This document shows positions 1-64,000 of a stretch of DNA of 64,000 bases, piece after piece (positions within the stretch are counted from its first letter, which is position 1; each line of letters starts with the position of its first letter). The stretch comes from Pyrodictiaceae archaeon (lineage in GTDB: Archaea; Thermoproteota; Thermoprotei_A; Sulfolobales; Pyrodictiaceae). Location of the stretch: contig JALVSY010000030.1 of NCBI GenBank assembly GCA_027036135.1, positions 62,001-126,000 on the forward strand, given 5' to 3'. A program made the translations under genes and the position numbers. The notes under the pieces were generated by a model, which was given only the letters and a program-made list of their open reading frames with translations, had not been told where the DNA came from and searched no databases.

Positions 1-709
1 TAAGTGAGTTATGCCAGCAAACGCTACTGATACGACAAGATACCTAACTAAGGGAGATACATAAATAACACGCCCTGACTCTGTACGCCTCGCCGAAGTA
101 ATGCTTGCCATTCCCGGATCCTCTGTTCAAGGCTTAGAGTATTAACCTCTCCGAGAAGCATCGGCTTTACTGATTCATAGGATAAAACGCTTTATCTTTT
201 GCTGGACGTTTATAATACTTCTCTTAAACATAACCAGTGTTATCATTGAAAGCCAACCTGGTACTTAACTAGCTCTCAACAAGCATATCAAATGACAATA
301 ATCAAGTGAATTATACCAGCTACCGCTACGTAGGGCACTATATAAGTATGTAGAAGAATTGAACAACCAATTTCAATTATTCATCATTCAAACATGCAAT
401 GACTTGGCTCTATAAAAGTAAAAGGCATTACTTTATGACTGGCTTCACAAACTCTTCTCTGAATCTAATACAAATCTTCAGCGCCTCCTTACCAGTGCTG
501 AATAAGCTAGTTTAACATGCATCAAACAAGATACCATGACCGCTAAACAACGTCACCAAGGGACTTTACTAGCTTCTAGGCTGAGAGCCATGGATGAAAA
601 TGCTCATAAAACCTAATGAGAAGGATGATGGTGACGACACTTGTCTAGAAGTCTTAGGAAAACGATCTTTGGTTTAGCTTAACCGAGCAAAGGAGATTTG
701 AACAGGGGG
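1..709. other. Gene-free stretch left of tRNA-Ala
   Basis: No reading frame with protein-like composition and no RNA gene was recognised in about 700 bases. The sequence is A+T-rich relative to the flanking genes and has stops in all frames. The only structure seen is an imperfect direct repeat of about 26 bases at roughly 2-28 and 302-328, sharing the core words AAGTGA and CGCTAC. It may be a decayed intergenic or accessory segment. I see nothing that supports a function. Confidence 0.5.
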
Positions 710-786
<77 letters not shown>

Positions 787-870
787 ACCTCCTCGCCTAG
801 GGGAGGGTTCCGTGTTCTTGTTGCATTGTCTGGGACTCTAGCTTATATTGGCTTCTCTCGTGGCGGTATC

Positions 871-1359
871 CTAGGTTAGTCTTATTATTGCCTCGTTTAC
901 TTTTCTCCTTACCTCGTCTATGCTTGGTAGCTCTGCTATCATTCTTACCTTGAGGGTTATTGTTATCTCGCCTTCCCCAGCATCATAGGTTACATCGTAC
1001 TCGTCTACTCCTTGGAACTCCTCGGACGATTCTATACTCGCTGCGATTTCTTCCTCTACTACTCGTTTATCAAGGCCTTTATCGACCCGTATAGTGTACA
1101 CTGCTTCTACGCCATCCGGGCTCGCGTCGATGAAGACGCTCTCTATCCCGGAGCCCGGTGACAGCTGAATAACTATTCTCGGACCATAGGGATCTATCTC
1201 TATGTCCTCAACCGTTGTAATCTTAGCGCCAAGGGGCTCTATTATTGGTCGAAGTGCTTTCTCAACCAGCTTAGCTAGTCTGATTAGGTGCTCGTCCTCA
1301 GCCAATGAATTCACACCATTATCCTGGTTTATGAGAAGAGAAGCTATTACCTTTCCCAA
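871..1359 (-). CDS. Conserved-looking hypothetical protein, 162 residues
   Basis: I do not recognise this protein. It is acidic with alternating beta-like segments: a helix around residues 20-45, then a strand-rich core about 50-95 and 125-145, ending in a helix. It has no membrane segment, Cys cluster or nucleotide motif. The long frame starts at TTG 1359, but the first 15 residues are poor in character. A GTG start near residue 16 (VNSLAEDEH) is equally plausible and gives about 147 residues. It lies between tRNA-Ala and the aminotransferase, in the same orientation as both. Confidence 0.75.
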   Translation of the reverse strand: MGKVIASLLINQDNGVNSLAEDEHLIRLAKLVEKALRPIIEPLGAKITTVEDIEIDPYGPRIVIQLSPGSGIESVFIDASPDGVEAVYTIRVDKGLDKRVVEEEIAASIESSEEFQGVDEYDVTYDAGEGEITITLKVRMIAELPSIDEVRRKVNEAIIRLT

Positions 1360-1452
1360 ACCTCAACTAACTCCTAGGTATGAATATTACGTAATAATTG
1401 TAAACGGTAATTAGGATCCGAGTATCGCGAAAATAATTGCTAAGGCATAGAT

Positions 1453-2667
1453 CTATTTCTTTGCCTCTGTTAGTTTCTCCTCGACGAATTCTCTGATGCG
1501 CTTAGTGCCTTCAACTATGTCTTCTCGGTTCACCGCGAAGCTTATGCGTATGAAGCCCTTGCCTGCTTTGTCAGGGAAGTTGGTTCCTGGCAGGGTTACT
1601 ACTGCTTTCTCCTCTACTAGTTTCTCTGAGAACTCCTCTGTTGAGAACCCGGTCTCTTTGAGTACCTTGGCTATTCGTGGAAAGATGTAGAAGGCGCCAC
1701 GCGGCTTTGCTACCTCGAATCCGGGTACCTTGCTGAGCTCCTCGTATATGAGGTCACGGCGCCGCCTAAACTCCTCTATCATCTTCTTGACGGGCTCCCA
1801 TGGGCCGCGGAGAGCTGCTGCTCCTGCCCGCTGACTGATACTCGGCGCGCAGCTATAGATGTTGACTGCGAGTCTTCTCAGAGCTGTTATTACCTCTTTC
1901 TTCGCTGCTATGTAGCCTAGCCTGAACCCTGTCATCGCGAATGTCTTTGAGTGCCCATTAACGTATATCACGTAGTCCTTCCAGCCTGACTGCTCAAGGA
2001 TACCGCGGAATTCGCCGTCGTAGACATAGTTGTCATAAATCTCATCGACTAAAAGCACTATTCTTTTCCTGCGAGCGAGTTCGTAGAGGGCCTCGATCTC
2101 CTTGGGGGAGAAGAGTGAGCCAGTCGGGTTGTGGGGATTGTTAAGGACTATTAGCTTCGTCTTACTGGTTATAGCTGACTCCAGTGCCTCTAGGTCTAGG
2201 CTGAAGCCCTCGCCGCTCCTCCACTTCATTGGGACAAAAACGGGCTTAGCACCACCGGCTCTAGCTGCCTCGGAGTAGGCGTAGTAGCTTGGCTCGGGGA
2301 CTATTACTTCGTCGCCTGGGCTTACAAGAGCGAATATTGACATAAAAATAGCTGTCTTAGCACCTGTAGTTACTAGGACTTCGTTGGGAGAGACTTCGGC
2401 TTGGTAGCGCTCGTTGAGGTAATCAGCTATTGCTTCTCGGAGCTCCTTTATTCCTTGGGCCTCGGTGTACCCGGTGAAGCCCTCGTCTAGGGCCTTCTTA
2501 GCCTCCTCTATCACGTGGGCCGGTGGGCGGAAATCGGGCTGGCCGACGCCGAAGTTTACTACATGTATGCCCTTTGCTGCTAGTTCCTTGGCCTTGGCGA
2601 TGTATATAAAGCCTTTTTCTCCGAGTAAGCGCGGGATAATGGGGCGCACAAGGCTCTCAACAACCAT
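1453..2667 (-). CDS. Class I/II pyridoxal-phosphate aminotransferase (aspartate aminotransferase family)
   Basis: This is a fold-type I PLP aminotransferase that transfers amino groups between an amino acid and a 2-oxo acid in the cytosol. At 404 residues it has the family's normal length. Visible landmarks are the N-terminal GVGQPDF motif, TTGAKTAIF near the cofactor phosphate site, NNPHNPTG, the DEIYDNY segment, and the PLP lysine in HSKTFAMTGFRLGY at about residue 241. The C-terminal RISFA contains the substrate-carboxylate-binding Arg. The family makes Asp or aromatic aminotransferase most likely, but the exact substrate cannot be read from sequence. The start is ATG 2667. Confidence 0.93.
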   Translation of the reverse strand: MVVESLVRPIIPRLLGEKGFIYIAKAKELAAKGIHVVNFGVGQPDFRPPAHVIEEAKKALDEGFTGYTEAQGIKELREAIADYLNERYQAEVSPNEVLVTTGAKTAIFMSIFALVSPGDEVIVPEPSYYAYSEAARAGGAKPVFVPMKWRSGEGFSLDLEALESAITSKTKLIVLNNPHNPTGSLFSPKEIEALYELARRKRIVLLVDEIYDNYVYDGEFRGILEQSGWKDYVIYVNGHSKTFAMTGFRLGYIAAKKEVITALRRLAVNIYSCAPSISQRAGAAALRGPWEPVKKMIEEFRRRRDLIYEELSKVPGFEVAKPRGAFYIFPRIAKVLKETGFSTEEFSEKLVEEKAVVTLPGTNFPDKAGKGFIRISFAVNREDIVEGTKRIREFVEEKLTEAKK

Positions 2668-2830
2668 GGCCTCCTCTTCCTCCGCGTAGTAGTCGTTGAT
2701 AAGCGAAGTACTTGTGCAGAGTGGTCTAGGCGCACAATTCCCTCCAAGCGTAGGGTACAGTGTCTAAAATACTCTTAGCAGAGCGTGTAGATGAATTGGT
2801 CGCTTACTCGTATAGGGGATAGACTGCATC

Positions 2831-3601
2831 ATGCCCGAGGAGAGCCAGTCCCTGGCCAGTATTGTAATCAAGATTGCTGGGCAAATTATAGGGCTTAACC
2901 CTAATGCTTTGGAGAAGAAGTTCAAGGCTCGCGAGATATACCAAGGGTACCGTGTTGAGCAGCCACTAGCTCTGCGCCTTGACGGTGTTGGCTGGGGACG
3001 TAGGCTTAGGGATAGGTACGAGTGGCCCCGAGACGAGCGTGTTCACAGAGCACTTATTGTTGCAGCCGTGAGGCTCCTAGAGGAGTTTAATGCGTGTTGT
3101 GGACTAGTCGTAAGCGATGAGGTAAGCATAATTATTGGTAACGAGCCCCCGTATGGCGGGCGCGTAGAGAAGCTCGTGAGTATATCTGCTGGCTTAGTCT
3201 CAGCCACTATTAGCAGTGTTCTCGGCGAGGAGCTCTACGTGGACTCACGCATAGTGAAGCTATACGGTGCCAACGATGCAGCAGAGTATCTCCTTTACCG
3301 AATACGTGTAGGCTTCAATAACTATGTATCCAGTATTTATCATAGCATGGTACCCGGGGAGAAAGGTCGTACCCCTAGCCTCCCAGAGATGCTCCAAAAA
3401 CTAACAGAGATGGAGACACCGCCCTCGCTATGGGAGCCATGGCGCTTGCTCGGGACATGTATAGCTCGTACACAGTCCCTACGAGTACTTGATGATGCAG
3501 TTGCTGAGAGGAGACGCATAATAGCTCTTGACGCCTCTCCATCTCTCTGCAAAAAGGCTACAGACTCGTCCCTAGGACACGTAGCGGTTCATAGGATGTA
3601 G
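2831..3601 (+). CDS. Thg1-like tRNA 5' (3'-5') nucleotidyltransferase
   Basis: The Thg1 family adds nucleotides in the 3'-5' direction to tRNA 5' ends. In archaea it acts on tRNA-His or in 5'-end repair. The two metal-binding motifs are present: RLDG at about residues 49-52 (the metal Asp) and SDEVSIII at about 95-102. Downstream come the family's LVSISAGLVSA and VDSRIV segments and a FNNYVSSIYH helix matching the INNLYNT region. The 256-residue length is normal. It starts at ATG 2831 and is followed closely by the OsmC gene on the same strand. I call the family with good confidence, but its actual substrate is inference. Confidence 0.87.
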   Translation: MPEESQSLASIVIKIAGQIIGLNPNALEKKFKAREIYQGYRVEQPLALRLDGVGWGRRLRDRYEWPRDERVHRALIVAAVRLLEEFNACCGLVVSDEVSIIIGNEPPYGGRVEKLVSISAGLVSATISSVLGEELYVDSRIVKLYGANDAAEYLLYRIRVGFNNYVSSIYHSMVPGEKGRTPSLPEMLQKLTEMETPPSLWEPWRLLGTCIARTQSLRVLDDAVAERRRIIALDASPSLCKKATDSSLGHVAVHRM

Positions 3602-3649
3602 TCTCCGGGGAGCCGCTCTTTATCCTCGCGGAGAGAGTTATCAAAAACG

Positions 3650-4093
3650 GTGAATATTTTGAAACTCATACACATAAGAGTAGTCGCGAGGAACCAGGAA
3701 GGCTACCTGGTAAGAGCACAGGCTAGGAGCCACGAACTGGTACTAGATGAGCCCCGGGAGAGCGGGGGAACTGACCAAGGCCCAACGCCCCTAGAGGCTC
3801 TACTAGCCGCGCTAGCTGGCTGCCTCATGATGACTCTAAGGCTGCACGCACAGCGAAGCCGAGTAGACATAGAGAGTATAGAGGCCGTGGCCGAGGCCTA
3901 CGTGGATCCGAGAGGATTTATTGGAAAAGCTAAACCAGGGCTCCAGGACACCAAGCTCCGCCTAGTAGTAAGGAGTAGCGCGGACCCTGAGAAAGTCAAG
4001 GAACTAGTCCATAACGCGGAGAAGTACTGCCCCGTAGCTGATACACTGCGCTCGGAGACCTCGGTGAAGCTGGAAATTGAGATCAAGGAGTGA
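3650..4093 (+). CDS. OsmC/Ohr-family protein
   Basis: OsmC-like proteins are small cytosolic thiol peroxidases or redox proteins. The sequence shows the family signature GPTPLEALLAALAGC at about residues 45-59, whose Cys is the peroxidatic residue. The second Cys lies in the EKYCPVADTL motif near residue 128. Length is 147 residues, typical for the family. The start is GTG 3650, 48 bases after the Thg1-like stop, so the two may be cotranscribed. Substrate preference (organic peroxide or other) cannot be told. Confidence 0.9.
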   Translation: MNILKLIHIRVVARNQEGYLVRAQARSHELVLDEPRESGGTDQGPTPLEALLAALAGCLMMTLRLHAQRSRVDIESIEAVAEAYVDPRGFIGKAKPGLQDTKLRLVVRSSADPEKVKELVHNAEKYCPVADTLRSETSVKLEIEIKE

Positions 4094-4169
4094 CTATTAG
4101 GGCCAAAGGCAAGGAATGTTAGAGAAATTCGCGTAATCCTTAACAATACTCTAGTGATCAATAATCATG

Positions 4170-4241
4170 GTGAGTGATGAGCCCGCCCTTGCCCGAGAAG
4201 GCAAGGGATGCGGGACCTCGTCGCCGCGGTTTGCTGACACT
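4170..4241 (+). ncRNA. Candidate C/D box sRNA with strong internal hairpin
   Basis: A perfect C box GTGATGA lies at 4174-4180. It is followed after exactly 12 bases by CCGA (4193-4196, D'-like), a weak C' (GGATGCG, 4206-4212), and a D box CTGA at 4234-4237. A T-rich run (ctttttctct) follows directly and would serve as terminator. The C-12-CCGA spacing equals that of the two sRNAs near 18 kb. However, 4182-4215 also folds into a long stem (CCCGC-CCTTGCC with GGCAAGG-GAT-GCGGG). A hairpin RNA is therefore the main alternative. Confidence 0.5.
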
Positions 4242-4283
4242 TTTTCTCTCCTTCGAGAGCCCTTGATGCAGGTGCACCCTTAA

Positions 4284-4985
4284 TCAAGGCTCTATGGCTG
4301 TGAGTGCCTCGAGCCTTATCTGTTCAACAACCTTGCTCTTTATCCATGGAGGCTCCATTGGTATGAGCTCGTCTATTATCTGTGCTAGCTCAGGGGAAAG
4401 CCTTATAGAGCCGCTTATCAGCATCTTTGTAAAGGCCTTTGTTGCCAGGTAGGCTGCATAAACTCTATTATTATTTGGAAGCGTTGTTGAGGCAAGTTCG
4501 TATAGTGTCTTATAGACTAGCTTTACGTGGCTCTTGTCCCCAAGGTAGAGGTAGGCGCCACGAGGCCCCTTACCGGCAAGGGAATACAGCGTCTCCATGA
4601 TCCTCGCCGGGATAGCTACGTAGACCGCGTTGTCAATCCTCATCACTGCTGGCATCGCGTGCCAAGCAGCCTTATGAACCAGCACCGCTAGCGCGCTTTG
4701 AAGACCCTCGTTCCCCTTCTTACCCGGCAAGGGCGAGCCACTAAGCTGGACTACTTGTAGGCCCGCGCCACGCCTATAGGTATAGAACACTACGAGGCTG
4801 CCAACACCCAGGCTCCTTGCTGCCTCGAGAAGCCACTCAGCAACTATGCCTGCCTCCCTAGGCTCTAGCACCTTTGTCGGGCTAAAGACGGCGACCTCCC
4901 TAACAAACATTAGGACTGGTAGAACCATTATCCCGACAATCCCTGCCACTATGGCTGCTGCCGCGACACTGGTACCAGCTGCCAC
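4284..4985 (-). CDS. Membrane-anchored hypothetical protein, 233 residues
   Basis: No family is recognised. The N-terminus (about residues 1-28) is a strongly hydrophobic, Ala/Val/Ile-rich helix, so the protein is probably membrane-bound with its remaining ~200 residues on one side. The frame stays open upstream of the GTG start at 4985 back to a TGA near 5079 and encodes more hydrophobic residues. No ATG, GTG or TTG exists there, so GTG 4985 is the start unless a rarer codon is used. The soluble part has no recognisable catalytic motif. Confidence 0.7.
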   Translation of the reverse strand: MAAGTSVAAAAIVAGIVGIMVLPVLMFVREVAVFSPTKVLEPREAGIVAEWLLEAARSLGVGSLVVFYTYRRGAGLQVVQLSGSPLPGKKGNEGLQSALAVLVHKAAWHAMPAVMRIDNAVYVAIPARIMETLYSLAGKGPRGAYLYLGDKSHVKLVYKTLYELASTTLPNNNRVYAAYLATKAFTKMLISGSIRLSPELAQIIDELIPMEPPWIKSKVVEQIRLEALTAIEP

Positions 4986-5223
4986 GAGAACACTGAGGAG
5001 ACCCAGTGCTATGAGTAGCGAGCCTATATCGGGCCTAGGCGGCAGCTTCCTAGACCTAGTCCTTATAACCCATCACCTAGAGAGCTAAGGGAGGAACAGA
5101 CGCTGTCCGCTTCTATAAGAGTAGCGGTAAGCCTAGAATTAAGTCTTGTTAAGAATAAGCAGCTATGACAAGAGTATAAAGGATTAAGAGGCTAAGAAGC
5201 GACAAGAATACGTGAAAAAATAG

Positions 5224-6090
5224 CTACTTTCTCGGAACAGCTAGTTTCGTACAGCTCTTGTGCACATAGGCTTCTCCTACCTTGACGAAGTCCTCGGGGT
5301 TACCGGGTGGGTACTCGTAGAGCGTGCAGTCAGGTATACCTGCTTCGAGGAATGCCTGGTGCCTGTTCCGGCAGCTCTCGCAGCGCCCGCAGTGATATTT
5401 GCCGCTAAGATAGCAGCTCCATGTCTCATAGATTAGGTCGCCGAGTAGCTCATAGTTTCTGCGCAGGTTCTCCGCCTTGGTGAGGCCTTGCCGGCTCGGA
5501 CTCCATATCTCTATGCGCCTTGCTCCACGGAAGTGACAGATACGGAAAGCTGCCTGTAGTGCCTCTATGCACTCGGGGCTGCAGTCGGGATAGAGTGGCT
5601 CCCATGTGTCCTTCCTCGGGGCTATATCGTTGTAGTGGGCTCCGTAGACCACGTAGATGTTCTCGTCGGGATACATGTCTAGGAGGCTATAGGCGTAAGC
5701 GGTGGCGATACTGAGCATCACGACGTTCCTTATGGGGACAACTACTGTTGGCTGATACTCCTCCTCTACTCTTATCTCCTCGCTAGTAAGCTGGCTAGTC
5801 GTCCACAAGTTCTTCATGAAGCTCATGTCTATTATTTTGTGCTCTACTATCTCTCCCCATCCCTTCTCCCTTGCAAGCTCCCTGGTCTTCTCTATCAGCT
5901 TACTAGCGACTTCGAGCTCCTTGCTCCCTTTCTGACCATAGTTGAAGCTAAGGGCGTGAACCTTACAGCCACGTGCAAGCCACTGAACCATGTAGCCGAA
6001 GCTGTCCGGGCCACCACTAACAATAGCGACTACCCTACAAGGTTTCTTTACCTGTGGTTCAACACCTCTGCGCAGCGCGGTCTCCGCCAT
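5224..6090 (-). CDS. queC: 7-cyano-7-deazaguanine (preQ0) synthase QueC
   Basis: QueC converts 7-carboxy-7-deazaguanine to preQ0 with ATP and ammonia. In archaea preQ0 is inserted into tRNA on the way to archaeosine. The PP-loop SGGPDS lies at residues 25-30, and the zinc site near the C-terminus is [15 protein letters not shown]. The motifs VPIRNVVML and GAHYND are also typical. Length is 288 residues against about 220-250 in many homologues, with extra sequence around residues 85-105. It starts at ATG 6090 and stands alone, with no other archaeosine gene in the window. Confidence 0.93.
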
Positions 6091-6243
6091 AGTTACCTCC
6101 CCCTCTACTCCTCAGAGAAGTGCTTCCCTATGCTAGGGCTCTATCATGTTCAACCACTTTTAAACAAATATCACCACACCCTAGCAACACAAACACCCAG
6201 GGAGAGTACCTGCTCCTAGCCGATGAGGTACTGGGATCAACGA

Positions 6244-6340
6244 TGCAGAAACTGAGCCTCCCCTCTGGGAGGGGAGGGATGCGCTAGCCTGCCGCCTCCG
6301 AGGCCCCCTCCCATCCTCTGGTAAGGAGTTATTGAGAAGC
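6244..6340 (+). other. GC-rich hairpin region upstream of the 385-residue gene
   Basis: Bases about 6255-6275 form a strong hairpin (CCTCCCC ... GGGGAGG). A second run of G/C blocks to about 6318 (CCGCCTCCGAGGCCCCCTCCC) can pair back with it. The dyad followed by GGGAGGGAT resembles the inverted element at 8157-8187. It could be a terminator for something upstream, a leader structure of the following gene, or a binding site. No RNA family is recognised. An upstream CCGATGA...CTGA pair is spaced too tightly for a normal C/D RNA. Confidence 0.35.
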
Positions 6341-6367
6341 CAAGGACCCTGGGTTAATTAGGGAATA

Positions 6368-7525
6368 GTGCGGAGAATTGTTCTTTCTTGGATGCAGGCG
6401 ATGAGTGTTAGGCGCTTCCTTGAGGAGAAACTCGGCCCCGTGACTAGGTTATCTGAGGAGCTGCTTTCGCTGCGTAGGAGTCTCGTCTCAACACTACTTG
6501 GCCGTGACGTCTCCGAGCTACTGAGCGACGAGTACCTGGCCGAGATTGTTCTAGGCGGGCTACGAGCCGAGGATTGGAGGAGACCAAGATACCCGCCAGG
6601 AAGCCTTGCCGGCTTCTATCACGATGTGCTAGGCATTGGAGTGGATAATCTTAAGCTACTCCTAGCCCGTCTGAGCGATGGCCTCCCCCTCCGCATAGCA
6701 ACACGAGGCATAAGGGTTATTGCGGAGGATACCGAGCCTCTTCAGCTAATCCATGAGATAAACTCGTTGTCCAAAGCTATACTAGAGAAACTTGGCAAGA
6801 AAACAGTAGTTACACCAGCCAATAGAGAGCCGGGCGAGCAACACGCGGCCTTAGAGGTTCTAGAGGAGCTCCTACGAGCAATAACAGAGACGCTCCCACC
6901 CTACTCTAGGGAGGCACAAATCCTCTTCAGTGCAGGGAATGGTTCCCTACCAAGAAAGCTCTACGAACAACTAGGCAACGAGGAGCAAAAAGAGCTCCAG
7001 GAACTAGGCCTAGGCGAGGAGAAGAGGCTACCGGGCTGCCCCAATGACTCTGCTCGGTGCCTCCTCGGGGCAAAGAAGGGCTCTGTAATCAGTCTCTACT
7101 ACTGCTACGCCATAGCAGCTATGAGGCTAACCCAGGATAAGAGCATAAGAAGCTACTACAATGTACAAGACGCTCTCCAAGACCTACTAGGAACAATAGA
7201 CGAGAAAACACTAACAGATCCACTCCTACAAGAACTAGCCCAATATTCTCGGAAAACACCATGCCTACCAAAGAAAGAATGCAAAACCCCGCCACCATGT
7301 ATACCGACCGGCTATGTCTTAGCAGAGATAAACCTACCCATAAGCGACGTCATAGTACAACTACCAGCAAACCGTGAAACAACCATAGGGGAGATACTCG
7401 AGAAAATCTATCCCCAACTATGCAAGGGACTAGCACAAATAACTATAGACGAGCAAAACCACATACAACTCCAATTCGCCGTGAAAACCGCGCTCCCTAC
7501 ACCGTTCCTACAGGAAACCCACTAA
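6368..7525 (+). CDS. Orphan protein, up to 385 residues
   Basis: I do not recognise a family. The N-terminal ~150 residues look helical. The C-terminal half carries scattered cysteines (GCPNDSARC, YYCYA, PCLPKKECKTPPPC), which might bind metal. Alternative ATG starts lie at 6392 and 6401, eight and eleven codons after the GTG at 6368. Base composition changes along the gene: the last 300 bases are poor in G on the coding strand, while the next gene downstream is G/T-rich. The gene borders the candidate origin region at 7526-8266. Function is unknown. Confidence 0.72.
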   Translation: MRRIVLSWMQAMSVRRFLEEKLGPVTRLSEELLSLRRSLVSTLLGRDVSELLSDEYLAEIVLGGLRAEDWRRPRYPPGSLAGFYHDVLGIGVDNLKLLLARLSDGLPLRIATRGIRVIAEDTEPLQLIHEINSLSKAILEKLGKKTVVTPANREPGEQHAALEVLEELLRAITETLPPYSREAQILFSAGNGSLPRKLYEQLGNEEQKELQELGLGEEKRLPGCPNDSARCLLGAKKGSVISLYYCYAIAAMRLTQDKSIRSYYNVQDALQDLLGTIDEKTLTDPLLQELAQYSRKTPCLPKKECKTPPPCIPTGYVLAEINLPISDVIVQLPANRETTIGEILEKIYPQLCKGLAQITIDEQNHIQLQFAVKTALPTPFLQETH

Positions 7526-7565
7526 GCATAAATACAACCTCTACATCTAATAAAACAGATGGGTG

Positions 7566-7598
7566 GGAACCCGGGACCCCTAATCCCCTCAGGGGGAT
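7566..7598 (-). repeat. Left copy of inverted GC-rich element (origin-box-like)
   Basis: Read on the minus strand, the element runs from a CCCCCTGAGGGG dyad through ATTAGGGG into TCCCGGGTTCC. A dyad followed by a G-string is the general plan of archaeal origin recognition boxes. The TCCCGGGTTC part also resembles a tRNA T-arm, so a decayed tRNA end is an alternative origin for it. Confidence 0.45.
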
Positions 7599-8156
7599 AG
7601 GAAGACATAAAACAACACCATACATTATTTCCTGCTATTTTATCATAAATAAAGCATCATTATCAATTCTATCATGTATCAACTAGTGTTGGCTTCCTCG
7701 CATAGGGGATTCATAAACACAAAATCGTGGATATATGAATTTGGAATTTAATGTGTCCCGAGACCTATAATAAAATAAATGCCCTACACATGGCCAAACT
7801 TCTACCAGCATAGCAATGAAGTAGATGAGCCCACAGAGCTATGCTGTTAGGGATCTTATCGTTAATTATTTAATAGACGCCGTCTCCCTCGGCGGAGCCC
7901 TTCGTTAAAAGGATAATGTATCATGATTGCTACAAAGACAGCAGAGGTAAAACAATACCTAATTCAACTTTGGTCACGCTATCAAGGCTCTCTGGCTGCG
8001 TAGATAAATAGCCGTTCTGGGATAAACTAAGAGCGTTGATGATACCAATAAGTTACTGTTAAGTCATGCAATCCCCTAAGTCAAAAGCCATAGTTATGAC
8101 GGACAGCCTTATTGGGTAACTGTGAATGAATGTATCATAATATTGTTGCCAGTTCC

Positions 8157-8187
8157 TTCCCCTGAGGGAGGGATAGTCCCGGGTTCC
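8157..8187 (+). repeat. Right copy of inverted GC-rich element (origin-box-like)
   Basis: On the plus strand it reads TTCCCCTGAGGGAGGGATAG then TCCCGGGTTCC, aligning with the minus-strand reading of 7566-7598 over about 31 bases with a few mismatches and gaps. The two copies face away from each other across about 560 bases of A+T-rich sequence. A looser third version (CTGAGGGATAATAGTCACGGG) lies at about 11291-11311, downstream of orc1/cdc6. Confidence 0.45.
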
Positions 8188-8266
8188 GCGCTTCTTCTTT
8201 CCCGCTGATTATCTGCATAGTTGTTATTTTTGGTTTGTTTTAGGTGTTCTTTCCCGGGCTCTTGGC

Positions 8267-9901
8267 TTGGCTGGTGAGCTTTCTAGGGCTTTGCTACGCA
8301 TTGATGGGCGTGGCTATAGGAGTTATCGTGTTCTTCGCGGTCTCTGTGAAGACGTTAGTGGTGTTGGGGTTTGTGTTAGGAGGGTTCAGGGTGATCCTTT
8401 TGCTCCTCCCAGTGTTGTTGAGGCTAGGTTCTCGCTAAGCGTTGTTCCTAGGTCTTTGCTGCGTTACGGTGTTGCTGTTGCTGATTATCTTCTCCGTGTT
8501 CTACGCGATGAGTTGGAGGCTCGTAGGAGGAGGCTTGGGGAGGGGCATAGCGGGTTTCTCGGTGTTCCCCATCCATCTCCCATTATTATTAGGCGTAGTG
8601 CTCTCATCGTTCGCGGCGAAATGGGGGTTGCTAGGGTATGGGTTGGTCTTCCTTCTCGTCGTCGCCGTGTCCTTGGTGAGGAGGCTCGCTGGCTTCTCCT
8701 CGAGGCTGTTCCGGGCGCTATTCGTGCTACGCTGAGACGTGCTGGGGAGAGGCTAGGTGATCTTGAGGGGCATGTTCGGGCTTGGAGGCTTCAGGAGGAG
8801 CTTAGGTCTAGGCTTCCCAGGCTGGGACTTGTCTCATTTATTGGTGATGGCTCTATTCTTCCTAGGCGTTGTGGTGGTTGCTGGGACTCGCTGCCCGGTG
8901 CTGTCCCGTTTGAGTCTCCTCCCAGTCTTCGTGTCGAGGTTGAGACTGAGTGCTGTGGCTTGGTTACTGGCATGGGTATTAAGCGGGGCGTCACCGTTAT
9001 TGCTGGTAGCGCTTTCCATGGGAAGACTACCTTGTTAGAGGCTATTGCTAGCGGTGTATGGAACCATGTCCCGGGCGATGGGAGGGAGCGTGTAGTCACT
9101 ATACGTAGTGCTATGTATGTCCGTGCAGAGGATGGGCGCTATATTAGCTGTGTTGATGTAGACTCGTTTATCCATGACTTGCCGGGTGGGCGTCCAACCA
9201 AGTGCTTCTCGACAAGCGATGCTAGTGGGGCTACTAGTGTTGCTGCTGCTATACAAGAGGCTGTTGAGGTTGGCGCGGAGCTATTGTTGTTTGATGAGGA
9301 TACTAGTGCTACTAATATGCTCTATTTGGATGAAAGGGCTAAGCCCCTTACGCGTAGGCATACTGTTACCCCGCTAGCCGAGCTAGCCAGGAGCATGAAG
9401 GAGAAGGGGATATCGCTGGTCATTGTCTCTACGGGCTCGCTACCATTACTAGCCGTGGCAGATACCGTTATCGTTATGGAGGATTACCGCGCAAGAGACG
9501 CCACCTCGGATGCTAAGAGCCTAGCTAAGAGCATCGAGCAAGGCAAGGGGGCCTACAAGCCTCCTAGGAAGAGAATCATCAAGCATGTCACGGGTCTCGT
9601 GAAGCCCCGTGCAAGAGCGGGCATGCTTACTGCTAAGAACCTTGAGGCGCCACTACCTCTTACAAATAATATTCACTTGGCTGAGGAGTCACAGCTAAAC
9701 GCATTGGTGGCGATAGCTGCAAGGATAAGCAAGGAGAAGGGACGACTCTTAGCCGAAGTCGTTAAGGAATACGAGGAGAGGATAATCGAGGATCCCTCGT
9801 GGCTAGGCGAGAGCCCGGGACTAGGCGAGGTTAGGGGACTGGATATTGCTTTCCTTGCTAATCGGCTCCCATTAGCGGTCATGAGGCCTAGCCGTGACTA
9901 A
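8267..9901 (+). CDS. ABC-class ATPase (COG3044-type, MRB1590-like)
   Basis: This matches the predicted ABC-class ATPases whose Trypanosoma relative MRB1590 works in RNA editing. The cellular role in archaea is not known. Residues 1-240 form the N-terminal domain with the typical IDGRGYRSYR start. The Walker A-like GSAFHGKTTLLEAI is at about 247-260. SDASGATS around 317-324 may be the signature region. Walker B LLLFDEDTSATN is at about 339-350. The C-terminal ~120 residues are an accessory domain. No membrane segment is present. TTG 8267 is the only plausible start. The first half is rich in T-ending codons. Hydrophobic frames overlapping it are shadows. Confidence 0.85.
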   Translation: MAGELSRALLRIDGRGYRSYRVLRGLCEDVSGVGVCVRRVQGDPFAPPSVVEARFSLSVVPRSLLRYGVAVADYLLRVLRDELEARRRRLGEGHSGFLGVPHPSPIIIRRSALIVRGEMGVARVWVGLPSRRRRVLGEEARWLLLEAVPGAIRATLRRAGERLGDLEGHVRAWRLQEELRSRLPRLGLVSFIGDGSILPRRCGGCWDSLPGAVPFESPPSLRVEVETECCGLVTGMGIKRGVTVIAGSAFHGKTTLLEAIASGVWNHVPGDGRERVVTIRSAMYVRAEDGRYISCVDVDSFIHDLPGGRPTKCFSTSDASGATSVAAAIQEAVEVGAELLLFDEDTSATNMLYLDERAKPLTRRHTVTPLAELARSMKEKGISLVIVSTGSLPLLAVADTVIVMEDYRARDATSDAKSLAKSIEQGKGAYKPPRKRIIKHVTGLVKPRARAGMLTAKNLEAPLPLTNNIHLAEESQLNALVAIAARISKEKGRLLAEVVKEYEERIIEDPSWLGESPGLGEVRGLDIAFLANRLPLAVMRPSRD

Positions 9902-9975
9902 TTCTTCAAGAATCCTTGCTAGTCCTATCCGGGCTGTGTTATGCCTGCTCGGTTTTAACGCGTCTAGGTGGCTAG

Positions 9976-11223
9976 TTGAAGCAAGAGAAACGGGGGCTCT
10001 GGGGGTTGAGCGATGTCCTTGACGAAATATTTGAGCGCGTAGTTGCCTCGAGGATATTCCGGAACCGTGACATACTGAGTCCAGACTACATACCGGATCG
10101 CCTCCCTCACCGAGAAGAGCAGATAAAGCGCGTGGGTAGTGTTCTTGCCCAGGCGCTCAAGAATAGTAGGCCGAACAACCTATTCATATACGGCTTAACG
10201 GGTACCGGTAAGACCGCTGTCACCCTGTATGTCCTGCGCCGCCTAGTTGAGAAGGCTAAGCAGCTGGGAGTACGGGTTAGCTACGTCTACGTCAATACTC
10301 GGCAGAGAGATACACCGTACAAGGTGTTGGCTGATATAGCCTCCTCGGTTGGGCTCCGTGTACCCTTCACGGGATTATCCACCGCCGAGATATACGCGAG
10401 GCTCGTGAGAGCACTATCGAGATGGGATGGTGTACTCATTATAGTCCTTGACGAGGTTGACTGGCTCGTCAGGAGAAGGGGCGATGACCTCCTCTACAAG
10501 CTCACGCGCATAGGCTATGACCTGCCACCGGGAAGCGCCAAGGTATCACTGGTCGGCATAACGAACGATGTCAGGTTTGTTGAGATGCTAGATGCGAGGG
10601 TTCGTAGTAGTCTAGGGGAGGAGGAGGTCATATTCCCACCCTATAATGCCGAGCAGCTACGAGACATCCTATGGGAGAGAGCTAGCCAAGCATTCCAGCC
10701 AGGAGTCATAGACGAGTCCGTTATCTCTTACTGCGCCGCGCTGGCTGCACGGGAACACGGGGATGCCCGGAGAGCGCTTGACCTCCTAAGAGTAGCGGGA
10801 GAAATGGCTGAGAGGGAGAACGCTCCAAGAGTAACAGTGGAGCACGTGAAGAAGGCATGGATACAGATAGAGAGGGACCGAATATACGAGGTCGTCTCAA
10901 CACTCCCCCTTCACGCCCGCTTAGCAATACTAGCTGCTATCCGTGCACAAAGAACCAGTGGGAGAGACTACACAACAACCGGGGAGCTCTACGCTCATTA
11001 CCGGGAACTAGCAACAAGGATAGGAGTTGAAGCAGTAACACAGAGAAGGATAAGCGACATAATAAACGAGCTAGACATGCTAGGCATACTCTCAGCCCGG
11101 GTAATAAGCCGAGGCAGATACGGGAAGACAAGGATGATAACACTAGCCGCAGACGAGGACACAGTGCTAGCAGCTATAGCACAAGACCCTAGACTAAGAG
11201 AAGTAGTAAACACTCTCCTCTAA
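9976..11223 (+). CDS. cdc6: Orc1/Cdc6 replication initiator
   Basis: This AAA+ ATPase binds origin recognition boxes and helps load MCM. Walker A GLTGTGKTA is at about residues 73-81 and Walker B LIIVLDEVDWL at about 154-164. The sensor-1 region VGITNDVRF and the arginine-finger-containing DARVRSSLGEEEV follow. The C-terminal ~100 residues, with TTGELYAHYRELATRIG and RRISDIINELDMLG, form the winged-helix DNA-binding domain. The length of 415 is typical. The TTG start at 9976 follows a TAGGTGG stretch. The gene lies 1.7 kb from a candidate origin, as cdc6 genes often do. Confidence 0.96.
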   Translation: MKQEKRGLWGLSDVLDEIFERVVASRIFRNRDILSPDYIPDRLPHREEQIKRVGSVLAQALKNSRPNNLFIYGLTGTGKTAVTLYVLRRLVEKAKQLGVRVSYVYVNTRQRDTPYKVLADIASSVGLRVPFTGLSTAEIYARLVRALSRWDGVLIIVLDEVDWLVRRRGDDLLYKLTRIGYDLPPGSAKVSLVGITNDVRFVEMLDARVRSSLGEEEVIFPPYNAEQLRDILWERASQAFQPGVIDESVISYCAALAAREHGDARRALDLLRVAGEMAERENAPRVTVEHVKKAWIQIERDRIYEVVSTLPLHARLAILAAIRAQRTSGRDYTTTGELYAHYRELATRIGVEAVTQRRISDIINELDMLGILSARVISRGRYGKTRMITLAADEDTVLAAIAQDPRLREVVNTLL

Positions 11224-11270
11224 GGAAGCCAAGGAGAGACCAGCTACTGCTAGGAAGCTAGGCACCGTAG

Positions 11271-11278
11271 TATAAATA
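11271..11278 (+). promoter_or_regulatory. TATA box of tRNA-Lys
   Basis: TATAAATA is centred about 42 bases before the tRNA 5' end. An archaeal start site about 25 bases downstream would leave a short leader to be trimmed by RNase P. It sits in the short gap after orc1/cdc6 and is the clearest TATA element in this part of the window. Confidence 0.6.
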
Positions 11279-11315
11279 ATCCCCGGGCCCTCTGAGGGAT
11301 AATAGTCACGGGTAT

Positions 11316-11389
<74 letters not shown>

Positions 11390-11615
11390 CTACACCCGCT
11401 GCGGGCCTTGGCTACCGGGTCCACCTCCCTTATCTCCTTCTAGATAGCCCCGTAAACCAATACAAAGAATCATAGACAATGCGTTAACCGCTGCTATCGT
11501 GCCTACATCCTCGTCTATAAAGTTATATGAAAGCAATAGAGGATAATATAGAATCGATAAATGGCGTAAAGGGAAAAAGGTGTACTGATTTAAAATATTG
11601 AATAAGGCTTTCCTC

Positions 11616-12059
11616 TTACTTTCTTTTCTCTGCTTTTGAGCGAATACACGCACCTAGGTTCTTTGCTATAGCTATTAGGAACCCGAGGCCTATTTGGACA
11701 TCCTTGTCGCCTAGCACTCTCAGCAGCCCAAATGTTGAAACTGGCTGTACGTTCTCCACCTTTGTCGATGCCAGTGACTTGAATAGGCACTCTGAGGCCT
11801 GCTCCACTGTTAGCCTTAGATCCAGTACTTCTTCTGGCTTAAGCTTGCCTATCGCTGCTGTCGCAGCGTCTCCCAGTGCTGCGAAGCGGTGCAGAGGCAC
11901 CTCGTTGGCCACGTAGGCGAATATCTCGGCGCTTCTCTCAGCTATCACTCGTAGCGCATCTAGTATACCGCTCTCCTTGAGCTTTACGGCAGTCTCTACG
12001 AGCGCCTCAAGCGCTTTGAGGCTTTCCTCATCTAGGAGAACTTTTTCCTGCGCAGCCAT
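11616..12059 (-). CDS. DUF1641 protein, partner of the downstream-type SQR flavoprotein
   Basis: This 147-residue helical protein has the look of the DUF1641 family, which is commonly encoded next to sulfide:quinone oxidoreductase-like flavoproteins in thermophilic archaea. It contains a long amphipathic N-terminal helix region and the segment STFGLLRVLGDKDVQIGLGFLIAIAKNLG near the C-terminus, which is typical of the family. It starts at ATG 12059, 22 bases after the flavoprotein stop, so the two are probably one transcript. A role in docking or regulating the flavoprotein is inference. Confidence 0.82.
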   Translation of the reverse strand: MAAQEKVLLDEESLKALEALVETAVKLKESGILDALRVIAERSAEIFAYVANEVPLHRFAALGDAATAAIGKLKPEEVLDLRLTVEQASECLFKSLASTKVENVQPVSTFGLLRVLGDKDVQIGLGFLIAIAKNLGACIRSKAEKRK

Positions 12060-12081
12060 TACAGTTCACCTCCTATACGTG

Positions 12082-13263
12082 TCACTTCAATGAGGCTATC
12101 CAGGACTTATAGAACGCCTCCTTCATGAGCCTTATTATAGGCGATCTCATCAATGTATAGCAGACAAACTTCCACCTATCAGTTGACTCGTCGAAATACG
12201 TCTCACAGCCAGCAGCAAAACCGCTTGTACCGAAGTAACCTACACAATCCATCATCGTGTAATAGCCCATGACAGGATATCCTATATCAAGCTCGTTCAT
12301 TATTATATCGACAACATACTCTGCCGCGTAATGTATAGGCACACCCGCCGTTGGCAAGCCGGCTGGCGGCATTGAGTGCTCGCCTACTAGGAAGACATCA
12401 TCATAGTCCGGGTGCCTAAAGGTACGCGGTCTAACGGGAGCCCATCTTGGGTCCTGTTTCCACTGGAACCCATCACTCTCGGCTAAGGGGTCCGGGAGCC
12501 TTGATGGCGGGACTTTTATGAGCAAGTCGTAGCGCTCCTCTATATTCCCTGCACGTATAAGATTCCTTGAAGGATCTACTTCTTGTAATCCATTATGCTG
12601 TATAAGCTCTATTCCTAGCTCATCGAACTTCTCCTTCCAGACGCGTGCTATATCCGGTCCTAGGCCCCCAAGAGGCTTTGATTCTACACCTACAAGAGTT
12701 ATGTTCACTTTCCTGCCTATTTTCTTAAAGGTTTCTGCAAGCTGCGTAGCTGCCTCATAGGGATACATGCCGCAACGATGAGGCTTCTCTGGGACTAGGA
12801 TAACTATTTTCTCTCCCTTAAAGGCCGCTAGGGCTTTTGCCATTTCAAGTGCTCCTTCAAGAGTATAGTTGTGCACACCTGCCTCCGCTAACCCTGGATA
12901 TGCGTCCCAAGCATACTTTACTCCGAGGCTTACTATAAGATAGTCGTAGTTATATTTACCCTTCTCGGTTATTACTGTTCTCTTAGCAGCGTCTATTTTT
13001 TTGACAGGGTCTACTACAACCTTGACGCCGAACCGCTCTAAGCCTTGAATAGGGGCACGCACCTCATCGGGCACAGCCGTACCAAAGGCAACATCCGCAT
13101 AGAGTGGTAGAAAGTCGTGCCATGGCTGGTCAGTTATTAGTGTAACCTCTAGTCCTAAGTCCTTATGCTTCCTCAGAATATCACCGAGTTTCTTGGCGGC
13201 AGCTACTCCTCCGGAGCCACCACCGAGGATTAGTATTTTCTTGCCCAAGCCTTTGCACACCAC
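12082..13263 (-). CDS. Sulfide:quinone oxidoreductase-like FAD flavoprotein
   Basis: This belongs to the NAD(P)/FAD disulfide-reductase superfamily and is likely a membrane-associated sulfide oxidase feeding the quinone pool. The Rossmann motif ILILGGGSGGVAAAKKL is at about residues 9-25. The second FAD site ends in DDVFLVGEH near 310. Cys residues at about 163 (HRCGMYPYEAA) and about 354-365 (AAGCETYF region) could be the redox Cys pair. C-terminal helices fit monotopic membrane binding. Length is 393, typical of the SQR family. The start is GTG 13263 (MVCKGLGKK). It is followed by the DUF1641 gene, the usual pairing. Related NADH oxidases cannot be excluded. Confidence 0.83.
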   Translation of the reverse strand: MVCKGLGKKILILGGGSGGVAAAKKLGDILRKHKDLGLEVTLITDQPWHDFLPLYADVAFGTAVPDEVRAPIQGLERFGVKVVVDPVKKIDAAKRTVITEKGKYNYDYLIVSLGVKYAWDAYPGLAEAGVHNYTLEGALEMAKALAAFKGEKIVILVPEKPHRCGMYPYEAATQLAETFKKIGRKVNITLVGVESKPLGGLGPDIARVWKEKFDELGIELIQHNGLQEVDPSRNLIRAGNIEERYDLLIKVPPSRLPDPLAESDGFQWKQDPRWAPVRPRTFRHPDYDDVFLVGEHSMPPAGLPTAGVPIHYAAEYVVDIIMNELDIGYPVMGYYTMMDCVGYFGTSGFAAGCETYFDESTDRWKFVCYTLMRSPIIRLMKEAFYKSWIASLK

Positions 13264-13369
13264 TTATTTTTGCTCACCCAGAAGCAAATATAGGTTACCA
13301 GTCGCTAGGCGCGGTTATACCACCTGAATCACCGAGTTCGCAGGAAAATACTTCTAAGTAGTAGCTGTT

Positions 13370-13960
13370 TTATCCCCAGTTCCTTGAAAGGCTCGAGGCT
13401 AAGACGTGTGCTGAGAAGAGGGGCTCTGGTTGCCGGGTATAGACTTGGAGCTTGCATATGGTTCTCCATGCTTCTCCTGCCTCGATACCGTAGGGCGCTA
13501 CTAGTAGCTCGCCTTTCTCGCACTTGACCCTCGAGAGCTTGTTCCAGGTGGCCTCGAGCAGGCTGAGCCTCTTCTTCCAGTCAGCGAAGTGCTTGCGGAG
13601 GGCATTAGTCACTGCTTCCTTGTTAGGAGGGTACCAGTAGACGGCTATGACGGGGATGCTTGTTTGCCGATATAGCTCCTCGGCGTCTAGGATATTGAAG
13701 CCCGCGAACACGACGGTATCTAATAGTACTGCTCTTAGACTTAGTCTTTGCCTAGCCTTATTGACCAGCCTTATTGCTTTCTCTGTAGAGTCCATCCCGT
13801 CTATCTCAACGGTATCGGCTAGGGCGAGGCAGGGACAGAGTCTATCCTCGATGAAGCAATGGGCCGCGAGGACTAGGAGGGTATAGGGCCAGTCTCGCCT
13901 AAAGAATCCATCATCTATGCCCGCGTAGCACTCCATACCAGCTACCCTTCGCCGAGACAC
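13370..13960 (-). CDS. DUF99 family protein (endonuclease V-related)
   Basis: The archaeal DUF99/UPF0215 family is structurally related to endonuclease V, but its activity is not established. The family's opening is clear: YAGIDDGFF near residues 12-20, followed by LLDTVVFAGFNILD at about 98-111, and the C-terminal PYGIEAGEAWRTI. The Asp pair in the first motif is the usual metal-binding position. Length is 196 residues, normal for the family. It starts at ATG 13960 and is divergent from the methyltransferase at 14028. Confidence 0.85.
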   Translation of the reverse strand: MSRRRVAGMECYAGIDDGFFRRDWPYTLLVLAAHCFIEDRLCPCLALADTVEIDGMDSTEKAIRLVNKARQRLSLRAVLLDTVVFAGFNILDAEELYRQTSIPVIAVYWYPPNKEAVTNALRKHFADWKKRLSLLEATWNKLSRVKCEKGELLVAPYGIEAGEAWRTICKLQVYTRQPEPLFSAHVLASSLSRNWG

Positions 13961-14027
13961 TAGGGATTCTTCCTAGTTAATGCAGAGAGAAGGCACTAGA
14001 TATTCTCCCCTTCCAGGGTACTAGGGC

Positions 14028-14669
14028 TTGTTCTCGGGGGAAAGAGTGGCGCAGGGAAGGAGGCTGGCTCCATGGATCCCGACGCCTATTAGTATCGTGT
14101 ATGCTGCTCTCGAGGCTGCGTGGGCTTCTCCCTGTGACATTGTGTATGACTTGGGTGCTGGCGATGGTAGGGCGGTGATTATCGCTGCGAGGGAGTTCTG
14201 CGTCAAAAAAGCAATCGGCGTTGAGATTGACCCGGTTCTCGCTGAGGCCGCTAGGGTAAAGGCACGCATGGATGGCGTTGATGACCGTGTCGAGATACTT
14301 GAGGAGGATTTCTTCAAGACGTCTCTCCGAGGGGCTACCCTTGTCTACATGTATCTCTATCGGAGCATTAATGAGGCGCTCCGAGAGAAGCTAGAGGCAG
14401 AGCTCGAGCCGGGAGCACGTGTCGTGACTATTGATTTCCCTATCCCAGGCTGGGTGCCTGTCTACGCGCCCCGGCTACGCGACGAGGGCGACATATTGAG
14501 GACAGTTCATGTCTACGTTATTGGGCTAAGCGACGCGAGGCATCCCCGCAGGGGGCGATTAGTCAAGGAGTGGGGCCGAGAACTGAGAGCACTAGTCTGC
14601 GATGAGCCTCCTCCGCCTAGTTGTCGGCCCCGCGTCAGGAAAGTGTTGAAGAACACTGGCTCCTCGTGA
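14028..14669 (+). CDS. SAM-dependent methyltransferase, aKMT-like
   Basis: This is a class I Rossmann methyltransferase. The N-terminal PWIPTPISIVYAAL segment and motif I VYDLGAGDGRAVI (about 40-52), followed by KKAIGVEID and the D/EDFF motif (EILEEDFF), closely follow the archaeal protein-lysine methyltransferase aKMT of Sulfolobus, which methylates Cren7 and other proteins. At 213 residues it is about 50 longer than aKMT. The extra part is an Arg/Pro-rich C-terminal tail after residue 165. The stop codon overlaps the likely GTG start of the radical SAM gene (GTGA), so translation is probably coupled. The target is inferred. Confidence 0.8.
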   Translation: MFSGERVAQGRRLAPWIPTPISIVYAALEAAWASPCDIVYDLGAGDGRAVIIAAREFCVKKAIGVEIDPVLAEAARVKARMDGVDDRVEILEEDFFKTSLRGATLVYMYLYRSINEALREKLEAELEPGARVVTIDFPIPGWVPVYAPRLRDEGDILRTVHVYVIGLSDARHPRRGRLVKEWGRELRALVCDEPPPPSCRPRVRKVLKNTGSS

Positions 14670-15751
14670 GGGCCGAGGAAGATTTGCGGAGACCAGGTGG
14701 CATAGCAGAGGTTCTCGGGCTGCGACTCTGGGGCCGTGCATGGGGCCGCCCAGTATTCCTCATAACGGAGCCCCTGCCTCTCATCGGCCACATAGCCTTC
14801 GGAGTCATCGATAGAGGAACTAACGTGTTACAGGTAAGACCTACCACGCTCTGCGTGCTTAGCTGCATATTCTGCAGCGTAGACGCGGGGCCACGGAGCA
14901 AGTGGAGGCAGGCAGAGTACCTCGTGAAGCCAGGGTGGCTGGCCGAGTGGGTTCATAGAGTAGCCGTTGAGAAGGGAGTAATGGTGGAGGCCCTCATAGA
15001 CGGCGTGGGGGACCCCTTTACTTATCCGTGGCTACCACGCCTAGTACGTCTCCTAAAGAGTACTGGTGTCGTCGCTAGCGTCGCCGCCGAGACCCACGGA
15101 GAGACCCTCAGCAAGGCGCTCATCGATGAGCTTGAGGAGGCGGGGCTTGACCGGATTAACCTTAGCATAGAGACTCTTGACCCGGAGAAAGCGAGAATGC
15201 TTACAGCCACACCGTGGTACAACGTGGAGAGAGTAAAGGAGGCTGCTGAGTATGTTGCGCGAGAAACAAGTATCGATCTCCATGTCACGCCTGTCTGGCT
15301 TCCCGGGCTCAACGACGAGGACATAGCCGAGATAGTTGAGTGGGCTTACCGGATAGGAGCTGGGAAGCGCTGGCCACCAGTAACAGTGCAGAAGTATATC
15401 CGTCACCGCTATGGCCGACACCCACCTGGGTTGAGGGAGCTTAGCTGGGAAGAGTACTGGCAATGGCTAAGAGAACTGGAGCGGCGCACCGGGAAGCGGT
15501 TATCGTGGAGCATGGAGGAGTGGGGAATGCGCTACGCCCCGAGAATACAGCACCCGCTGCGAAAAGGGGCTAGGGCAAAGCTACAAGTAGTGGGCCCGGG
15601 ATGGCTACGCGGAGAGCTACTAGCAGTAACCCTTGATAGGAAACGGGTAGTCACACTCCTCTCGCGGCGCACGAGGCTAGGACCCGGAGACCTCGTAGTT
15701 GCTAGGATAATCCACGACAAGGACGGAGTATTCATAGCCAAGCCGCTCTAG
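14666..15751 (+). CDS. Radical SAM enzyme with C-terminal TRAM-like domain (COG2100-like)
   Basis: This is a [4Fe-4S] radical SAM enzyme. Its cluster motif CVLSCIFC (Cys-x3-Cys-x2-Cys) follows RPTTLCVLS. A DGVGDPFTYPWL segment and NLSIETLDPEKA are typical of the barrel. The last ~60 residues (LQVVGPGWLRGELLAV to the end) look like a small beta-barrel, probably TRAM or OB, suggesting an RNA substrate. The frame is open to TTG 14621. GTG 14666 is preferred because it overlaps the preceding stop as GTGA. The reaction is unknown. Confidence 0.82.
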   Translation: MRAEEDLRRPGGIAEVLGLRLWGRAWGRPVFLITEPLPLIGHIAFGVIDRGTNVLQVRPTTLCVLSCIFCSVDAGPRSKWRQAEYLVKPGWLAEWVHRVAVEKGVMVEALIDGVGDPFTYPWLPRLVRLLKSTGVVASVAAETHGETLSKALIDELEEAGLDRINLSIETLDPEKARMLTATPWYNVERVKEAAEYVARETSIDLHVTPVWLPGLNDEDIAEIVEWAYRIGAGKRWPPVTVQKYIRHRYGRHPPGLRELSWEEYWQWLRELERRTGKRLSWSMEEWGMRYAPRIQHPLRKGARAKLQVVGPGWLRGELLAVTLDRKRVVTLLSRRTRLGPGDLVVARIIHDKDGVFIAKPL

Positions 15752-15825
15752 CACACTAGGCATAGGCGCAGACTTGATAAGAGCACAAATACACGAATAC
15801 ATGTATTTCCACGGGTGCTTCTCGG

Positions 15826-16110
15826 GTGCCAAGGATACGCGTCAAGCTCTTCGCAGAATACTACGAGCTAGCGGGTAAACAACACGTCCTAGACCTAGAC
15901 GTAGCCGAAGAAACAACTGTCCTCGAGCTAGCAAGACTCCTCGAGGAGAAGTTTCCAGGGCTACGCGGCAGGCTAGTAAACGGCGACAAGATAGCCGAGG
16001 AGACAAAGGTCCTCGTCAATGGGCGGCTAATAGACTGGCTAGAGGGGGAGAAGACTAGGCTAAGAGACGGGGACACCGTGGCCTTCTTCCCGCCAGCAGC
16101 CGGGGGCTAA
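15826..16110 (+). CDS. MoaD/ThiS-type ubiquitin-like sulfur carrier or SAMP
   Basis: This 94-residue beta-grasp protein ends in Ala-Ala-Gly-Gly, the C-terminus activated by E1-like enzymes for sulfur transfer or protein conjugation. VKLFAEYYELAG at the start and VAFFPPAAGG at the end are typical of MoaD. It may serve molybdopterin or tungstopterin synthesis, or act as a SAMP modifier. No MoaE or E1-like gene is adjacent. The start is GTG 15826. The gene ends in a 4-base convergent overlap with the thioesterase gene. Confidence 0.88.
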   Translation: MPRIRVKLFAEYYELAGKQHVLDLDVAEETTVLELARLLEEKFPGLRGRLVNGDKIAEETKVLVNGRLIDWLEGEKTRLRDGDTVAFFPPAAGG

Positions 16111-17180
16111 CCAGGCACTAGGCCACGCGCCAGCTCTAGTAGCTCCTCTACGCGGCGCCTCCTAGCCTGCCTAATAACCCGGCGCTCCTCATACTCCCTC
16201 TGCAAGTGATCTGGCACCACAGGCCTCCTCCTAGGAGGGGCTGGGCGGCCATCCGGCCCTATCGAGACAAGCACCATGTAGAGCTGAGCCATCGTGTTGA
16301 CGCGGCCCTCCAGCGGGTTTTCCGCGACAACCTTTAACAAGACCTCGAGGCTAGTCCTGCCAACCCCGGTAACCCCTGCCTCGACGCGGAGCAAGTCACC
16401 GACAAAAGCAGGGGAGACAAACACCGCTGCATCAAAGCTAGCAGTAACCACGGGGCTACCCGTAGCCCTCATGGCGGTAAGAGCCCCGACCTCGTCAATT
16501 ATGTAGAAGAACTTAGTAGCGTCAAGTACTCTTGGCAACGAGAAAGTGGAGTCAGGCAAAACCATGGTATAGGTCTCAACCCGGTAAGGAACCTCCAAGC
16601 GACCAACATCGCCCCGGAGCCCACGACTACTCTCTATGAGCCTCTGCCTCTCCCCGAGCCACTCCTCATGAATATCTAGCAATGGGCGAGCCTCAAGACT
16701 ACAAGCATCAACCTCTACGCCGTGCTCACGAGACCTAACCCGGTCATCAACACTAACATAGGTCTGAACACTGAGACTAACCGGGCGAACCCCGCCACCA
16801 AGCCCACGAGCCTCAGCATAGCTAAGAACATCCAGCGTGTGACGAGTAGATCCAATAACCCAGGAATAAATATAGAGGAACTCACCCACGTGAACCGGGC
16901 TAAGAATAAACAAGTAATCAATAGAGCCAAGAACCACGTAGCCACGAGAAACCCTCATAGCAGCCATAGCACCGGACTCGAGAACCCACCAGGCAAGCCT
17001 ACCACCATATAACGTGCCATAACGATTAGTATACCTCGGATACACGGGCCGAATAACATCAATCCTAGTAGACTCGAGACAGACACGACTCAAAAACAAA
17101 CACCCCAGGAGAAGAACAGCGAGAACCCTCAAAAATAACGTAAAACGCGACCCACGGATCCAGAGACCTATCGTGTACAA
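16107..17180 (-). CDS. Double-hotdog acyl-CoA thioesterase
   Basis: Acyl-CoA hydrolases of the YciA/BFIT type cleave acyl-CoA to fatty acid and CoA. Two hotdog units are visible: residues about 45-170 (NRYGTLYGGRLAWWVLESGAMAA region) and about 205-325 (TFSLPRVLDATKFFYIIDEVGALTA). Each has the central helix and the FVGD/VGE turn. The long frame begins with ~35 hydrophobic residues that homologues would not need. A TTG near 17093, just before SRVCLESTRID, is a better start and would give about 328 residues. An Arg-rich C-terminal tail follows. Confidence 0.82.
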   Translation of the reverse strand: MYTIGLWIRGSRFTLFLRVLAVLLLGCLFLSRVCLESTRIDVIRPVYPRYTNRYGTLYGGRLAWWVLESGAMAAMRVSRGYVVLGSIDYLFILSPVHVGEFLYIYSWVIGSTRHTLDVLSYAEARGLGGGVRPVSLSVQTYVSVDDRVRSREHGVEVDACSLEARPLLDIHEEWLGERQRLIESSRGLRGDVGRLEVPYRVETYTMVLPDSTFSLPRVLDATKFFYIIDEVGALTAMRATGSPVVTASFDAAVFVSPAFVGDLLRVEAGVTGVGRTSLEVLLKVVAENPLEGRVNTMAQLYMVLVSIGPDGRPAPPRRRPVVPDHLQREYEERRVIRQARRRRVEELLELARGLVPG

Positions 17181-17210
17181 CGCCTAGCTATCGCTTAACC
17201 ATAGAGCAGG

Positions 17211-17609
17211 CTAGGGCCATAGAACCTCGGTCTCCACGCCTTCCCGACTAGCTGCATCTGCTTGCTTCTTGTCAAGGGTCACTAGTACTGCACCAAGATC
17301 TTTAGCTAACGCGATAAACAATGAATCATATACTGTGATATGATTCCTAGCAGCTATGCGCAGAGCCTCCGGCAAGAACCGCTCCTGCCTATATAGGGGG
17401 ATAACGTCGGAGACTAAGTCCTCGACAATACTAACCGCGTTCTCCAAGCTCATCTCTCTACGTATAACTTTCTTCCAAAGAGCATTGGCAACCTCCTTCA
17501 CCGCTAGATCGAGCGTCACAATCTCCTCAAGTAAGATTCTCTCAGCACTCTCCCAGCCAGGCTCTCTGGAGAAATACATCACAAGGATAGATAAATCAAT
17601 GACCTTCAC
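17211..17609 (-). CDS. vapC: VapC-family PIN-domain toxin
   Basis: PIN ribonucleases of toxin-antitoxin modules cut tRNA or rRNA. The acidic residues sit in the normal places: VIDLSILV near the N-terminus (Asp4), VKEVANALW (Glu near 40), TVYDSLFIALAKDL (Asp about 95) and VLVTLDKK (Asp about 113). Length is 132, normal. The start overlaps the end of the antitoxin gene by 14 bases, so they are translationally linked. The target RNA is unknown. Confidence 0.9.
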   Translation of the reverse strand: MKVIDLSILVMYFSREPGWESAERILLEEIVTLDLAVKEVANALWKKVIRREMSLENAVSIVEDLVSDVIPLYRQERFLPEALRIAARNHITVYDSLFIALAKDLGAVLVTLDKKQADAASREGVETEVLWP

Positions 17610-17835
17610 GATCCTTCCTCACACTTCTAGACGCAAACCCCGCCGAACTAGGAACCACATCACCCAGAATCTGCCTCCACTTAGCAATCACCCTCTTTCT
17701 CCTCTCCCGGGCAGCAAGAGCCTCAAGATACCTACGAACAGCCTCGCCTACATCTATACCAGCGCGTTCAAGCTCTTCCTTAACCTCCCTCCTAACCCTA
17801 ACACTAACAACCACCGTAGACAAGAACGCAAACAC
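17596..17835 (-). CDS. vapB: VapB-type antitoxin
   Basis: This 79-residue protein sits directly upstream of the PIN toxin. The segment VVVSVRVRREVKEELERAGI followed by an Arg/Glu-rich helix (YLEALAARERRKR) resembles the ribbon-helix-helix VapB antitoxins of crenarchaea. An earlier or later start is possible. The VVVSVRV strand would follow a TTG or GTG near residue 7. The C-terminal tail probably wraps the toxin. Confidence 0.82.
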   Translation of the reverse strand: MFAFLSTVVVSVRVRREVKEELERAGIDVGEAVRRYLEALAARERRKRVIAKWRQILGDVVPSSAGFASRSVRKDREGH

Positions 17836-18004
17836 CCAGTATACATAATGGCTAAAGAGAGATAAAAAACATAGCGTAAGATAACGTAAACTAAGCTACA
17901 ATCAAGTCACATCGCAATAAATTACTAAGCCGCAGAGCACCAGGCATGTTGTATCGTTTACCACTGCCAGTCTAGGATCCCCCAGCTATCTGTGAGGGAA
18001 ACCC

Positions 18005-18084
18005 GGGGCCGCGGGGATGATGAGAAGGACACGAGCCGATCCGTGAGGAGCAGACTTAGCGCCGACCCTCTGATCCGCGGCCCC
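18005..18084 (+). ncRNA. C/D box guide sRNA with 10-bp terminal stem
   Basis: Every box can be placed. The terminal stem is GGGGCCGCGG (18005-18014) with CCGCGGCCCC (18075-18084). C box ATGATGA is at 18017-18023, and a 12-base guide GAAGGACACGAG precedes D' CCGA (18036-18039). C' GTGAGGA is at 18043-18049, followed by a 20-base second segment and D box CTGA at 18070-18073. Such RNAs direct fibrillarin to 2'-O-methylate rRNA or tRNA opposite the fifth base before D or D'. The targets were not worked out. The terminal stem is unusually long for archaea. Confidence 0.82.
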
Positions 18085-18264
18085 ACCCTAACGCTTTCCC
18101 CACACCCTCTCATAATGATTTCCACTCTATCCATATAATGAATTACCAATATTTTGCGATGAGGACTAGCCATTACACTTTGCCAACATTAGAGACAATA
18201 ACATGTCCATATATAGGGGTAGGGCGATAAACTTATTCACAGCCACGTAGCTATTCTGGTAAAT

Positions 18265-18352
18265 GGCCCGCGGGTTCAAGGGTCAGTGGCATCGAGTCTC
18301 GCTCACGGGCTCTGTGCCTCGGCTCGCGCCGTGCTCATCATCCCCGCGGGCC
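18265..18352 (-). ncRNA. C/D box guide sRNA with 10-bp terminal stem, opposite strand
   Basis: On the minus strand, the stem GGCCCGCGGG (18343-18352) pairs with CCCGCGGGCC (18265-18274). C box ATGATGA is at 18335-18341, the 12-base guide is GCACGGCGCGAG, then comes D' CCGA. C' is GTGAGCG, followed by 13 bases AGACTCGATGCCA and D box CTGA (18283-18286). The architecture and the CCGA D' box match the sRNA at 18005 on the other strand, and the two RNAs converge. The guide sequences differ, so the targets should differ. The distance between D and the closing stem is longer here. Confidence 0.8.
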
Positions 18353-18359
18353 GCCCTTC

Positions 18360-18515
18360 TCAGGGCTTGTAGACTAGTATTGCCTTCCTGCCATCCTTCT
18401 CGGCAAGCTCTATGAGTAGCTTATCTCCTGTCTTCCAGCCTAGGAGCTCTACTAGCTCCTTCGGTATCGTTATCTCGTAGCCTACGTATTCTCTATTGTT
18501 CCTGTTTTCTACGTA
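18360..18515 (-). pseudogene. AbrB/SpoVT-type DNA-binding protein, 5' end missing
   Basis: The minus-strand frame encodes YVGYEITIPKELVELLGW, KTGDKLLIELAEKDG and a stop after VYKP. This is the swapped-hairpin AbrB fold used by many archaeal antitoxins and regulators. The frame runs back only to a TGA at 18516-18518, and no ATG, GTG or TTG lies between. The family's usual first ~8 residues are therefore missing. It is either a decayed gene or one using an abnormal start codon. The frame ends 8 bases from the neighbouring sRNA stem. Confidence 0.6.
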
Positions 18516-18529
18516 TCACTAGTACTAGC

Positions 18530-18851
18530 CGCTCTCAGTAGGACTAATCTACACTCTACTTGTATCACTACTGATAAAATGACTGGCCCAAAAAGTAGCT
18601 ATATTAATAAAAATTATATAAAATGGAAACAACATGTAGTAGCTCATATGATTGCGAGAATTAAAGATTCGATCAAGGCTTATTCATAGATATTAAAGAA
18701 GAAATAATATCGATAGCTTCTCTTAGAGAAGACCGGGACTTAAAAAGCTCGTAGTTAAGCATAAAGGTCTTCCTCCGTATACGACATGACCGTGACATGG
18801 ATAATGTAATATGGAGCTACATGAGGAGTTTATGGGAGGGGTTGAGGTGTT
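18530..18851. other. A+T-rich gene-free stretch
   Basis: About 320 bases with no sustained reading frame on either strand and no RNA fold that I recognise. TATA-like words such as ATATAAAATGG occur but have no gene to serve. It may be remains of the partner or upstream part of the broken AbrB-like gene. Nothing supports a function. Confidence 0.4.
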
Positions 18852-18929
18852 TGGTGCCGCGGCCGGGATTTGAACCCGGGTCACGGGCTTGAAAGGCCCG
18901 CATACTTGGCCGGGCTATACTACCGCGGC
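18852..18929 (-). tRNA. tRNA-Glu (anticodon TTC)
   Basis: On the minus strand the acceptor GCCGCGG pairs with CCGCGGC, and the anticodon arm CGGGC-CTTTCAA-GCCCG gives anticodon TTC. The T-arm is normal with a TTCAAAT loop. The discriminator is A, followed by an encoded CCA at 18852-18854. No intron is present. Confidence 0.95.
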
Positions 18930-19055
18930 AACCGCGCAGCGGATAAGAGCGCTTAGGGCCGGGCTCAGCCGCGGCCATGAATCTCGGTATTGGTGACTGC
19001 CTCTTATAATAGTTTTCTTTCTAATCTAATAGTTTTTCTGGCGCTCTATTACTAG

Positions 19056-21794
19056 CTATCTTGTTATATTTATAAGCCATATCTCCCTCGTACCATCTGC
19101 CCTGATAAACAAGAGTGATGTCGTGTTATAGGCCTCTAGTCTATCTCCTGGCCCCCAGGGCAGAAACGGCAATGTTACAATATAGGGAATGGTCTCGCCG
19201 GTTCCTAGGTCTATTTGGTATAAGCCCCCTCTCTCAAGTAGTACCCATAGATTGTTACCCGTGTATGCCATGCCGACGGGGTGGCTCCCCGGAGCCAGTC
19301 CAAGGACTTCTATGTTGACACCCGTGCTTGTCGCGGCCGCCTCTATTATGACTGGTTGCCCGCTTGACTTGTTATATGCTATGAAGTAGGCATGCAAGAA
19401 GTCACTAGTATGAGCTGATGCCGGGTAACTATATGGCGGCCCTACTACTAGGTCGCCAGGCAATGTACCGTTTGCGACTAAGGCGCCAGTGTTGAGGCTC
19501 ACTACGCAGTACTGATTACCCCCGGTTAACACTACTAGGTATGCATCCGTACTGGTATTTATGGCCTCTGCATCAACGCCCTGCTGCAGCGCTCGGCAAC
19601 TCGTGGTTAGGAGTGTCCAGTTTCCGCTTGGGCTGAGAGGAGCCGTGTATATACCGGTAGCATTAACTAGGACCAAGAGGTTCCTCGCAGCGCTATAAGT
19701 TATCGCCGCTGTGCCATTGAATACAGTGTTTGCTGGTATATCGTAGAGCTTAGTCAGGGAGGGGAGCTGGTAAACCTCTATGAAGTCTAAGCCGCCCGGC
19801 GCCACCAGTAATGCATTGAATACAGAGCGAGAAGCCTCTTGGTATAGGGCGTTCAACATATCGATGCTTATACTCGCTGGCCCCGGAGCCCTATAGATAA
19901 GCCTAACCTTGACGGTATCGTTAGCCGTGTTTACAAGCCCATCGTAGTTCTCTATAGTTTTGTTCGCGGATAGCGTGCCACCACTATAGCTTCCCGATGC
20001 GAGTAAGAGCCAGGCACCGCTACTCCAGTTATATAGCCATAAAGTATAGCTCCCAGTGGATATATTTGACAAAAATACCGTCTTCGCCCCAAGACTATAC
20101 GGGTTAGTATCCGGAATGGTCGCATAAGCGACCAAGTCAGCGACGTACTCCTTTACAAAGCTTAGACTATAAGCATTGCCGCCATAGACCACGCTATACT
20201 TACCACCAGTAAGGCCGCTAAGAGTATCGTTTAGCACTAGGTCTCCCTGGCTATCATAAACGACTATACGTGCATCCCGTACAATCGGGTGCCAAGTAAC
20301 ATCAAGCACAGCAATACCATCAGTATTAGTAGTATTGCTGGCAACCAGTAACGAGCCACTATAAAGCTCAACAGTCCAGCCCGAAACCGGATTACCGTTA
20401 AGAGTAACCGTGAAGTTAACAAACCTAGGATTAGCATAAGACACTATAAAGTTATCAAAGCTCGCACTCGATCTATAGGTGCCCACGCCAAGCTCTGTCG
20501 GGGTAAAGGTAGTGTCAACAGCACTCACCGATCCAACAAGCCCGTTTGCGTCATAAACGTCTAGTCGCATATAGCCGCTTGAAGGATTGTAATAAACAAG
20601 GGATGTATACCAGATATTGGTATTTACAGTTGCTGGCGCACTATTAAGTAATTCCCATCCAAATAAATTATTAGGATTATAAATCCATATATCTATACTT
20701 GAGTTTTCTACATCTATGCTAAATTCATATAACATTGATGCCGTTGAATTAAAGAGAACTATATCATTATACCCACTCCCCGTATAGATCTGAGACATGA
20801 CATAATAGGGCCTTGAGGGCGCGCTAATACTTGTCGGATATGCTATGTATTCACCGCCTATGCCACCTGTTGTTCTGGTACTTGTTTGTTGTATTCCGGC
20901 TGTCCCGTTATAGCCTATGTTGCTGTTCCAACTCCATGTCCCGCCTATTGTTCCCCAGGTGCCGCTTGTGAATGGGTCTCCGCTCTCAAAGTCCGTGGCA
21001 TAGACTAGATTGTTAGTTATATTGATGCCTTGGAATGTTATTGCTTGCTGTGTATCAATATTCATGGTGTTACCATCGCTTATGTTTAGGCTCACTGCGT
21101 TGCCGCTTACTAGCTCGCCTTCTAGCACATTATATGAGGCTACGTTGCCGTAGTTATTTGTAAGTATTGTTCCGTTTACTATTCCTTTCCATGTCTGTGT
21201 CCAGTCACTGGGCGCTATATCCATAAGGGCTAGGAGGCTTGCCGCGGGAGCTGTTGTGCTGCTTGTTGAGGTGTATAGTTGCTTATTCTTTATTGTTATT
21301 ACTGCTACTGCTGGGCTTGCTGATAGCGTTGCTGATATGGTTATTGGCTGGGTTGCCTGGTTTATTGTGACTTCGAGCGTGTCTCCTGGCGCCATTGTGA
21401 CTGGGAAGCTTGTTACTGTATATGTCGCTCCGCTTGCGCTTGTTATTGTAGCTGTTATCGTGGTGCCTAGCTCGGTGTAGCGGTCTATAGCTAGTGTTGT
21501 CTGGTTGTCCCAGAGTATGTCTATGCTTGTTATCGTGACTGCTCTGGGGGCGTTCGAGGTTATTGTTATCGTCAATGTACCAGTTAGATAGTCGTATGTG
21601 TAGTAGCTCTGTAGGCTTGAGGCTAGTAACTGGGTTGAGATCTTCTCCTGGGCTGCTTGGCTCACTGTGTTGAGTAGTTCTTTTTGCTGCGTGTTGAGGT
21701 AGAAGTAGAGGGCCAGCATTGCGAGTAGGGCTATTGCGAGCAGTACTCCCCCTATTATTGTTGCTATTGCCCTAGATCTTCTTAGCCGAGGCAT
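19056..21794 (-). CDS. Giant pilin-like surface adhesin, 912 residues
   Basis: The N-terminus has a short basic leader (MPRLRRSRA) and a hydrophobic helix at about residues 10-32, as in archaeal type IV pilins processed by a PilD/PibD-like peptidase. Behind it lie modular extracellular parts. Residues 35-250 are Thr/Ser-rich beta sequence. Residues 265-455 are LamG/concanavalin-like (TDFESGDPFTSGTWG, SFDNFIVSYANP). A carboxypeptidase-regulatory-like Ig repeat around 460-530 has NPVSGWTVELYSG. The C-terminal ~230 residues have WD-propeller-like blades. Asn-x-Thr/Ser sites are abundant. It overlaps the end of the small pilin gene by 23 bases. A pilus-tip or S-layer-associated adhesin is inferred. 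Confidence 0.78.
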   Translation of the reverse strand: MPRLRRSRAIATIIGGVLLAIALLAMLALYFYLNTQQKELLNTVSQAAQEKISTQLLASSLQSYYTYDYLTGTLTITITSNAPRAVTITSIDILWDNQTTLAIDRYTELGTTITATITSASGATYTVTSFPVTMAPGDTLEVTINQATQPITISATLSASPAVAVITIKNKQLYTSTSSTTAPAASLLALMDIAPSDWTQTWKGIVNGTILTNNYGNVASYNVLEGELVSGNAVSLNISDGNTMNIDTQQAITFQGINITNNLVYATDFESGDPFTSGTWGTIGGTWSWNSNIGYNGTAGIQQTSTRTTGGIGGEYIAYPTSISAPSRPYYVMSQIYTGSGYNDIVLFNSTASMLYEFSIDVENSSIDIWIYNPNNLFGWELLNSAPATVNTNIWYTSLVYYNPSSGYMRLDVYDANGLVGSVSAVDTTFTPTELGVGTYRSSASFDNFIVSYANPRFVNFTVTLNGNPVSGWTVELYSGSLLVASNTTNTDGIAVLDVTWHPIVRDARIVVYDSQGDLVLNDTLSGLTGGKYSVVYGGNAYSLSFVKEYVADLVAYATIPDTNPYSLGAKTVFLSNISTGSYTLWLYNWSSGAWLLLASGSYSGGTLSANKTIENYDGLVNTANDTVKVRLIYRAPGPASISIDMLNALYQEASRSVFNALLVAPGGLDFIEVYQLPSLTKLYDIPANTVFNGTAAITYSAARNLLVLVNATGIYTAPLSPSGNWTLLTTSCRALQQGVDAEAINTSTDAYLVVLTGGNQYCVVSLNTGALVANGTLPGDLVVGPPYSYPASAHTSDFLHAYFIAYNKSSGQPVIIEAAATSTGVNIEVLGLAPGSHPVGMAYTGNNLWVLLERGGLYQIDLGTGETIPYIVTLPFLPWGPGDRLEAYNTTSLLFIRADGTREIWLINITR

Positions 21795-22227
21795 ATGCTT
21801 CTCCGCCCTCGTACACTATTTTTACATCTGCGTAGCTCTTGCCGCCGAGGTTACAGGTTATTGTCGCTGCTGCGTAGTATGGGAGTACTATGTTATGCGG
21901 TATCAGTGTTTGGCCATTGTTTAGGCTTAGTGTGCACTTGTCGCTCCACAGGGTATTGTTAATGTATATGTCGTATAGTTTTACCGGAGTGTTATCGGTT
22001 ACTATTACTACGTGGAGCACGCCATTACTATCTATATAGGCTAGGGCTATTGTGAGATCTTGCCTCGACTCTATGGTTGTTTTTATCAGCTGTTGTTCTG
22101 CTAGTTGCTGCGCGGTATAAGTGTTCTCAATTATCCTTGAGATTACTAGGGCTCCGACGCCAAGCACTATTATAGCTAGCAGTGCTGCTGAGACGTACTC
22201 GCTTATTCCTCGCAGAGGCCTCCGCAC
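21772..22227 (-). CDS. Archaeal type IV pilin-like protein
   Basis: This 151-residue protein begins with MRRPLRGISEYVSAALLAII. The leader ends in Arg-Gly before a hydrophobic stretch starting ISEYV, the common class III signal of archaeal pilins, where cleavage would fall just before the hydrophobic helix. The remainder is a beta-rich head with two Cys residues (DKCTLS and ITCNLGG) that may form a disulphide. The start is GTG 22227. It is the first gene of a two-gene operon with the 912-residue adhesin. It could be the shaft subunit carrying that protein, which is inference. Confidence 0.8.
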   Translation of the reverse strand: MRRPLRGISEYVSAALLAIIVLGVGALVISRIIENTYTAQQLAEQQLIKTTIESRQDLTIALAYIDSNGVLHVVIVTDNTPVKLYDIYINNTLWSDKCTLSLNNGQTLIPHNIVLPYYAAATITCNLGGKSYADVKIVYEGGEAYASAKKI

Positions 22228-22360
22228 CTTACCATCCCTCAGCAGGCTACTTGAGGGTCAAGCGCTAGTTTATGCATTGTTTGCTCCTATGTGTTTCTAG
22301 GAATAGTTTTGTGCTATTATACGACTATCGCTCCTGGAGCTACGTGGTTTCATCGTAAGC

Positions 22361-22367
22361 TTCTTAA
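22361..22367 (+). promoter_or_regulatory. Probable TATA element of tRNA-Gly
   Basis: TTCTTAA, preceded by the purine-rich BRE-like GTAAGC, lies about 37 bases before the tRNA 5' end. This is the expected archaeal spacing if transcription starts about 10 bases before the tRNA. No better element is seen in the gap. Confidence 0.4.
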
Positions 22368-22400
22368 CCCTCCGAGCATGTAGTCTGTCCCTACATGGCT

Positions 22401-22479
22401 GCGGCGGTCGTCTAGCCTGGACTAGGACGCCGGCCTGCCAAGCCGGAGATCCCGGGTTCAAATCCCGGCCGCCGCACCA
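22401..22479 (+). tRNA. tRNA-Gly (anticodon GCC)
   Basis: The acceptor GCGGCGG pairs with CCGCCGC. The anticodon arm CCGGC-CTGCCAA-GCCGG gives anticodon GCC. The T-arm CCGGG-TTCAAAT-CCCGG is standard. The discriminator is A and CCA is encoded at 22477-22479. No intron is present. Confidence 0.96.
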
Positions 22480-22633
22480 ATCTCCTCGTATTACTTCGCT
22501 CCTGCAAGAGTTATGTCATGTACTGAATCCCGTGCACCTATACACATCCTAGCGCTATTTACTCTAGTTCCGAAGAAGTCGAGACATATACATATCCTGA
22601 ATTGTTCCTAGGAGAGTTACAGGGTGCACTTAG

Positions 22634-23110
22634 TTAATTGTGACGTGCTTTGGGCCAGTTGTTGCGAACAAATCTTTCCCGGTGTTCTTTTCGGAAAACA
22701 TAGCGTATACCGTAGCGTTTCTTAAACGGGAGGCGGAGAGCCTCGATAAGCAGGCGGAGCCAATGGTGACGGGGCTCTTTTTCCTTCGGCGATAAAGCAC
22801 CGGTAGGGCAGGCTTGGACGCAGAGCATGCAGCGCTTACATAGCTCTGGATGAACCATTACTGGTCTATACCTTATGGTTTCCTTTCCGAGTCCTAGTAG
22901 CTTGACTCTCATTGGCCTAGTTTCCCATATTTTGTCCCCGTAGGGGCAGGCAGAGATACACTCATCGCCTCCGCCGCATGTTGGGTAATAGATTACGAAC
23001 GGTGTATTCTCGCGCATATATTGGTAGTAGTATCGCCAACTAGGCACTTCTTCCCTGTCTCCCAAGACCGCCCAGCCTCCATAGGAAACCATCGTGCTGG
23101 AGGAGTGCAA
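22634..23110 (-). CDS. Two-cluster 4Fe-4S ferredoxin-like protein
   Basis: This 158-residue electron carrier has two cluster motifs: CGGGDECISACPYG at about residues 45-58 and CKRCMLCVQACPTGA at about 91-105. The first is atypical, Cys-x5-Cys-x3-Cys-Pro, with the fourth ligand presumably supplied across the fold. The C-terminal ~50 residues are basic and helical (KKRYGIRYVFRKEHRERF). It resembles the crenarchaeal ferredoxin-like subunits attached to DMSO-reductase or sulfur-metabolism complexes. No partner is adjacent, so its redox partner is unknown. Confidence 0.84.
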   Translation of the reverse strand: MHSSSTMVSYGGWAVLGDREEVPSWRYYYQYMRENTPFVIYYPTCGGGDECISACPYGDKIWETRPMRVKLLGLGKETIRYRPVMVHPELCKRCMLCVQACPTGALSPKEKEPRHHWLRLLIEALRLPFKKRYGIRYVFRKEHRERFVRNNWPKARHN

Positions 23111-23465
23111 CTATTAAGTCTTCTCAAGAAAAGAGGAGCTTCGTTATCGTCTATTAAACTGCATTAATTGCTGAAAATAACTAATGACGGGGTGAGGAGC
23201 CTTCCTCCCTGTCGTTACGTATAGGAATGCTGTGCTAATGTAATGCTAGGTACCTATAGCTTATCTAGGCCCTATTCTTCGGTTTGCCAAGACGATAATT
23301 TATGGATGACGAAATAGAATATGCGCGCCGGGTAGGCCTAATAAAAATATTATACGCGCGGCATGAAAGACTATGGCTACTCGCATCGTCCTATATCTTT
23401 CAATCACCGAGCCTAAGTACTACCTAGTAATGTATTGGTCACGTATTCTTCACTTACTAGTTTCC
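23111..23465. other. Intergenic region with an inverted repeat
   Basis: No gene was seen in 355 bases between the ferredoxin gene and the downstream end of the HTH gene. At about 23182-23217 an imperfect inverted repeat (TAATGACGGGG ... CCCTGTCGTTA, 11 pairs with one G-T) could be a terminator of the HTH transcript or an operator. The A+T-rich part around 23330-23400 probably holds the ferredoxin promoter only in part. I could not fix a TATA box. Confidence 0.35.
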
Positions 23466-24122
23466 TTACGACTGATGAATAGGGTCTCTATGCAATACGC
23501 TAATTAGCGTTCTGCATCCTTTTCCTAGTCTCGCAAAGAGCGTTTTGTAATAGTCCTCGAGGCTTTGTGACACTATTATTAGGTGTGGTAGCCGTGTGTC
23601 CAGGCAGCTCGCCATTATTGCTCCGAGCTCGTATTGGCGGATAGTGCTTGGCTCATTGTCTATGAGCATATTTATTGTTAATACTTCTTTGTGCTTTGTT
23701 GTAAGTACTATGTCGTGGAGATAACTTGTACCTGTTGAGCCAGTTACTAGGCTGGATACTTGATGTTCGAGGCCAAGGCCTCTAGCTGCCTTCATTACCG
23801 CGGCGTAGGCGTTCTCCTTTGCTCCTTCCTGTCTTGTTTCGCTCTCAATGCCTAGTCCTCTCTGGAGTACGCGTAGTAGTGAGAGAAAGAATGAGCCCTT
23901 GCGGGTTATGTTGTATAGGCATACGCCTCTGCTACAAGTTGTCTCTAGTAGGCCTAGCCTGTGAAGCCTTGTGGCTAGGCGTGAGAAGCTCTGAGGGTTT
24001 AGGTTCGCGAGGTGCATTAGCCTTGTCTTGCGTATGGGGCCTTTATGGCTAAGTATCGACAGTATGTCACCTACTATGATGAGGACGTCTCTGCGGCGTG
24101 ATCGCGTCATTTTCTTGTACAA
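23466..24122 (-). CDS. Winged-helix transcriptional regulator with C-terminal domain
   Basis: Residues about 10-75 form a winged helix: RDVLIIVGDILSILSHKGP, then TRLMHLANLNPQSFSRLATRLHRLGLLE as recognition region, and a wing YNITRKGSFFL. This resembles the HTH_45 class of crenarchaeal regulators. The last ~110 residues form a separate alpha/beta domain of unknown type, with Cys residues at about 82, 87, 182 and 205. The gene lies between the ferredoxin and the DUF5305/signal-peptidase operon in the same orientation. It is the obvious candidate regulator of the surface genes, but there is no direct evidence. Confidence 0.78.
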   Translation of the reverse strand: MYKKMTRSRRRDVLIIVGDILSILSHKGPIRKTRLMHLANLNPQSFSRLATRLHRLGLLETTCSRGVCLYNITRKGSFFLSLLRVLQRGLGIESETRQEGAKENAYAAVMKAARGLGLEHQVSSLVTGSTGTSYLHDIVLTTKHKEVLTINMLIDNEPSTIRQYELGAIMASCLDTRLPHLIIVSQSLEDYYKTLFARLGKGCRTLISVLHRDPIHQS

Positions 24123-24260
24123 CTCCTGGATGGATAGGGTCTACGGATATGGAGATGTATTGTAAAAATACTGGGTATCCGTTTATGTCTTTGTATCTCT
24201 TAGCTATTTATTAGAGTTGTGTACTGGGGCTACGCAATGTATAAAAGACTCCTCCAAGAC

Positions 24261-25256
24261 TCATTGATTATCTTCCTTATCCGTACTTGTTTTTGCGCAG
24301 AGGAAGAGCCTCGCTATAGGTGTACAGGCTAGTCCTTCTTCTCGGCTGAGCAATAGTGGTTGACCTGTTCTCTCCGCTAGTCTCGCTACGTCTTGGATAC
24401 CCGTTGCCTCGACGTAGTCTCTTGGAGGTGTTTTTAGCTCTATTACCGGGACTGTTAGTGATTCTAGGATCTCTACTGGGGTTCTTCGGTGCGCTCGGGC
24501 GTAGAGCACTGAACCCGTTAATGCCAGGGCTATTCCAGCAGAGAACGCTGCTAGTAGCAGCTTCCTCGTCGCTGTTGTGTCCCGTATTTGGTTGCCCTGA
24601 CTGGTTGTTGCTGGGAGTGTTATTGTTTCTGTTCCTTGGCTACTGGTGACTGTTACTTTGTAGAGGGGCTCGTTGTACCCCAGGCTTATCTTTATTGAGG
24701 GGTTCATCGTTATCGTCTTGTTCGCTATTCTTGTGGCTGCCTCTAGTCTTACTTCGAGGCTCATATCGGTTGTCACTGGTAGCCCGGTCTCGCGTAGCAG
24801 CTTTAGTGAAGTGTTTCTCGCTTCCCCTAGTCCTAGGTCTACGATTATCCTTGCTCCCGGGGCTAGTGCTCCCTTGGTCACGTTTAACTTCACTGAGAAG
24901 GGGCCTATGTTTAACTGCCTCGTCAACGTATAGTGTATGTCCCGTGCCCCTATACTTGGCGGCATCTTTAGCTCTAGCTTGAATATGCCATAGGCTCTAT
25001 GCAGGAGTTTTACTGGTAGCGCTCCCTGGGATAGTATCTCAGCCGTACCGTTGGGGTATATGAGGCTCTTCTCTGTCACCGCGTAGAGGCTTGCCTGTGC
25101 AGAGTACCGGAGAGTAACGGTGTTGTTGCTCTGGGCTGTTGCAGTGGCTGGCTTACTCGTGACTAGGAGACCCGTAGCAGCGAAGGCTGCTATGCCTAGC
25201 CCGAGGAGTATCAATGCTATTGCTACTGTGTAAGTGGCTGGTCTTTTCCCAGACAA
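24261..25256 (-). CDS. DUF5305-like membrane protein
   Basis: This 331-residue protein is anchored by an N-terminal helix (about 10-30) and a second helix around 232-253. Between them, a ~190-residue extracellular beta-rich domain begins with TVTLRYSAQASLYAVTEKSL. After the second helix a ~75-residue cytosolic tail contains the segment RTPVEILESLTVPVIELKTPP. This topology and neighbourhood match the DUF5305 family found beside archaeal type I signal peptidases. It is directly downstream of the signal peptidase gene in the same orientation. It may help assemble or anchor the exported filaments, which is inference. Confidence 0.72.
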   Translation of the reverse strand: MSGKRPATYTVAIALILLGLGIAAFAATGLLVTSKPATATAQSNNTVTLRYSAQASLYAVTEKSLIYPNGTAEILSQGALPVKLLHRAYGIFKLELKMPPSIGARDIHYTLTRQLNIGPFSVKLNVTKGALAPGARIIVDLGLGEARNTSLKLLRETGLPVTTDMSLEVRLEAATRIANKTITMNPSIKISLGYNEPLYKVTVTSSQGTETITLPATTSQGNQIRDTTATRKLLLAAFSAGIALALTGSVLYARAHRRTPVEILESLTVPVIELKTPPRDYVEATGIQDVARLAERTGQPLLLSREEGLACTPIARLFLCAKTSTDKEDNQ

Positions 25257-25389
25257 CTCAGTTCAACACACAGTGGATTGAATGGTTCCCCGGGAAACGC
25301 TAACTGAGAAAAACAAGAGCTGGGTCCCGGGGAACGATCTCCAGGGATATACTCGTGGTAGCTATTATTCAATTTTCCGGCTCTCCATG

Positions 25390-26610
25390 CTATGTTACTA
25401 CTCTCTCACGGAGTGAACGTACAAGAGCTGGGAGCATTATCAGTGCTATGATTGTTGCTAATAGTAGCATTTGCGCAGCAAATACGTCTCCTCCTAGGAT
25501 CCTTGCAACCGTTATTAGTGGTAGGCCCGCATAAGGTATGCGAAGATATAGCTTGCCTAGAACTTGTCTCGTAGTTATCGGGTTATCTGGTGCATTATTC
25601 GCATCGCCTTTTGTCACTAACTGGTTCCTAGTAACGTTGATTACTCTGTGAAGAATTATCATCCCAGAGTACTTGTAGGCTACCACATCACCAACACGTG
25701 GTTCTTGCTGGATCTTCTTCACAACCACTATGTCTCCTATCCTTATACTGGGCTCCATGCTCCCGCTGAGTACTATCATTGGCCAGTATCCTTTCCAGAG
25801 CACGAGGAGGAAAAGGAAAACCGCTAGCGCGGTTGCTATGATGGTTCCGGGCCCAACATTCCTCTCCCCGGTGTTGCCACGTATCAGCGCTACACGCGAA
25901 CTCGTATAGAGCACTATTAGCATTGATGGAAGCATTACTAGGAAACTAGACAAGGCCGACGGAAGGTAGGGAAGGAGAGGAGAAACCATTACGGGGAGCC
26001 TTATTCCAAGCACGTAGCCTATAGCCAGGCTCCTAGAGCCGTACCGTAGCAGCGTAATGGTACTAGCAAGGAGAGAGAAGAGAGCAACTAAGCCCAAACC
26101 AGTATTCATCAGCACTTGTCTATTAGCTCCAAGACCTATTTCGGAGACATTGACAAACATGTCGAGAAATACTAAGAAGCCAAGCAAGCCAAGCAGTAAC
26201 CGTCTCACCCCATGAGTTCCTCGGCTAAGCAACTCACCCAATCCCATGACGGCTACCACTATTAGAGGCGCATCCATAGCGAAGTTAAGCAAGCCAGTAA
26301 CAATACCTGGCGCATAGCTATTAACCGCGAACCCATTGATTAGCGCAAAGGCAACTAACAAGCTATACCATAGACTAAGAGCGGTCATAACCGCTGCCGA
26401 AAGCTCCTTTCCAAGAGGGGCCGCACTTCCTCGATGACTATGAAGTAGAAGCGCTAACAACATTGTGGCTAGGAGAGCCTCTAGGAGCCTAGGATAACCA
26501 AGCAGATTTACGCCTAGAAGGACATTACTCACTAAGACAAATTCTGCGCTAGCCAACGCTACTATAGCAAGACGCATTACCACTTCATTATGGCCCATGA
26601 GCATTCCCAC
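25390..26610 (-). CDS. Archaeal signal peptidase I (S26B) with polytopic membrane domain
   Basis: Signal peptidase I removes leader peptides outside the membrane. The catalytic serine is in LSGSMEPSIRIGDIVV at about residue 284. The ER/archaeal-type catalytic His, replacing the bacterial Lys, lies in IILHRVI at about 321. The acidic GDANNAPDN motif follows at about 338-346. Unusually, residues 1-265 add about seven predicted hydrophobic segments before the catalytic domain, whereas housekeeping enzymes have one. The gene neighbours DUF5305 and two TasA-like proteins, so it is probably a dedicated SipW-like peptidase. The start is ATG 26610. Confidence 0.87.
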   Translation of the reverse strand: MGMLMGHNEVVMRLAIVALASAEFVLVSNVLLGVNLLGYPRLLEALLATMLLALLLHSHRGSAAPLGKELSAAVMTALSLWYSLLVAFALINGFAVNSYAPGIVTGLLNFAMDAPLIVVAVMGLGELLSRGTHGVRRLLLGLLGFLVFLDMFVNVSEIGLGANRQVLMNTGLGLVALFSLLASTITLLRYGSRSLAIGYVLGIRLPVMVSPLLPYLPSALSSFLVMLPSMLIVLYTSSRVALIRGNTGERNVGPGTIIATALAVFLFLLVLWKGYWPMIVLSGSMEPSIRIGDIVVVKKIQQEPRVGDVVAYKYSGMIILHRVINVTRNQLVTKGDANNAPDNPITTRQVLGKLYLRIPYAGLPLITVARILGGDVFAAQMLLLATIIALIMLPALVRSLRERVVT

Positions 26611-26709
26611 GCTTATTAAAACTAGGGGTATCGATTTAGGAAAGAGGGAAGGAGCACCCTCCTTCCCGGGAACAAAACTCTCATTGACTATGTATTAGTT
26701 AGCACTGTG

Positions 26710-27405
26710 TTATCGCGGTGTTGGCGTGCTGTATTCGTTCCATTGGACTGCTTGGAGTAGTACTAGGAAGTTCAGTGTCGTGCCCTGCGGGGCTGATTGT
26801 AGTACTGTTAGGTCTAGGCTTATGTCTGCACATTGGCCTGGATGTAACTGTGTGCCGAAGTTATCTCCCCACCATATGGTTATGTCTGGTGATGTATCGT
26901 TATTTAGATCTACTTCCACGCCCTGGTTCAGTTCTTGCTCGTTTAGCTCATAGTAGTACTGGCCATCTACTTGTACTCTCCATATCTTTATTGGTATAGT
27001 GCCATCGTTACACACCTTGAATTCTATATGAGTATAATACCATGGATACACATTAACAAGTGTAATGTTTAGTGCGTCATAGTCGCCATCACCGTCAGTG
27101 TCTACTAGTGTTACGTTAGTGCATCCGACATCCTTGCCTTCGGGCGGTGATAGTTGCTCTGCCCCTGGTTGCGGATAGTATGATGCGTTCCAGTCATAAC
27201 CTCCGCTCTGGCCATAGCCTGGCTGCAACCCACATGCATCTAGAAGTATTAGTGAACCATTCTGTGTAGCGAAGTCAACTTCACCAGTATTTGCTACTCC
27301 GTTTACTTTGAGTGTCTGGCTCCACATTGAGTACGCTAAACCGATCGATACTATCATTATTGCTGCTACTGCTAGTGCTATGCTCATTCCTCTACTTATG
27401 TACAT
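26710..27405 (-). CDS. TasA/CalY-like secreted filament subunit (intact copy)
   Basis: The signal sequence is residues about 5-25 (MSIALAVAAIMIVSIGLAYS), followed by MWSQTLKVNGVANTGEVDF. A short hydrophobic leader, a Trp-Ser pair, then a T-x-x-V-N-G-x-x-N-T-G-E-V strand is the SipW-cognate pattern of TasA and CalY and of archaeal bundling-pilus proteins. The 200-residue mature part is beta-rich, with four Cys and an Asp-rich loop DTDGDGDYDAL that looks calcium-binding. It follows the broken paralogue at 27553-28104 and lies upstream of the signal peptidase. Filament formation is inferred from the family. Confidence 0.82.
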   Translation of the reverse strand: MYISRGMSIALAVAAIMIVSIGLAYSMWSQTLKVNGVANTGEVDFATQNGSLILLDACGLQPGYGQSGGYDWNASYYPQPGAEQLSPPEGKDVGCTNVTLVDTDGDGDYDALNITLVNVYPWYYTHIEFKVCNDGTIPIKIWRVQVDGQYYYELNEQELNQGVEVDLNNDTSPDITIWWGDNFGTQLHPGQCADISLDLTVLQSAPQGTTLNFLVLLQAVQWNEYSTPTPR

Positions 27406-27450
27406 GACTTATCCAACTCACATAGTTACGAGGGATCTATGCCCTGGGTT

Positions 27451-27482
27451 AAGAGCAGAGAGGCTTGCCTCCTCTCATGCTC
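27451..27482 (-). terminator. Inverted repeat between the two TasA-like genes
   Basis: AGAGCA...GAGAGG and CCTCCTCTC...TGCTCT can pair as a stem of about 12 pairs. In the minus-strand direction it lies about 70 bases after the stop of the upstream TasA-like gene and about 45 bases before the next start. It may separate the two transcripts or act as an mRNA stability hairpin. There is no T-run directly after it. Confidence 0.35.
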
Positions 27483-27552
27483 TGAGTCTTGGTGGAAAAA
27501 TCTTGTACCAGTTGCTTACTTTCATATTTATTGACTAGCCTTCTATGCTACG

Positions 27553-28104
27553 TTACGGGCCTGTTACTTCGTTCCACTGAGCAAATGTCAATGTTACCGT
27601 GAAGCTATAGGATGCGTTCTCGTCTGCGCTCTGGGGCACGAATACTGAGATCTGGTATGTGCTTGTCTCATCTGGGTGCATCTGGGTTGATGTCGGTGTG
27701 ACTAGGTTTACTTGTAGTGGGTCGTCGGCCACGACTGATGAGTTGTATAGCTTAACCGGTATTGTACCTATATTTGTTATGTTTAAGGTTATTACTGGGT
27801 TGTAGCCTGGGTACGCGTTGTTTATCGTTATGTTTAGGGTTATGGCGTTGTTATCTGCGTCTACCTCTGCTACTTCTATGTTGCAGCCAGCTACGTCCTT
27901 GTTCTCCTCGTTATGGAACGTTGAGTTCGGTAGTTATGGATCAGCTCCATTATCGCTGCAGCTCCAGCCAGTAAACGCTACTTTTACTTCGCCAGTATTG
28001 ACAACGCCGTTTACCTTTATTGTCTCGCTCCACATCGAGTAGGCTCCTATTATTGACGCTAGCATTACTCCTACAATGGCTAGTCCAAATATAGCTGCTT
28101 TCAT
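27553..28104 (-). pseudogene. TasA/CalY-like subunit paralogue interrupted by in-frame TAA
   Basis: One continuous frame of 184 codons runs from ATG 28104 to TAA 27553-27555. It encodes a signal sequence (IFGLAIVGVMLASIIGAYS), then MWSETIKVNGVVNTGEVKV and a beta-rich domain ending FAQWNEVTGP, homologous to the neighbour at 26710. A single TAA at 27934-27936 lies after CSDNGADP and before LPNSTFHNEENKDV. The frame is the same on both sides, so this is a nonsense change and not a shift. Coding quality after the stop remains excellent, pointing to a recent mutation, a sequencing error or readthrough. Confidence 0.85.
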
Positions 28105-28233
28105 GATGTTTCAGCCCACTTTTTGTCATGTATAGAAAGTGTTGACCTGAATATAAATAGGTTCTACATTAAGAGAAAATATTAGCTCTATAGATTACCA
28201 GTATATATGCCGAGTACATAGCACGTGTAATGA

Positions 28234-29574
28234 TTAGCGCAATATAATAACTATATCGTTAACATTAATTCCTGTATAGCCTCCTGTATCAACAATACTC
28301 CTTATTGCCAAGAAGAACCCATAGCTATCATTGTCGTTGAGGTACCTGGTGATAGAGAGCCCCTTCCTCGCAGCCTCCCTCGCCACGATGTTGTCTATTA
28401 CCGCGCCCGCTACCGGGCTAACTCCGTCAACTCCATCCGTCCCCATGCAAAGCGCTGTGTATCCTGGCTCCTCGCCTAGGCTGGTTGTTGCACCGAGTAT
28501 CGCTAGGCATAGCTCCTGGTTTCTACCACCGACACCTCTCCCTCGAACAGTTACCGTTGTCTCGCCCCCGAGTAGGACAGCTTCCCTTCTTCCTAGCTCC
28601 TCTGCTATGCCTGCAACCAGCCCTGCTACCTGGCGTGCCTCGCCGCGCACCCTACTAGTCAGCACAATTGCCCTATACCTCATTAATACTAGGTAGTCCC
28701 TTGCTGCCTCTAGGACGTCTCGGTTACGAGCAACAATCTTGCTCTCAACGTGGATGTCTCGTCGAGGAGCTGGTCTCTTCTCAGCAGCTTTTCGTAGCAG
28801 AGGTATGTACTTATCTAGCCCGTATCGCTTCAGTATATTTTCCGCTTCAGCGAGCCCTGGTTTACACCAGGGTACTGTTGGGCCCGAAGCTATGTAGCAA
28901 AGATCGTCTCCTACGACATCGCTCATAACTAGGTTAACAAGCGTGTCTACCCTGGTGTAGCTGAGCAATCCACCAGCCTTTGTGCAGGAAAGCAGTGATC
29001 TCACAGTATTCAGCTCGTAGATACTGGTTCCTCTCTTCATGAGCTCCCTTGTTAGCTCTGCTATCTCCTCGATGCTGCCTGTGCATGGTTTCTCTACGAG
29101 CGCGCTCCCGCCCCCGGATACGAGGAATAATAACGCCGCGCCTGGAGGAACCGCTTGGAGAAACTCTATGAGCTTCTCGGCGGCCTCTACACTACGCTGC
29201 GAGGGCAACGGGTGATCAGAATGATATACCTCTATAGGACCCGGTGATGAGGGAAAGCCCCTAGGCGTTACCACTAAGCCTGCCTCTACTCGCTCTGGAA
29301 TAGTACTCAGTACTGCCTGGGCCATGGTATAGGCTGCTTTTCCCAGCCCAGCCACATATACCGGCCTATCGCCCAGGATTCCCCTTAGACTCTTGAGCGC
29401 CTCAGGAACAGTATTGCAGGGGTAGACTCTACGTAGGCCGTGCTCTGCTGCACCTAGTATTAGTCTGCGTTGCTCTGTTACGCCTAGCTCGTCACTGTTC
29501 TTTATGAATCGGCCTGGTACACTGCACTCAGCTCTGTTCATGCCCTGGATGCCTCCCCGAGGCTCTTTATCCAC
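28234..29574 (-). CDS. Glycerate 2-kinase (MOFRL family)
   Basis: This enzyme phosphorylates glycerate to 2-phosphoglycerate, linking non-phosphorylating sugar breakdown to glycolysis. Family features are YVAGLGKAAYTMAQAV near residue 75, HSDHPLPSQRS, the phosphate-binding LVSGGGSALVEKPC, and LNTVRSLLSCTKAGGL. The C-terminal MOFRL part contains LLGGETTVTVRGRGVGGRNQ and the catalytic region TDGVDG. Length is 446, the normal size. The first ~25 residues are weakly conserved in character, so an internal start (for example at MNRAECS) is possible. It ends in convergent orientation to nothing and is divergent from the broken aldo/keto reductase. Confidence 0.9.
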   Translation of the reverse strand: MDKEPRGGIQGMNRAECSVPGRFIKNSDELGVTEQRRLILGAAEHGLRRVYPCNTVPEALKSLRGILGDRPVYVAGLGKAAYTMAQAVLSTIPERVEAGLVVTPRGFPSSPGPIEVYHSDHPLPSQRSVEAAEKLIEFLQAVPPGAALLFLVSGGGSALVEKPCTGSIEEIAELTRELMKRGTSIYELNTVRSLLSCTKAGGLLSYTRVDTLVNLVMSDVVGDDLCYIASGPTVPWCKPGLAEAENILKRYGLDKYIPLLRKAAEKRPAPRRDIHVESKIVARNRDVLEAARDYLVLMRYRAIVLTSRVRGEARQVAGLVAGIAEELGRREAVLLGGETTVTVRGRGVGGRNQELCLAILGATTSLGEEPGYTALCMGTDGVDGVSPVAGAVIDNIVAREAARKGLSITRYLNDNDSYGFFLAIRSIVDTGGYTGINVNDIVIILR

Positions 29575-29663
29575 GTCGAGACCGTTTACATAGGCTCCTC
29601 CGTCATGAGAGAGGCACGGGTTTTCTACTACCTTGTTCTTATCATTCCCCGAGGAGACGGTTC

Positions 29664-30639
29664 ATGGAGTACACGGAGCTAGGTAGGACTGGGCTACGGG
29701 TCTCGCGGATAGGGCTGGGCGCCTGGCAATTCACGGAGGCTTGGGGCCTAACGGAGTATGCTAAGGCCCGCGAGGTCGTGAAGAGAGCACTTGAGCACAG
29801 GATAAACTTCTTCGATACCGCTATGGTGTACGGGCTTGGCATGAGCGAGACCTTTCTCGGAAGAGCACTAAGAGAGGCAGGTGCTAAGCGCGATGAGATC
29901 GTGGTCTCAACCAAGATTCCCGGCGAGTTCCTCAACCCAGGCGACATCTACAAGGCCATTGAGAAGAGCTTGAAGAACCTCGGCTTCAGCTACGTCGATA
30001 TATTGCTTGCTCACTGGCCCCCCTGCTGGCACAACTTCCCTACATGCGAGTATGCGAGAGCGCTTGAAAAAGCTAGTAGAGCTCGGCAAGGTAGGCTACC
30101 TAGGCCTAAGCGACTACCCCGTCGAACTCATCGAGGCGTTTCGACACTGCCTGGCAAGGCACGATGTACAGGTGCTGCAGCTGCGCTACAACCTGGTTGA
30201 GAGATGGGCTGAGAAGCAGCACATACCCTATGCTGAGAGGCACGACATGAGCGTACAGGCTTGGAGCCCGATAGCTAAGGGAGCGTTAACGGGCAAGTAC
30301 GAGCTAGGTAAGCTCGAGTTCCAGGACATTAGGGCCCGGGAACCAATATTTCACCCAGAGAACTACTCCAAGGTGTGAAGACTGGTTGAGCTTCTAAGAG
30401 AGATAGGGAAAAGGTACAACAAGAAGCCAGTACAGGTAGCGCTTAACTGGCTAATAATGAGTAGCCCTGCTGTAATACCAATACCTGGCGCAAAGAGACC
30501 CGAGCAAGTAGATGACCTGGTAGGAGCAACCGGGTGGAGACTAAGCTATAGTGATTGGCGCCTACTAGAGGAGGAGTCTAGGCGGATAGAGATTAGCTAC
30601 TCGGTGTTTTACCGGGAGAAAAAGACCGAGATAAAGTAG
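29664..30639 (+). pseudogene. Aldo/keto reductase with one frameshift and one in-frame TGA
   Basis: The protein begins MEYTELGRTGLRVSRIGLG and keeps the aldo/keto reductase landmarks FFDTAMVYGLG (catalytic Asp and Tyr) and YVDILLAHWP. The frame shifts at the five-A run 30067-30071. Removing one A restores ALEKLVELGKVGYLGLSDY. The second frame then continues through QAWSPIAKGALTG to a TGA at 30376-30378, after which the same frame encodes RLVELLREIGKRYNKKPVQ and PIPGAKRPEQV to TAG 30639. A Trp codon at the TGA would give a normal ~325-residue NADP-dependent oxidoreductase. It is a recent pseudogene or has sequencing errors. Confidence 0.88.
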
Positions 30640-30676
30640 GAGGCCATGGAGCAGTAGCTATATTGGATAATTCTAT

Positions 30677-31402
30677 CTATACGGATCCATGCTTTATTTT
30701 TACCTCTAAGAGGCCGCGTAGCTTGGCCCCATAGTCCGGTGGAAGCGCATGACCCTTCTCACTATAGAGTTTCAACACGTAGCCCTCATAGCCACGGAAC
30801 ATGGTAAGCATCGAGCGTAGCTCCCAAGGCTCTGGCGCACCACTTAGAACAATTACCTTGGCAGACGGTGCCTCGGCGCCCATGGTTTCCCCGAGCCCGA
30901 TGCGCTCCTCTAAGCCGAGGCTACGAGCAAGAAACACGGCCTCTTCAACACCGCCGGCATATGCGCGGTGAACAAAGGCATCAACAAGAGCTACGCGATA
31001 GCAACGCTCATCGCTCCTATGGAACCCGCCTGGGGAAGCACAGCGACCATAAATTTCCAGGAAAGCTATCCGGGACCCAGCTGCCTCGATATCAATGCCG
31101 GCATCGCTTAGGGCGTGTCTCATCCAGGGTGGTGCACGCCTACCCGACCCTGTATAGACCTTGCCGCCGTACACTATGGCTAGGTAGCCATCGAGCTTAG
31201 ACTCTAATATAGCCTCGCCACTGACTACTAGTCTCCTCTTTCTAGTGAGTCGCTTATACTCTGAGAGCGTTATGACTGGATGTAGCCGGGCCAAACGCTC
31301 CCTATCCCATTTAGAGCTATCAGCGCTCTTCCCAGAGCCCTTAATATCATTAATCGAGAAAAATAGTGCCGGGTATGCTAGTACCTTCTTTTCGGCTCTC
31401 AC
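30677..31402 (-). CDS. Compact ligase-like nucleotidyltransferase (RNA-ligase type)
   Basis: The motifs of covalent nucleotidyltransferases are visible in order: motif I ESKLDGYLA with the adenylated Lys at about 69, RRAPP after a YTGSG strand, motif III FLEIYGR at about 113-119, motif IV GYEGYVLKLY at about 203-212, and motif V LLEVKIKHG at the very C-terminus. At 241 residues it holds the bare catalytic domain. Archaeal Rnl3 ligases are about 380 residues and DNA ligases larger. It could seal RNA, adenylate an RNA end, or act with a separate partner. No partner is evident nearby. Confidence 0.75.
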   Translation of the reverse strand: MRAEKKVLAYPALFFSINDIKGSGKSADSSKWDRERLARLHPVITLSEYKRLTRKRRLVVSGEAILESKLDGYLAIVYGGKVYTGSGRRAPPWMRHALSDAGIDIEAAGSRIAFLEIYGRCASPGGFHRSDERCYRVALVDAFVHRAYAGGVEEAVFLARSLGLEERIGLGETMGAEAPSAKVIVLSGAPEPWELRSMLTMFRGYEGYVLKLYSEKGHALPPDYGAKLRGLLEVKIKHGSV

Positions 31403-31495
31403 GCAGAGACAGAACAGAGTTCACAAAGTAAGGGAAGTGAAGGAAAGAGATGCGACATCCTTTGGGAGAAAACCGAGATGTGTTCCGGAGGAGGC

Positions 31496-33463
31496 TTAGT
31501 AGTAGTACCAGATTGTCTCGTACTCCTTGGGATCATCTCCTATCTCTTCTAGTCGTTTTAAGTAGTCATATATCGGTACATCCACGTATGGCCATGGGCT
31601 TATTGGCGCTACGCCCTTCTCCCATGGATGCCATAGGTATATTCGGTTACCGTACTTCGGTGTTATTGCTATGAGTTCGCGGTCCTGCCATGCTCTTATG
31701 TGGTTCTTTCCTAGTGCTGGCACGTTGAATACTGGCTCGTCGGTACGGAATATTCCTGGGAGTAGTCGTGCCTCCTCTTTTCTCTCCTGCATTATGCGGG
31801 CTATTGGTACTAGGTAGTCTTTCTGCTCGAACTTGCCCTTAGGGTAGAAGTTGTAGTATGGATCAATACCTATTTGTTTTAGCGCTATCCTTGTCGCTAC
31901 GTAGTGGAAGCGCCTGCTTGTCCAGAACCTGAACACTTGCTGGTTGTACACGTAGATTCCTTGTTTTCTTAGCTTCTTAACTGCCTCAGCCATCTCCGGT
32001 GTTACTTCCTCTACTTCCTCAACATGTGTCACGAACGCGATGTTCCTCTTGCCCGGCTCTATGTAGCTTCCGAGCAGCTCTGCTGTCTCATCAGTTATCC
32101 TCATGGGTACTGTTACTACTATTCTGCTACCTATGCGTATATTCTTGACATGGTCTATCTGGGCTAGCTTATCGAGTATTCTTTCTAAGCGCTTCTCGCC
32201 AAGTATCATTGGCTCGCCGCCGGTCAACAACACATCTATTATCGTGTCGTGCTCCGCTATCCACTCAATTGCCTTGTCTATTCTCCAAGGCAGTATTATG
32301 CCCTCAGGGAACATTGCTGACTCTATTTCCCAGTTCCTCTGACAATAGACACAGATCTGTGGACAAGTATCGGATACCTTGATTATCACGACAAGCGGGT
32401 AGCGCCTAGTTATGAGGTCGTGTGGAGAGGTATCACCCTCCCTCATGAAGTCGAACACGTAGCGGCGGTCCTTGCGGTGCTTGATCATTGTCTCAACGTA
32501 CCAGCGAGGAGGTATCACTTGGCTCCTCACGACGGGGTCGTTCTTCCTATCAGCCCTCGTGAAGTCGAATAGGCTTAGATAGTACGGTGTTATGCCGAAG
32601 GGTATCCTATTCTCGATTGCTAGCTTAATGTTCTCAATGTCCTCCTGGGTTAGGGGCACCAGTTCTTTAAGCATCTCAACATGCTTCATTGTCTTGAATA
32701 TGTTGCGGAACTGCCAGTGATAGTCATACCAGTCGTCAAGTGTTCCTCCGAGATAGTCGAGTATCTTTTGCCTATTCTTCTTCCTCTCCTCGATTACCTT
32801 GGGATCAAGTCCGGAGCGGTACCGCTTCACGTAGTTGAGCACAAACCTGCCCATCCTGTCGAGATACTCCGAGCGTAGAAGCGCCGCCTGTCTACCACGT
32901 GAACGAAGGAACTTCAGTATAGGCTCTTCTCCTCCAAGCCTCTCGCCGAGCCACCCCATCGAGAACTTAGCTGTCCCGTGTATTGCTTTGAAGAGGTGGC
33001 GAAACTCCTCTATAAAGCCCATCCCTACCTCGTCGTATACGCTTGGATCATCCTTTGCTAACCGGTAGAGGTATTCGAGGGTACTGAATGTTGCTATTTT
33101 CTCGTTGCGCTTTGAGAGAATATTGCGGAACACATTGATGGCCTGGATTGCGAGCCAGTGATCAATTGGGTGTAGATCTATTTCGCCCTCGCGTATCTTG
33201 AACTCCCAGCTGGAGAGGTAAGCGTAAAGCTTCTTGCGAGCAGTCTCTAGGTCAGGAGCCTCCTTCAATATCTTATAGATGGCCGGGGCCTCGACCCACA
33301 TGCGCTCAACGTCTTCCCGGGTTATCGGATAGTAGCGCCAGGGAACCTCAGCAAGTATATCAACACGCGCCTCATGAATATCCTCTAGGTAATAGCGAAC
33401 CAACAAAGGCCTTCTCATATAATTTCTATTCATTCCCTCTACATTTCTTATCTCAAAAACCAT
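31496..33463 (-). CDS. Large KamA/lysine 2,3-aminomutase-family radical SAM protein
   Basis: The radical SAM cluster motif CPQICVYC is at about residues 367-374, followed by LLTGGEPMILG and a barrel ending near LVPIARI. This is the KamA/YjeK family, whose members move amino groups using PLP and SAM. A Lys in KGKFEQKDYLVP occupies the region of the PLP lysine. The 360-residue N-terminal extension is mostly helical and far longer than in KamA (about 420 residues in total), so the substrate may not be lysine. The start is ATG 33463 with a strong ribosome site (GGAGGTG, 33470-33476). A TATA-like TTTAAAA lies near 33530. Confidence 0.84.
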   Translation of the reverse strand: MVFEIRNVEGMNRNYMRRPLLVRYYLEDIHEARVDILAEVPWRYYPITREDVERMWVEAPAIYKILKEAPDLETARKKLYAYLSSWEFKIREGEIDLHPIDHWLAIQAINVFRNILSKRNEKIATFSTLEYLYRLAKDDPSVYDEVGMGFIEEFRHLFKAIHGTAKFSMGWLGERLGGEEPILKFLRSRGRQAALLRSEYLDRMGRFVLNYVKRYRSGLDPKVIEERKKNRQKILDYLGGTLDDWYDYHWQFRNIFKTMKHVEMLKELVPLTQEDIENIKLAIENRIPFGITPYYLSLFDFTRADRKNDPVVRSQVIPPRWYVETMIKHRKDRRYVFDFMREGDTSPHDLITRRYPLVVIIKVSDTCPQICVYCQRNWEIESAMFPEGIILPWRIDKAIEWIAEHDTIIDVLLTGGEPMILGEKRLERILDKLAQIDHVKNIRIGSRIVVTVPMRITDETAELLGSYIEPGKRNIAFVTHVEEVEEVTPEMAEAVKKLRKQGIYVYNQQVFRFWTSRRFHYVATRIALKQIGIDPYYNFYPKGKFEQKDYLVPIARIMQERKEEARLLPGIFRTDEPVFNVPALGKNHIRAWQDRELIAITPKYGNRIYLWHPWEKGVAPISPWPYVDVPIYDYLKRLEEIGDDPKEYETIWYYY

Positions 33464-33646
33464 TTTTACACCTCCGCGCCTATAATGGAAGCAAACTCAT
33501 TATAATATTTTATTACTCTTCTTTTAAATATCAATAAGCATCAATACTCTTCCTAGAAATTCGATATTAATAAATAATTTTATATATAATTATTAAATAT
33601 ATAAGGGATAATATTAGATAAAAAGAAAAGAACGGAAACCTGCAGG

Positions 33647-33693
33647 GCCGCCGGCGGGATTTGAGCCCCGCGACCACCAGCTTACAAGGCCAG
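33647..33693 (-). repeat. Copy of the 3' half of tRNA-Thr (probable attachment-site remnant)
   Basis: About 47 bases match the 3' half of the tRNA-Thr gene at 35175-35247 in the same orientation. They cover the acceptor 3' strand, T-arm, variable loop, anticodon loop and part of the anticodon stem, with a few mismatches and one inserted base. It has no 5' half, so it is not a tRNA. A tRNA gene and a copy of its 3' half bounding DNA downstream of the tRNA is the footprint left by tRNA-targeting integrases. Confidence 0.8.
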
Positions 33694-34013
33694 AGACACA
33701 AATAGAGATGTTTCGAAAAACTATGGAAGACTGAAACTTCTATGCGTAGCCGACTATCATGGCACATAGTCATGCCTGCCTACTGAAACGCTAATATGGT
33801 AAACTGGTCATCATACTAGAACTGAACAGATAGCCTGTCCGCCTCGCCCTTTGATAGGGGTGTAGAACAGGGTGCAGAGGCTCAGAGCGTTTCACGACTC
33901 CTGGCTGCTCTCCTCCAGCATGCACGCTTTCCTTGCTGGCAGGGGAGCCAGTATGTTAGGCTCCGAATCATTCATTCTGTCTGAGAGAGAAATATTAAGA
34001 TTTATAGTAAAGG
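33694..34013. other. Non-coding left part of the tRNA-Thr-bounded segment
   Basis: No gene is seen in about 320 bases. Some G+C-rich stretches (33840-33960) may be decayed coding sequence, but no frame longer than about 60 codons reads like protein. The segment lies inside the interval bounded by the tRNA-Thr 3'-half copy and the intact tRNA-Thr. Confidence 0.4.
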
Positions 34014-34270
34014 ATGAGTTGTTGTGCTTTGGACGCGGTTAAGGCTAGGGTCTACCGGAGCATAGATGAGCTTTCCGAGGTATTAGAGCCCAGCAGGTAC
34101 ATTATCAGGGGCATAGAGATAGTGGCCATGAGCCCGTGGAGATGGAGGAGCTAGCCTACCAGCTCTACAAGAACAAGAGGTCCATAGATAAAACATAGCA
34201 GCAAGAGCTGAGTCTAAGAAGGGCCGCCTTTATGCTCTTAGAACATAATTGGGTCAGCATGTTAATTAGA
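34014..34270 (+). pseudogene. Decayed small gene inside the tRNA-Thr-bounded segment
   Basis: From ATG 34014 a frame encodes a protein-like stretch (KARVYRSIDELSEVLEPSRY, IIRGIEIVAM) and stops at 34152. Another frame picks up from about 34140 with EMEELAYQLYKNKRSIDK, is stopped at a TAG around 34196, and seems to continue QELSLRRAAFMLLEHN. This looks like one gene of about 80 residues broken by a shift and a stop, perhaps part of a toxin-antitoxin pair. I do not recognise its family. Confidence 0.45.
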
Positions 34271-34298
34271 CTCCATAACTATACCTATTCGAGGATGG

Positions 34299-34586
34299 GT
34301 GCTAACCGTGACCGAGCAAGTTGAGGTTAAGATAAGGATTCCTAGTGAGCTAGCTGGGCTAGCGAGACCACGTAGCGTCGAGGAGGAGCTAAGGCTACTA
34401 GTGGCACTTGAACTCTACCGTGAGGGGAGGGTTTCGCTGGGGAAGGCTGCTGAGCTAGCTGGGTTAAGTCTTAGAGAGTTTCTCTACGAGCTACGCTCTA
34501 GAAGAGTACCGCTAAACTACGACCTTGAGGAGCTTGAGAAGGATATGGAGACCGTGAGAATGCTCGTAGAAGACAAAGGGGGCTAG
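34299..34586 (+). CDS. UPF0175-type antitoxin
   Basis: This 95-residue protein has the UPF0175 pattern: LRLLVALELYREGRVSLG then KAAELAGLSLREFLYELRSR, a helix-turn-helix-like segment, and a C-terminal acidic tail. UPF0175 proteins are typically encoded with DUF3368 PIN-like toxins, and the damaged gene directly downstream is one. The start is GTG 34308 or the frame's first codon at 34299 (MLTVTEQ). This is the only intact gene in the insertion remnant. Confidence 0.78.
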   Translation: MLTVTEQVEVKIRIPSELAGLARPRSVEEELRLLVALELYREGRVSLGKAAELAGLSLREFLYELRSRRVPLNYDLEELEKDMETVRMLVEDKGG

Positions 34587-34591
34587 ATTTT

Positions 34592-35049
34592 ATGAAGGCT
34601 GTAGTCGATACTAGCGTGCTGATAGCGCTCTCTAATATTGGCAGGCTTGGGTTGCTAAGAGAACTTTTTCTCTAATGTACTAGTGCCTAAGGCTGTAGCA
34701 GAAGAGTATGGCGAGCCTCTACCAAGTTGGATAAAAGGTCTTGGAAGTTAAAGATAAGCATCTTGTTCAAGTCTTACTAGAATACCTGCACAGAGGGGAG
34801 GCCGAGGCAATAGCCTTAGCAGTAGAGTTGCAGGGAGCAATAATAGCCCTAGATGATAAGAAGGCTAGAATAACGGCTAGAAGACTAGGATTGAAGGTAA
34901 TAGGTACACTCGGCATCCTTATTCTAGCTAAAAAGAAGGGCCTCATAAGCGACTTAAGGGAGGAAATAGAGAAGCTCCTCCACATATCCTTCCGACTCTC
35001 CCAAGAAGTAATCCAAGAGGCGCTAAAGAGGGCTGAAAAGGACTGCTAA
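34592..35049 (+). pseudogene. DUF3368/PIN-like toxin with two frameshifts
   Basis: Three frames carry successive parts of one protein: MKAVVDTSVLIALSNIGRLG from ATG 34592, then FSNVLVPKAVAEEYGEPLPS, then EVKDKHLVQVLLEYLHRGEA through to TAA 35049. The N-terminal Asp motif, the GEAEAIALA helix and IIALDDKKARITARRLGL fit the DUF3368 PIN family. The first shift is at the five-T run near 34664 and the second at the four-A run near 34735. Each is repaired by dropping one base. With the intact UPF0175 gene it forms a toxin-inactivated module. Confidence 0.8.
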
Positions 35050-35171
35050 GAGACCAATAAGCAAAATTTTGAAATATGATCAATCATAAGCGATTCTAGC
35101 TAAACCTTCACGCTATAGTGTCAGAGGCCTAAAGTAGCCTATACACAATAGAGGTTTTTGAGACATTTAGG

Positions 35172-35247
35172 TGGAGCCGCCGGCGGGATTTGAACCCGCG
35201 ACCACCGGCTTACAAGGCCGGCGCTCTGCCCGCTGAGCTACGGCGGC
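35172..35247 (-). tRNA. tRNA-Thr (anticodon TGT)
   Basis: The acceptor GCCGCCG pairs with CGGCGGC. The anticodon arm CCGGC-CTTGTAA-GCCGG gives anticodon TGT. The discriminator is T, as found in archaeal tRNA-Thr, followed by CCA encoded at 35172-35174. The 3' half is duplicated at 33647-33693, marking this gene as a past integration target. Confidence 0.95.
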
Positions 35248-35388
35248 GCCTTGTTAGCTAGGCGGCTCCGTATGATTGTGGTCTCTACTCTGGTTTGGTG
35301 TTTTAATCCCTTGCGGCCCTTAGGAGCTGCCTGGTGTTATTTTAGGGGGTTGTTTGTTGATTAGATGCTTCGTTTATGGGTATGAGTA

Positions 35389-36012
35389 GTGGTTGATGCC
35401 AGGCTCGAGGAGTACGAGGATTATACTAAGCGGTTTATTAGACTCGGTATTGGTGAATTGTTTAGGTTTAGGTGTACTCGTTGTGGTCGTTGTTGTAGCG
35501 GCGGCCCTAATGTCTCTCTCACTGTGTTTGATGTTGTTCGTATGGCTCGTTTTCTCTCAATTAGTTGGAAGGGTTTCCTTAAGGGCTATGTGAAGGTTAT
35601 TATAGCTGATATTGTGCCTCATATGCTTCTGCGGGGCGATGAGCGGGGGCGTTGCTTGTTTTTGGCTGAGAAGGCTTCGGGGGAGAAGCTCTGTGTTATC
35701 TATCCCGCTAGGCCTATGAGGTGCCGCTTATATCCGGTACTTGTTGAGGACTTGTCGGGTAAGAGGGTTTATCTTGATCCGCGGTCTCCCGGTGTTGGCC
35801 GTGGTGTTTTGAGGCCTTTGCCTAGGAGGCTTATTGAGCACTATATATGGGAGCGTAGGGAGCATTATCGCCGCCTTTACCGCGTTATTGTTGAGGAGGG
35901 GGCTAGGCCTATTGAGGGTCTTTACCGCGTCTTGGAGGAGGCTTGGAGGGAGGCTGAGGAGGGAGCGGAGTGGGCTGATCTGGACTACTTGGCGAGTCTT
36001 GGCTCGGTGTAA
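35389..36012 (+). CDS. YkgJ-type cysteine-cluster protein
   Basis: The N-terminal FRCTRCGRCCSGG (Cys-x2-Cys-x2-Cys-Cys, about residues 24-36) and the later CVIYPARPMRCRLYP define the zinc/iron-chelating CxxCxxCC family, whose bacterial member is YkgJ. The family's activity is not established. It is thought to bind a metal or an Fe-S cluster. Length is 207 residues, with an acidic, Trp/Glu-rich C-terminal tail. Codon use in the first half is strikingly T-rich. The start is GTG 35389 (MVDARLEEYED). It is probably cotranscribed with the cytidylyltransferase 40 bases downstream. Confidence 0.85.
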   Translation: MVDARLEEYEDYTKRFIRLGIGELFRFRCTRCGRCCSGGPNVSLTVFDVVRMARFLSISWKGFLKGYVKVIIADIVPHMLLRGDERGRCLFLAEKASGEKLCVIYPARPMRCRLYPVLVEDLSGKRVYLDPRSPGVGRGVLRPLPRRLIEHYIWERREHYRRLYRVIVEEGARPIEGLYRVLEEAWREAEEGAEWADLDYLASLGSV

Positions 36013-36052
36013 CTAGTGGCTTGGACCCGTGGGGCCTAGTTCCTAAATACTC

Positions 36053-36841
36053 GTGTCTCGCGAGAACGGAGGTCTCTGGTTGGGGCGCTGGTCTGGGATG
36101 GTTGATGTATCAAGGCTTGATCCCCGTAGGAGGGTTGAGATCTATATAGCTAACGTGGAGCATGTCGTGGATAAGCTGAGAAGCCTTAGCGATGCAAGGG
36201 CTAGGCGCTTGCTTGACCTTGTCTCGCGCTACGTGGAGGATGCCAAGTACTTCTTGGATAAGGGGGACTACTTCACGGCGTTGGCCGATATAGCCTATGC
36301 TGAGGGCCTTGTTGATGCTTTACGATGGCTTGGTATAGCTGAGTTTGAGTGGAGAAGGCCTTCTGAGCTCTTGGAGAGGCCGAGAGTAGTTGTTGCCGGG
36401 ACCTTTGATATTATTCATCCAGGCCACGTGGGCTTGCTCCGGGAGGCTTGGAGGCTTGGCAGGGTCCACGTGATTGTCGCGAGGGATGACTCTGTTAGGA
36501 AGATTAAGGGCCGAGAACCCTTTGTGCCCGAGGAGCAGAGGCTACAAGTAGTGTCGGCGATAAGGTACGTGTACGAGGCAAAGCTTGGGAGCAAGACTGA
36601 CTTCCTCGAGCCTCTCCGTGAGATTAAGCCGGACATAGTCCTCCTGGGCCCCGATCAATGGGCTGATGAGGAGTGGCTCGCTAGGCGCTTAGAGGCAGAG
36701 GGCGTAAGGGCCAAGGTGATAAGACTACGTGAAAAGATACGGTGCCCGCTATGCAGCTCAACAAGTATTGCTTGTAGGGTGCTGGAGGTCTTGCCGAGGG
36801 ATGCTTGCAGGGGCGGAGGGAAGGAAGAGGAACAGGGCTAG
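36053..36841 (+). CDS. DUF357-cytidylyltransferase fusion (FAD synthetase RibL-like)
   Basis: Residues about 20-100 form a helical DUF357 domain (IANVEHVVDKLRSLSDARAR, YFLDKGDYFTALADIAYAEG). Residues about 107-240 are a cytidylyltransferase-like domain with VVAGTFDIIHPGHVGLL (the HxGH motif), VIVARDDSV, KGREPFVPEEQR and LLGPDQWADE. The archaeal RibL enzymes that adenylate FMN to FAD have this domain. A C-terminal Cys-x2-Cys (RCPLCSST) is extra. ATG 36098, just before VDVSRLDPRRRVE, is a better start than GTG 36053. Confidence 0.84.
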   Translation: MSRENGGLWLGRWSGMVDVSRLDPRRRVEIYIANVEHVVDKLRSLSDARARRLLDLVSRYVEDAKYFLDKGDYFTALADIAYAEGLVDALRWLGIAEFEWRRPSELLERPRVVVAGTFDIIHPGHVGLLREAWRLGRVHVIVARDDSVRKIKGREPFVPEEQRLQVVSAIRYVYEAKLGSKTDFLEPLREIKPDIVLLGPDQWADEEWLARRLEAEGVRAKVIRLREKIRCPLCSSTSIACRVLEVLPRDACRGGGKEEEQG

Positions 36842-36850
36842 AAGGGCTTA

Positions 36851-37477
36851 CTAGACGCCCTCGGTGTATGCTACGTATAGTTTCTTGAGCATCTTTACGG
36901 GCTCAGAGGAGAAGTCTACTCGTAGGTCAATTATCTTGTCGTAGTATGGTGTATACTCGGTCTGCCCAACCACTAGGAGTGCTGCTGAGCGGTCACCTCT
37001 CCTATCACCACCGGCTCGGTGTGCAGCCTCTATTGCCGCTAGTAGGCGCTCTGCAAGACTTCCCCGCGAAGAGCTGTAAGCATCTATGGCGTTCTTGCAG
37101 ACCGAGGGCCCCTTAACCAAGTTAGCTATGCACACAACCGGCTCGCTCAGGTGGAGATGGTAACCGTGCCACTGCGGAGTCCAGTCACCATCGTGTACAG
37201 CTATGTCTCCTCGATAATCAATAACCGCTACTTGGCGGTGAGCAGGGCTTGGGTCACGAGCAAGTGCCTGGCGTAGAGCCTCCTCCGCGGTATAGGACTG
37301 TGATAGCAGCTCAAGAACCATTGGGCCTAGGGCTGGGTTCGTATAAGCCTGTGTAGCCACGACACCGACCCCGTGACGGGCCCAGGGAACCCTGGCACCG
37401 ACAGCCACACTGCCAGAGACCACCGCTACACCGGCTTGGCCGAGGAGCGGGTCATAGGCTAGCACGCTATAAGTCAA
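36851..37477 (-). CDS. DUF1028 family protein (Ntn-hydrolase-like)
   Basis: The family opening TYSVLAYDPLLGQAGVAVVS, with Thr2 as the likely N-terminal nucleophile after Met removal, and the VGARVPWARHGVGVVATQA and GYHLHLSEPVVCIAN segments identify DUF1028. Structures place the family among Ntn hydrolases. The substrate is unknown. Length is 208, normal. Convergent with the cytidylyltransferase gene with a 9-base gap. Confidence 0.88.
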   Translation of the reverse strand: MTYSVLAYDPLLGQAGVAVVSGSVAVGARVPWARHGVGVVATQAYTNPALGPMVLELLSQSYTAEEALRQALARDPSPAHRQVAVIDYRGDIAVHDGDWTPQWHGYHLHLSEPVVCIANLVKGPSVCKNAIDAYSSSRGSLAERLLAAIEAAHRAGGDRRGDRSAALLVVGQTEYTPYYDKIIDLRVDFSSEPVKMLKKLYVAYTEGV

Positions 37478-37615
37478 GGCTCTCTAGCACCCACTTTATA
37501 TTGGAGAGATGCCGCTGAACAAAACGTGTAACTCGGATAAGAAAACCTAGGTCCAATAAATTGTATCAATTATATCCATAGTATCTCGGCCACCAGAATC
37601 AGTTGGTTTAGAGTC

Positions 37616-37822
37616 TTATACTATGTATAGCTGCTTTCTAACCTCCTCGGGTACCTCGTCTTCACGTAGAACTGGGTAGGTTGCTGGGGCATCTCTCCTC
37701 TTAGGGCCGATCACGACGTAGCGGGATGGATCGGTCTCGTTTCTGCTCTTAAGTACTCTAACCTTTACGTACCATCCATCGTTTCTTAGCACGTAGGCAT
37801 ATTTGCCGTGCTTCCCGCCCAT
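37616..37822 (-). CDS. Small basic conserved protein (DUF5622-like)
   Basis: This 68-residue protein has the start KHGKYAYVLRNDGWYVKVRV and the strand RYVVIGPKRRDAP. It resembles a small crenarchaeal family usually labelled DUF5622, of unknown function. It is strongly basic with alternating strands, fitting an RNA-binding role, but there is no direct evidence. The start is ATG 37822. It stands alone. Confidence 0.72.
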   Translation of the reverse strand: MGGKHGKYAYVLRNDGWYVKVRVLKSRNETDPSRYVVIGPKRRDAPATYPVLREDEVPEEVRKQLYIV

Positions 37823-37963
37823 AACTAGTGCACCCCGTATAGGGAGGGCTTGGAGGCGCTGGGAAGATATAAGCCTTAGAGTTCCTCTTTCTAGGCTATT
37901 ACCCGGGGTAATCCTCTGGCTACTGTATAATTAATGTATAGATCCGCTGCACGCGGGTGAGGG

Positions 37964-38629
37964 GTGATCATCTCGGTGTCTGAGAGCTCTCTGAGTAGGA
38001 TCCGTGTAGAAGTACCCGAGGTACCAGTTAAGGAGAAGGTAGAGCTTAACGCTGACAAGTCTGCTCTTATAATAGTTGATATGCAGAATGACTTTGTGAA
38101 GCCTGGTGGGAAGCTGCGCGTGCCTAGCGCTGAGGAGACTATTGGCCCTATTAGGCTTCTCTTGGAGAGAGCCCGCGAGAAGCAGGTAATGACTGTCTTT
38201 ACACAGGATACGCATTATCCTGGGGATCCCGAGTTCGGTATCTGGGGTGAGCATGTAGTTAAGGGTACGTGGGGCTGGAGGATAATTGATGAGTTAGCTC
38301 CGCTTCCTGGAGAGATAGTGGTTGAGAAGACGAGGTACGATGGGTTCTACGGTACCCCGCTTGATGATCTCCTACGCGTCCATGGTATACGTGATGTCGT
38401 GGTTGTCGGGACTGTTGCTAACATATGTGTTCTCCATACTGCTGCTAGTGCTGCTTTACGCTGGTACCGCGTCTATATCCCGATGGACGGGATTAGTGCC
38501 CTCAATGAGTTCGACTACTATGCTACGCTGCGACAGGTTAGCTTCCTATACCGTGGGGTTATAGTGAGGCGTGCCGAGGGTATAGTGTTTAGGGGTACTG
38601 GTAAGTGGAAGCGGAGTCGCCAGGCATAG
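37964..38629 (+). CDS. Isochorismatase/nicotinamidase-family hydrolase
   Basis: Cysteine hydrolases of this family deamidate nicotinamide or cleave related substrates. The triad is visible: Asp in ALIIVDMQNDFVKPGG (about residue 45), Lys in VVEKTRYDGFYGTPLD (about 125) and Cys in VGTVANICVLHTAASAA (about 156). The metal-site TQDTHYPGDPEF follows the nicotinamidase pattern. Length is 221. The start is GTG 37964. It overlaps the XPD gene by 25 bases. Nicotinamidase is the most likely activity, but not certain. Confidence 0.88.
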   Translation: MIISVSESSLSRIRVEVPEVPVKEKVELNADKSALIIVDMQNDFVKPGGKLRVPSAEETIGPIRLLLERAREKQVMTVFTQDTHYPGDPEFGIWGEHVVKGTWGWRIIDELAPLPGEIVVEKTRYDGFYGTPLDDLLRVHGIRDVVVVGTVANICVLHTAASAALRWYRVYIPMDGISALNEFDYYATLRQVSFLYRGVIVRRAEGIVFRGTGKWKRSRQA

Positions 38630-40452
38630 CGTTTCCCTATGATAGGCCTAGGCCTGGCCAGCTTGAGGCAGCTAGGCTGATAAGCGAAGCTATTAGTGAG
38701 GGCCGTGTAGTAGCGCTTCGTGCACCCACGGGGTTCGGCAAGACAGCTACCATAATCAAGGGCTTGTTGGATTCCGGAGCTAAGCGCGTAATCTATGTTG
38801 TGCGGACGCGTAACGAGATACAGCCAGTGATCCGGGAGCTCAGGCGCTTCGGACTAAGAGATTATACTTTCCTCTATAGCGCTAGGCGGATGTGCCCTCT
38901 TCTAGAAGAAGAGAACCTGGGTGTAGATGATTTCTGGAATACTTGTAGGCTTCTAAGGCTCCGAGGAGAATGCGCTTATTACTCATCGCTCTCCGAGGTA
39001 AACGAGGATGATGTGCGCCGAGTTGTTTCCTCCAAGGACTCGCCACGAGGAATAGTCAAGGACCTAGCCCATATGGGTGTATGCCCCTTCTTTGCGCTCA
39101 AGTTATTAGTGTCGTCGGCTCACATAGTTGTGGCTACTTATCCTTACCTGTTCCGGGAGGATATATTCGAGACCGTGTTCGAGCCCTTTACGCTAAGCGA
39201 TTTCGTCATAGTAGTTGATGAGGCGCACTCTCTCCTTAACCTGCAGTCATTGTTTGAGGCTCGGCTTAGTGTCCGCGACATAGAGCTAGCAATAACCGAG
39301 ATAGAGAACTATAACCTGCCGTTAGAACTCGCTGAGAAACTGGAAGAGCTTAGAGAAATCGCTGCGAATGCAAAGGCCTCGGAGAAGCTAACGAGACTAA
39401 GTATTGACGATATACGAGAGGTACTAGAGGAGCCGAGTATTTGGAGAGATGCTGCAGAGGAGGTGCGTTTAGAGAAGACGAGGGAGCGATTAGAAGAGGG
39501 TGCACCAGTCTCCTTATCGGTTGCGCTGACTAGGGTTGCTGTCTTCGCGGATGCTGCTTGGAGGAAGAGTGTGGGAGCCTACTTGTCTAGGAATAACAAC
39601 ACAGTGCTGAAGATACTCCCTCTTGAACCCTGCGACATAGTGGGCAATGTTATTAACAATGCCAGAGCAGCTATTCTCGCGAGCGGCACTCTCCCCGAAC
39701 GAGATGCTATTAGAACACTTATGTGTATAGAGAAGGAACTCGTATACCTAGATGTAGAGGAGCTCTATGGTCCCATCTTTCCACAAGAAACCCTCGCGGT
39801 AATGGTTACCGCGGAGCTGACGTCTAGGTACTCTATGAGAAGTACTAGAATGTACCGTCTCTACGCCGAGTATATTGCAGAGGCATACCATGCTACTAAG
39901 CGCTCAGTGCTAGCCGTGTACCCGAGCTACGAGATGCTAAGGAGCATCCATAGCTTCCTCTCAGCAATGCTCGGAGACAAGCTGATAAGCGAGAATAGGG
40001 GTACCTCGATAGAGGATGTCGCTGAGAGAGTTCGTAGAGAAAAACACGTAGTAATAGAGGCGGTTGCTGGCGGGAAGCTAACAGAGGGCATCGAGCTACG
40101 AGATAATCGTGGCCAAAGCCTGGTCTCCGTGGTCTTTGTTGCTGGTGTCCCTTATCCACTGCCAGACGACTATGTAGAGGACCAGGTAGAGACAATAGCA
40201 GAGAAAATAGGCGAGCAAAAAGCCAAGACAATGTTCTTCGAGGTAAACGCTGCTATGAGGATATTACAGGCCGTGGGAAGGGCTCGTAGAAGCTCAGAGG
40301 ATACCGCTCTCGTGGTTCTCGGCGACTATAGGTTCCTTAGACGTGGTATCCGGAGGCACATTAGTGAACTGACTCGGAGGTATAGAGTAGTTAACTCCAT
40401 TGAGGAGTACCGGGCCCTGGTAAAGGAAGTGGCCCAGGCCCTTGACCTATAG
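38605..40452 (+). CDS. xpd: XPD/Rad3-family Fe-S DNA helicase
   Basis: This superfamily 2 5'-3' DNA helicase matches archaeal XPD in excision repair. Walker A APTGFGKTA is at about residues 41-49, and the DEAH box VVDEAHSLL near 209. The Fe-S cluster cysteines are in RRMCPLLEE, WNTCRLLRLRGECAYY and MGVCPFF, four in all as in XPD. The C-terminal helicase motifs include GGKLTEGIEL and QAVGRARRS (motif VI). Length is 615, typical. GTG 38605 is the only start before the FPYDRPRPGQ Q-motif region, so it overlaps the upstream gene. Confidence 0.95.
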   Translation: MEAESPGIAFPYDRPRPGQLEAARLISEAISEGRVVALRAPTGFGKTATIIKGLLDSGAKRVIYVVRTRNEIQPVIRELRRFGLRDYTFLYSARRMCPLLEEENLGVDDFWNTCRLLRLRGECAYYSSLSEVNEDDVRRVVSSKDSPRGIVKDLAHMGVCPFFALKLLVSSAHIVVATYPYLFREDIFETVFEPFTLSDFVIVVDEAHSLLNLQSLFEARLSVRDIELAITEIENYNLPLELAEKLEELREIAANAKASEKLTRLSIDDIREVLEEPSIWRDAAEEVRLEKTRERLEEGAPVSLSVALTRVAVFADAAWRKSVGAYLSRNNNTVLKILPLEPCDIVGNVINNARAAILASGTLPERDAIRTLMCIEKELVYLDVEELYGPIFPQETLAVMVTAELTSRYSMRSTRMYRLYAEYIAEAYHATKRSVLAVYPSYEMLRSIHSFLSAMLGDKLISENRGTSIEDVAERVRREKHVVIEAVAGGKLTEGIELRDNRGQSLVSVVFVAGVPYPLPDDYVEDQVETIAEKIGEQKAKTMFFEVNAAMRILQAVGRARRSSEDTALVVLGDYRFLRRGIRRHISELTRRYRVVNSIEEYRALVKEVAQALDL

Positions 40453-40454
40453 CT

Positions 40455-40640
40455 GCTCCGGGATAGAAACCTTATTCTAGGAACCAGCGGGCCTCATCTA
40501 AGCGTGGAACCCCGGTCCCCTGCAACTCGACCCCGTGTCCCGGGGCTAGATGGGCAGGGGGCGGGTCACTCCCGGCCGTCCTTCCTCATTACATTTTGTT
40601 CTCCGAGCGCGGTGAACGGGGCTATTAAATACCGGTAAGC
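40455..40640. other. GC-rich foldable intergenic region
   Basis: Between XPD and a small ORF, the segment at about 40488-40552 can close on itself (GCCTCATCTA with TAGATGGGC, enclosing CCCGG...CCGGG). A further CCGG-rich hairpin lies at 40561-40580, and an ACA triplet before a T-run lies at about 40590. An H/ACA-like RNA is possible, but I cannot fit the full fold and no family is recognised. Confidence 0.3.
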
Positions 40641-40680
40641 CCAGGCTAGTCCTTGCTCCTGGGGAGGAGGTGGCCTCTGC

Positions 40681-40854
40681 ATGAGCCTCGAAGAACTGGG
40701 CAAGATAGCGAGCAAGTACCTTAACCAGCTCGACGAGGAGTATAAGAGAGTAATTGAGAGCGAGCTGGAGGCCTACGCTAGGGAGCTGATAAATAAGCGC
40801 ATAGAGTCCCTTGAGCCCCTTCGGAGAAAGATAACTGGGCTCTTTAGGGCTTAG
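40681..40854 (+). CDS. Small acidic-basic helical protein, 57 residues
   Basis: This short gene begins at ATG 40681 after a good ribosome site (GGGGAGGAGGTGG, 40661-40673) and reads MSLEELGKIASKYLNQLDEE through to TAG 40854. The amphipathic, charge-patterned helix and absence of rare residues argue for real coding. It overlaps the end of the convergent ABC ATPase gene by four bases. It resembles coiled-coil stalk subunits (for example of V/A-type ATPases) only in a general way. The function is unknown. Confidence 0.65.
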   Translation: MSLEELGKIASKYLNQLDEEYKRVIESELEAYARELINKRIESLEPLRRKITGLFRA

Positions 40855-41972
40855 GCTTGTTCTAGTGCTTCTTTTACTATCTCCTCCTCTGCTGGATATG
40901 CATGCATGTTTCTGAGCGGCACATAGACCTCTAGCTCTGAGCCTATTAGTGGCTCTTTCTCGTCACTTGGAAGGTCTAGTAGTATGTCTTTCTCGAGACC
41001 TGGAATGGCTAAGCGCACTTCTATGAATGAGCCTATGTACATCGATACTGATACTGTTCCGCGGAGCACGGTGTAGTCGCCTGGGCTGTGGGGCTGCCTC
41101 GTTGTAGCGCCCTCTGCCTTTACTACTAGTGCTGCTGTGTCCCCTTTGCCTAGGCCATGGTTGATTGCCTTGACTTGTATCTCGCCTAGCTGTATCACTG
41201 CCGTCCGATCCTCGGTGTCAACTACTTTTCCTAGTACCAGCGTTGTTCTCCCGAGGAACATTGCTGTGAAGAGCTTTGAGGGATTGCTGTAGAGCTGCTC
41301 CGGGCTACCCACTTCCTCTACTATACCGTTTCTCATAACCGCTATGCGGTCTGCTAGGCTCATCGCCTCCTCCTGGTCATGCGTCACGTATATCATTGTT
41401 ATGCCGAGTTTTCTCTGGAGCTTGCGGAGCTCGCCTCTTAGTCTCAGCCTTAGCTTTGCATCAAGGTTGCTAAGGGGCTCGTCGAGTAAGAGGACACGTG
41501 GCTGCACGACAAGCGCTCGGGCAAGCGCTACTCTCTGCTGTTGCCCGCCGCTAAGCTGGCCGGGATATCTCTTCTCCATTCCGCGGAGGCCTAGGAGATC
41601 TAGAGCCCATTTCACTCGCTTATCTATCTCTTCGCGTGGAAGTTTGCGGAGCCGGAGGCCAAAGGCTATGTTCTCGTAGACAGTCATGTGGGGCCATAGC
41701 GCCCAGTTCTGGAAAACCATTACAGTACCGCGCTTATCCGGCGGTAGCTCGGTTACATCGCGTCCCTCGAACACTATCCTGCCGGAGTCCGGTACCTCGA
41801 AGCCAGCTATGATTCGGAGAAGCGTTGTCTTACCGCACCCGCTTGGCCCTAGTATGGCGAATAACTCACCCTTCTCTATGGACAAGGATACTCCCCGTAG
41901 CGCGACTGTCTTACCGAAGCGCTTAACCACGTCCTCTACCTGGATGAAGCCCAAGCCAAGACCACCCCACAC
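40851..41972 (-). CDS. ABC importer ATPase with TOBE domain (CysA/PotA/MalK type)
   Basis: This is the energising subunit of a binding-protein-dependent importer. Walker A GPSGCGKTT is at about residues 44-52, and the Q-loop is in VMVFQNWALWPHM. The signature LSGGQQQRVALARAL is at about 143-157, followed by Walker B VLLLDEPLSNLD and switch His in YVTHDQEEA. The last ~120 residues are a TOBE substrate or regulatory domain. A TTG start just before GFIQVEDVVKRF (near 41954) suits the family better than GTG/ATG 41972. Its partner permease is truncated and frameshifted upstream, so the importer is probably not functional. Substrate (iron, thiamine, sulfate or other) is unknown. Confidence 0.9.
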   Translation of the reverse strand: MWGGLGLGFIQVEDVVKRFGKTVALRGVSLSIEKGELFAILGPSGCGKTTLLRIIAGFEVPDSGRIVFEGRDVTELPPDKRGTVMVFQNWALWPHMTVYENIAFGLRLRKLPREEIDKRVKWALDLLGLRGMEKRYPGQLSGGQQQRVALARALVVQPRVLLLDEPLSNLDAKLRLRLRGELRKLQRKLGITMIYVTHDQEEAMSLADRIAVMRNGIVEEVGSPEQLYSNPSKLFTAMFLGRTTLVLGKVVDTEDRTAVIQLGEIQVKAINHGLGKGDTAALVVKAEGATTRQPHSPGDYTVLRGTVSVSMYIGSFIEVRLAIPGLEKDILLDLPSDEKEPLIGSELEVYVPLRNMHAYPAEEEIVKEALEQA

Positions 41973-41980
41973 ATACGAGC

Positions 41981-42650
41981 CTAGAGGGTTATGAGGGCTT
42001 GCCCCCTCCTCGCGAGGCGAGATGCTATAGCGATCACCGCGACCTCCGTCACCATTAGTAACGCTGCCAGGGCTGCTGCTCTCGCCTGTGGCTGCGTACC
42101 ACCAGTGACCGATGGCAGTGTGAATATCTCGGCTATAGCATAGGTTATTGGCACTGCATGTGTGCTTGGATTAGCTATTGGACCTCCCTTGAGAGCACCT
42201 ATAGTGACGCTTACGCTTACCTCGCTTAGTATGTATATGGGGCCCGGCAGCAGCACCGCCACTACGCAGTACCATACTAGGGGGAGCACTATTCGCCTTA
42301 TTACACGAGCCCTCCTCGCCCCTAGGCTTCGCGTTGCCTCCTCTAGCTCCTCCGGCGTCTGAATAACTGATGTGAACACTAAGCGCACGGTGAACAGCAT
42401 CTTCCTGATAATGTAGGCGAGTACGAGCACGTGTCCAGGGTTTAGGAACGGGTCAAAGAACCCGTAGAGGCTGTACTTAGAGAAGAATACGAAGTAGCTG
42501 AACGCTACAACCAGGCCAGGCATCGCCAACGGGAGAGAAGCCAAATATATCTAATAGCCCTGCCCCAGAGAGCCTTGCCCTAGCTATGGCCTAACCCGTC
42601 ATAAAGCCGAGTATCGCGGCGAAGATTGTTGTCTCTCCGAGATAGGTAAT
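41981..42650 (-). pseudogene. ABC importer permease, truncated, with a frameshift and a nonsense codon
   Basis: The intact 3' part (41981-42544, about 187 residues) has the inner-membrane EAA loop EELEEATRSLGARRARVIRR and membrane helices of a CysW/ThiP-type permease. Upstream coding continues in another frame as AIARARLSGAGLLD, joined to YLASLPLAMPGLVV by removal of one base near 42543-42550. Before it GETTIFAAILGFMTG is separated by a TAG at 42591-42593. Homology ends near 42650, where an unrelated gene fragment begins on the other strand. At least the first half of the permease and any binding-protein gene are gone. Confidence 0.8.
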
Positions 42651-43215
42651 AGGTAGGCAAGTAGTACTTAACTTCAAGATAACTGACGATGCTTGGGGCA
42701 TAGAGAAGATAACAGCCACGCTAGAATACAATGGCAAGAGGATGACACTCATACCAACATACACCTACGGAATAGCCCGTATAGTCATCCCGCCAACAGT
42801 CAAGACTAAGGAGGCAAAGCTAACAATAATGGCCATTGACGCCTCCGGGAAAGAGACCACAAAAACCATAGAGATAAAGTTCCAGCAGCTACAAACAACC
42901 ACTATAAAGCCATCCACGACAACAACCGGGATAACAAGCACGACAAGCACAACCTCGTTAGAACAACAAGTAGCACAAACCACAACAACCAAAAAGGCAA
43001 CCACAACAAGTGCAACAACAACAACAACTGCTCAGACCACGATGACAGCCCCAACAACTGCCAGCTCAACGAGCACAGCAAGTTACTCGCAACCAAGCAC
43101 ACAGCAAACAACGACAACAAAAACAAGTACAGGCAACACTACAACATTGGTAGTAGTAGCGGTAGTTATTCTCGCACTAGTAGCCTTCGCAGTAATAGTC
43201 GCAAAAGGCCGTTAA
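42636..43215 (+). pseudogene. 3' fragment of a surface protein with Thr-rich stalk and membrane anchor
   Basis: The frame opens after a TAG without a proper start (first ATG at 42742) and encodes an Ig-like beta domain (KITDDAWGIEKITATLEYNG to about 42890). A ~75-residue Thr/Ser stalk and a C-terminal membrane helix (TLVVVAVVILALVAFAVIVA) follow, ending in KGR. This is the typical end of an extracellular archaeal protein such as an S-layer-associated protein, protease or binding protein. The N-terminal part is missing at the same junction that truncates the permease. Confidence 0.68.
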
Positions 43216-43724
43216 CAAAGATTAATAACGTAACGAGTATCCCTAGCCTCTATGTGCTTTTTTATTATAAACTCGCTTGTTGAATGAAGCTCAACAACAT
43301 TGGGGACTTTGAGCTTTTCCTTTGCATTACCGCCAAGAATCTCGGAGAGAAAATCGATAACGATTTTCTCGAACGCCTTCTCCAGGTTCTCCACTTCTTC
43401 CTGGGACAGAGGCGGGCAATCGACCGCTAGGTCTATGTCCTTGTCGCCTAGGCCTCCGCTTGGCTCACCACCGTGCATCTCCAAGAGATAGACATGGCAA
43501 CCCTGCGGACAGAGACAAGAAGCTATGCTACGTGCAATTATGTACTTGGCCTTTTGCCACTCGAAACTAGTCCACGGAGGATCAACGCGCATGTTCATAA
43601 GCATATTTAACAGATACCCAATCTCCTTTCTATTATTTTCTAACTTTTCCTTAAGGCATTGAACAGCGTCGCTGGCTAGCAATGATTCTTCTCCAAGAAA
43701 TGGCCGCACAAAGGGGGTTTTCAA
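43212..43724 (-). CDS. Nucleotidyltransferase-like protein, copy 1
   Basis: This 170-residue protein has an N-terminal helical part and then GGLGDKDIDLAVDCPPLSQE at about residues 90-109. The Gly-x-x-D-I-D-L pattern is that of the nucleotidyltransferase fold (MNT or KNTase type), with two metal Asp residues. A C-terminal VPNVVELHSTSEFI follows. The next gene upstream (43785-44252) has the same plan at low identity, so the two are tandem paralogues. Activity and partner are unknown. A toxin-antitoxin or tRNA-modifying role is speculation. It abuts the surface-protein fragment with a 4-base convergent overlap. Confidence 0.7.
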   Translation of the reverse strand: MKTPFVRPFLGEESLLASDAVQCLKEKLENNRKEIGYLLNMLMNMRVDPPWTSFEWQKAKYIIARSIASCLCPQGCHVYLLEMHGGEPSGGLGDKDIDLAVDCPPLSQEEVENLEKAFEKIVIDFLSEILGGNAKEKLKVPNVVELHSTSEFIIKKHIEARDTRYVINLC

Positions 43725-43784
43725 ACTATTCTGTGACTAGTTTATAGGAAGCTGAGAGAGCAGAGGATTCTATGCATATTAGAG

Positions 43785-44252
43785 TTAAGGGTATAGTTTT
43801 ATTGCCCGTACGCTACGAGGTAGTTTCTTAGAGCCATAAAGCCCACCTATGCTTGTGTGTACCTCAAAAACCGACGGCGCGTTGGTGTAGGACTTTATAT
43901 CGACTCTTGCTAGCTCTGTTAGCTTTGTCAGCATTGCCTCTATTGTTTCCTCGAGTTCTTGTGGATCGAGCTTATCGGCCTTGTTCTCGTCAAGTACTAT
44001 GTAAAGGTCTATGTCTCGGCCTATGTCCGAGTCTGATAGCTCGATATAGTAGACTTCTTGCACTATGTCGCCCAGGAGTTCTTTAATGCAATGCGCTGCT
44101 ACTGACGCTACTCTTCTCTTGAACATCGCCCATTGCATTAGGTATAGGTCGTTGAATGACTCCTCTGATGGCGTGTATTTCTTTACATCGGTTAGTATTT
44201 CTAGGCATTTCTTTATCTTTTCATCACATATACCGTATGTCATGGCTCCCAC
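43785..44252 (-). CDS. Nucleotidyltransferase-like protein, copy 2
   Basis: This 155-residue protein shares the layout of copy 1: an N-terminal helix bundle with WAMFKRRVASVAAHCIKELL, then DSDIGRDIDLYIVLDENKAD (the Gly-x-D-I-D-L motif at about 77-84), and a C-terminal APSVFEVHTSIGGLYG aligning with VPNVVELHSTS in copy 1. The second catalytic acidic residue may be in DIKSYT. The start is GTG or ATG at 44252. The gap of 60 bases to copy 1 suggests one transcript. The function is unknown. Confidence 0.72.
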   Translation of the reverse strand: MGAMTYGICDEKIKKCLEILTDVKKYTPSEESFNDLYLMQWAMFKRRVASVAAHCIKELLGDIVQEVYYIELSDSDIGRDIDLYIVLDENKADKLDPQELEETIEAMLTKLTELARVDIKSYTNAPSVFEVHTSIGGLYGSKKLPRSVRAIKLYP

Positions 44253-44406
44253 GCTTGTATACCTTTGTTACTTTTTCTAGAGTGCTTTTGTACATGTACG
44301 AGGGTATATAAGACTTTTCTTCTAGGCTGGTGCGCAACTTCTCCTCGAAACAGATACTGTTTCTGCAACAGGGGATAAATCTTTTGCAGAGAGACGAGGC
44401 CTCTGC

Positions 44407-45351
44407 ATGATAACAGGGAGGACCAGGGCTCCTGGAGAACAAGCCATGGTACTCATAGCGCTTACATACAAGAAGCTCGTTGATAGAGACTTCAAGATAC
44501 TCGGTATAATTGAGCGAGAGATGACCAGATACGAGTACGTACCAATAGAGGTTATAGAGCGCAGAGCAAGAATGCCATCAACACACGTAGCGATGATTCT
44601 CCGTAAGCTTAACATGCTTAAGCTTGTTAAGAGGAGGCTAGGCGAGTACGTAGGCTATAGGCTAACCTACCTAGGACTCGACATGCTTGCTCTGCGCTCC
44701 CTCGTAGAGAGAGGGATACTTCATGCACTAGGCGACAGGCTAGGCGTAGGGAAGGAGAGCGATGTCTACTCCGGACTCACCCCGGGCGGTGAACGAGTTA
44801 TTGTGAAGTTTCACAGAGTTGGGCGAACAAGCTTCCAGCGAGTCGCGAGGGTAAGGCACTATGCAGCAGCAAAGCCCTATGCATCTTGGTACGAGCTAGC
44901 AAAAATAGCGGGACAGCGAGAGCACCGCGCACTAGAGGAACTTTACCGAGTAGGGGCACTTGTCCCACGCCCACTAGGGTATAGTAGGCACGTAGTGGTG
45001 ACAGAGTTCATTGAGGGAGTTGAGCTCTACTTATACGAGAACGCTGCCGATCCAGAGAAAATGTTAAGAGATATTCTCGTCACGCTTCGGAAAGCCTACC
45101 TTAAGGTAGGAATAGTACATGGGGATCTAAGCGAATATAACGTCCTCGTAGCGATAAGCGGGGAGGAGGAAAAACCCTATATCATTGACTGGCCACAATA
45201 CGTTGAACGAGAGCACCCAGCCGCTGATCAGCTATTGCGGCGAGACGTGGAATACATAGTGAAGTTCTTTAGAAAGAAATACAGAGTAGACATAGATGCT
45301 GAGAAGGCCTTGAAGTTTGTACGCGGCGAACTAGAGGAACCTTTTAGATAG
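44407..45351 (+). CDS. rio2: Rio2 atypical protein kinase/ATPase
   Basis: Rio2 acts in late small-subunit ribosome maturation. Residues about 20-95 form the Rio2-specific winged helix (DFKILGIIEREMTRYEYVPI, LTYLGLDMLALRSLVERG). The kinase part has LGVGKESDVYSG (ATP loop), VIVKFHRVGRTSFQ (Lys), FIEGVELYLY (hinge), VHGDLSEYNVLV with the catalytic Asp at about 240, and YIIDWPQYV with the metal Asp at about 259. Length is 314, near the archaeal norm. ATG 44446 (MVLIALTYKKL) may be the true start, since homologues begin about there. Confidence 0.95.
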   Translation: MITGRTRAPGEQAMVLIALTYKKLVDRDFKILGIIEREMTRYEYVPIEVIERRARMPSTHVAMILRKLNMLKLVKRRLGEYVGYRLTYLGLDMLALRSLVERGILHALGDRLGVGKESDVYSGLTPGGERVIVKFHRVGRTSFQRVARVRHYAAAKPYASWYELAKIAGQREHRALEELYRVGALVPRPLGYSRHVVVTEFIEGVELYLYENAADPEKMLRDILVTLRKAYLKVGIVHGDLSEYNVLVAISGEEEKPYIIDWPQYVEREHPAADQLLRRDVEYIVKFFRKKYRVDIDAEKALKFVRGELEEPFR

Positions 45352-45455
45352 TATCTGATGCGCAGAACTTTTTAAGTGCTTGTTTAGAGAGTGGTACTCG
45401 TTAGATAAATGACTGTACATACACTTGTTTCACTTAAGAACCGTAGTATTCAAAA

Positions 45456-45857
45456 ATGTGTTCCTTTTCCTATCTGGGAAGTGGGAGAGCAAACTTGTCC
45501 TCAGCAGTTACTAACGAGACTCAGAAGCCTACCGAGGTAACAAGGGAGGGTATAATAGAGAAAGATGGTATTCTTATTGTTTCGGGAGAGGAATACATAT
45601 ACCGCGTTTGCAGCGCCTTAGCTAGCCCTACGCGAATAAGGATACTAATAGAGCTACTGAAGCGTGAGGCCGATGTAGGCGAGATAGCTGACATGATTAA
45701 GCAGAGTAAGGCGAATGCATCGACACAAGTGCGTAGGCTTGAGGAGATAGGGCTTGTTAGATCAGAGTACCGGCCAGGAGTACGAGGCGTTAGAAAGGTA
45801 GTTAAGACCGCTGTTCGCGAAATAAGGATAGTCCTTGCACCGCCTAAGGAAGAGTAA
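45456..45857 (+). CDS. ArsR-type winged-helix regulator
   Basis: The DNA-binding domain spans about residues 48-110: YRVCSALASPTRIRILIELL, EADVGEIADMIKQSKANAST and QVRRLEEIGLVRSEYRPGV, the ArsR/HTH_20 pattern. No Cys metal site is evident beyond one Cys at the start of the first helix. The frame's first ~38 residues are of low complexity, and a start further in (TTG near 45495 or later) is possible. It follows rio2 in the same direction after 104 bases. The regulated genes are unknown. Confidence 0.82.
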   Translation: MCSFSYLGSGRANLSSAVTNETQKPTEVTREGIIEKDGILIVSGEEYIYRVCSALASPTRIRILIELLKREADVGEIADMIKQSKANASTQVRRLEEIGLVRSEYRPGVRGVRKVVKTAVREIRIVLAPPKEE

Positions 45858-45956
45858 CTAGAGCCGGAACCAGCAATGGCCTAAATTCCACCTAGGCCTC
45901 AACGTCTATAATGGTTTTTGGTAGTGATGACTAAAGCAAGGTCTTTCTAGGAGAAC

Positions 45957-46556
45957 CTAAACGGTTTCTGGCCTGGCTTGTTTTTCGCAGCTCTTTAGCT
46001 TGGCTCGTTCCAGGGTTTTTAGGAATTGTTTTAGATCGGAGTCGCTATAGGCTATAAATATTATCTTCTTGGCTCCATTCTTGCTACTTGCTAGGTGTTC
46101 GTCGAGTGCCTCTAGCATTGCCTCTAGGCTCTCGCTGGCCGAGAGTCCACCAACGCCTGCCCCGAGGGCGGGAAAGGTTATACACTCAACCCCTTGACGA
46201 GCAGCTTCCTCGAGAGCAGCCTTTGTCGCCTTTACTACTTTGCTCTTAGTGGTTCTCATTGCTGGTCTCTCCATGGTTGGAGCATGTATTATAAATTTGA
46301 TCCGTGGCGCCAGTTTTCCCGCCGAAGTGGTTATAGCTTTGCCAACAGGTACAGGAGCTTTGTGCCTAGCCTCAGCCTCAACTTCTTCTCCCGCTGCTCT
46401 ACGGAGAGCCCCGGCAACACCACCCCCCATTATCATGAGGCTATTAGCAGGATTTACAACGGCGTCACACTCAACAAGCGTTATATCACCCTTAGCAATA
46501 GCTATAACTCTATTACCGCACTCCATCTCCTTAACTATCTCAATCGAGGCCACCAC
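45957..46556 (-). CDS. Macro-domain protein (ADP-ribose binding or hydrolysing)
   Basis: Macro domains bind ADP-ribose and often remove it from proteins or nucleic acids. The ligand-binding motifs are clear: KGDITLVECDAVVNPANSLM, IMGGGVAGALRRAAG, and TFPALGAGVGGLSASES. VPVGKAITTSAG lies between. Length is 199, with an extra ~20-residue basic C-terminal tail. The start is GTG/ATG at 46556. It is divergent from tRNA-Val. The partner ADP-ribosyltransferase is not in the window. Confidence 0.92.
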   Translation of the reverse strand: MVASIEIVKEMECGNRVIAIAKGDITLVECDAVVNPANSLMIMGGGVAGALRRAAGEEVEAEARHKAPVPVGKAITTSAGKLAPRIKFIIHAPTMERPAMRTTKSKVVKATKAALEEAARQGVECITFPALGAGVGGLSASESLEAMLEALDEHLASSKNGAKKIIFIAYSDSDLKQFLKTLERAKLKSCEKQARPETV

Positions 46557-46685
46557 CTCTCACCCTAATAAGAAGAGGCAGCGACTCATATAAAAAGCCG
46601 AGACCGAGACCCGGGAGACCGTAAAGCATTTACCCCTTACCCCTCATATCGATTTAGTTACATACCTGGAGTCCTTTGGAGGGGC

Positions 46686-46763
46686 GGGCCCGTCGTCTAG
46701 CCTGGTTAGGACGCCGCCCTTACACGGCGGAGGTCCGGGGTTCAAATCCCCGCGGGCCCACCA
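46686..46763 (+). tRNA. tRNA-Val (anticodon TAC)
   Basis: The acceptor GGGCCCG pairs with CGGGCCC. The anticodon arm CCGCC-CTTACAC-GGCGG gives anticodon TAC. The T-arm has loop TTCAAAT. The discriminator is A, with CCA encoded at 46761-46763. No intron is present. Confidence 0.95.
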
Positions 46764-46855
46764 TTTCCTCCACAAGCTTCTCCTTTAATTTCCCATCACT
46801 AGAGACTAGCAGGCCTCGGATCATTGCTGATCTTTACGAGTTTGATGCGCTGGCT

Positions 46856-47641
46856 CTAGCTGACCTTCCTGGCTATTTCTAGTAGTGGTAGTTTTTCTCT
46901 TACTTCTTTGAGATAGGCTTCTTCTATGAAGGCTTCTCCGTATCTCTCTCCTGAGCCTAGGTCTAGGCGTATTGCACCAAAGGGGTCTACTACTATGCTT
47001 CTACCAGTGAACCTTACGCCCCACTGAGAGGCTATTGCTAGGTATATAGTGTTCTCTATTGCTCTTGATCTCGCTGTTACTACTAGGTGGTCTTCTTTTA
47101 GGTGGCCCTCGAACCAGGCTGTTGGTACTGCTACTACCTCTGCTCCCTGAAGGGCTAGTTTCCGTACTAGTTCTGGGAAGCGTAGCTCGAAGCATATTAT
47201 TAGCCCTATTTTCGCGAATGGTAGGCCTAGGATAGGGGCTTCTTTTCTCCCGCTGCATAAGGTTTCTGACTCTTTTACCCCTAGGGCGTCGAAGAGTATT
47301 CTTTTCCTATAGACTATTCGTGAGTCTCCACCTGGGGTGGCGTATAGCGCTGAGCTATAGACGCAGTCTCCTTCGCGCTCTAGCATGCCGGCTAGTATAT
47401 AGACGCCATACTCCTCAGCTAGGGACTCTATTCCTCTCGTGAAGAAACCGCCATGCGTCTCCGCTCTCTCGAGAAACTCCTCGCGGCTAAGCCCGATCGG
47501 GTTTATGTTCGAGTACTCTGGGAGCAGTATAAGGTCAGCGTTCACGTTGTACCTTGCAAGCACATTCCTTATCCTATTGAGGCTTGAGGCGCTATCATGT
47601 CCCGCGCTGACTTGGAGTATTCCTAGGGTGAAGTCCTTCAA
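46856..47641 (-). CDS. Carbon-nitrogen hydrolase (nitrilase superfamily amidase)
   Basis: The Glu-Lys-Cys triad is visible: Glu in LILLPEYSN (about residue 41), Lys in YRKRILFDALG (about 112) and Cys in IGLIICFELRFPELVR (about 150). Length is 261, normal for the family. N-terminal ILQVSAG fits. Members hydrolyse omega-amides, carbamoyl-putrescine, deaminated glutathione and others, and the substrate cannot be told here. The start is near 47641 (MKDFTLGILQ). It is divergent from the SmAP gene. Confidence 0.9.
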   Translation of the reverse strand: MKDFTLGILQVSAGHDSASSLNRIRNVLARYNVNADLILLPEYSNINPIGLSREEFLERAETHGGFFTRGIESLAEEYGVYILAGMLEREGDCVYSSALYATPGGDSRIVYRKRILFDALGVKESETLCSGRKEAPILGLPFAKIGLIICFELRFPELVRKLALQGAEVVAVPTAWFEGHLKEDHLVVTARSRAIENTIYLAIASQWGVRFTGRSIVVDPFGAIRLDLGSGERYGEAFIEEAYLKEVREKLPLLEIARKVS

Positions 47642-47764
47642 GGCTATCTATTCCACCGAGAAGTCTATAGAATGAGGAAGGTGCTACAAATTTATAGCCC
47701 AGTACTAGTGGGCTACGGAATGGCATCGCGAGTTCACGGTTTTTGAGGGGGTGTATTGAGTACA

Positions 47765-48046
47765 ATGGCTCAGCGCCAGCGTGTTAGGACAATAAGTCCC
47801 TTAAAGATGCTGCGCGACGCTATAGGCCGCGTAGTCCTGGTTAAGCTCAAGGACGGGAGCGAATACGTCGGTAAGCTCCATGCAACAGACTCTACGATGA
47901 ACCTTGTCCTTGACGAATGCATAGAGCTTAAGCCAGGAACTAACGAGCCCAAGGTAAAGTACGGGAGAGTGCTCATTAGGGGAAGCCACGTAGTGTACGT
48001 AAGCGTTGACTACGAGATAGTGGCACCAAGCCTACCAACCGCCTAG
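47765..48046 (+). CDS. Sm-like archaeal protein (SmAP/Lsm)
   Basis: SmAPs form heptameric rings that bind U-rich RNA. The Sm1 motif [29 protein letters not shown] and the Sm2 part [11 protein letters not shown] are plain. The ATG at 47765 lies 12 bases after GAGGGGGTG and is preferred to the upstream TTG at 47756. Length is then 93 residues. It stands between a nitrilase gene and the SAM synthetase. Confidence 0.95.
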
Positions 48047-48186
48047 TGCACGGCTTATCATTTCTCTCACACAATGACTTGATTACTCCTTATGCGATAG
48101 TAATACGACTTCCTAGTGTCTACTCGATTATCCTTCGATCAGTATTACGAGCTACGTTAGACGCTTCTGAGAGAGGGTATTAATAT

Positions 48187-48194
48187 CTTAAAAG
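48187..48194 (+). promoter_or_regulatory. TATA box of the SAM synthetase gene
   Basis: CTTAAAAG lies about 30 bases before the GTG start at 48223. With the usual archaeal spacing the transcript would begin at or within a few bases of the start codon, so the mRNA is probably leaderless. The gap contains a run of eight C residues. Confidence 0.55.
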
Positions 48195-48222
48195 CCTCCG
48201 GGATGACCCCCCCCTTAGACTG

Positions 48223-49464
48223 GTGAAATCAAAAGTGGCAAAGAACATAGTGGTCGAAACCGTAAAGTGGCAGCCGATAGAGGAGCAATACGTTGAGCTA
48301 GTTGAGCGCAAGGGCCTTGGCCACCCCGATACAATAGCTGACGCGACGGCAGAGGAGAGCAGTAGAGTACTATCAAAATACTATCTAGAGAAGTATGGCT
48401 CCATACTACACCATAACCTCGACAAGGTACTAGTGGTTGGCGGCCAAGCAGCACCGAGATTCGGCGGCGGCGACGTACTACAGCCTATCTATATAGTTGT
48501 CTCTGGGCGTGCAACAACAGAGGTTATTCACCGCGACGGCACGAGAGAAAAAATCCCCATCGGGCCCCTAGTACTACAAGCCGTGAAGAACTGGATTAAG
48601 AGAAACTTCCGCTTCCTTGACCCCGAGAAACACGTCATCGTTGATTACAAGATAGGGCATGGGAGCGCAGACCTAGTAGGCATATTCGAGCTTGGCAAGG
48701 CACAGGTGCCCCTAGCTAACGATACGAGTGTAGGAGTTGGCTTTGCCCCGATGACCACCCTTGAGAGACTAGTCTTTGAGACTGAGAGGCTGCTAAACAG
48801 CAGGGAGTTTAAAGAGAAGAACCCTGAGGTAGGAGAAGATATTAAGGTAATGGGGCTTCGTCGCGGAAAGAAGATAGAGTTGACAATAGCGGCTGCAATC
48901 ATATCTGGGCTTGTACAGGATATAGACCACTATCTATCTGTTAAAGATTCTATAAAAGAAGCTGTACTTGACTTAGCGTCAAGGATAGCCCCCGACTACG
49001 ACGTAAATGTCTATGTAAACACTGCTGATAAGCCGGATAAGGGCATAGTATACCTAACCGTTACTGGTACGAGCGCCGAGCACGGAGACGATGGCATGAC
49101 TGGTAGGGGTAACCGTGCATACGGGCTTATCACACCGCTGCGCCCCATGAGCCTAGAGGCCGCTGCTGGCAAGAACCCCGTAAACCATGTCGGCAAGATC
49201 TATAACATAATGGCTATAAGGGCTGCGAGACGTATATACGAGTCTGTGCCAGGTATACGCGAGGTTTACGTAAAACTACTCAGCCAAATAGGGAAGCCGC
49301 TAAATGAGCCACTCGTAGCCAATGTAAAAGTGTTACCGGAGAAGCCTGGCGAGCCACTATCGAGCAACGCTTTGCGGGAAATAGAGGCTATCGTCGCTGA
49401 GGAGCTTGACGGCTTCTCCAAGATAACCAGAGAGATAATAGAGTACAAAATAACAGTCTATTAG
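48223..49464 (+). CDS. Archaeal S-adenosylmethionine synthetase
   Basis: This makes SAM from methionine and ATP, feeding the methyltransferases and radical SAM enzymes of this window. The sequence is the divergent archaeal type: [20 protein letters not shown] at about residues 25-44, [52 protein letters not shown] at about 284-303, and [15 protein letters not shown]. The length of 413 is normal. The start is GTG 48223. Confidence 0.96.
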
Positions 49465-49487
49465 TAATGGGATGATGGAAATATGTG

Positions 49488-51557
49488 TTAGCTCATTGTT
49501 TCTTTTTCTCTTTTTCCTAAAAAGAGTTTAGCTCTCTTCGCTCTATACTCGCTTATCATTCTCTTAAACTCCTCAATACTTAGTTTTTGCTTCTTGCCCT
49601 CTTCTCTTCTCCTTCTGAGCTCAAGTAAACGCGTATAACCATCTGTTATAACTCTTTCCTCAACAAAAACCATGCTATCCACAGCCTCTATACGGTAAGA
49701 CTCCCTGGGTAACACCGGGATATCATAGCTCTCGATGCAGTTACGCTTCACAAGCTCGTTTCCGGGGACCAGTACAGCTATGAGTATCTTCCCTAGCTCC
49801 CTGCCATACCTTGCCCAGTTCACGGGGTTAATCCTATCAACTACTAGTACCATTCTGCCATACGTCTTGGCGGTTTCATTAATTATTTTGAGTTCTTCAC
49901 TCCCTATGTCGCTAAAGTAAAGCCCTGGTACCAGTTGCCCTGAGGCCACCTCTAGGATTATCCTCTCAAGAGAAACTATGGTTTCTTTTAGCTGTTTATT
50001 TTCCTCCCTTAGTTTCTCTAGCTCACTCCTGAGCACAGAGACCATGTTGGCTAACCGGTTTATCTCTCTATCACGCTCTACTTGGTCCCGGTACTCTAGT
50101 AGCACTATTCTATAGTCTTTCTCGAGTACTTCTAGTCTCTCTGTGAGTTCGCGGAGCCTTTGCTCAAGGAGCTTATTTTGTGCACGGAGTAGCTCTATTT
50201 CCTTGTGTAGTTTGTTGCTTATATCGCTCTGGTGCTTGTCCTCCTGGACCTGGTTGTTGTTCTTTCGGACACGCTTTATGAGGAAACTCTGTGGCTCTAT
50301 TCCGCTGAGAACCCTGTTTATGGCATTCTCTATGGCCTCCGCTATTGTTATTCCTTTCAGTACCTCTGCTTTGACGTGGTCGATGTCTAGCTCTATACCT
50401 ATCCGGGAAGCATACGACTCTACTTGGAGAAGCTTCGACTTATAAGTATTGTATGCACGCAGTGCTGCCGCAAGCGCATCACGGATATGTGAATCCAGTA
50501 TACGGCTTAGCCTCGGATACCTCTTGGCATACGACTCTACTAGCTCGCGTTTCTCTTCAACACTAAGGGAGACCGGCGGCTCGTAGAGAGGAACTCCGAG
50601 GCTTGCTGCGAGCTTTTTAACAAAGTCTGGCGCTGGCTTAACATCTGTAGCAACTAGTACTGGCGTACCGTGCTGCTGTATCCAGCTAATAACATCTCCC
50701 CTATCTAGGCCCCTCCTGCTTAGAGCCGCCACAAAGTTGCCATTGATATCGATTGCGGCTAACCCGGTAGAAATGCCAGGGTCAACACCGACTATGAGGT
50801 ATGGCGTCATGGTTTGTAATTGCTCTTCTTGCTTAGACTCAAAAACTATGTGACTACTATAGACGGGTTTAACCTCTACACGTATATCGTTGTCCTCGTA
50901 GGGCTTTACGATGCCATAAAGCTTGTTTCGCGGCGCATAGACTATGAAAGTCGCGCTATCCAGCCCGCCGCTGCTCTTGCGGAAAACTAGGTCATAGTCT
51001 AGCCTCTCGCGGTCAAGCCGGTGCTTTATCAGCCTCACAGCACGGAGAATAGCTGAGCGAACCTTTCGCTGAAACCTTGGATTACTTGATCCACCGTGTT
51101 TTACTCTACGAGATTTTGAGACAATTATGCGCGTCTTCTCCTCGACAAAGCGTACACGGGAACCATAGCCTCTTAGCGCAAGGACTGCAGCAATATATGC
51201 TGTCCGAGAGGGAGATAGCTTCCCGCCACCCGTCTCGATACCTGCTAGTCTAGCTAACGAGCGAATATCGACATACTCGCCAGTAGGTAGACGAGTAACT
51301 TGGACGATCTCGGTGCTCGGAGGGAGCATAGAAACAACCTTGACGAGTTCATGCTCATCGGATGCCAATTCATAGACATTATCAATGGCTATGATATCCG
51401 GCCTATACTCCCATACCAGGCGAATGACGCGGTGAAGAGGAATAGATTCATACTTGTCTACGAGTCTCTCGCCATCACCTAGTACAGCAACGGAGAAACA
51501 TGGGCGAGAACCCTTACAGCCAGGCTCAACATCCAGCCCCATGATTCGCAGCAACAA
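49488..51557 (-). CDS. DUF460 protein: RNase H-like fold with central coiled coil
   Basis: The N-terminal ~130 residues (LRIMGLDVEPG, DIIAIDNVYELASD) and the central part with IVGVDPGISTGLAAIDINGN (about 250-270) are RNase H/RuvC-like, with acidic residues in the expected strands. VATDVKPAPDFVKKLAASLG and SHIRDALAAALRAY complete it. Residues about 440-550 form a long coiled coil. The C-terminus has a further small alpha/beta domain and a basic tail. This large archaeal protein family (COG2433) is of unknown function, perhaps a nuclease. Length is 689. The start is TTG or ATG at 51557. Confidence 0.84.
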   Translation of the reverse strand: MLLRIMGLDVEPGCKGSRPCFSVAVLGDGERLVDKYESIPLHRVIRLVWEYRPDIIAIDNVYELASDEHELVKVVSMLPPSTEIVQVTRLPTGEYVDIRSLARLAGIETGGGKLSPSRTAYIAAVLALRGYGSRVRFVEEKTRIIVSKSRRVKHGGSSNPRFQRKVRSAILRAVRLIKHRLDRERLDYDLVFRKSSGGLDSATFIVYAPRNKLYGIVKPYEDNDIRVEVKPVYSSHIVFESKQEEQLQTMTPYLIVGVDPGISTGLAAIDINGNFVAALSRRGLDRGDVISWIQQHGTPVLVATDVKPAPDFVKKLAASLGVPLYEPPVSLSVEEKRELVESYAKRYPRLSRILDSHIRDALAAALRAYNTYKSKLLQVESYASRIGIELDIDHVKAEVLKGITIAEAIENAINRVLSGIEPQSFLIKRVRKNNNQVQEDKHQSDISNKLHKEIELLRAQNKLLEQRLRELTERLEVLEKDYRIVLLEYRDQVERDREINRLANMVSVLRSELEKLREENKQLKETIVSLERIILEVASGQLVPGLYFSDIGSEELKIINETAKTYGRMVLVVDRINPVNWARYGRELGKILIAVLVPGNELVKRNCIESYDIPVLPRESYRIEAVDSMVFVEERVITDGYTRLLELRRRREEGKKQKLSIEEFKRMISEYRAKRAKLFLGKREKETMS

Positions 51558-51897
51558 TCACCCCAGGGAAACCAGACTAGGTATCAGCGCTTCCTTGCAC
51601 CTAGCTCCCTTTTCCATGTATGAGTGTAGAGAGATATCCTAATAGCTAGTCCCCTGGGTTTAAACACTTTTTACTAACACGGGGCCCCGCCAGTCTCACA
51701 CCCGCCGAGACCCGGCTACGGGGCTGTGAAGCGGGGCGGTCAGGCGGGGCACATGCCTAGCTACACGCTGCTGGGATGAACGTGCCCCCTCGCGGATCCC
51801 CCTTGCCCGCAGAGGGGCTCCGATGAAGTGTGCCGGGCCGGTTGCGACCGTGCGTGCCACTAGGTTCTAATCCCCCGAGCAAGGTATTCTTCTGTGG
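51558..51897. other. GC-rich structured intergenic region, candidate non-coding RNA
   Basis: No protein frame is supported in 340 bases. From about 51680 to 51860 the DNA is very G+C-rich and foldable: GGGGCAC (51747-51753) pairs with GTGCCCC (51782-51788), CGGTTGCGACCG is a small hairpin, and GGCCCCGCC can pair with GGCGGGGC. GATGAA words occur twice (51775, 51822), as in kink-turn elements, but no CTGA partner fits. I looked for RNase P and SRP RNA signatures and did not find them. It may be an H/ACA-type or novel RNA, or the cupin leader. Confidence 0.4.
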
Positions 51898-52311
51898 ATG
51901 GTCGTCTTGGTTCTACAGCGTGGTCCCTGCGGCGAGAAGGTGGGCTCCATAGAGGATATACCAGCGAAACAAGCTACACTCGCAGATGGTACGCCGGTAA
52001 AGGGTGTCACGATAAGGTGGCTTATATCACGTGACGATGGCGCACTGACGTTTGCTATGAGAGTGTTCCAGGCTGAGCCTAACTCGCATATACCTGCACA
52101 CAAACATCCATGGGAGCACGAGATCTTCGTGCTACGGGGGAGCATGAGGGTCAGAATAGAGGACAAGATATACGAGGTGCGCGAGAGGAACTTCATCTTC
52201 ATACCGCCTAATACGGAGCATGAGTACTTTATAGGCGATGAGGGAGTAGAGTTCCTCTGCCTAATACCGTTAAAACCAAGTGTAAGTGAATACTATAATC
52301 CTTGCAAGTAG
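51898..52311 (+). CDS. Cupin-domain protein
   Basis: This is a small beta-barrel protein. The first cupin motif HIPAHKHPWEHEIFVLRG supplies three His and a Glu, and the second is NFIFIPPNTEHEYF. A metal site is therefore likely. The long frame starts at 51898. A GTG at about 51940 just before GSIEDIPAKQ is where homologues usually begin, giving about 123 residues. The biochemical role cannot be told. Confidence 0.88.
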   Translation: MVVLVLQRGPCGEKVGSIEDIPAKQATLADGTPVKGVTIRWLISRDDGALTFAMRVFQAEPNSHIPAHKHPWEHEIFVLRGSMRVRIEDKIYEVRERNFIFIPPNTEHEYFIGDEGVEFLCLIPLKPSVSEYYNPCK

Positions 52312-52376
52312 GTGTTTTCTTCAGCAAAACTTATGAATCCTTCTTTTTCTCACCCCTCTAGGGTGACTAGCTCCTA

Positions 52377-53069
52377 ATGCAACGCGTCCCTGTTAAGCTT
52401 GTCTCGTGGGACGAGATAGTTGAGTGGAGTAGGGGGCTTGCAAAGAGAATCAAGGAGTCCGGTTATAGACCGAGTGTAATCATAGCTGTGGCGCGTGGCG
52501 GCTATGTACCAGCACGTCTTCTCTGCGACTTCCTCGGCGTAGAGAACCTATTAAGCATACAGAGCCAGCACTGGACAGAGGCGGCAAAAGCAGCTGAAAG
52601 AGCTGTGCTCAAGTTCCCGTACAAGGTTGACCTTAAGGGTCACTGGGCACTGCTCGTCGACGACATAGTTGATACTGGAGAAACCTTGCTGCTTGCCCGA
52701 GACTACATACTCCGGGAGTGGCGGCCGGACGAGCTCAAGATAGCTGCTCTGCAGTGGATCAGTACTGTTGCCAAGTTCAAGCCTGACTACTACTACATAG
52801 AGGTCAAGGAGTGGAAGTGGTTTCAGTACCCTTGGACAAGGCTTGAGGACGTAACACAGTTCATTAAGAGAATGATTGCAGAAACGTTCAAGGAGACTGG
52901 GAAGGAGAAGTGGAGCTACAAGGAGATACTAGAGAGCTTTAGGGAGTGGTATGGTGTAGAGGTTGAGGAGTTCTATTATCGGGACGCGTTAGAGATGCTA
53001 GTGGAGCAGGGCTTCCTCGAGAAATGCGGTGAGGAAGAGTACTGCCTAAAGGAGAAGCCCCAGCAATAA
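52377..53069 (+). CDS. Phosphoribosyltransferase-family protein
   Basis: The PRPP-binding motif LLVDDIVDTGETLLLA is at about residues 95-110. The N-terminal VIIAVARGGYVPARLLCDFLG contains the PPi loop, so a type I phosphoribosyltransferase fold is clear. It resembles COG2236 hypoxanthine/xanthine-type enzymes. A C-terminal extension of ~90 residues (about 140-230) is added, rich in Trp, Glu and Lys. The ATG at 52377 has a TATA-like ACTTATGAAT about 45 bases before it. Confidence 0.86.
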   Translation: MQRVPVKLVSWDEIVEWSRGLAKRIKESGYRPSVIIAVARGGYVPARLLCDFLGVENLLSIQSQHWTEAAKAAERAVLKFPYKVDLKGHWALLVDDIVDTGETLLLARDYILREWRPDELKIAALQWISTVAKFKPDYYYIEVKEWKWFQYPWTRLEDVTQFIKRMIAETFKETGKEKWSYKEILESFREWYGVEVEEFYYRDALEMLVEQGFLEKCGEEEYCLKEKPQQ

Positions 53070-53092
53070 GAGCGGTTCCTCGGCTTCCTCGT

Positions 53093-53154
53093 TGGCTATG
53101 ATGTAACCAGCTATCGCGGATGCTCCTGTGAAGAATTTGGCCTTTGCTGAGCCC
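53093..53154 (+). ncRNA. Candidate C/D box guide sRNA overlapping the Trm10 3' end
   Basis: C-like ATGATGT is at 53098-53104, then a 12-base guide AACCAGCTATCG and D'-like CGGA (53117-53120). C' GTGAAGA is at 53128-53134, then a 12-base guide ATTTGGCCTTTG and a perfect D box CTGA (53147-53150). GGC before C pairs with GCC after D. The two 12-base spacings are the archaeal rule. The C and D' boxes are each one or two bases from consensus. It lies antisense to the last ~13 codons of the Trm10 gene. Confidence 0.55.
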
Positions 53155-54193
53155 CTTCTAATTCCTCTACCTCTAGCTTTGCCATCCTGGCCGCTCTCAC
53201 GAAATCCCTTAGGCTAATCGGGAGCCACTCCCTTAGTTCATAGTACAGCGCTAGCGGGGCCTGTTTTCGACGTCCCCGGCTCCACTTCATTAACTCGATG
53301 AAGGCGCGGAGCCTTGCGTCTCGCGGGCTCATAACCCTTCTCACAGCTTCCTCAACATCACATGTCTCGTACCTAGCTCTTAGCACGATCTCCGTTATCT
53401 GAGGAAGCCTGGAAGGAACTCCATGTATGCTACCTCTAAGTGTTATTTTTCTAGGCTCTCCGAGTCCGCGTAGGTCTAGTCTACGAGTAGCACCGGGCCT
53501 AGGCAGTATATCGATAATTCCACCGATAATAAAGGCATCCGCGTTTAGAGCCTCGTTACTTGTTAAGGGCTTCTCTGCCGAGGGGTCAAGGACTATTATC
53601 TTATTTGCGCCACGGAGATAAGCTGCTTCGTCGCCTGGTAACTCGCTGTAGTCAAAGAGAGCACGCCCCATGAAGGCGCGGAGCCATTCAATGACCCCTG
53701 GTCTGGCGCTGGATAACAATAAGTGTCGATCCCATAGGTATCTGCGGATGACACCGAGAGCTGCACCTACTTGGACTCTTAGGCTCCTAAGCTCTCGACC
53801 AAGATGGCTCGCTACCAGCCCTAGGTCTATGACTATTAGTGGCTTGTACTCCTCGATCATGCCGAATAGTTCCTTGCGTGTATTGCACGGCTTGTTCCGG
53901 TACGAGATAATTGCATCAACCTTTTCGCCCCCCTTACCATGGCCTATGCATAGCCTTCCCCCTTTACAGGAATGACACTCCTCTAACAAGCACATAGAGT
54001 TACGCTTCTCTATGCAAGCACCCCATACCATGACTTGCAGGAACATGTCTTGTAGAAGGGATAGCCGGGGAAACCTTCTATGACGCAAGCATATGGCGCG
54101 AATATTTTCCCTGCATAGGTACTCCAAGAACGCCCTTCGATGAATCGGTGTGTCGCATGTTTTCCTGGGCTCAGTTACCGTGAGGCTCTTCAC
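53111..54193 (-). CDS. trm10: Trm10-type tRNA purine-9 N1-methyltransferase (SPOUT)
   Basis: Crenarchaeal Trm10 makes m1A9 (or m1G9) in tRNA using SAM and the knotted SPOUT fold. The knot region is ANKIIVLDPSAEKPLTSNEA then ADAFIIGGIIDILPRPGATR, and the C-terminal KITLRGSIHGVPSRLPQITE completes the SAM site. The N-terminal ~110 residues form the tRNA-binding extension and include a Cys-rich loop (CLLEECHSCKGGRLC) that could hold zinc. Length is 360. The start at GTG 54193 coincides with a possible sRNA C' box. The 3' end overlaps another predicted sRNA on the opposite strand. Confidence 0.88.
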   Translation of the reverse strand: MKSLTVTEPRKTCDTPIHRRAFLEYLCRENIRAICLRHRRFPRLSLLQDMFLQVMVWGACIEKRNSMCLLEECHSCKGGRLCIGHGKGGEKVDAIISYRNKPCNTRKELFGMIEEYKPLIVIDLGLVASHLGRELRSLRVQVGAALGVIRRYLWDRHLLLSSARPGVIEWLRAFMGRALFDYSELPGDEAAYLRGANKIIVLDPSAEKPLTSNEALNADAFIIGGIIDILPRPGATRRLDLRGLGEPRKITLRGSIHGVPSRLPQITEIVLRARYETCDVEEAVRRVMSPRDARLRAFIELMKWSRGRRKQAPLALYYELREWLPISLRDFVRAARMAKLEVEELEGAQQRPNSSQEHPR

Positions 54194-54240
54194 AGCTCTT
54201 CACAGCTCCGCATGGGGGTGAGAGGAGGCTCATCAACACC
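54169..54240 (-). ncRNA. Weak C/D box sRNA candidate at the Trm10 5' end
   Basis: On the minus strand: C box TTGATGA (54230-54236), a 19-base segment, D'-like CGGA (54207-54210), C' GTGAAGA (present twice as a 10-base tandem repeat, 54187-54206), a 12-base guide GCCTCACGGTAA, and D box CTGA (54171-54174). The C'-12-D part is exact, but the first guide is too long. The region also encodes the start of Trm10, so this may be chance. Confidence 0.3.
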
Positions 54241-54295
54241 CCGGGCGAGAGAGCGTAAACTAATTACGTTCAGTACGCGTAATAGCCCCTGATTA

Positions 54296-54357
54296 TGGGC
54301 CGTGAGGAGGGCTAGATAAACTGAGCGATGTGATGACGGTTTCTGGTGCTGAGCCCC
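54296..54357 (+). ncRNA. C/D box guide sRNA with near-ideal geometry
   Basis: C box GTGAGGA (54302-54308), 12-base guide GGGCTAGATAAA, D' CTGA (54321-54324), a 5-base spacer, C' GTGATGA (54330-54336), 12-base guide CGGTTTCTGGTG, D CTGA (54349-54352). GGGC before C pairs with GCCC after D. This is the textbook archaeal double guide. The predicted methylation sites are opposite the fifth base upstream of each D box. Targets were not identified. It ends just before the stop codon of the convergent gene at 54359. Confidence 0.85.
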
Positions 54358-54358
54358 G

Positions 54359-54733
54359 TTACTCCTCCTCGGCTTCCTCAAGCTCCTCTAGAACATCCAT
54401 CACCGCTGTCCGTGTATCACTACTAACGCTTATCCCTTTACGCCGTAGAGCCTCGGTGATTCGCACCGCGATTGAGCTCACGTCGTCTAGGAGGTCCTCA
54501 ATGTATTCTCGCGGGTTATCCTCTGTATCCAATACCTCTCTTACATAGTCTCGTAGATTCTCATGCCCTATTCTAACAGTAACGCCACTGCTTGACTCAA
54601 ATACCTCTATGTAGAGAGGAGCGCTGGGGTGAAGCACGACTATTTTCTCGCCTCTTTTTTCTACTCGGTACCCGCTCTGCTTAGCTATTCTCTCTATTTC
54701 TTTTACTATATCCTCGTTTATCAAAGCGCACAC
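54359..54733 (-). CDS. Hypothetical acidic protein, 124 residues
   Basis: I do not recognise this family. It has an N-terminal helix, a beta-hairpin core (YRVEKRGEKIVVLHPSAPLY, VTVRIGHENL), then two acidic helices and a poly-Glu tail. It has no Cys, membrane or nucleotide motifs. The start is ATG 54733. It faces the C/D sRNA at 54296. Confidence 0.68.
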   Translation of the reverse strand: MCALINEDIVKEIERIAKQSGYRVEKRGEKIVVLHPSAPLYIEVFESSSGVTVRIGHENLRDYVREVLDTEDNPREYIEDLLDDVSSIAVRITEALRRKGISVSSDTRTAVMDVLEELEEAEEE

Positions 54734-54886
54734 CCCACGCCATAACCCGCGTTATTGCAATAACCGCCCTTATAAGAAGAACTATGCTGCATCACTACAG
54801 CTACCACAGAGCGCGGATTAGCTACGAGCTATAATTATTATCGTAGCCGTGTAAGAGGTGAAGATTAAGAGGGGACACCAATGATG

Positions 54887-54993
54887 TGGAGCCGGGGCCG
54901 GGATTTGAACCCGGGATCAACGGGTCTCTACGCGATGGGCGGATGCATTGAGGCACTGCAGCCCGCCGCCTTCGACCGCTCGGCCACCCCGGC
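54887..54993 (-). tRNA. tRNA-Cys (anticodon GCA) with 30-base intron
   Basis: The acceptor GCCGGGG pairs with CCCCGGC. The anticodon stem is GCGGG/CCCGT, and anticodon GCA follows CT. The intron occupies 54926-54955, after tRNA position 37, the standard archaeal site for splicing endonuclease. The discriminator is T (U73), the Cys identity base, and CCA is encoded at 54887-54889. A simple reading without the intron would misassign it as a class II tRNA. Confidence 0.9.
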
Positions 54994-55102
54994 CTCCATC
55001 CGTGACTACTTGTTTCTCTTACTTGGTAGCTTATTAACGCAACGCCCAGGAAACGTATCCTCCGGGGATGATTGGCTCAGGCGGAGCTGAGATTACTAGA
55101 GG

Positions 55103-56185
55103 ATGAGTTTAGCCTTGGCTGACCCTGTCAGCGACGTTATTGTTGTAGGTGCTGGTCCTGCCGGTTTATCCGTGGCTACGCGTCTCCGAAGAAAGAGCGT
55201 GCTCGTGCTCAATGCCTCCGAGTCCCCTGGGTGGCCTCCTCATTGCACCGGGCTTGTTAGCCCCAAGACCGCGCAGAGGCTCGGCGAAGACGCCGTGACC
55301 GAGTCGTTTACTGAAGCCGTTTTCCTTGATGATTCTTTTAGGGAGATCTGTAGGATTTATGGTAAGCCGCTCGCTGTCCGTGTTTCACGCCCTCTACTTG
55401 AGGAGATCCTTAGTCATAGACTAGAAGAGATGGGGCACTTACTGCACAATAACTCGCTTGCTGACGATATAGGAGAGACCTGTATCCATGTTAGGGGCAA
55501 GGGGTGGTTATGTGCGAGGGAATCGGTGCTTATCGCTACTGGGTATTCTCGGTTCTCCAAGCTATTCGGGGCAAAGCGCTGCGATACGCTAAGCGGGCTT
55601 GAGGTTCGTGTTCGGCTTAGTAAGCGCATAAGGGATGATGAATTCGTAACGCTGCACGGCAATAAGTATGCACCAGAGTTCTTCACCTGGATTGTGCCGC
55701 TGCATGGGGGGCGGGAGGCGCTAGTTGGCCTAGCAGCACGCTCTGATACAGCTAGTAGGCTTGCCGCCTTCTTACACGCTGCGGAGAGAAAGGGTCTACT
55801 CAGTATAGACAAGCTGGTTTCTCATCGGGGAGGCCGTATTCTGCGCGGTCCACCAGCAAGGCATGTGTATCGGGGAGGAGTGTATGGTCTAGGTGATGTT
55901 CTCTGCGCGTCAAAGCCCTTTACGGGTGGAGGATTATACGCTATAGCCGCTATGGCACCACTACTTACGGATGCTATAGAGCGTGGGGACAGAGCTAGGC
56001 TGGAGGATGAGTGGAGTGCCTTAAGGAGCGAGCTTCTCCTCCAGAGGGATCTTACAAGGCTCGCCATTATCTATAGACCTCTCTGGAAAATGGGCCTGGC
56101 AGCAGCGTGTAGTGTCCAGGATAGGTGTTCTATAAGCTATGATAAGCATAGTTCACTGCTTAGGTGCCTAGCTAGGGGGCGCTAG
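55103..56185 (+). CDS. FAD-dependent oxidoreductase, geranylgeranyl-reductase-like
   Basis: The N-terminal Rossmann motif VIVVGAGPAGLSVATRLRRK (about residues 12-31), the conserved PPHCTGLVSPK near 48-58 and the second FAD motif VYGLGDVLCASKPFTGGGLY near 258-277 match the geranylgeranyl reductase family, which saturates archaeal lipid chains or related isoprenoids. Length is 360. Lipid hydrogenation is the family-based guess. The start is ATG 55103. The Trm5-like gene follows four bases after the stop, so they are cotranscribed. Confidence 0.85.
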   Translation: MSLALADPVSDVIVVGAGPAGLSVATRLRRKSVLVLNASESPGWPPHCTGLVSPKTAQRLGEDAVTESFTEAVFLDDSFREICRIYGKPLAVRVSRPLLEEILSHRLEEMGHLLHNNSLADDIGETCIHVRGKGWLCARESVLIATGYSRFSKLFGAKRCDTLSGLEVRVRLSKRIRDDEFVTLHGNKYAPEFFTWIVPLHGGREALVGLAARSDTASRLAAFLHAAERKGLLSIDKLVSHRGGRILRGPPARHVYRGGVYGLGDVLCASKPFTGGGLYAIAAMAPLLTDAIERGDRARLEDEWSALRSELLLQRDLTRLAIIYRPLWKMGLAAACSVQDRCSISYDKHSSLLRCLARGR

Positions 56186-56189
56186 GGAA

Positions 56190-57050
56190 TTGGCGAAGAA
56201 GAGGCTTCTAAGAGAAATAGCTGCTGAGGTTCTTGGGCCGGAGAAGGCGCGTCAGGTATGGTCTAGAATAGACATTATTGGTGATATAGCTGTTATAAAG
56301 AAGCCCTTTGGGCTCGATATCGAGGAGTTGAAGCCGCTAGCTGAGGTACTGCTTAGGAAAATACCTTATATTAAGAGCGTGTGGGCTGCCTCCGGCCCAG
56401 TTGAGGGAGAGTACCGTATCCGAACATATACTCACCTAGCTGGCGAAAAGAGAAGTATAACCCTCTATAAGGAGCATGGCTGCATATTCAAGGTTGACAT
56501 AACCCGTGTATACATCTCGCCAAGACTCTCAACCGAGCATCGTAGAGTAGCTGAACAAGTAAGGCCCGGGGAAATCGTTGTCAACATGTATGCAGGCGTC
56601 GGCTTATTCTCAATAATTATGGCTAAGATCTCGAAGCCTAAACGAGTCTACAGCATAGACATTAACCCTTATGCATATAGACTCATGGTGGAGAATATCA
56701 GGCTTAATAGGGTAGAGAACATAGTTATCCCGATCCTCGGTGACGCCGGAGAAATAGTTGGTACTAGGATCAGGGACGAGGCTGACCGAGTACTAATGCC
56801 TCTACCAGAGCTAGCCCTTGCCCATTTACCTAATGCCGTCAAAGCTCTCCGGGATGAACGAGGCATTATACATGTTTATTTACATGTATTCGCGGAGAAA
56901 GAAGTTGATCCACGTGAGAAAGCGAAGAAGCTTCTAGAGCAACGCTTGCAGGAAATAGGGGTTACCCGATACGAGTTCATGTTGGCAAGGATAGTTAGGA
57001 CTGTGGGGCCTCGTAAGAGCCAAGTAGTTGTGGATGTACGTATAGGCTAG
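56190..57050 (+). CDS. Trm5/Taw-family tRNA methyltransferase
   Basis: This class I SAM methyltransferase has the Trm5/TYW2 layout: an N-terminal part (DIIGDIAVIKKPFGLDIEEL, IRTYTHLAGEKRSITLYKEH with a VDITRVYISPRLSTEHRRVA segment), then motif I VVNMYAGVGLFSI at about 131-143, VYSIDINPYAYRLMVENI, and a C-terminal IVRTVGPRKSQVVVDV. The expected NPPS-like catalytic motif is replaced by LMPLPELALAHL. It could make m1G37 or act in wyosine formation. The start is TTG 56190. Length is 286. Confidence 0.88.
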   Translation: MAKKRLLREIAAEVLGPEKARQVWSRIDIIGDIAVIKKPFGLDIEELKPLAEVLLRKIPYIKSVWAASGPVEGEYRIRTYTHLAGEKRSITLYKEHGCIFKVDITRVYISPRLSTEHRRVAEQVRPGEIVVNMYAGVGLFSIIMAKISKPKRVYSIDINPYAYRLMVENIRLNRVENIVIPILGDAGEIVGTRIRDEADRVLMPLPELALAHLPNAVKALRDERGIIHVYLHVFAEKEVDPREKAKKLLEQRLQEIGVTRYEFMLARIVRTVGPRKSQVVVDVRIG

Positions 57051-57487
57051 TCCATTAACGATGCTATCTTGGTTGCGACGAACTCCAGTATAGCTTTTAC
57101 ATCATCAGCGTTGTCCTTTGTAACCCCTGTAACAAGTATAGCCTGGGTCTTGCCATCGCTCTCCTCAATACTGTACTCTAGCCCCTCGTAGCTATCTGCG
57201 AGGTTCTGGAGACTAGTGCGTACATACTTTATGTAGGGATGAGCACTAGGCACTGGCTTTAGGAACACTAGTCTAAATGTATCCCGGGTCATACTCAGCC
57301 TTGCAACGACCTTGCCGCTTCTCGACCTAAACTCTTTGCCGGAAGCACTGGGGCCTCTCGCTGCTACTCCTCTCCCACACTCCGACACTAGGTCTAGAAG
57401 CTGTTGATATAACTGAAGCTCTTGCTCGAGCTGCTCGATCTTGGCCTCCAAGAACTCTCTAAGCTTCTCACACCTATCCTCCGACAT
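57047..57487 (-). CDS. Coiled-coil hypothetical protein, 146 residues
   Basis: Residues 1-40 are a charged coiled coil (KLREFLEAKIEQLEQELQLY). Residues about 60-146 form an alpha/beta domain with KVVARLSMTRDTFRLVFLKP and the C-terminal helix DDVKAILEFVATKIASL. I do not recognise the family. It looks like a conserved crenarchaeal protein. It overlaps the Trm5-like gene end by four bases (convergent). The start is GTG/ATG 57487. Confidence 0.75.
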   Translation of the reverse strand: MSEDRCEKLREFLEAKIEQLEQELQLYQQLLDLVSECGRGVAARGPSASGKEFRSRSGKVVARLSMTRDTFRLVFLKPVPSAHPYIKYVRTSLQNLADSYEGLEYSIEESDGKTQAILVTGVTKDNADDVKAILEFVATKIASLMD

Positions 57488-57627
57488 CTAATCCTCCCCG
57501 AAGAGGAATAATCGGGACAAAGGATTAAGGGAGGCCTAGCCCTCTACGAGGAGATAGAATCAGAAGGGGTAATTATTTACCGTTCCCTTCACTGCTCCGC
57601 ATAGACTAGGGAAGGGAGGTAGCCTAG

Positions 57628-59397
57628 TTGCCGAGCGGAAAGCTGACAGCATCCATATTTGTGTTAAGTATTGTACTCGTTTCCCTAGCACCTCTACAAG
57701 CAAATGCATATACCTATACTGCTCACATAGGCCTGCTAGCTGTGACTGATCATTCAGGAGAGGTTATTCCAGCGGACGTAACTGTTTCGCGCGGCAGCAG
57801 TGGTGGCCTCGTTCTACAACCAAAGCAATACATTCACCCCAGCGTCCTATACTCTACACGTGTAGGATATGTGTTAGCATCTCTGCTTAATCACTTGTCT
57901 CCAAGCAATGTATACACAAGAGTATTCATACATACAAATACAGAGGTACAGGGGCCAAGTGCAAGTGGGTTCCTGGCATCAACTATCTATCTTGGAATTA
58001 GAGGGATCTATCCCAGAAACGATACTACTATGACTGGGATGATTTCCTTAACGGGGTTAATACTGCCCGTAGCCGGGATAAAATACAAGGTTGAGGCAGC
58101 TGCAAGGGCTGGTTATCACCGTGTAATCCTACCCTATGGCGAGAACGTGTCCAACAAGACAATAGGCGGGGCTCCTATCATAGTGCTACATGCTTGTAGC
58201 GTAGAGCAGGCCATAATGGATCTAGCCTCGGCGCCTCTAAAGATTGCATCATATAACGTTAGCTACGTGAACTCCTCGATAAGGACGATGATTCACGATT
58301 ATATTAATGTCAGTGTTTTCGCTAATTATACAAAAATGTTTCTGAAATCGCTGAGACTCCTTCTAAGAGAATATAATGGAGAGGACAAGAATGTGTACAA
58401 CAAGCTCGCCGAGCTGGCTCAGCGAGCACTTAGTAACGGTGATTCATATAGTGCTGCCAGTATAGCATTTTACTCACTAGTAAACATTGCCGAAAGAGTG
58501 GCTAGCATCAAGGGATTCAGCTACGTAGAGGAAAAAATGGGGATTAGTCTCAATAAGGAGATCGAGCTAGCTACCAAGGAGTTACGAGCTGCCTCAAAGA
58601 CCGTGCTAAATGGCTCTAGGTGCTATGCATGGCGCGTAGAAGCCCTTGCTGCTGCTAGTGCTAGGCTCTATCTAGCTAAGCACGTGGCCAGCAGTACTAA
58701 CGGTGACAAGGTATTAGCACTGCTTAGAGCGATCTCGGCGCGCTCATGGATAGAGCTGGCAAATAATGTTAGGGGGCCGCAAGTGCCTTGCACGCTACTA
58801 AAGGAGACTATCAAGAACTATGTAGATTACGCCTCACTCTCGTATCAATACATTAATAGCGTGCTCCCCTTCCTTGCTAGACAGCTGCTAATGCCCGATA
58901 ACCGAAGCGTTACTGCCTGGCTAAGGGATGCACATAACGCACTAGAGAATAATGACTATTTACTTGCCCTGGGACTTGCTGAGAACACCTTGGCTAGTTT
59001 TGAGGATGTATTAGTGGATTATGCAGGTTTACCTCTCAGTTGCGTAGCTAACCATGTCTACTTCCTCCTAAAAGAGTCTTCGATAGAGTACCCGCTGCCA
59101 ACACTGCTCTACATGGATTATGCACTGACATACGCCATTAAGGTTAGCAAGATTATAAAGAAACAGAACTTTGCCTCAATACTAGGCTCTGATGCCGCTA
59201 CTTGGGCTCTCTTCGGACTCTTTGGCTGGATGACTAATCAGACTCTTACTCCCTTAAACACTGGTGCTGGTAGCTCTGAGCTAACATACGTCAAGCCATC
59301 CTCGATGATGCCTCTCGTGGTTGAGGCACTGGTTCTCGGCGTTATTGTCTATGCTGTAGCCGGGCTAGCTCGTAGAGCTTCTTCCCAAAAACTCTAG
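57628..59397 (+). CDS. Membrane-anchored extracellular Lon-like (S16) protease
   Basis: A signal peptide (residues about 5-28, ending in QANA) is followed by a Lon proteolytic domain. The catalytic Ser is in EVQGPSASGFL (about 111), and the Lys is in PVAGIKYKVEAAARAGY (about 152). No AAA+ ATPase domain exists. Residues about 200-550 are a helical, Asn-glycosite-rich domain of unknown type, and a C-terminal helix (PLVVEALVLGVIVYAVAGLA) anchors the protein. It would therefore act outside the cell without ATP. The TTG start at 57628 has a good site, GGGAGGT, 7 bases upstream. Its end overlaps the UDG gene by 33 bases. Confidence 0.85.
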   Translation: MPSGKLTASIFVLSIVLVSLAPLQANAYTYTAHIGLLAVTDHSGEVIPADVTVSRGSSGGLVLQPKQYIHPSVLYSTRVGYVLASLLNHLSPSNVYTRVFIHTNTEVQGPSASGFLASTIYLGIRGIYPRNDTTMTGMISLTGLILPVAGIKYKVEAAARAGYHRVILPYGENVSNKTIGGAPIIVLHACSVEQAIMDLASAPLKIASYNVSYVNSSIRTMIHDYINVSVFANYTKMFLKSLRLLLREYNGEDKNVYNKLAELAQRALSNGDSYSAASIAFYSLVNIAERVASIKGFSYVEEKMGISLNKEIELATKELRAASKTVLNGSRCYAWRVEALAAASARLYLAKHVASSTNGDKVLALLRAISARSWIELANNVRGPQVPCTLLKETIKNYVDYASLSYQYINSVLPFLARQLLMPDNRSVTAWLRDAHNALENNDYLLALGLAENTLASFEDVLVDYAGLPLSCVANHVYFLLKESSIEYPLPTLLYMDYALTYAIKVSKIIKKQNFASILGSDAATWALFGLFGWMTNQTLTPLNTGAGSSELTYVKPSSMMPLVVEALVLGVIVYAVAGLARRASSQKL

Positions 59398-60048
59398 TAT
59401 ACTGGTTTGCCTAGTCAGCTTAGGCTCTACGTGCTCTTTTTTGGCTTTGAGCTGTTTTATTCTCTCTACTTCTTTGCGTATGGTTTCCCCGAAGTCCTTC
59501 TTCAGTTGCTCGCGGATAGGCGGTTTATAGAGTGCTGCCGCGGGGTGATATGTCACCGCTATGCGTAGCTTTACTCCCTCTATGCTCGCGTCATATACGT
59601 GGCCGTGTTGCTTGCTCATGCTCTGCCACTTGAGCCCTGCAAGCTCTAAGAGAGTTCTTGCAGCGTGCCGGCCCAGCGCTATGATTAGTTTTGGCTTAAT
59701 GAGCTGGGTTTGCCGAATTAGGTAGGGGAGGCAGGCTCTTATCTCCTCGTCGCGTGGATCCCGGTTGCCTGGTGGTCTACACTTAACGACATTAGTTATA
59801 TATACTTGTGCTCTCTCAAGCCCTGCTAAGCCGAGTAACTTGTTGAGTAGCTGTCCAGCAGCACCGACAAAGGGCCTACCTTGTAGATCCTCGTTTCTCC
59901 CCGGTGCCTCCCCTACTACCATTATGTCTGTGTCTAGGGGGCCTTCACCGGGCACTGGGTTCTTGCGAAACTTGTGAAGCGGACATTTCTTACAATTCCT
60001 TATCTCTTCTACTAGCTTCCTATATTCTTCCTCAACATTATTCCTCAA
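59365..60048 (-). CDS. Type-4 uracil-DNA glycosylase (Fe-S)
   Basis: This removes uracil from DNA, which hyperthermophiles need against cytosine deamination. The family-4 motif GEAPGRNEDLQGRPFVG is at about residues 46-62, and the second motif is VTYHPAAAL at about 162-170. The four cluster cysteines are CKKCPLH near the N-terminus and VVKCRPPGNR with a later Cys (RACLPYL). Length is 227. The basic C-terminal tail carries RQTSILEFLG, resembling a PCNA-interacting peptide. The start is near 60048. Confidence 0.94.
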   Translation of the reverse strand: MRNNVEEEYRKLVEEIRNCKKCPLHKFRKNPVPGEGPLDTDIMVVGEAPGRNEDLQGRPFVGAAGQLLNKLLGLAGLERAQVYITNVVKCRPPGNRDPRDEEIRACLPYLIRQTQLIKPKLIIALGRHAARTLLELAGLKWQSMSKQHGHVYDASIEGVKLRIAVTYHPAAALYKPPIREQLKKDFGETIRKEVERIKQLKAKKEHVEPKLTRQTSILEFLGRSSTS

Positions 60049-60138
60049 AGCCGTAGCCCCTTAGCCAGTCTCTGAAAAACACCACCCGGAAGTTATCTCA
60101 TTATTGGCTAGACTTAAGGTATATGCCCGGTACTAGGC

Positions 60139-61005
60139 TTGCCCGGTGAAGCAATCTTGGAGGAAGAAGAGAAGACTAGCGCGTCAGAGCCCGTGATAAA
60201 GGGCAGGATGTACCACATAATGCTAGGGCCAGGCGACATCCCCCCGTATGTCCTATTGCCCGGAGACCCTGGGCGCATAGAAACTATAACGTCTACGTGG
60301 GAGCGGGCAGAGCAACTCGCGTTTCACCGGGAATATCGCAGCGCTAGAGGCGTCTACAAAGGAATAGAGATAGGAGCAATTAGCACTGGTATAGGTGGGC
60401 CCTCAACATCCATAGCTATAGAGGAGCTTGCCCGAATAGGTGTACATACTCTTATCCGTGTCGGGACTACTGGCGCTATTCAGCGAGATATAGAGCCAGG
60501 AACACTGATAATAGCAAGCGCTGCTGTGCGCTTTGACGGAACTAGCCACGAGTACGCATACCCCGAGTATCCCGCAGTTGCGAGCCCGGATGCTGTTCTA
60601 GCTCTCGTGGAGGCTGCGGAGAGGCTCGGCTATACCTACCGAGTAGGAGTTGTCGCCTCTACTGCAAGTTTCCATGTGGGGCAAAGCAGGCCCGGATTCC
60701 GGGACTATAGCTGGTCCTTGAGCGAGAAACGCCTAGAGGATCTCCAGCGTATGGGTGTTCTTAGCTTCGAGATGGAGGCTGCAACCCTATTTACACTATC
60801 AAATATATATGGCCTTAGGAGCGGATGTGTATGTGCTGCGATAGCCAACAGAGTTACCAATGAGTTCGTGAAAGACAAGGGTGTCAAAGAGACAATAAAG
60901 GTGGCTAACGAGGCCCTACGTATCTTAGCCAGCGCTGATAAGAAATTTGGACAAAAACTCCACAGTATTAGTGAACTATATTCTGTCCTCAAAGAATTTG
61001 CTTAA
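60139..61005 (+). CDS. Nucleoside phosphorylase, uridine phosphorylase type
   Basis: This splits nucleosides with phosphate in salvage. Motifs include VLLPGDPGRIETI at about residues 34-46, GAISTGIGGPSTSIAIEEL, LIRVGTTGAIQ and the sugar-binding SFEMEAATLFTLS near 211-223, as in uridine phosphorylases of the PNP/UDP family. The length of 288 is slightly long owing to an N-terminal ~25 residues. The start is TTG 60139. The gene overlaps the thiolase gene by 17 bases (convergent). Confidence 0.92.
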   Translation: MPGEAILEEEEKTSASEPVIKGRMYHIMLGPGDIPPYVLLPGDPGRIETITSTWERAEQLAFHREYRSARGVYKGIEIGAISTGIGGPSTSIAIEELARIGVHTLIRVGTTGAIQRDIEPGTLIIASAAVRFDGTSHEYAYPEYPAVASPDAVLALVEAAERLGYTYRVGVVASTASFHVGQSRPGFRDYSWSLSEKRLEDLQRMGVLSFEMEAATLFTLSNIYGLRSGCVCAAIANRVTNEFVKDKGVKETIKVANEALRILASADKKFGQKLHSISELYSVLKEFA

Positions 61006-61961
61006 CAAGATTTCTTATCTCTAAGCGGACACGTGGCCCGAGTGGCTCTCCGCTAATCCTTTTCGTTAACTTACAGAAGCTACATATATCCCTGGCTGAT
61101 ACGAGGCCACAATATCTGCATTTCTTATACTCCCTTTTCCCCGCCAATGCTTGGTAGGTTTCTATTCTTTTCTCGAGCCTTCTTAGAAACGAGAGCTTAA
61201 TGCCGGGATGCTCCTCCTCAAGCTTGTTCATGAACTCCTTTATTCTTTCCTCGATAGGCTGCTCTGGCCTAAAAGGACACTCGTCAATCACTATGGGTAG
61301 CTTGTTAACGAGCGCGTAGAGCAACGACTCTTTCTCATATACCTCGTATAGGGGGCGGAGCCTACCAACGGCAAGGCCTTTAATAGTCTCGGTAGCGGGC
61401 CCGAATTTAGCTAGTTGCTCGAGATCCTGGTTAATGAATGACTTAAGAGAATACGCAATTATGTCATCAGCGTTGTGTCCTAGTGCGACATAGTCAGCGC
61501 CTATCTCTACTGCAACAGCATTCAGAATATAGCGCTTAACGAGACCGCAAACACTACATACAGGTCGTCTAGCTCGCCGAGCCAGCTCGTAGACAGTGAA
61601 CCCTATGAGCTTCCTTAGCTCTACTACTATGCAAGGCGTCTTATACTCTTTGCATAGCTGCTGTACCTTTTGAAGACTCTGCTCACTATACTCGCGTAGA
61701 CCAAGGACTATATGAACACCTATTAATCTAAACCCGTATTGTCTTGACAGCTTAGATAATATGGCCAGCATTGTGGAGCTATCTTTACCACCCGACACCG
61801 CTGCGACAATTACCTTAGTCCTTATACAGTGCACCGACACGCCTTAGTATGCGCTCAACCTTCTTTTCCACGAATTCCGAGAAGTGCTGCTTGCACAAGC
61901 GGAGACGAGCATACCTTATCTCAACTATTGCGGGGTTATCACACTTACTACATTTAGCCAC
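60989..61961 (-). pseudogene. TtuA/TtcA-type tRNA 2-thiolation enzyme, split by a frameshift
   Basis: The main frame (60989-61840) encodes the PP-loop ATPase AAVSGGKDSSTML, the catalytic Cys pair region RPVCSVCGLVKRYIL, GHNADDIIAYSL, and a C-terminal zinc ribbon (CRYCGLVSARDICSFC). It lacks the N-terminal zinc finger of the family. That finger lies upstream in another frame: VAKCSKCDNPAIVEIRYARL then RLCKQHFSEFVEKKVERILR, from GTG 61961 to TAA 61815-61817. The frames overlap by 26 bases. Restoring two bases near GACTAAG gives a normal full-length enzyme. It is a mutation, base-call error or recoding. The preceding ubiquitin-like gene supports a 2-thiouridine role. Confidence 0.85.
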
Positions 61962-62160
61962 CACTTGTCGCGACATATATCTCAACCATTTCCCCGTCTT
62001 CTAGGCAGGTATTCTCAAGAATAGGCTCACCCTTGTAGAGAACTACCACGGATTCACGTGAATATCCGAGCTTCTTCAGCACCTCATATACACACCCATT
62101 ACGCGTCTCTATCTCCCTTACCACATTGCCGGGAATTATGCGCACCACTATTCTTACCAA
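61954..62160 (-). CDS. Ubiquitin-like sulfur carrier (TtuB/ThiS/SAMP type)
   Basis: This 68-residue beta-grasp protein ends in Ser-Gly-Gly, the C-terminus thiocarboxylated by an E1-like enzyme. EVLKKLGYSRESVVVLYKGE and EDGEMVEIYVATSGG are typical. Its stop codon overlaps the GTG start region of the tRNA-thiolase zinc-finger frame. TtuB-TtuA is the known pairing for 2-thiolation of position 54 in thermophile tRNA. The start is near 62160 (MVRIVVRI). Confidence 0.88.
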   Translation of the reverse strand: MVRIVVRIIPGNVVREIETRNGCVYEVLKKLGYSRESVVVLYKGEPILENTCLEDGEMVEIYVATSGG

Positions 62161-62255
62161 GGACGATGCCCAGGTCGCCTCCGACCCTGGTTGAGCTAGA
62201 TTAATTTTAGGGATAACGACATTCTTCTTCCCAAAAGGGGAGGGTTATCAACACA

Positions 62256-63482
62256 ATGCATGCAAGTAGCAAGCATGATTTACTGAAACACGGGTTACCA
62301 TCTCCTAGCGAGAGGACGTTTAGTTGTACCTTCTCTCCCGCTGAAGCCCGGGAGCCGAGCCACAGACTCGTGAATGCAGAGCTTCCCCCCTCGCCACTTG
62401 ACCCATTAGAGGCCATGTTTAGCAATATAGCATTTAGAGATTATACTGGGAGATCCCGAATAGTCCTGGCTGAGAAACCTGTAGAGAAAAATCTTAGCTA
62501 CATCGAGTTCCTTGCAAGGATCCTTTACGAGCTAATGCGTACTTATTGGCGCGCACCAATGCCTTTCCAGACCATGTTTGTCTCTCAGCGACTCACCGAG
62601 TACCAGCTAGCTAACATGCGGCCAGGCATGGGTATCTACATAGTTGATCTTGATGCTCTCCGCGAGAAAACAAGCGATGAAGCAACGTTCGCTAGGTTTA
62701 CTAGAACCATTAGCGACCGTTTGCACGAGGCATTTAGCCAGTGGATAGGCTACCTAGTGCTCTACGGCAGAGATGATAGTCTCTCGCTCATAAGGAAGCT
62801 ATGGGAGCCCAGGGTAATTGCCAGGAGGGTCGTGTACGCGAGCCTTCCACCCTACGTAGAAATCCGGCTAGGGGTCCACAGAGAACAGCTACTTAGGCTA
62901 ATATCTCTCTTTTACGGAGAAGTACCTGGGCTAGAAGAGGCGGACACCGTTAGCCAGGCCGTAGCAAGAGCAGAAGATGCATACTTTACTAGCCTAGAAC
63001 TCGTAGCCAATGATCCCTTTATTTCTCTCTATAATAGACCTGCCGTGGACGAGGAAGAAACAAGACAAGATACCGCATTTATTCATTTTGCTCTCAAATC
63101 TGCCGCTATCAAGTACCTAATGGATATTGGTATTGATCCCTCAGCGCTAAGCGTTGAAAGCATTGTCGCCAACATACCCATTGATATAAGGGTTGAGAGG
63201 GGATGGGGTAGCAGCATAACAGTTGAGATTGAGACCATGTATGGAGTAGGTAACCCCGTGTCGAGACTCAGCGCGGTGATAAGAGAGCGGGTTTCACTTG
63301 GCTACAATGTCTGGATAGTATTACCGCCTACTCAGGCACTGATATTTGCTCCCTACATTAGAGGACTTATGCGACACTTCGCGGAGAGAGTAGAGTTCTA
63401 CACGTTCGATACAGTTAAGGGGTCTTTGAGAAGCCTCACGGAATACTATGAAAGAATCGACAAAGCCCTAGGAGAGCTATAG
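62256..63482 (+). CDS. Orphan protein, 408 residues, possible PD-(D/E)XK fold at C-terminus
   Basis: I do not recognise a family. The first ~50 residues are low-complexity, and ATG at about residue 54 (MFSNIAFRDYTGRS) could be the true start. The middle is helical. Near residues 310-345, IPIDIRVERGWGSSITVEIE then TMYGVGNPVSRLSAVIRERV, followed by NVWIVLPPTQA, has the strand-turn-strand-helix order and acidic residues of restriction-endonuclease-like folds (Asp, then Glu-x-Glu). That is a hypothesis only. It is divergent from the sulfur-carrier gene. Confidence 0.7.
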   Translation: MHASSKHDLLKHGLPSPSERTFSCTFSPAEAREPSHRLVNAELPPSPLDPLEAMFSNIAFRDYTGRSRIVLAEKPVEKNLSYIEFLARILYELMRTYWRAPMPFQTMFVSQRLTEYQLANMRPGMGIYIVDLDALREKTSDEATFARFTRTISDRLHEAFSQWIGYLVLYGRDDSLSLIRKLWEPRVIARRVVYASLPPYVEIRLGVHREQLLRLISLFYGEVPGLEEADTVSQAVARAEDAYFTSLELVANDPFISLYNRPAVDEEETRQDTAFIHFALKSAAIKYLMDIGIDPSALSVESIVANIPIDIRVERGWGSSITVEIETMYGVGNPVSRLSAVIRERVSLGYNVWIVLPPTQALIFAPYIRGLMRHFAERVEFYTFDTVKGSLRSLTEYYERIDKALGEL

Positions 63483-63498
63483 GGAAATAATAGTTGCC

Positions 63499-63987
63499 TT
63501 ATCTCGACCATATAGCTGTAGGAGGCTTAACATTCATTTTCTCATAGAGCGCCGATATTACTGCTAAGGCAATGATTACCACGAGGTAGGGTGTTACATC
63601 TGCTATGGAACTAGGTATCCCAACGGTCTCTAAGAGAGGCCTCATCGCATAAAGAAGCCCTACTAGGTAAGATGCAGCAACAACACCTACCGGGTGCCAG
63701 TACCCGAGAATAACAATGCCTAAGCTCATCCACCCCCACCCTAACAACGACATGGATACCCACCGTGAGCCTAGAGGCCCGGTAAAGAATAGGTATGAAC
63801 CAGCAAGACCAACAAGTGCTCCATTGATAATTAATGCCGCTATCCTCGTGAGCGTGACAGGCACTCCAAGCGCTCGAGCTGTTGCCACGTTTTCGCCAAG
63901 GCTTCGGACCACATAACCCAGCCATGAACGAAAGAGCATAAAATATAGGACAATGGGCAAGACTAGAAGAGCAAGAACAACAATCAA
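63499..63987 (-). CDS. ABC transporter permease (BPD_transp_2, nucleoside/sugar type), 5' part beyond window
   Basis: Membrane helices and the conserved RSLGENVATARALGVPVTLT (cytoplasmic coupling loop) mark a permease of the branched-chain amino acid/simple sugar/nucleoside importer family. LLGWGWMSLGIVILGYWHPV and PYLVVIIALAVISALYEK are typical of the nucleoside (BmpA-linked) kind. Only the C-terminal part is complete. The frame is open upstream past 63987 toward the window edge, so the gene likely continues beyond 64000. The remaining transporter genes should lie to the right. Confidence 0.82.
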   Translation of the reverse strand: MIVVLALLVLPIVLYFMLFRSWLGYVVRSLGENVATARALGVPVTLTRIAALIINGALVGLAGSYLFFTGPLGSRWVSMSLLGWGWMSLGIVILGYWHPVGVVAASYLVGLLYAMRPLLETVGIPSSIADVTPYLVVIIALAVISALYEKMNVKPPTAIWSR

Positions 63988-64000
63988 GTCATTGGCTAAT

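Follow-up and report, generated by a model that had tools for sequence, protein, structure and literature searches.

Extracellular fibres of the TasA, CalY and AbpX types occur in both domains, and to our knowledge little is known about the processing, nucleation and anchoring of those in archaea. Bacillus cereus has a sipW-calY1-bc_1280-calY2 operon (PMC10151520), and its paralogues TasA and CalY co-assemble with a chaperone-like partner (PMC13082335); the TasA processing site has a Phe at P2′ and is cut by SipW and poorly by E. coli LepB (PMC10269814). The sipW-bsaA operon of Clostridium perfringens makes very stable extracellular filaments (PMC7395162). Among archaea, the AbpA bundling pili of Pyrobaculum calidifontis are cited as crenarchaeal TasA-like donor-strand fibres (in PMC9674648), AbpX is described as a donor-strand-exchanged fibre of Pyrodictium abyssi (PMC11952670), and the Sulfolobus thread filament Saci_0406 is a donor-strand fibre whose subunit is exported by Sec and signal peptidase I (PMC9715654).

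On the minus strand of the window (the whole 64,000-nucleotide stretch of Pyrodictiaceae archaeon DNA analyzed here) a single locus encodes two putative fibre subunits, Par1 and Par2, and next to them a polytopic signal peptidase I, a membrane protein of the DUF5305 type and a winged-helix protein (Table 1). These genes probably form a dedicated module that exports the subunits of an extracellular fibre of the AbpX/TasA superfamily and assembles them. A near-palindrome, TTCCCCGGGAA, is present in both gaps flanking the peptidase gene; it is over-represented, with 38 occurrences observed and 12 expected, but a palindrome is counted on both strands. Intergenic hairpins were considered as attenuators and rejected, as they are no more stable than shuffled sequences (z -0.4 to -0.7).

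Table 1. Coordinates of the module genes and of features within them, numbered from the first base of the window.
Feature	Coordinates	Strand	Remarks
Par1, AbpX-like predicted secreted fibre subunit	27553..28104	-	183 codons with an in-frame TAA; 56- and 126-codon pieces
Par1 signal peptide	28036..28104	-	predicted cleavage AYS/MW, after residue 23
Par2, second AbpX/TasA-like predicted subunit	26710..27405	-	231 aa; predicted cleavage AYS/MW, after residue 26
Par2 DxDGDGDxD loop, residues 102-110	27076..27102	-	probable Ca2+ site, from the motif
Par2 second acidic loop, D-L-x-G-D-G-x-x-D, residues 166-174	26884..26910	-	putative calcium binding
Polytopic SipW-like signal peptidase I	25390..26610	-	406 aa, nine hydrophobic segments
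DUF5305-type membrane protein	24261..25256	-	331 aa, two TM helices
Winged-helix (HTH_45/Sso10a-like) protein	23466..24122	-	profile matches and linkage to the module

Par1 and Par2 have in common a hydrophobic leader followed by A-Y-S, M-W-S and x-(I/L)-K-V-N-G-V-x-N-T-G-E-V. The original prediction had noted a pattern of this kind at the start of two secreted paralogues, and both a search within the genome (Par2 versus Par1, E 1e-8) and alignment of the two family profiles (188 columns, 100% probability, E 4e-44) identify them as true paralogues. They stand apart in a subunit tree with support of 85/92 at the split, and this tree is too weak to place AbpX or to date the duplication. The deposited AbpX chain (9sj2) begins Q-W, which places the conserved Trp at P2′; all 33 Par1 and 38 Par2 sequences in the alignments have this Trp, and both families show strong conservation over the segment that follows the cut and forms the N-terminus of the mature protein. 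Par2 has a QWNEY motif close to its C-terminus, and it is probably calcium-binding, as suggested by two acidic loops in which D102, D104, D106, G107 and D110 (in 13 orthologues) and D166, D170 and D174 (in the orthologue alignment) are invariant. Its predicted structure (pLDDT 88, pTM 0.82) has about ten short strands, and the N-terminal ~18 residues are without a strand, as expected of a free donor strand.

Par1 had been read as an open gene, a reading that overlooked an in-frame TAA at codon 57 (27934-27936). Close Par1 orthologues are open at this position and have a conserved residue there; the genome assembly used for comparison is identical to the window over the Par1 region and is hence no independent check of the stop. 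Recoding was considered and rejected, since intact relatives have an ordinary codon at the site and the other interrupted gene of this genome carries a different stop codon. Because Par1 is interrupted, this genome may or may not make fibres. One explanation, which is compatible with the fibre module and concerns this strain alone, is that Par1 is a young pseudogene in a lineage where the system is decaying and normal fibres are no longer made; the adjacent aldo/keto reductase gene is likewise broken, and at another polytopic-peptidase locus in the genome the gene for the secreted protein has a stop directly after the signal peptide. However, Par1 is constrained about equally on both sides of its stop (dN/dS 0.12 overall against a same-genus relative, 0.10 before and 0.12 after), the other four module genes are open and constrained in the same comparison, of the genes that can be compared with the relative G004 most are intact, and the stop could be an error in a 40-contig draft assembly. 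We regard decay as a real possibility that falls somewhat short of being the expected outcome.

The closest solved protein is AbpX (PDB 9SJ2, 9RHP). Par1, with X at the stop, matches 9sj2 at E 3e-7, and the family profiles match it at E 9e-16 for Par1 and E 5e-7 for Par2, the latter confined to the core beta domain; with this detectable homology both can be predicted to be AbpX-type subunits. No fibre chain other than AbpX was matched when the Par1 and Par2 profiles were compared with the PDB, a difference from the AbpA pili. Relationships to TasA itself are more distant. Searches with TasA/CalY and SipW-signal models, named earlier as a check, leave Par1 and Par2 below the Pfam camelysin and NCBIfam SipW-signal cut-offs: Par2 scores 11.5 bits against PF12389 (TasA/camelysin; gathering cut-off 22.5), the Par1 pieces are unmatched by PF12389, as is the whole genome at its cut-off, and the SipW-dependent signal peptide model TIGR04088 has no match among the window proteins and weak matches in six of 33 Par1 orthologues (best E 5e-4). 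Profile-profile comparison with archaeal camelysins gives 93% for the Par1 family (E 3e-7, 60 columns) and a weak 34% only for the Par2 family. The BsaA family weakly matches three of the 33 Par1 orthologues, one of them scored far below the family cut-off. These scores do not support strict membership of the TasA family.

A different interpretation is that Par1 and Par2 are SipW-type surface proteins (S-layer-associated proteins, adhesins or binding proteins) that have a dedicated peptidase and do not polymerize by strand donation. A fold search with the Par2 model against the PDB, solved fibres included, gave no match below E 0.001 (the TasA fibre 8aur was at rank 38 in Foldseek, with E 0.09 and probability 0.33), some Par relatives are long fusions with further domains (418-502 aa), and the restriction of the Par2-AbpX match to the core domain points the same way. 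Against this stand the description of AbpX as a donor-strand fibre, the strong conservation immediately after the cut in both subunits and the strandless start of the Par2 model, and we think a non-polymerizing role unlikely. The original prediction had further called the threads possibly related to the fibre or tubule networks of Pyrodictium-type cells, and another reading is that the module builds these tubules (cannulae). Cannulae come from the same family of organisms, they too are made of secreted beta proteins, and the title of a preprint cited in PMC11952670 terms them donor-strand and calcium dependent. However, PDB profile searches with both families led to AbpX and to no chain named CanA, in a PDB copy that may lack CanA, and CanA is reported to have neither homologues beyond the Can proteins nor the DxDxDG motif that Par2 has (PMC12326000). 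With no CanA connection found and the bundling fibre AbpX as nearest known relative, we consider it very improbable that the module makes cannulae or that it is directly related to CanA.

The 406-aa protein is identified as a signal peptidase I by its match to TIGR02228 (84 bits, cut-off 52), the archaeal/ER-type model, and its relatives in the PDB are SEC11A/C. Seven of its hydrophobic segments precede the usual N-terminal anchor and one is C-terminal, in agreement with the roughly seven extra helices originally proposed. The catalytic S284, H321 and D336 are invariant in 15 of 15 sequences, as is D342. The match to the SipW equivalog NF046067 (57.7 bits) is below its cut-off of 190. The secreted protein at the second polytopic-peptidase locus is unrelated to Par1 and Par2 and has no match in the PDB; polytopic peptidases are thus not exclusive to modules with Par proteins and DUF5305.

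The assignment of the 331-aa protein as DUF5305-like has held up: it scores 20.7 bits against PF17231 alone, below the gathering cut-off of 29, yet a profile of its close relatives can be aligned with one of undisputed DUF5305 proteins along 290 columns (97.6%, E 4e-12), and this full-length homology, the two-TM layout and its place after the peptidase all support the class. The model (pLDDT 85) has TM helices at residues 7-33 and 228-255, an outside beta domain (37-223) and a small cytosolic domain; a fold search with it gave no significant match, and no paper in the literature searched names DUF5305. The protein beyond it, foreseen as a winged-helix regulator, matches HTH_45 (E 3e-8), confirming the winged helix, and is a likely regulator of the module.

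Co-occurrence of the four genes in relatives, on which the original prediction had staked its case, is found across families. At 45 loci Par1 precedes Par2 in all 42 testable cases, the peptidase is present in 42 of 43 and DUF5305 in 24 of 29, and a winged-helix gene of the same type is close by in 25 of 34 testable loci. This conservation of order is more than chance, and the module is real. PF17231 matches are found in nine of 39 related genomes, all nine with the subunits, and two other Thermoproteota have operons of a canonical camelysin (TasA-family), a peptidase and DUF5305; G034 and G014 have loci with weaker Par relatives and no DUF5305. The module extends to the Bacillota, where DUF5305 is in 27 of 299 genomes and the peptidase lies within the same ~10 kb at 19 of 20 loci; as a whole the module is shared by many thermophilic archaea and by some bacteria that live anaerobically. 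In P. abyssi the abpX gene (100% identity to the PDB chain) immediately precedes the gene for a homologous polytopic peptidase, with neither Par2 nor DUF5305 adjoining, indicating that neither is strictly required for an AbpX fibre. Homology and synteny argue for a SipW/TasA-like reading of the locus, and the idea of a dedicated peptidase and accessory protein for TasA-like threads survives on the strength of the AbpX homology, the conserved synteny and the camelysin operons, shorn of strict TasA membership, of a significant fold match to TasA and of cannulae.

In the fibre model that we prefer, Par1 and Par2 would be exported via Sec and cut by the adjoining SipW-like peptidase just ahead of Met-Trp. 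With its aromatic P2′ residue this site would be badly handled by an E. coli-type signal peptidase, and the Trp suggests a reason for keeping a dedicated enzyme. The freed N-terminal strand (MWSxTLxVNxxVxTGEV) would then fit into the groove left open in the neighbouring subunit, and a donor-strand fibre would result. AbpX-like Par1 and the probably calcium-binding Par2 would form an ancient pair, probably as major and minor subunits or as a heteropolymer like that of TasA and CalY in B. cereus, so that the module predicts a two-subunit, probably calcium-binding fibre. DUF5305, with two membrane helices and an outer beta domain, would probably serve next to the peptidase as a partner in anchoring or assembly; the winged-helix protein is the likely regulator. 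A broader proposal, for which we would put the chances at just under even, is that DUF5305 and the polytopic peptidase define a second, cross-domain SipW/TasA-type branch in Thermoproteota and Bacillota, with DUF5305 as a membrane-bound platform for assembly or anchoring and the two ancient subunits making a calcium-stabilized heterofibre. Such a platform would have its Bacillus counterpart in TapA or CapP. The conserved neighbourhood ties DUF5305, a family of unknown function, to fibres in archaea and Bacillota, and because Bacillota also carry the module, the role of DUF5305 could be tested in a laboratory bacterium instead of a hyperthermophile.

The Bacillus TasA/CalY-SipW systems (tapA-sipW-tasA; sipW-calY1-bc_1280-calY2) likewise have a dedicated signal peptidase of the archaeal type, encoded next to subunits that are rich in beta structure and carry an aromatic residue at P2′. 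Unlike them, the window locus has no relative of TapA or CapP, its peptidase scores below the SipW cut-off and contains seven additional membrane segments, and its subunits fail PF12389; a B. subtilis control genome, unlike the window, is without DUF5305. DUF5305 is also not described for the BsaA-SipW system, and the Saci_0406 thread differs in having an isopeptide bond and a YYY motif, in having no reported dedicated peptidase and in lacking a sequence match to the Par proteins. AbpX resembles the module in its homologous subunit, its mature N-terminus (Q/M-W-S) and the homologous polytopic peptidase next to it, but whereas AbpX stands alone with its peptidase, the module has two apparently ancient subunit types, a DUF5305 protein and a winged-helix protein, and Par2 adds acidic loops.

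The locus is a genuine, conserved module, most likely for fibre export and assembly. The original prediction described its gene content correctly (see the table), except that the gene for Par1, the first of two paralogous secreted AbpX/TasA-like proteins, is not open. Codon 57 is an in-frame TAA (window 27934-27936, minus strand) that splits it into 56 and 126 codons, and the window's own copy of the module has an interrupted subunit gene. The assembly of this genome matches the window exactly over this stretch and so does not confirm the stop independently. The gene is open in two relatives of the same genus, G003 (85% identical) and G004 (76% identical), which carry a conserved residue at this position. 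Constraint is about equal either side of the stop (dN/dS 0.10 before and 0.12 after), which argues that it is either a very recent change (a young pseudogene) or an error in the draft assembly.

Genes of the module, in order of transcription
Feature	Window position	Strand	Transcription order
Par1	28104-27553	minus	first
Par2	27405-26710	minus	second
Signal peptidase, 406 aa	26610-25390	minus	third
DUF5305-like membrane protein, 331 aa	25256-24261	minus	fourth
Winged-helix protein, 218 aa	24122-23466	minus	fifth

Of 39 related genomes, 18 carry Par2 and 17 a member of the Par1 family, and scanning 84,980 species genomes yielded 45 loci. Forty-three are in records named Desulfurococcales, Sulfolobales and kin, or labelled more broadly as Thermoproteota; the other two belong to a Candidatus Culexmicrobium and a Syntrophomonadaceae bacterium. 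Among loci testable given their contig ends, Par1 is immediately before Par2 in all 42, and the peptidase is present in 42 of 43, DUF5305 in 24 of 29 and the winged-helix protein in 25 of 34. The Pfam DUF5305 model matches nine of the 39 related genomes, each with the subunits, and 23 of 250 genomes across the phylum. About half of 20 DUF5305 loci read more widely have peptidase and/or Par-like genes adjacent, and several of the others end at contig ends.

We note several other features of the region. The gaps on either side of the peptidase gene (25286-25334 and 26662-26673) contain TTCCC(C)GGGAA palindromes, a possible operator for the winged-helix protein. Beyond the latter are a small 4Fe-4S ferredoxin-like protein (22634-23110, minus) and two genes (151 and 912 aa; 19056-22227, minus) with type IV pilin-like N-termini, a pair syntenic in G003 and G004 and possibly a second surface-appendage cluster. 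An aldo/keto reductase gene (29664-30639, plus) has been fragmented by a frameshift and an additional stop, and is intact (324 aa) in G004.

Par1 and Par2 have in common the leader, the predicted cut A-Y-S|M-W and the strand after it, and their families align end to end (100% probability, E 4e-44). Among solved proteins, both are closest to AbpX of Pyrodictium abyssi, described as an ABP-like, donor-strand-exchanged, bundling fibre protein (PMC11952670) and matched by Par1 with X at the stop (E 3e-7) and by the Par1 and Par2 profiles (E 9e-16 and 5e-7). The related genome G014 encodes AbpX itself (100% identity across the 163-residue chain), with a 380-aa homologue of the window's peptidase ~220 bases downstream. 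Since the deposited AbpX chain starts Q-W-S-E-T-L, the conserved Trp falls at P2'; this Trp is invariant in 33 Par1 and 38 Par2 aligned sequences. Par2 orthologues have an invariant D-x-D-x-D-G-x-x-D loop, which with a second conserved acidic loop suggests putative calcium binding, and also keep W-W-G-D-N-F-G and W-N-E-Y. In an AF2 model of mature Par2 the first 18 residues, the first ten at low confidence, have no strand, which is consistent with a donor strand although no proof of one; the model has no significant PDB match in a fold search, TasA included. A suggested link to Pyrodictium-type tubules (cannulae) is unsupported, as nothing found ties the locus to them: in PDB searches with both profiles AbpX is the sole fibre-protein match, and the cannula protein CanA lacks the acidic motif of Par2 (PMC12326000). 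Elsewhere in the same genome (L007:4206-4778; C30:267223-267390), away from the module, is a lone distant paralogue, a His-rich protein of 190 aa ('AALWNLMLQVQGVVKTG').

The peptidase scores 84 bits with the model for archaeal signal peptidase I, above its cut-off of 52, and 58 with the SipW equivalog, below the cut-off of 190. Seven of its hydrophobic segments come ahead of the usual anchor and a further one is C-terminal; Ser284, His321 and Asp336 do not vary among 15 sequences. Having Trp at P2' offers a simple reason for a dedicated enzyme, since the TasA site, with Phe at P2', is cut by SipW and poorly by E. coli signal peptidase (PMC10269814). Outside the window in the same genome, a second polytopic signal peptidase (L085; C30:18860-19450) adjoins a different, widely conserved secreted protein with an IHPTYxxxYYxN motif, which has a TAG just past the signal peptide here and is intact in relatives.

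The DUF5305-like protein alone is below the Pfam cut-off, but an alignment of its close family with clear DUF5305 proteins, among them that of the Syntrophomonadaceae genome, covers most of the length, second helix and cytosolic domain included (97.6%, E 4e-12). In the model, a helix is followed by a presumably external beta domain, another helix and a small, presumably internal domain; a fold search of the PDB gave no significant match.

By curated cut-offs the window proteins are outside the camelysin and SipW-signal families. Camelysin is above its Pfam cut-off in only three of 300 Thermoproteota genomes, two of which (loci L182 and L184) have a compact camelysin-peptidase-DUF5305 operon; Par1 aligns with these camelysins (93%, E 3e-7), and Par2 aligns weakly with archaeal camelysins. 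Most interesting in the finding are the DUF5305 link and the sharing with Bacillota, the phylum to which the Syntrophomonadaceae genome belongs. The DUF5305 model matches 27 of 299 Bacillota genomes, and of 20 such loci 19 have a signal peptidase of this type within the same ~10 kb (15 at most two genes from DUF5305) and 15 encode proteins matching archaeal Par1 or Par2 profiles (best E 1e-38). Bacterial locus L131 is surrounded by riboflavin and other ordinary bacterial genes, and is thus unlike a stray archaeal contig.

From homology and motifs, Par1 and Par2 would be exported by Sec and cleaved before M-W by the polytopic peptidase. By analogy, the freed N-terminal strand would be donated to the next subunit, the DUF5305 protein could be an anchor or assembly partner, and the winged-helix protein may be a regulator. 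Par1 and Par2 may be major and minor subunits or form a heteropolymer, like TasA and CalY of B. cereus, which assemble together with the chaperone-like CapP (PMC13082335).
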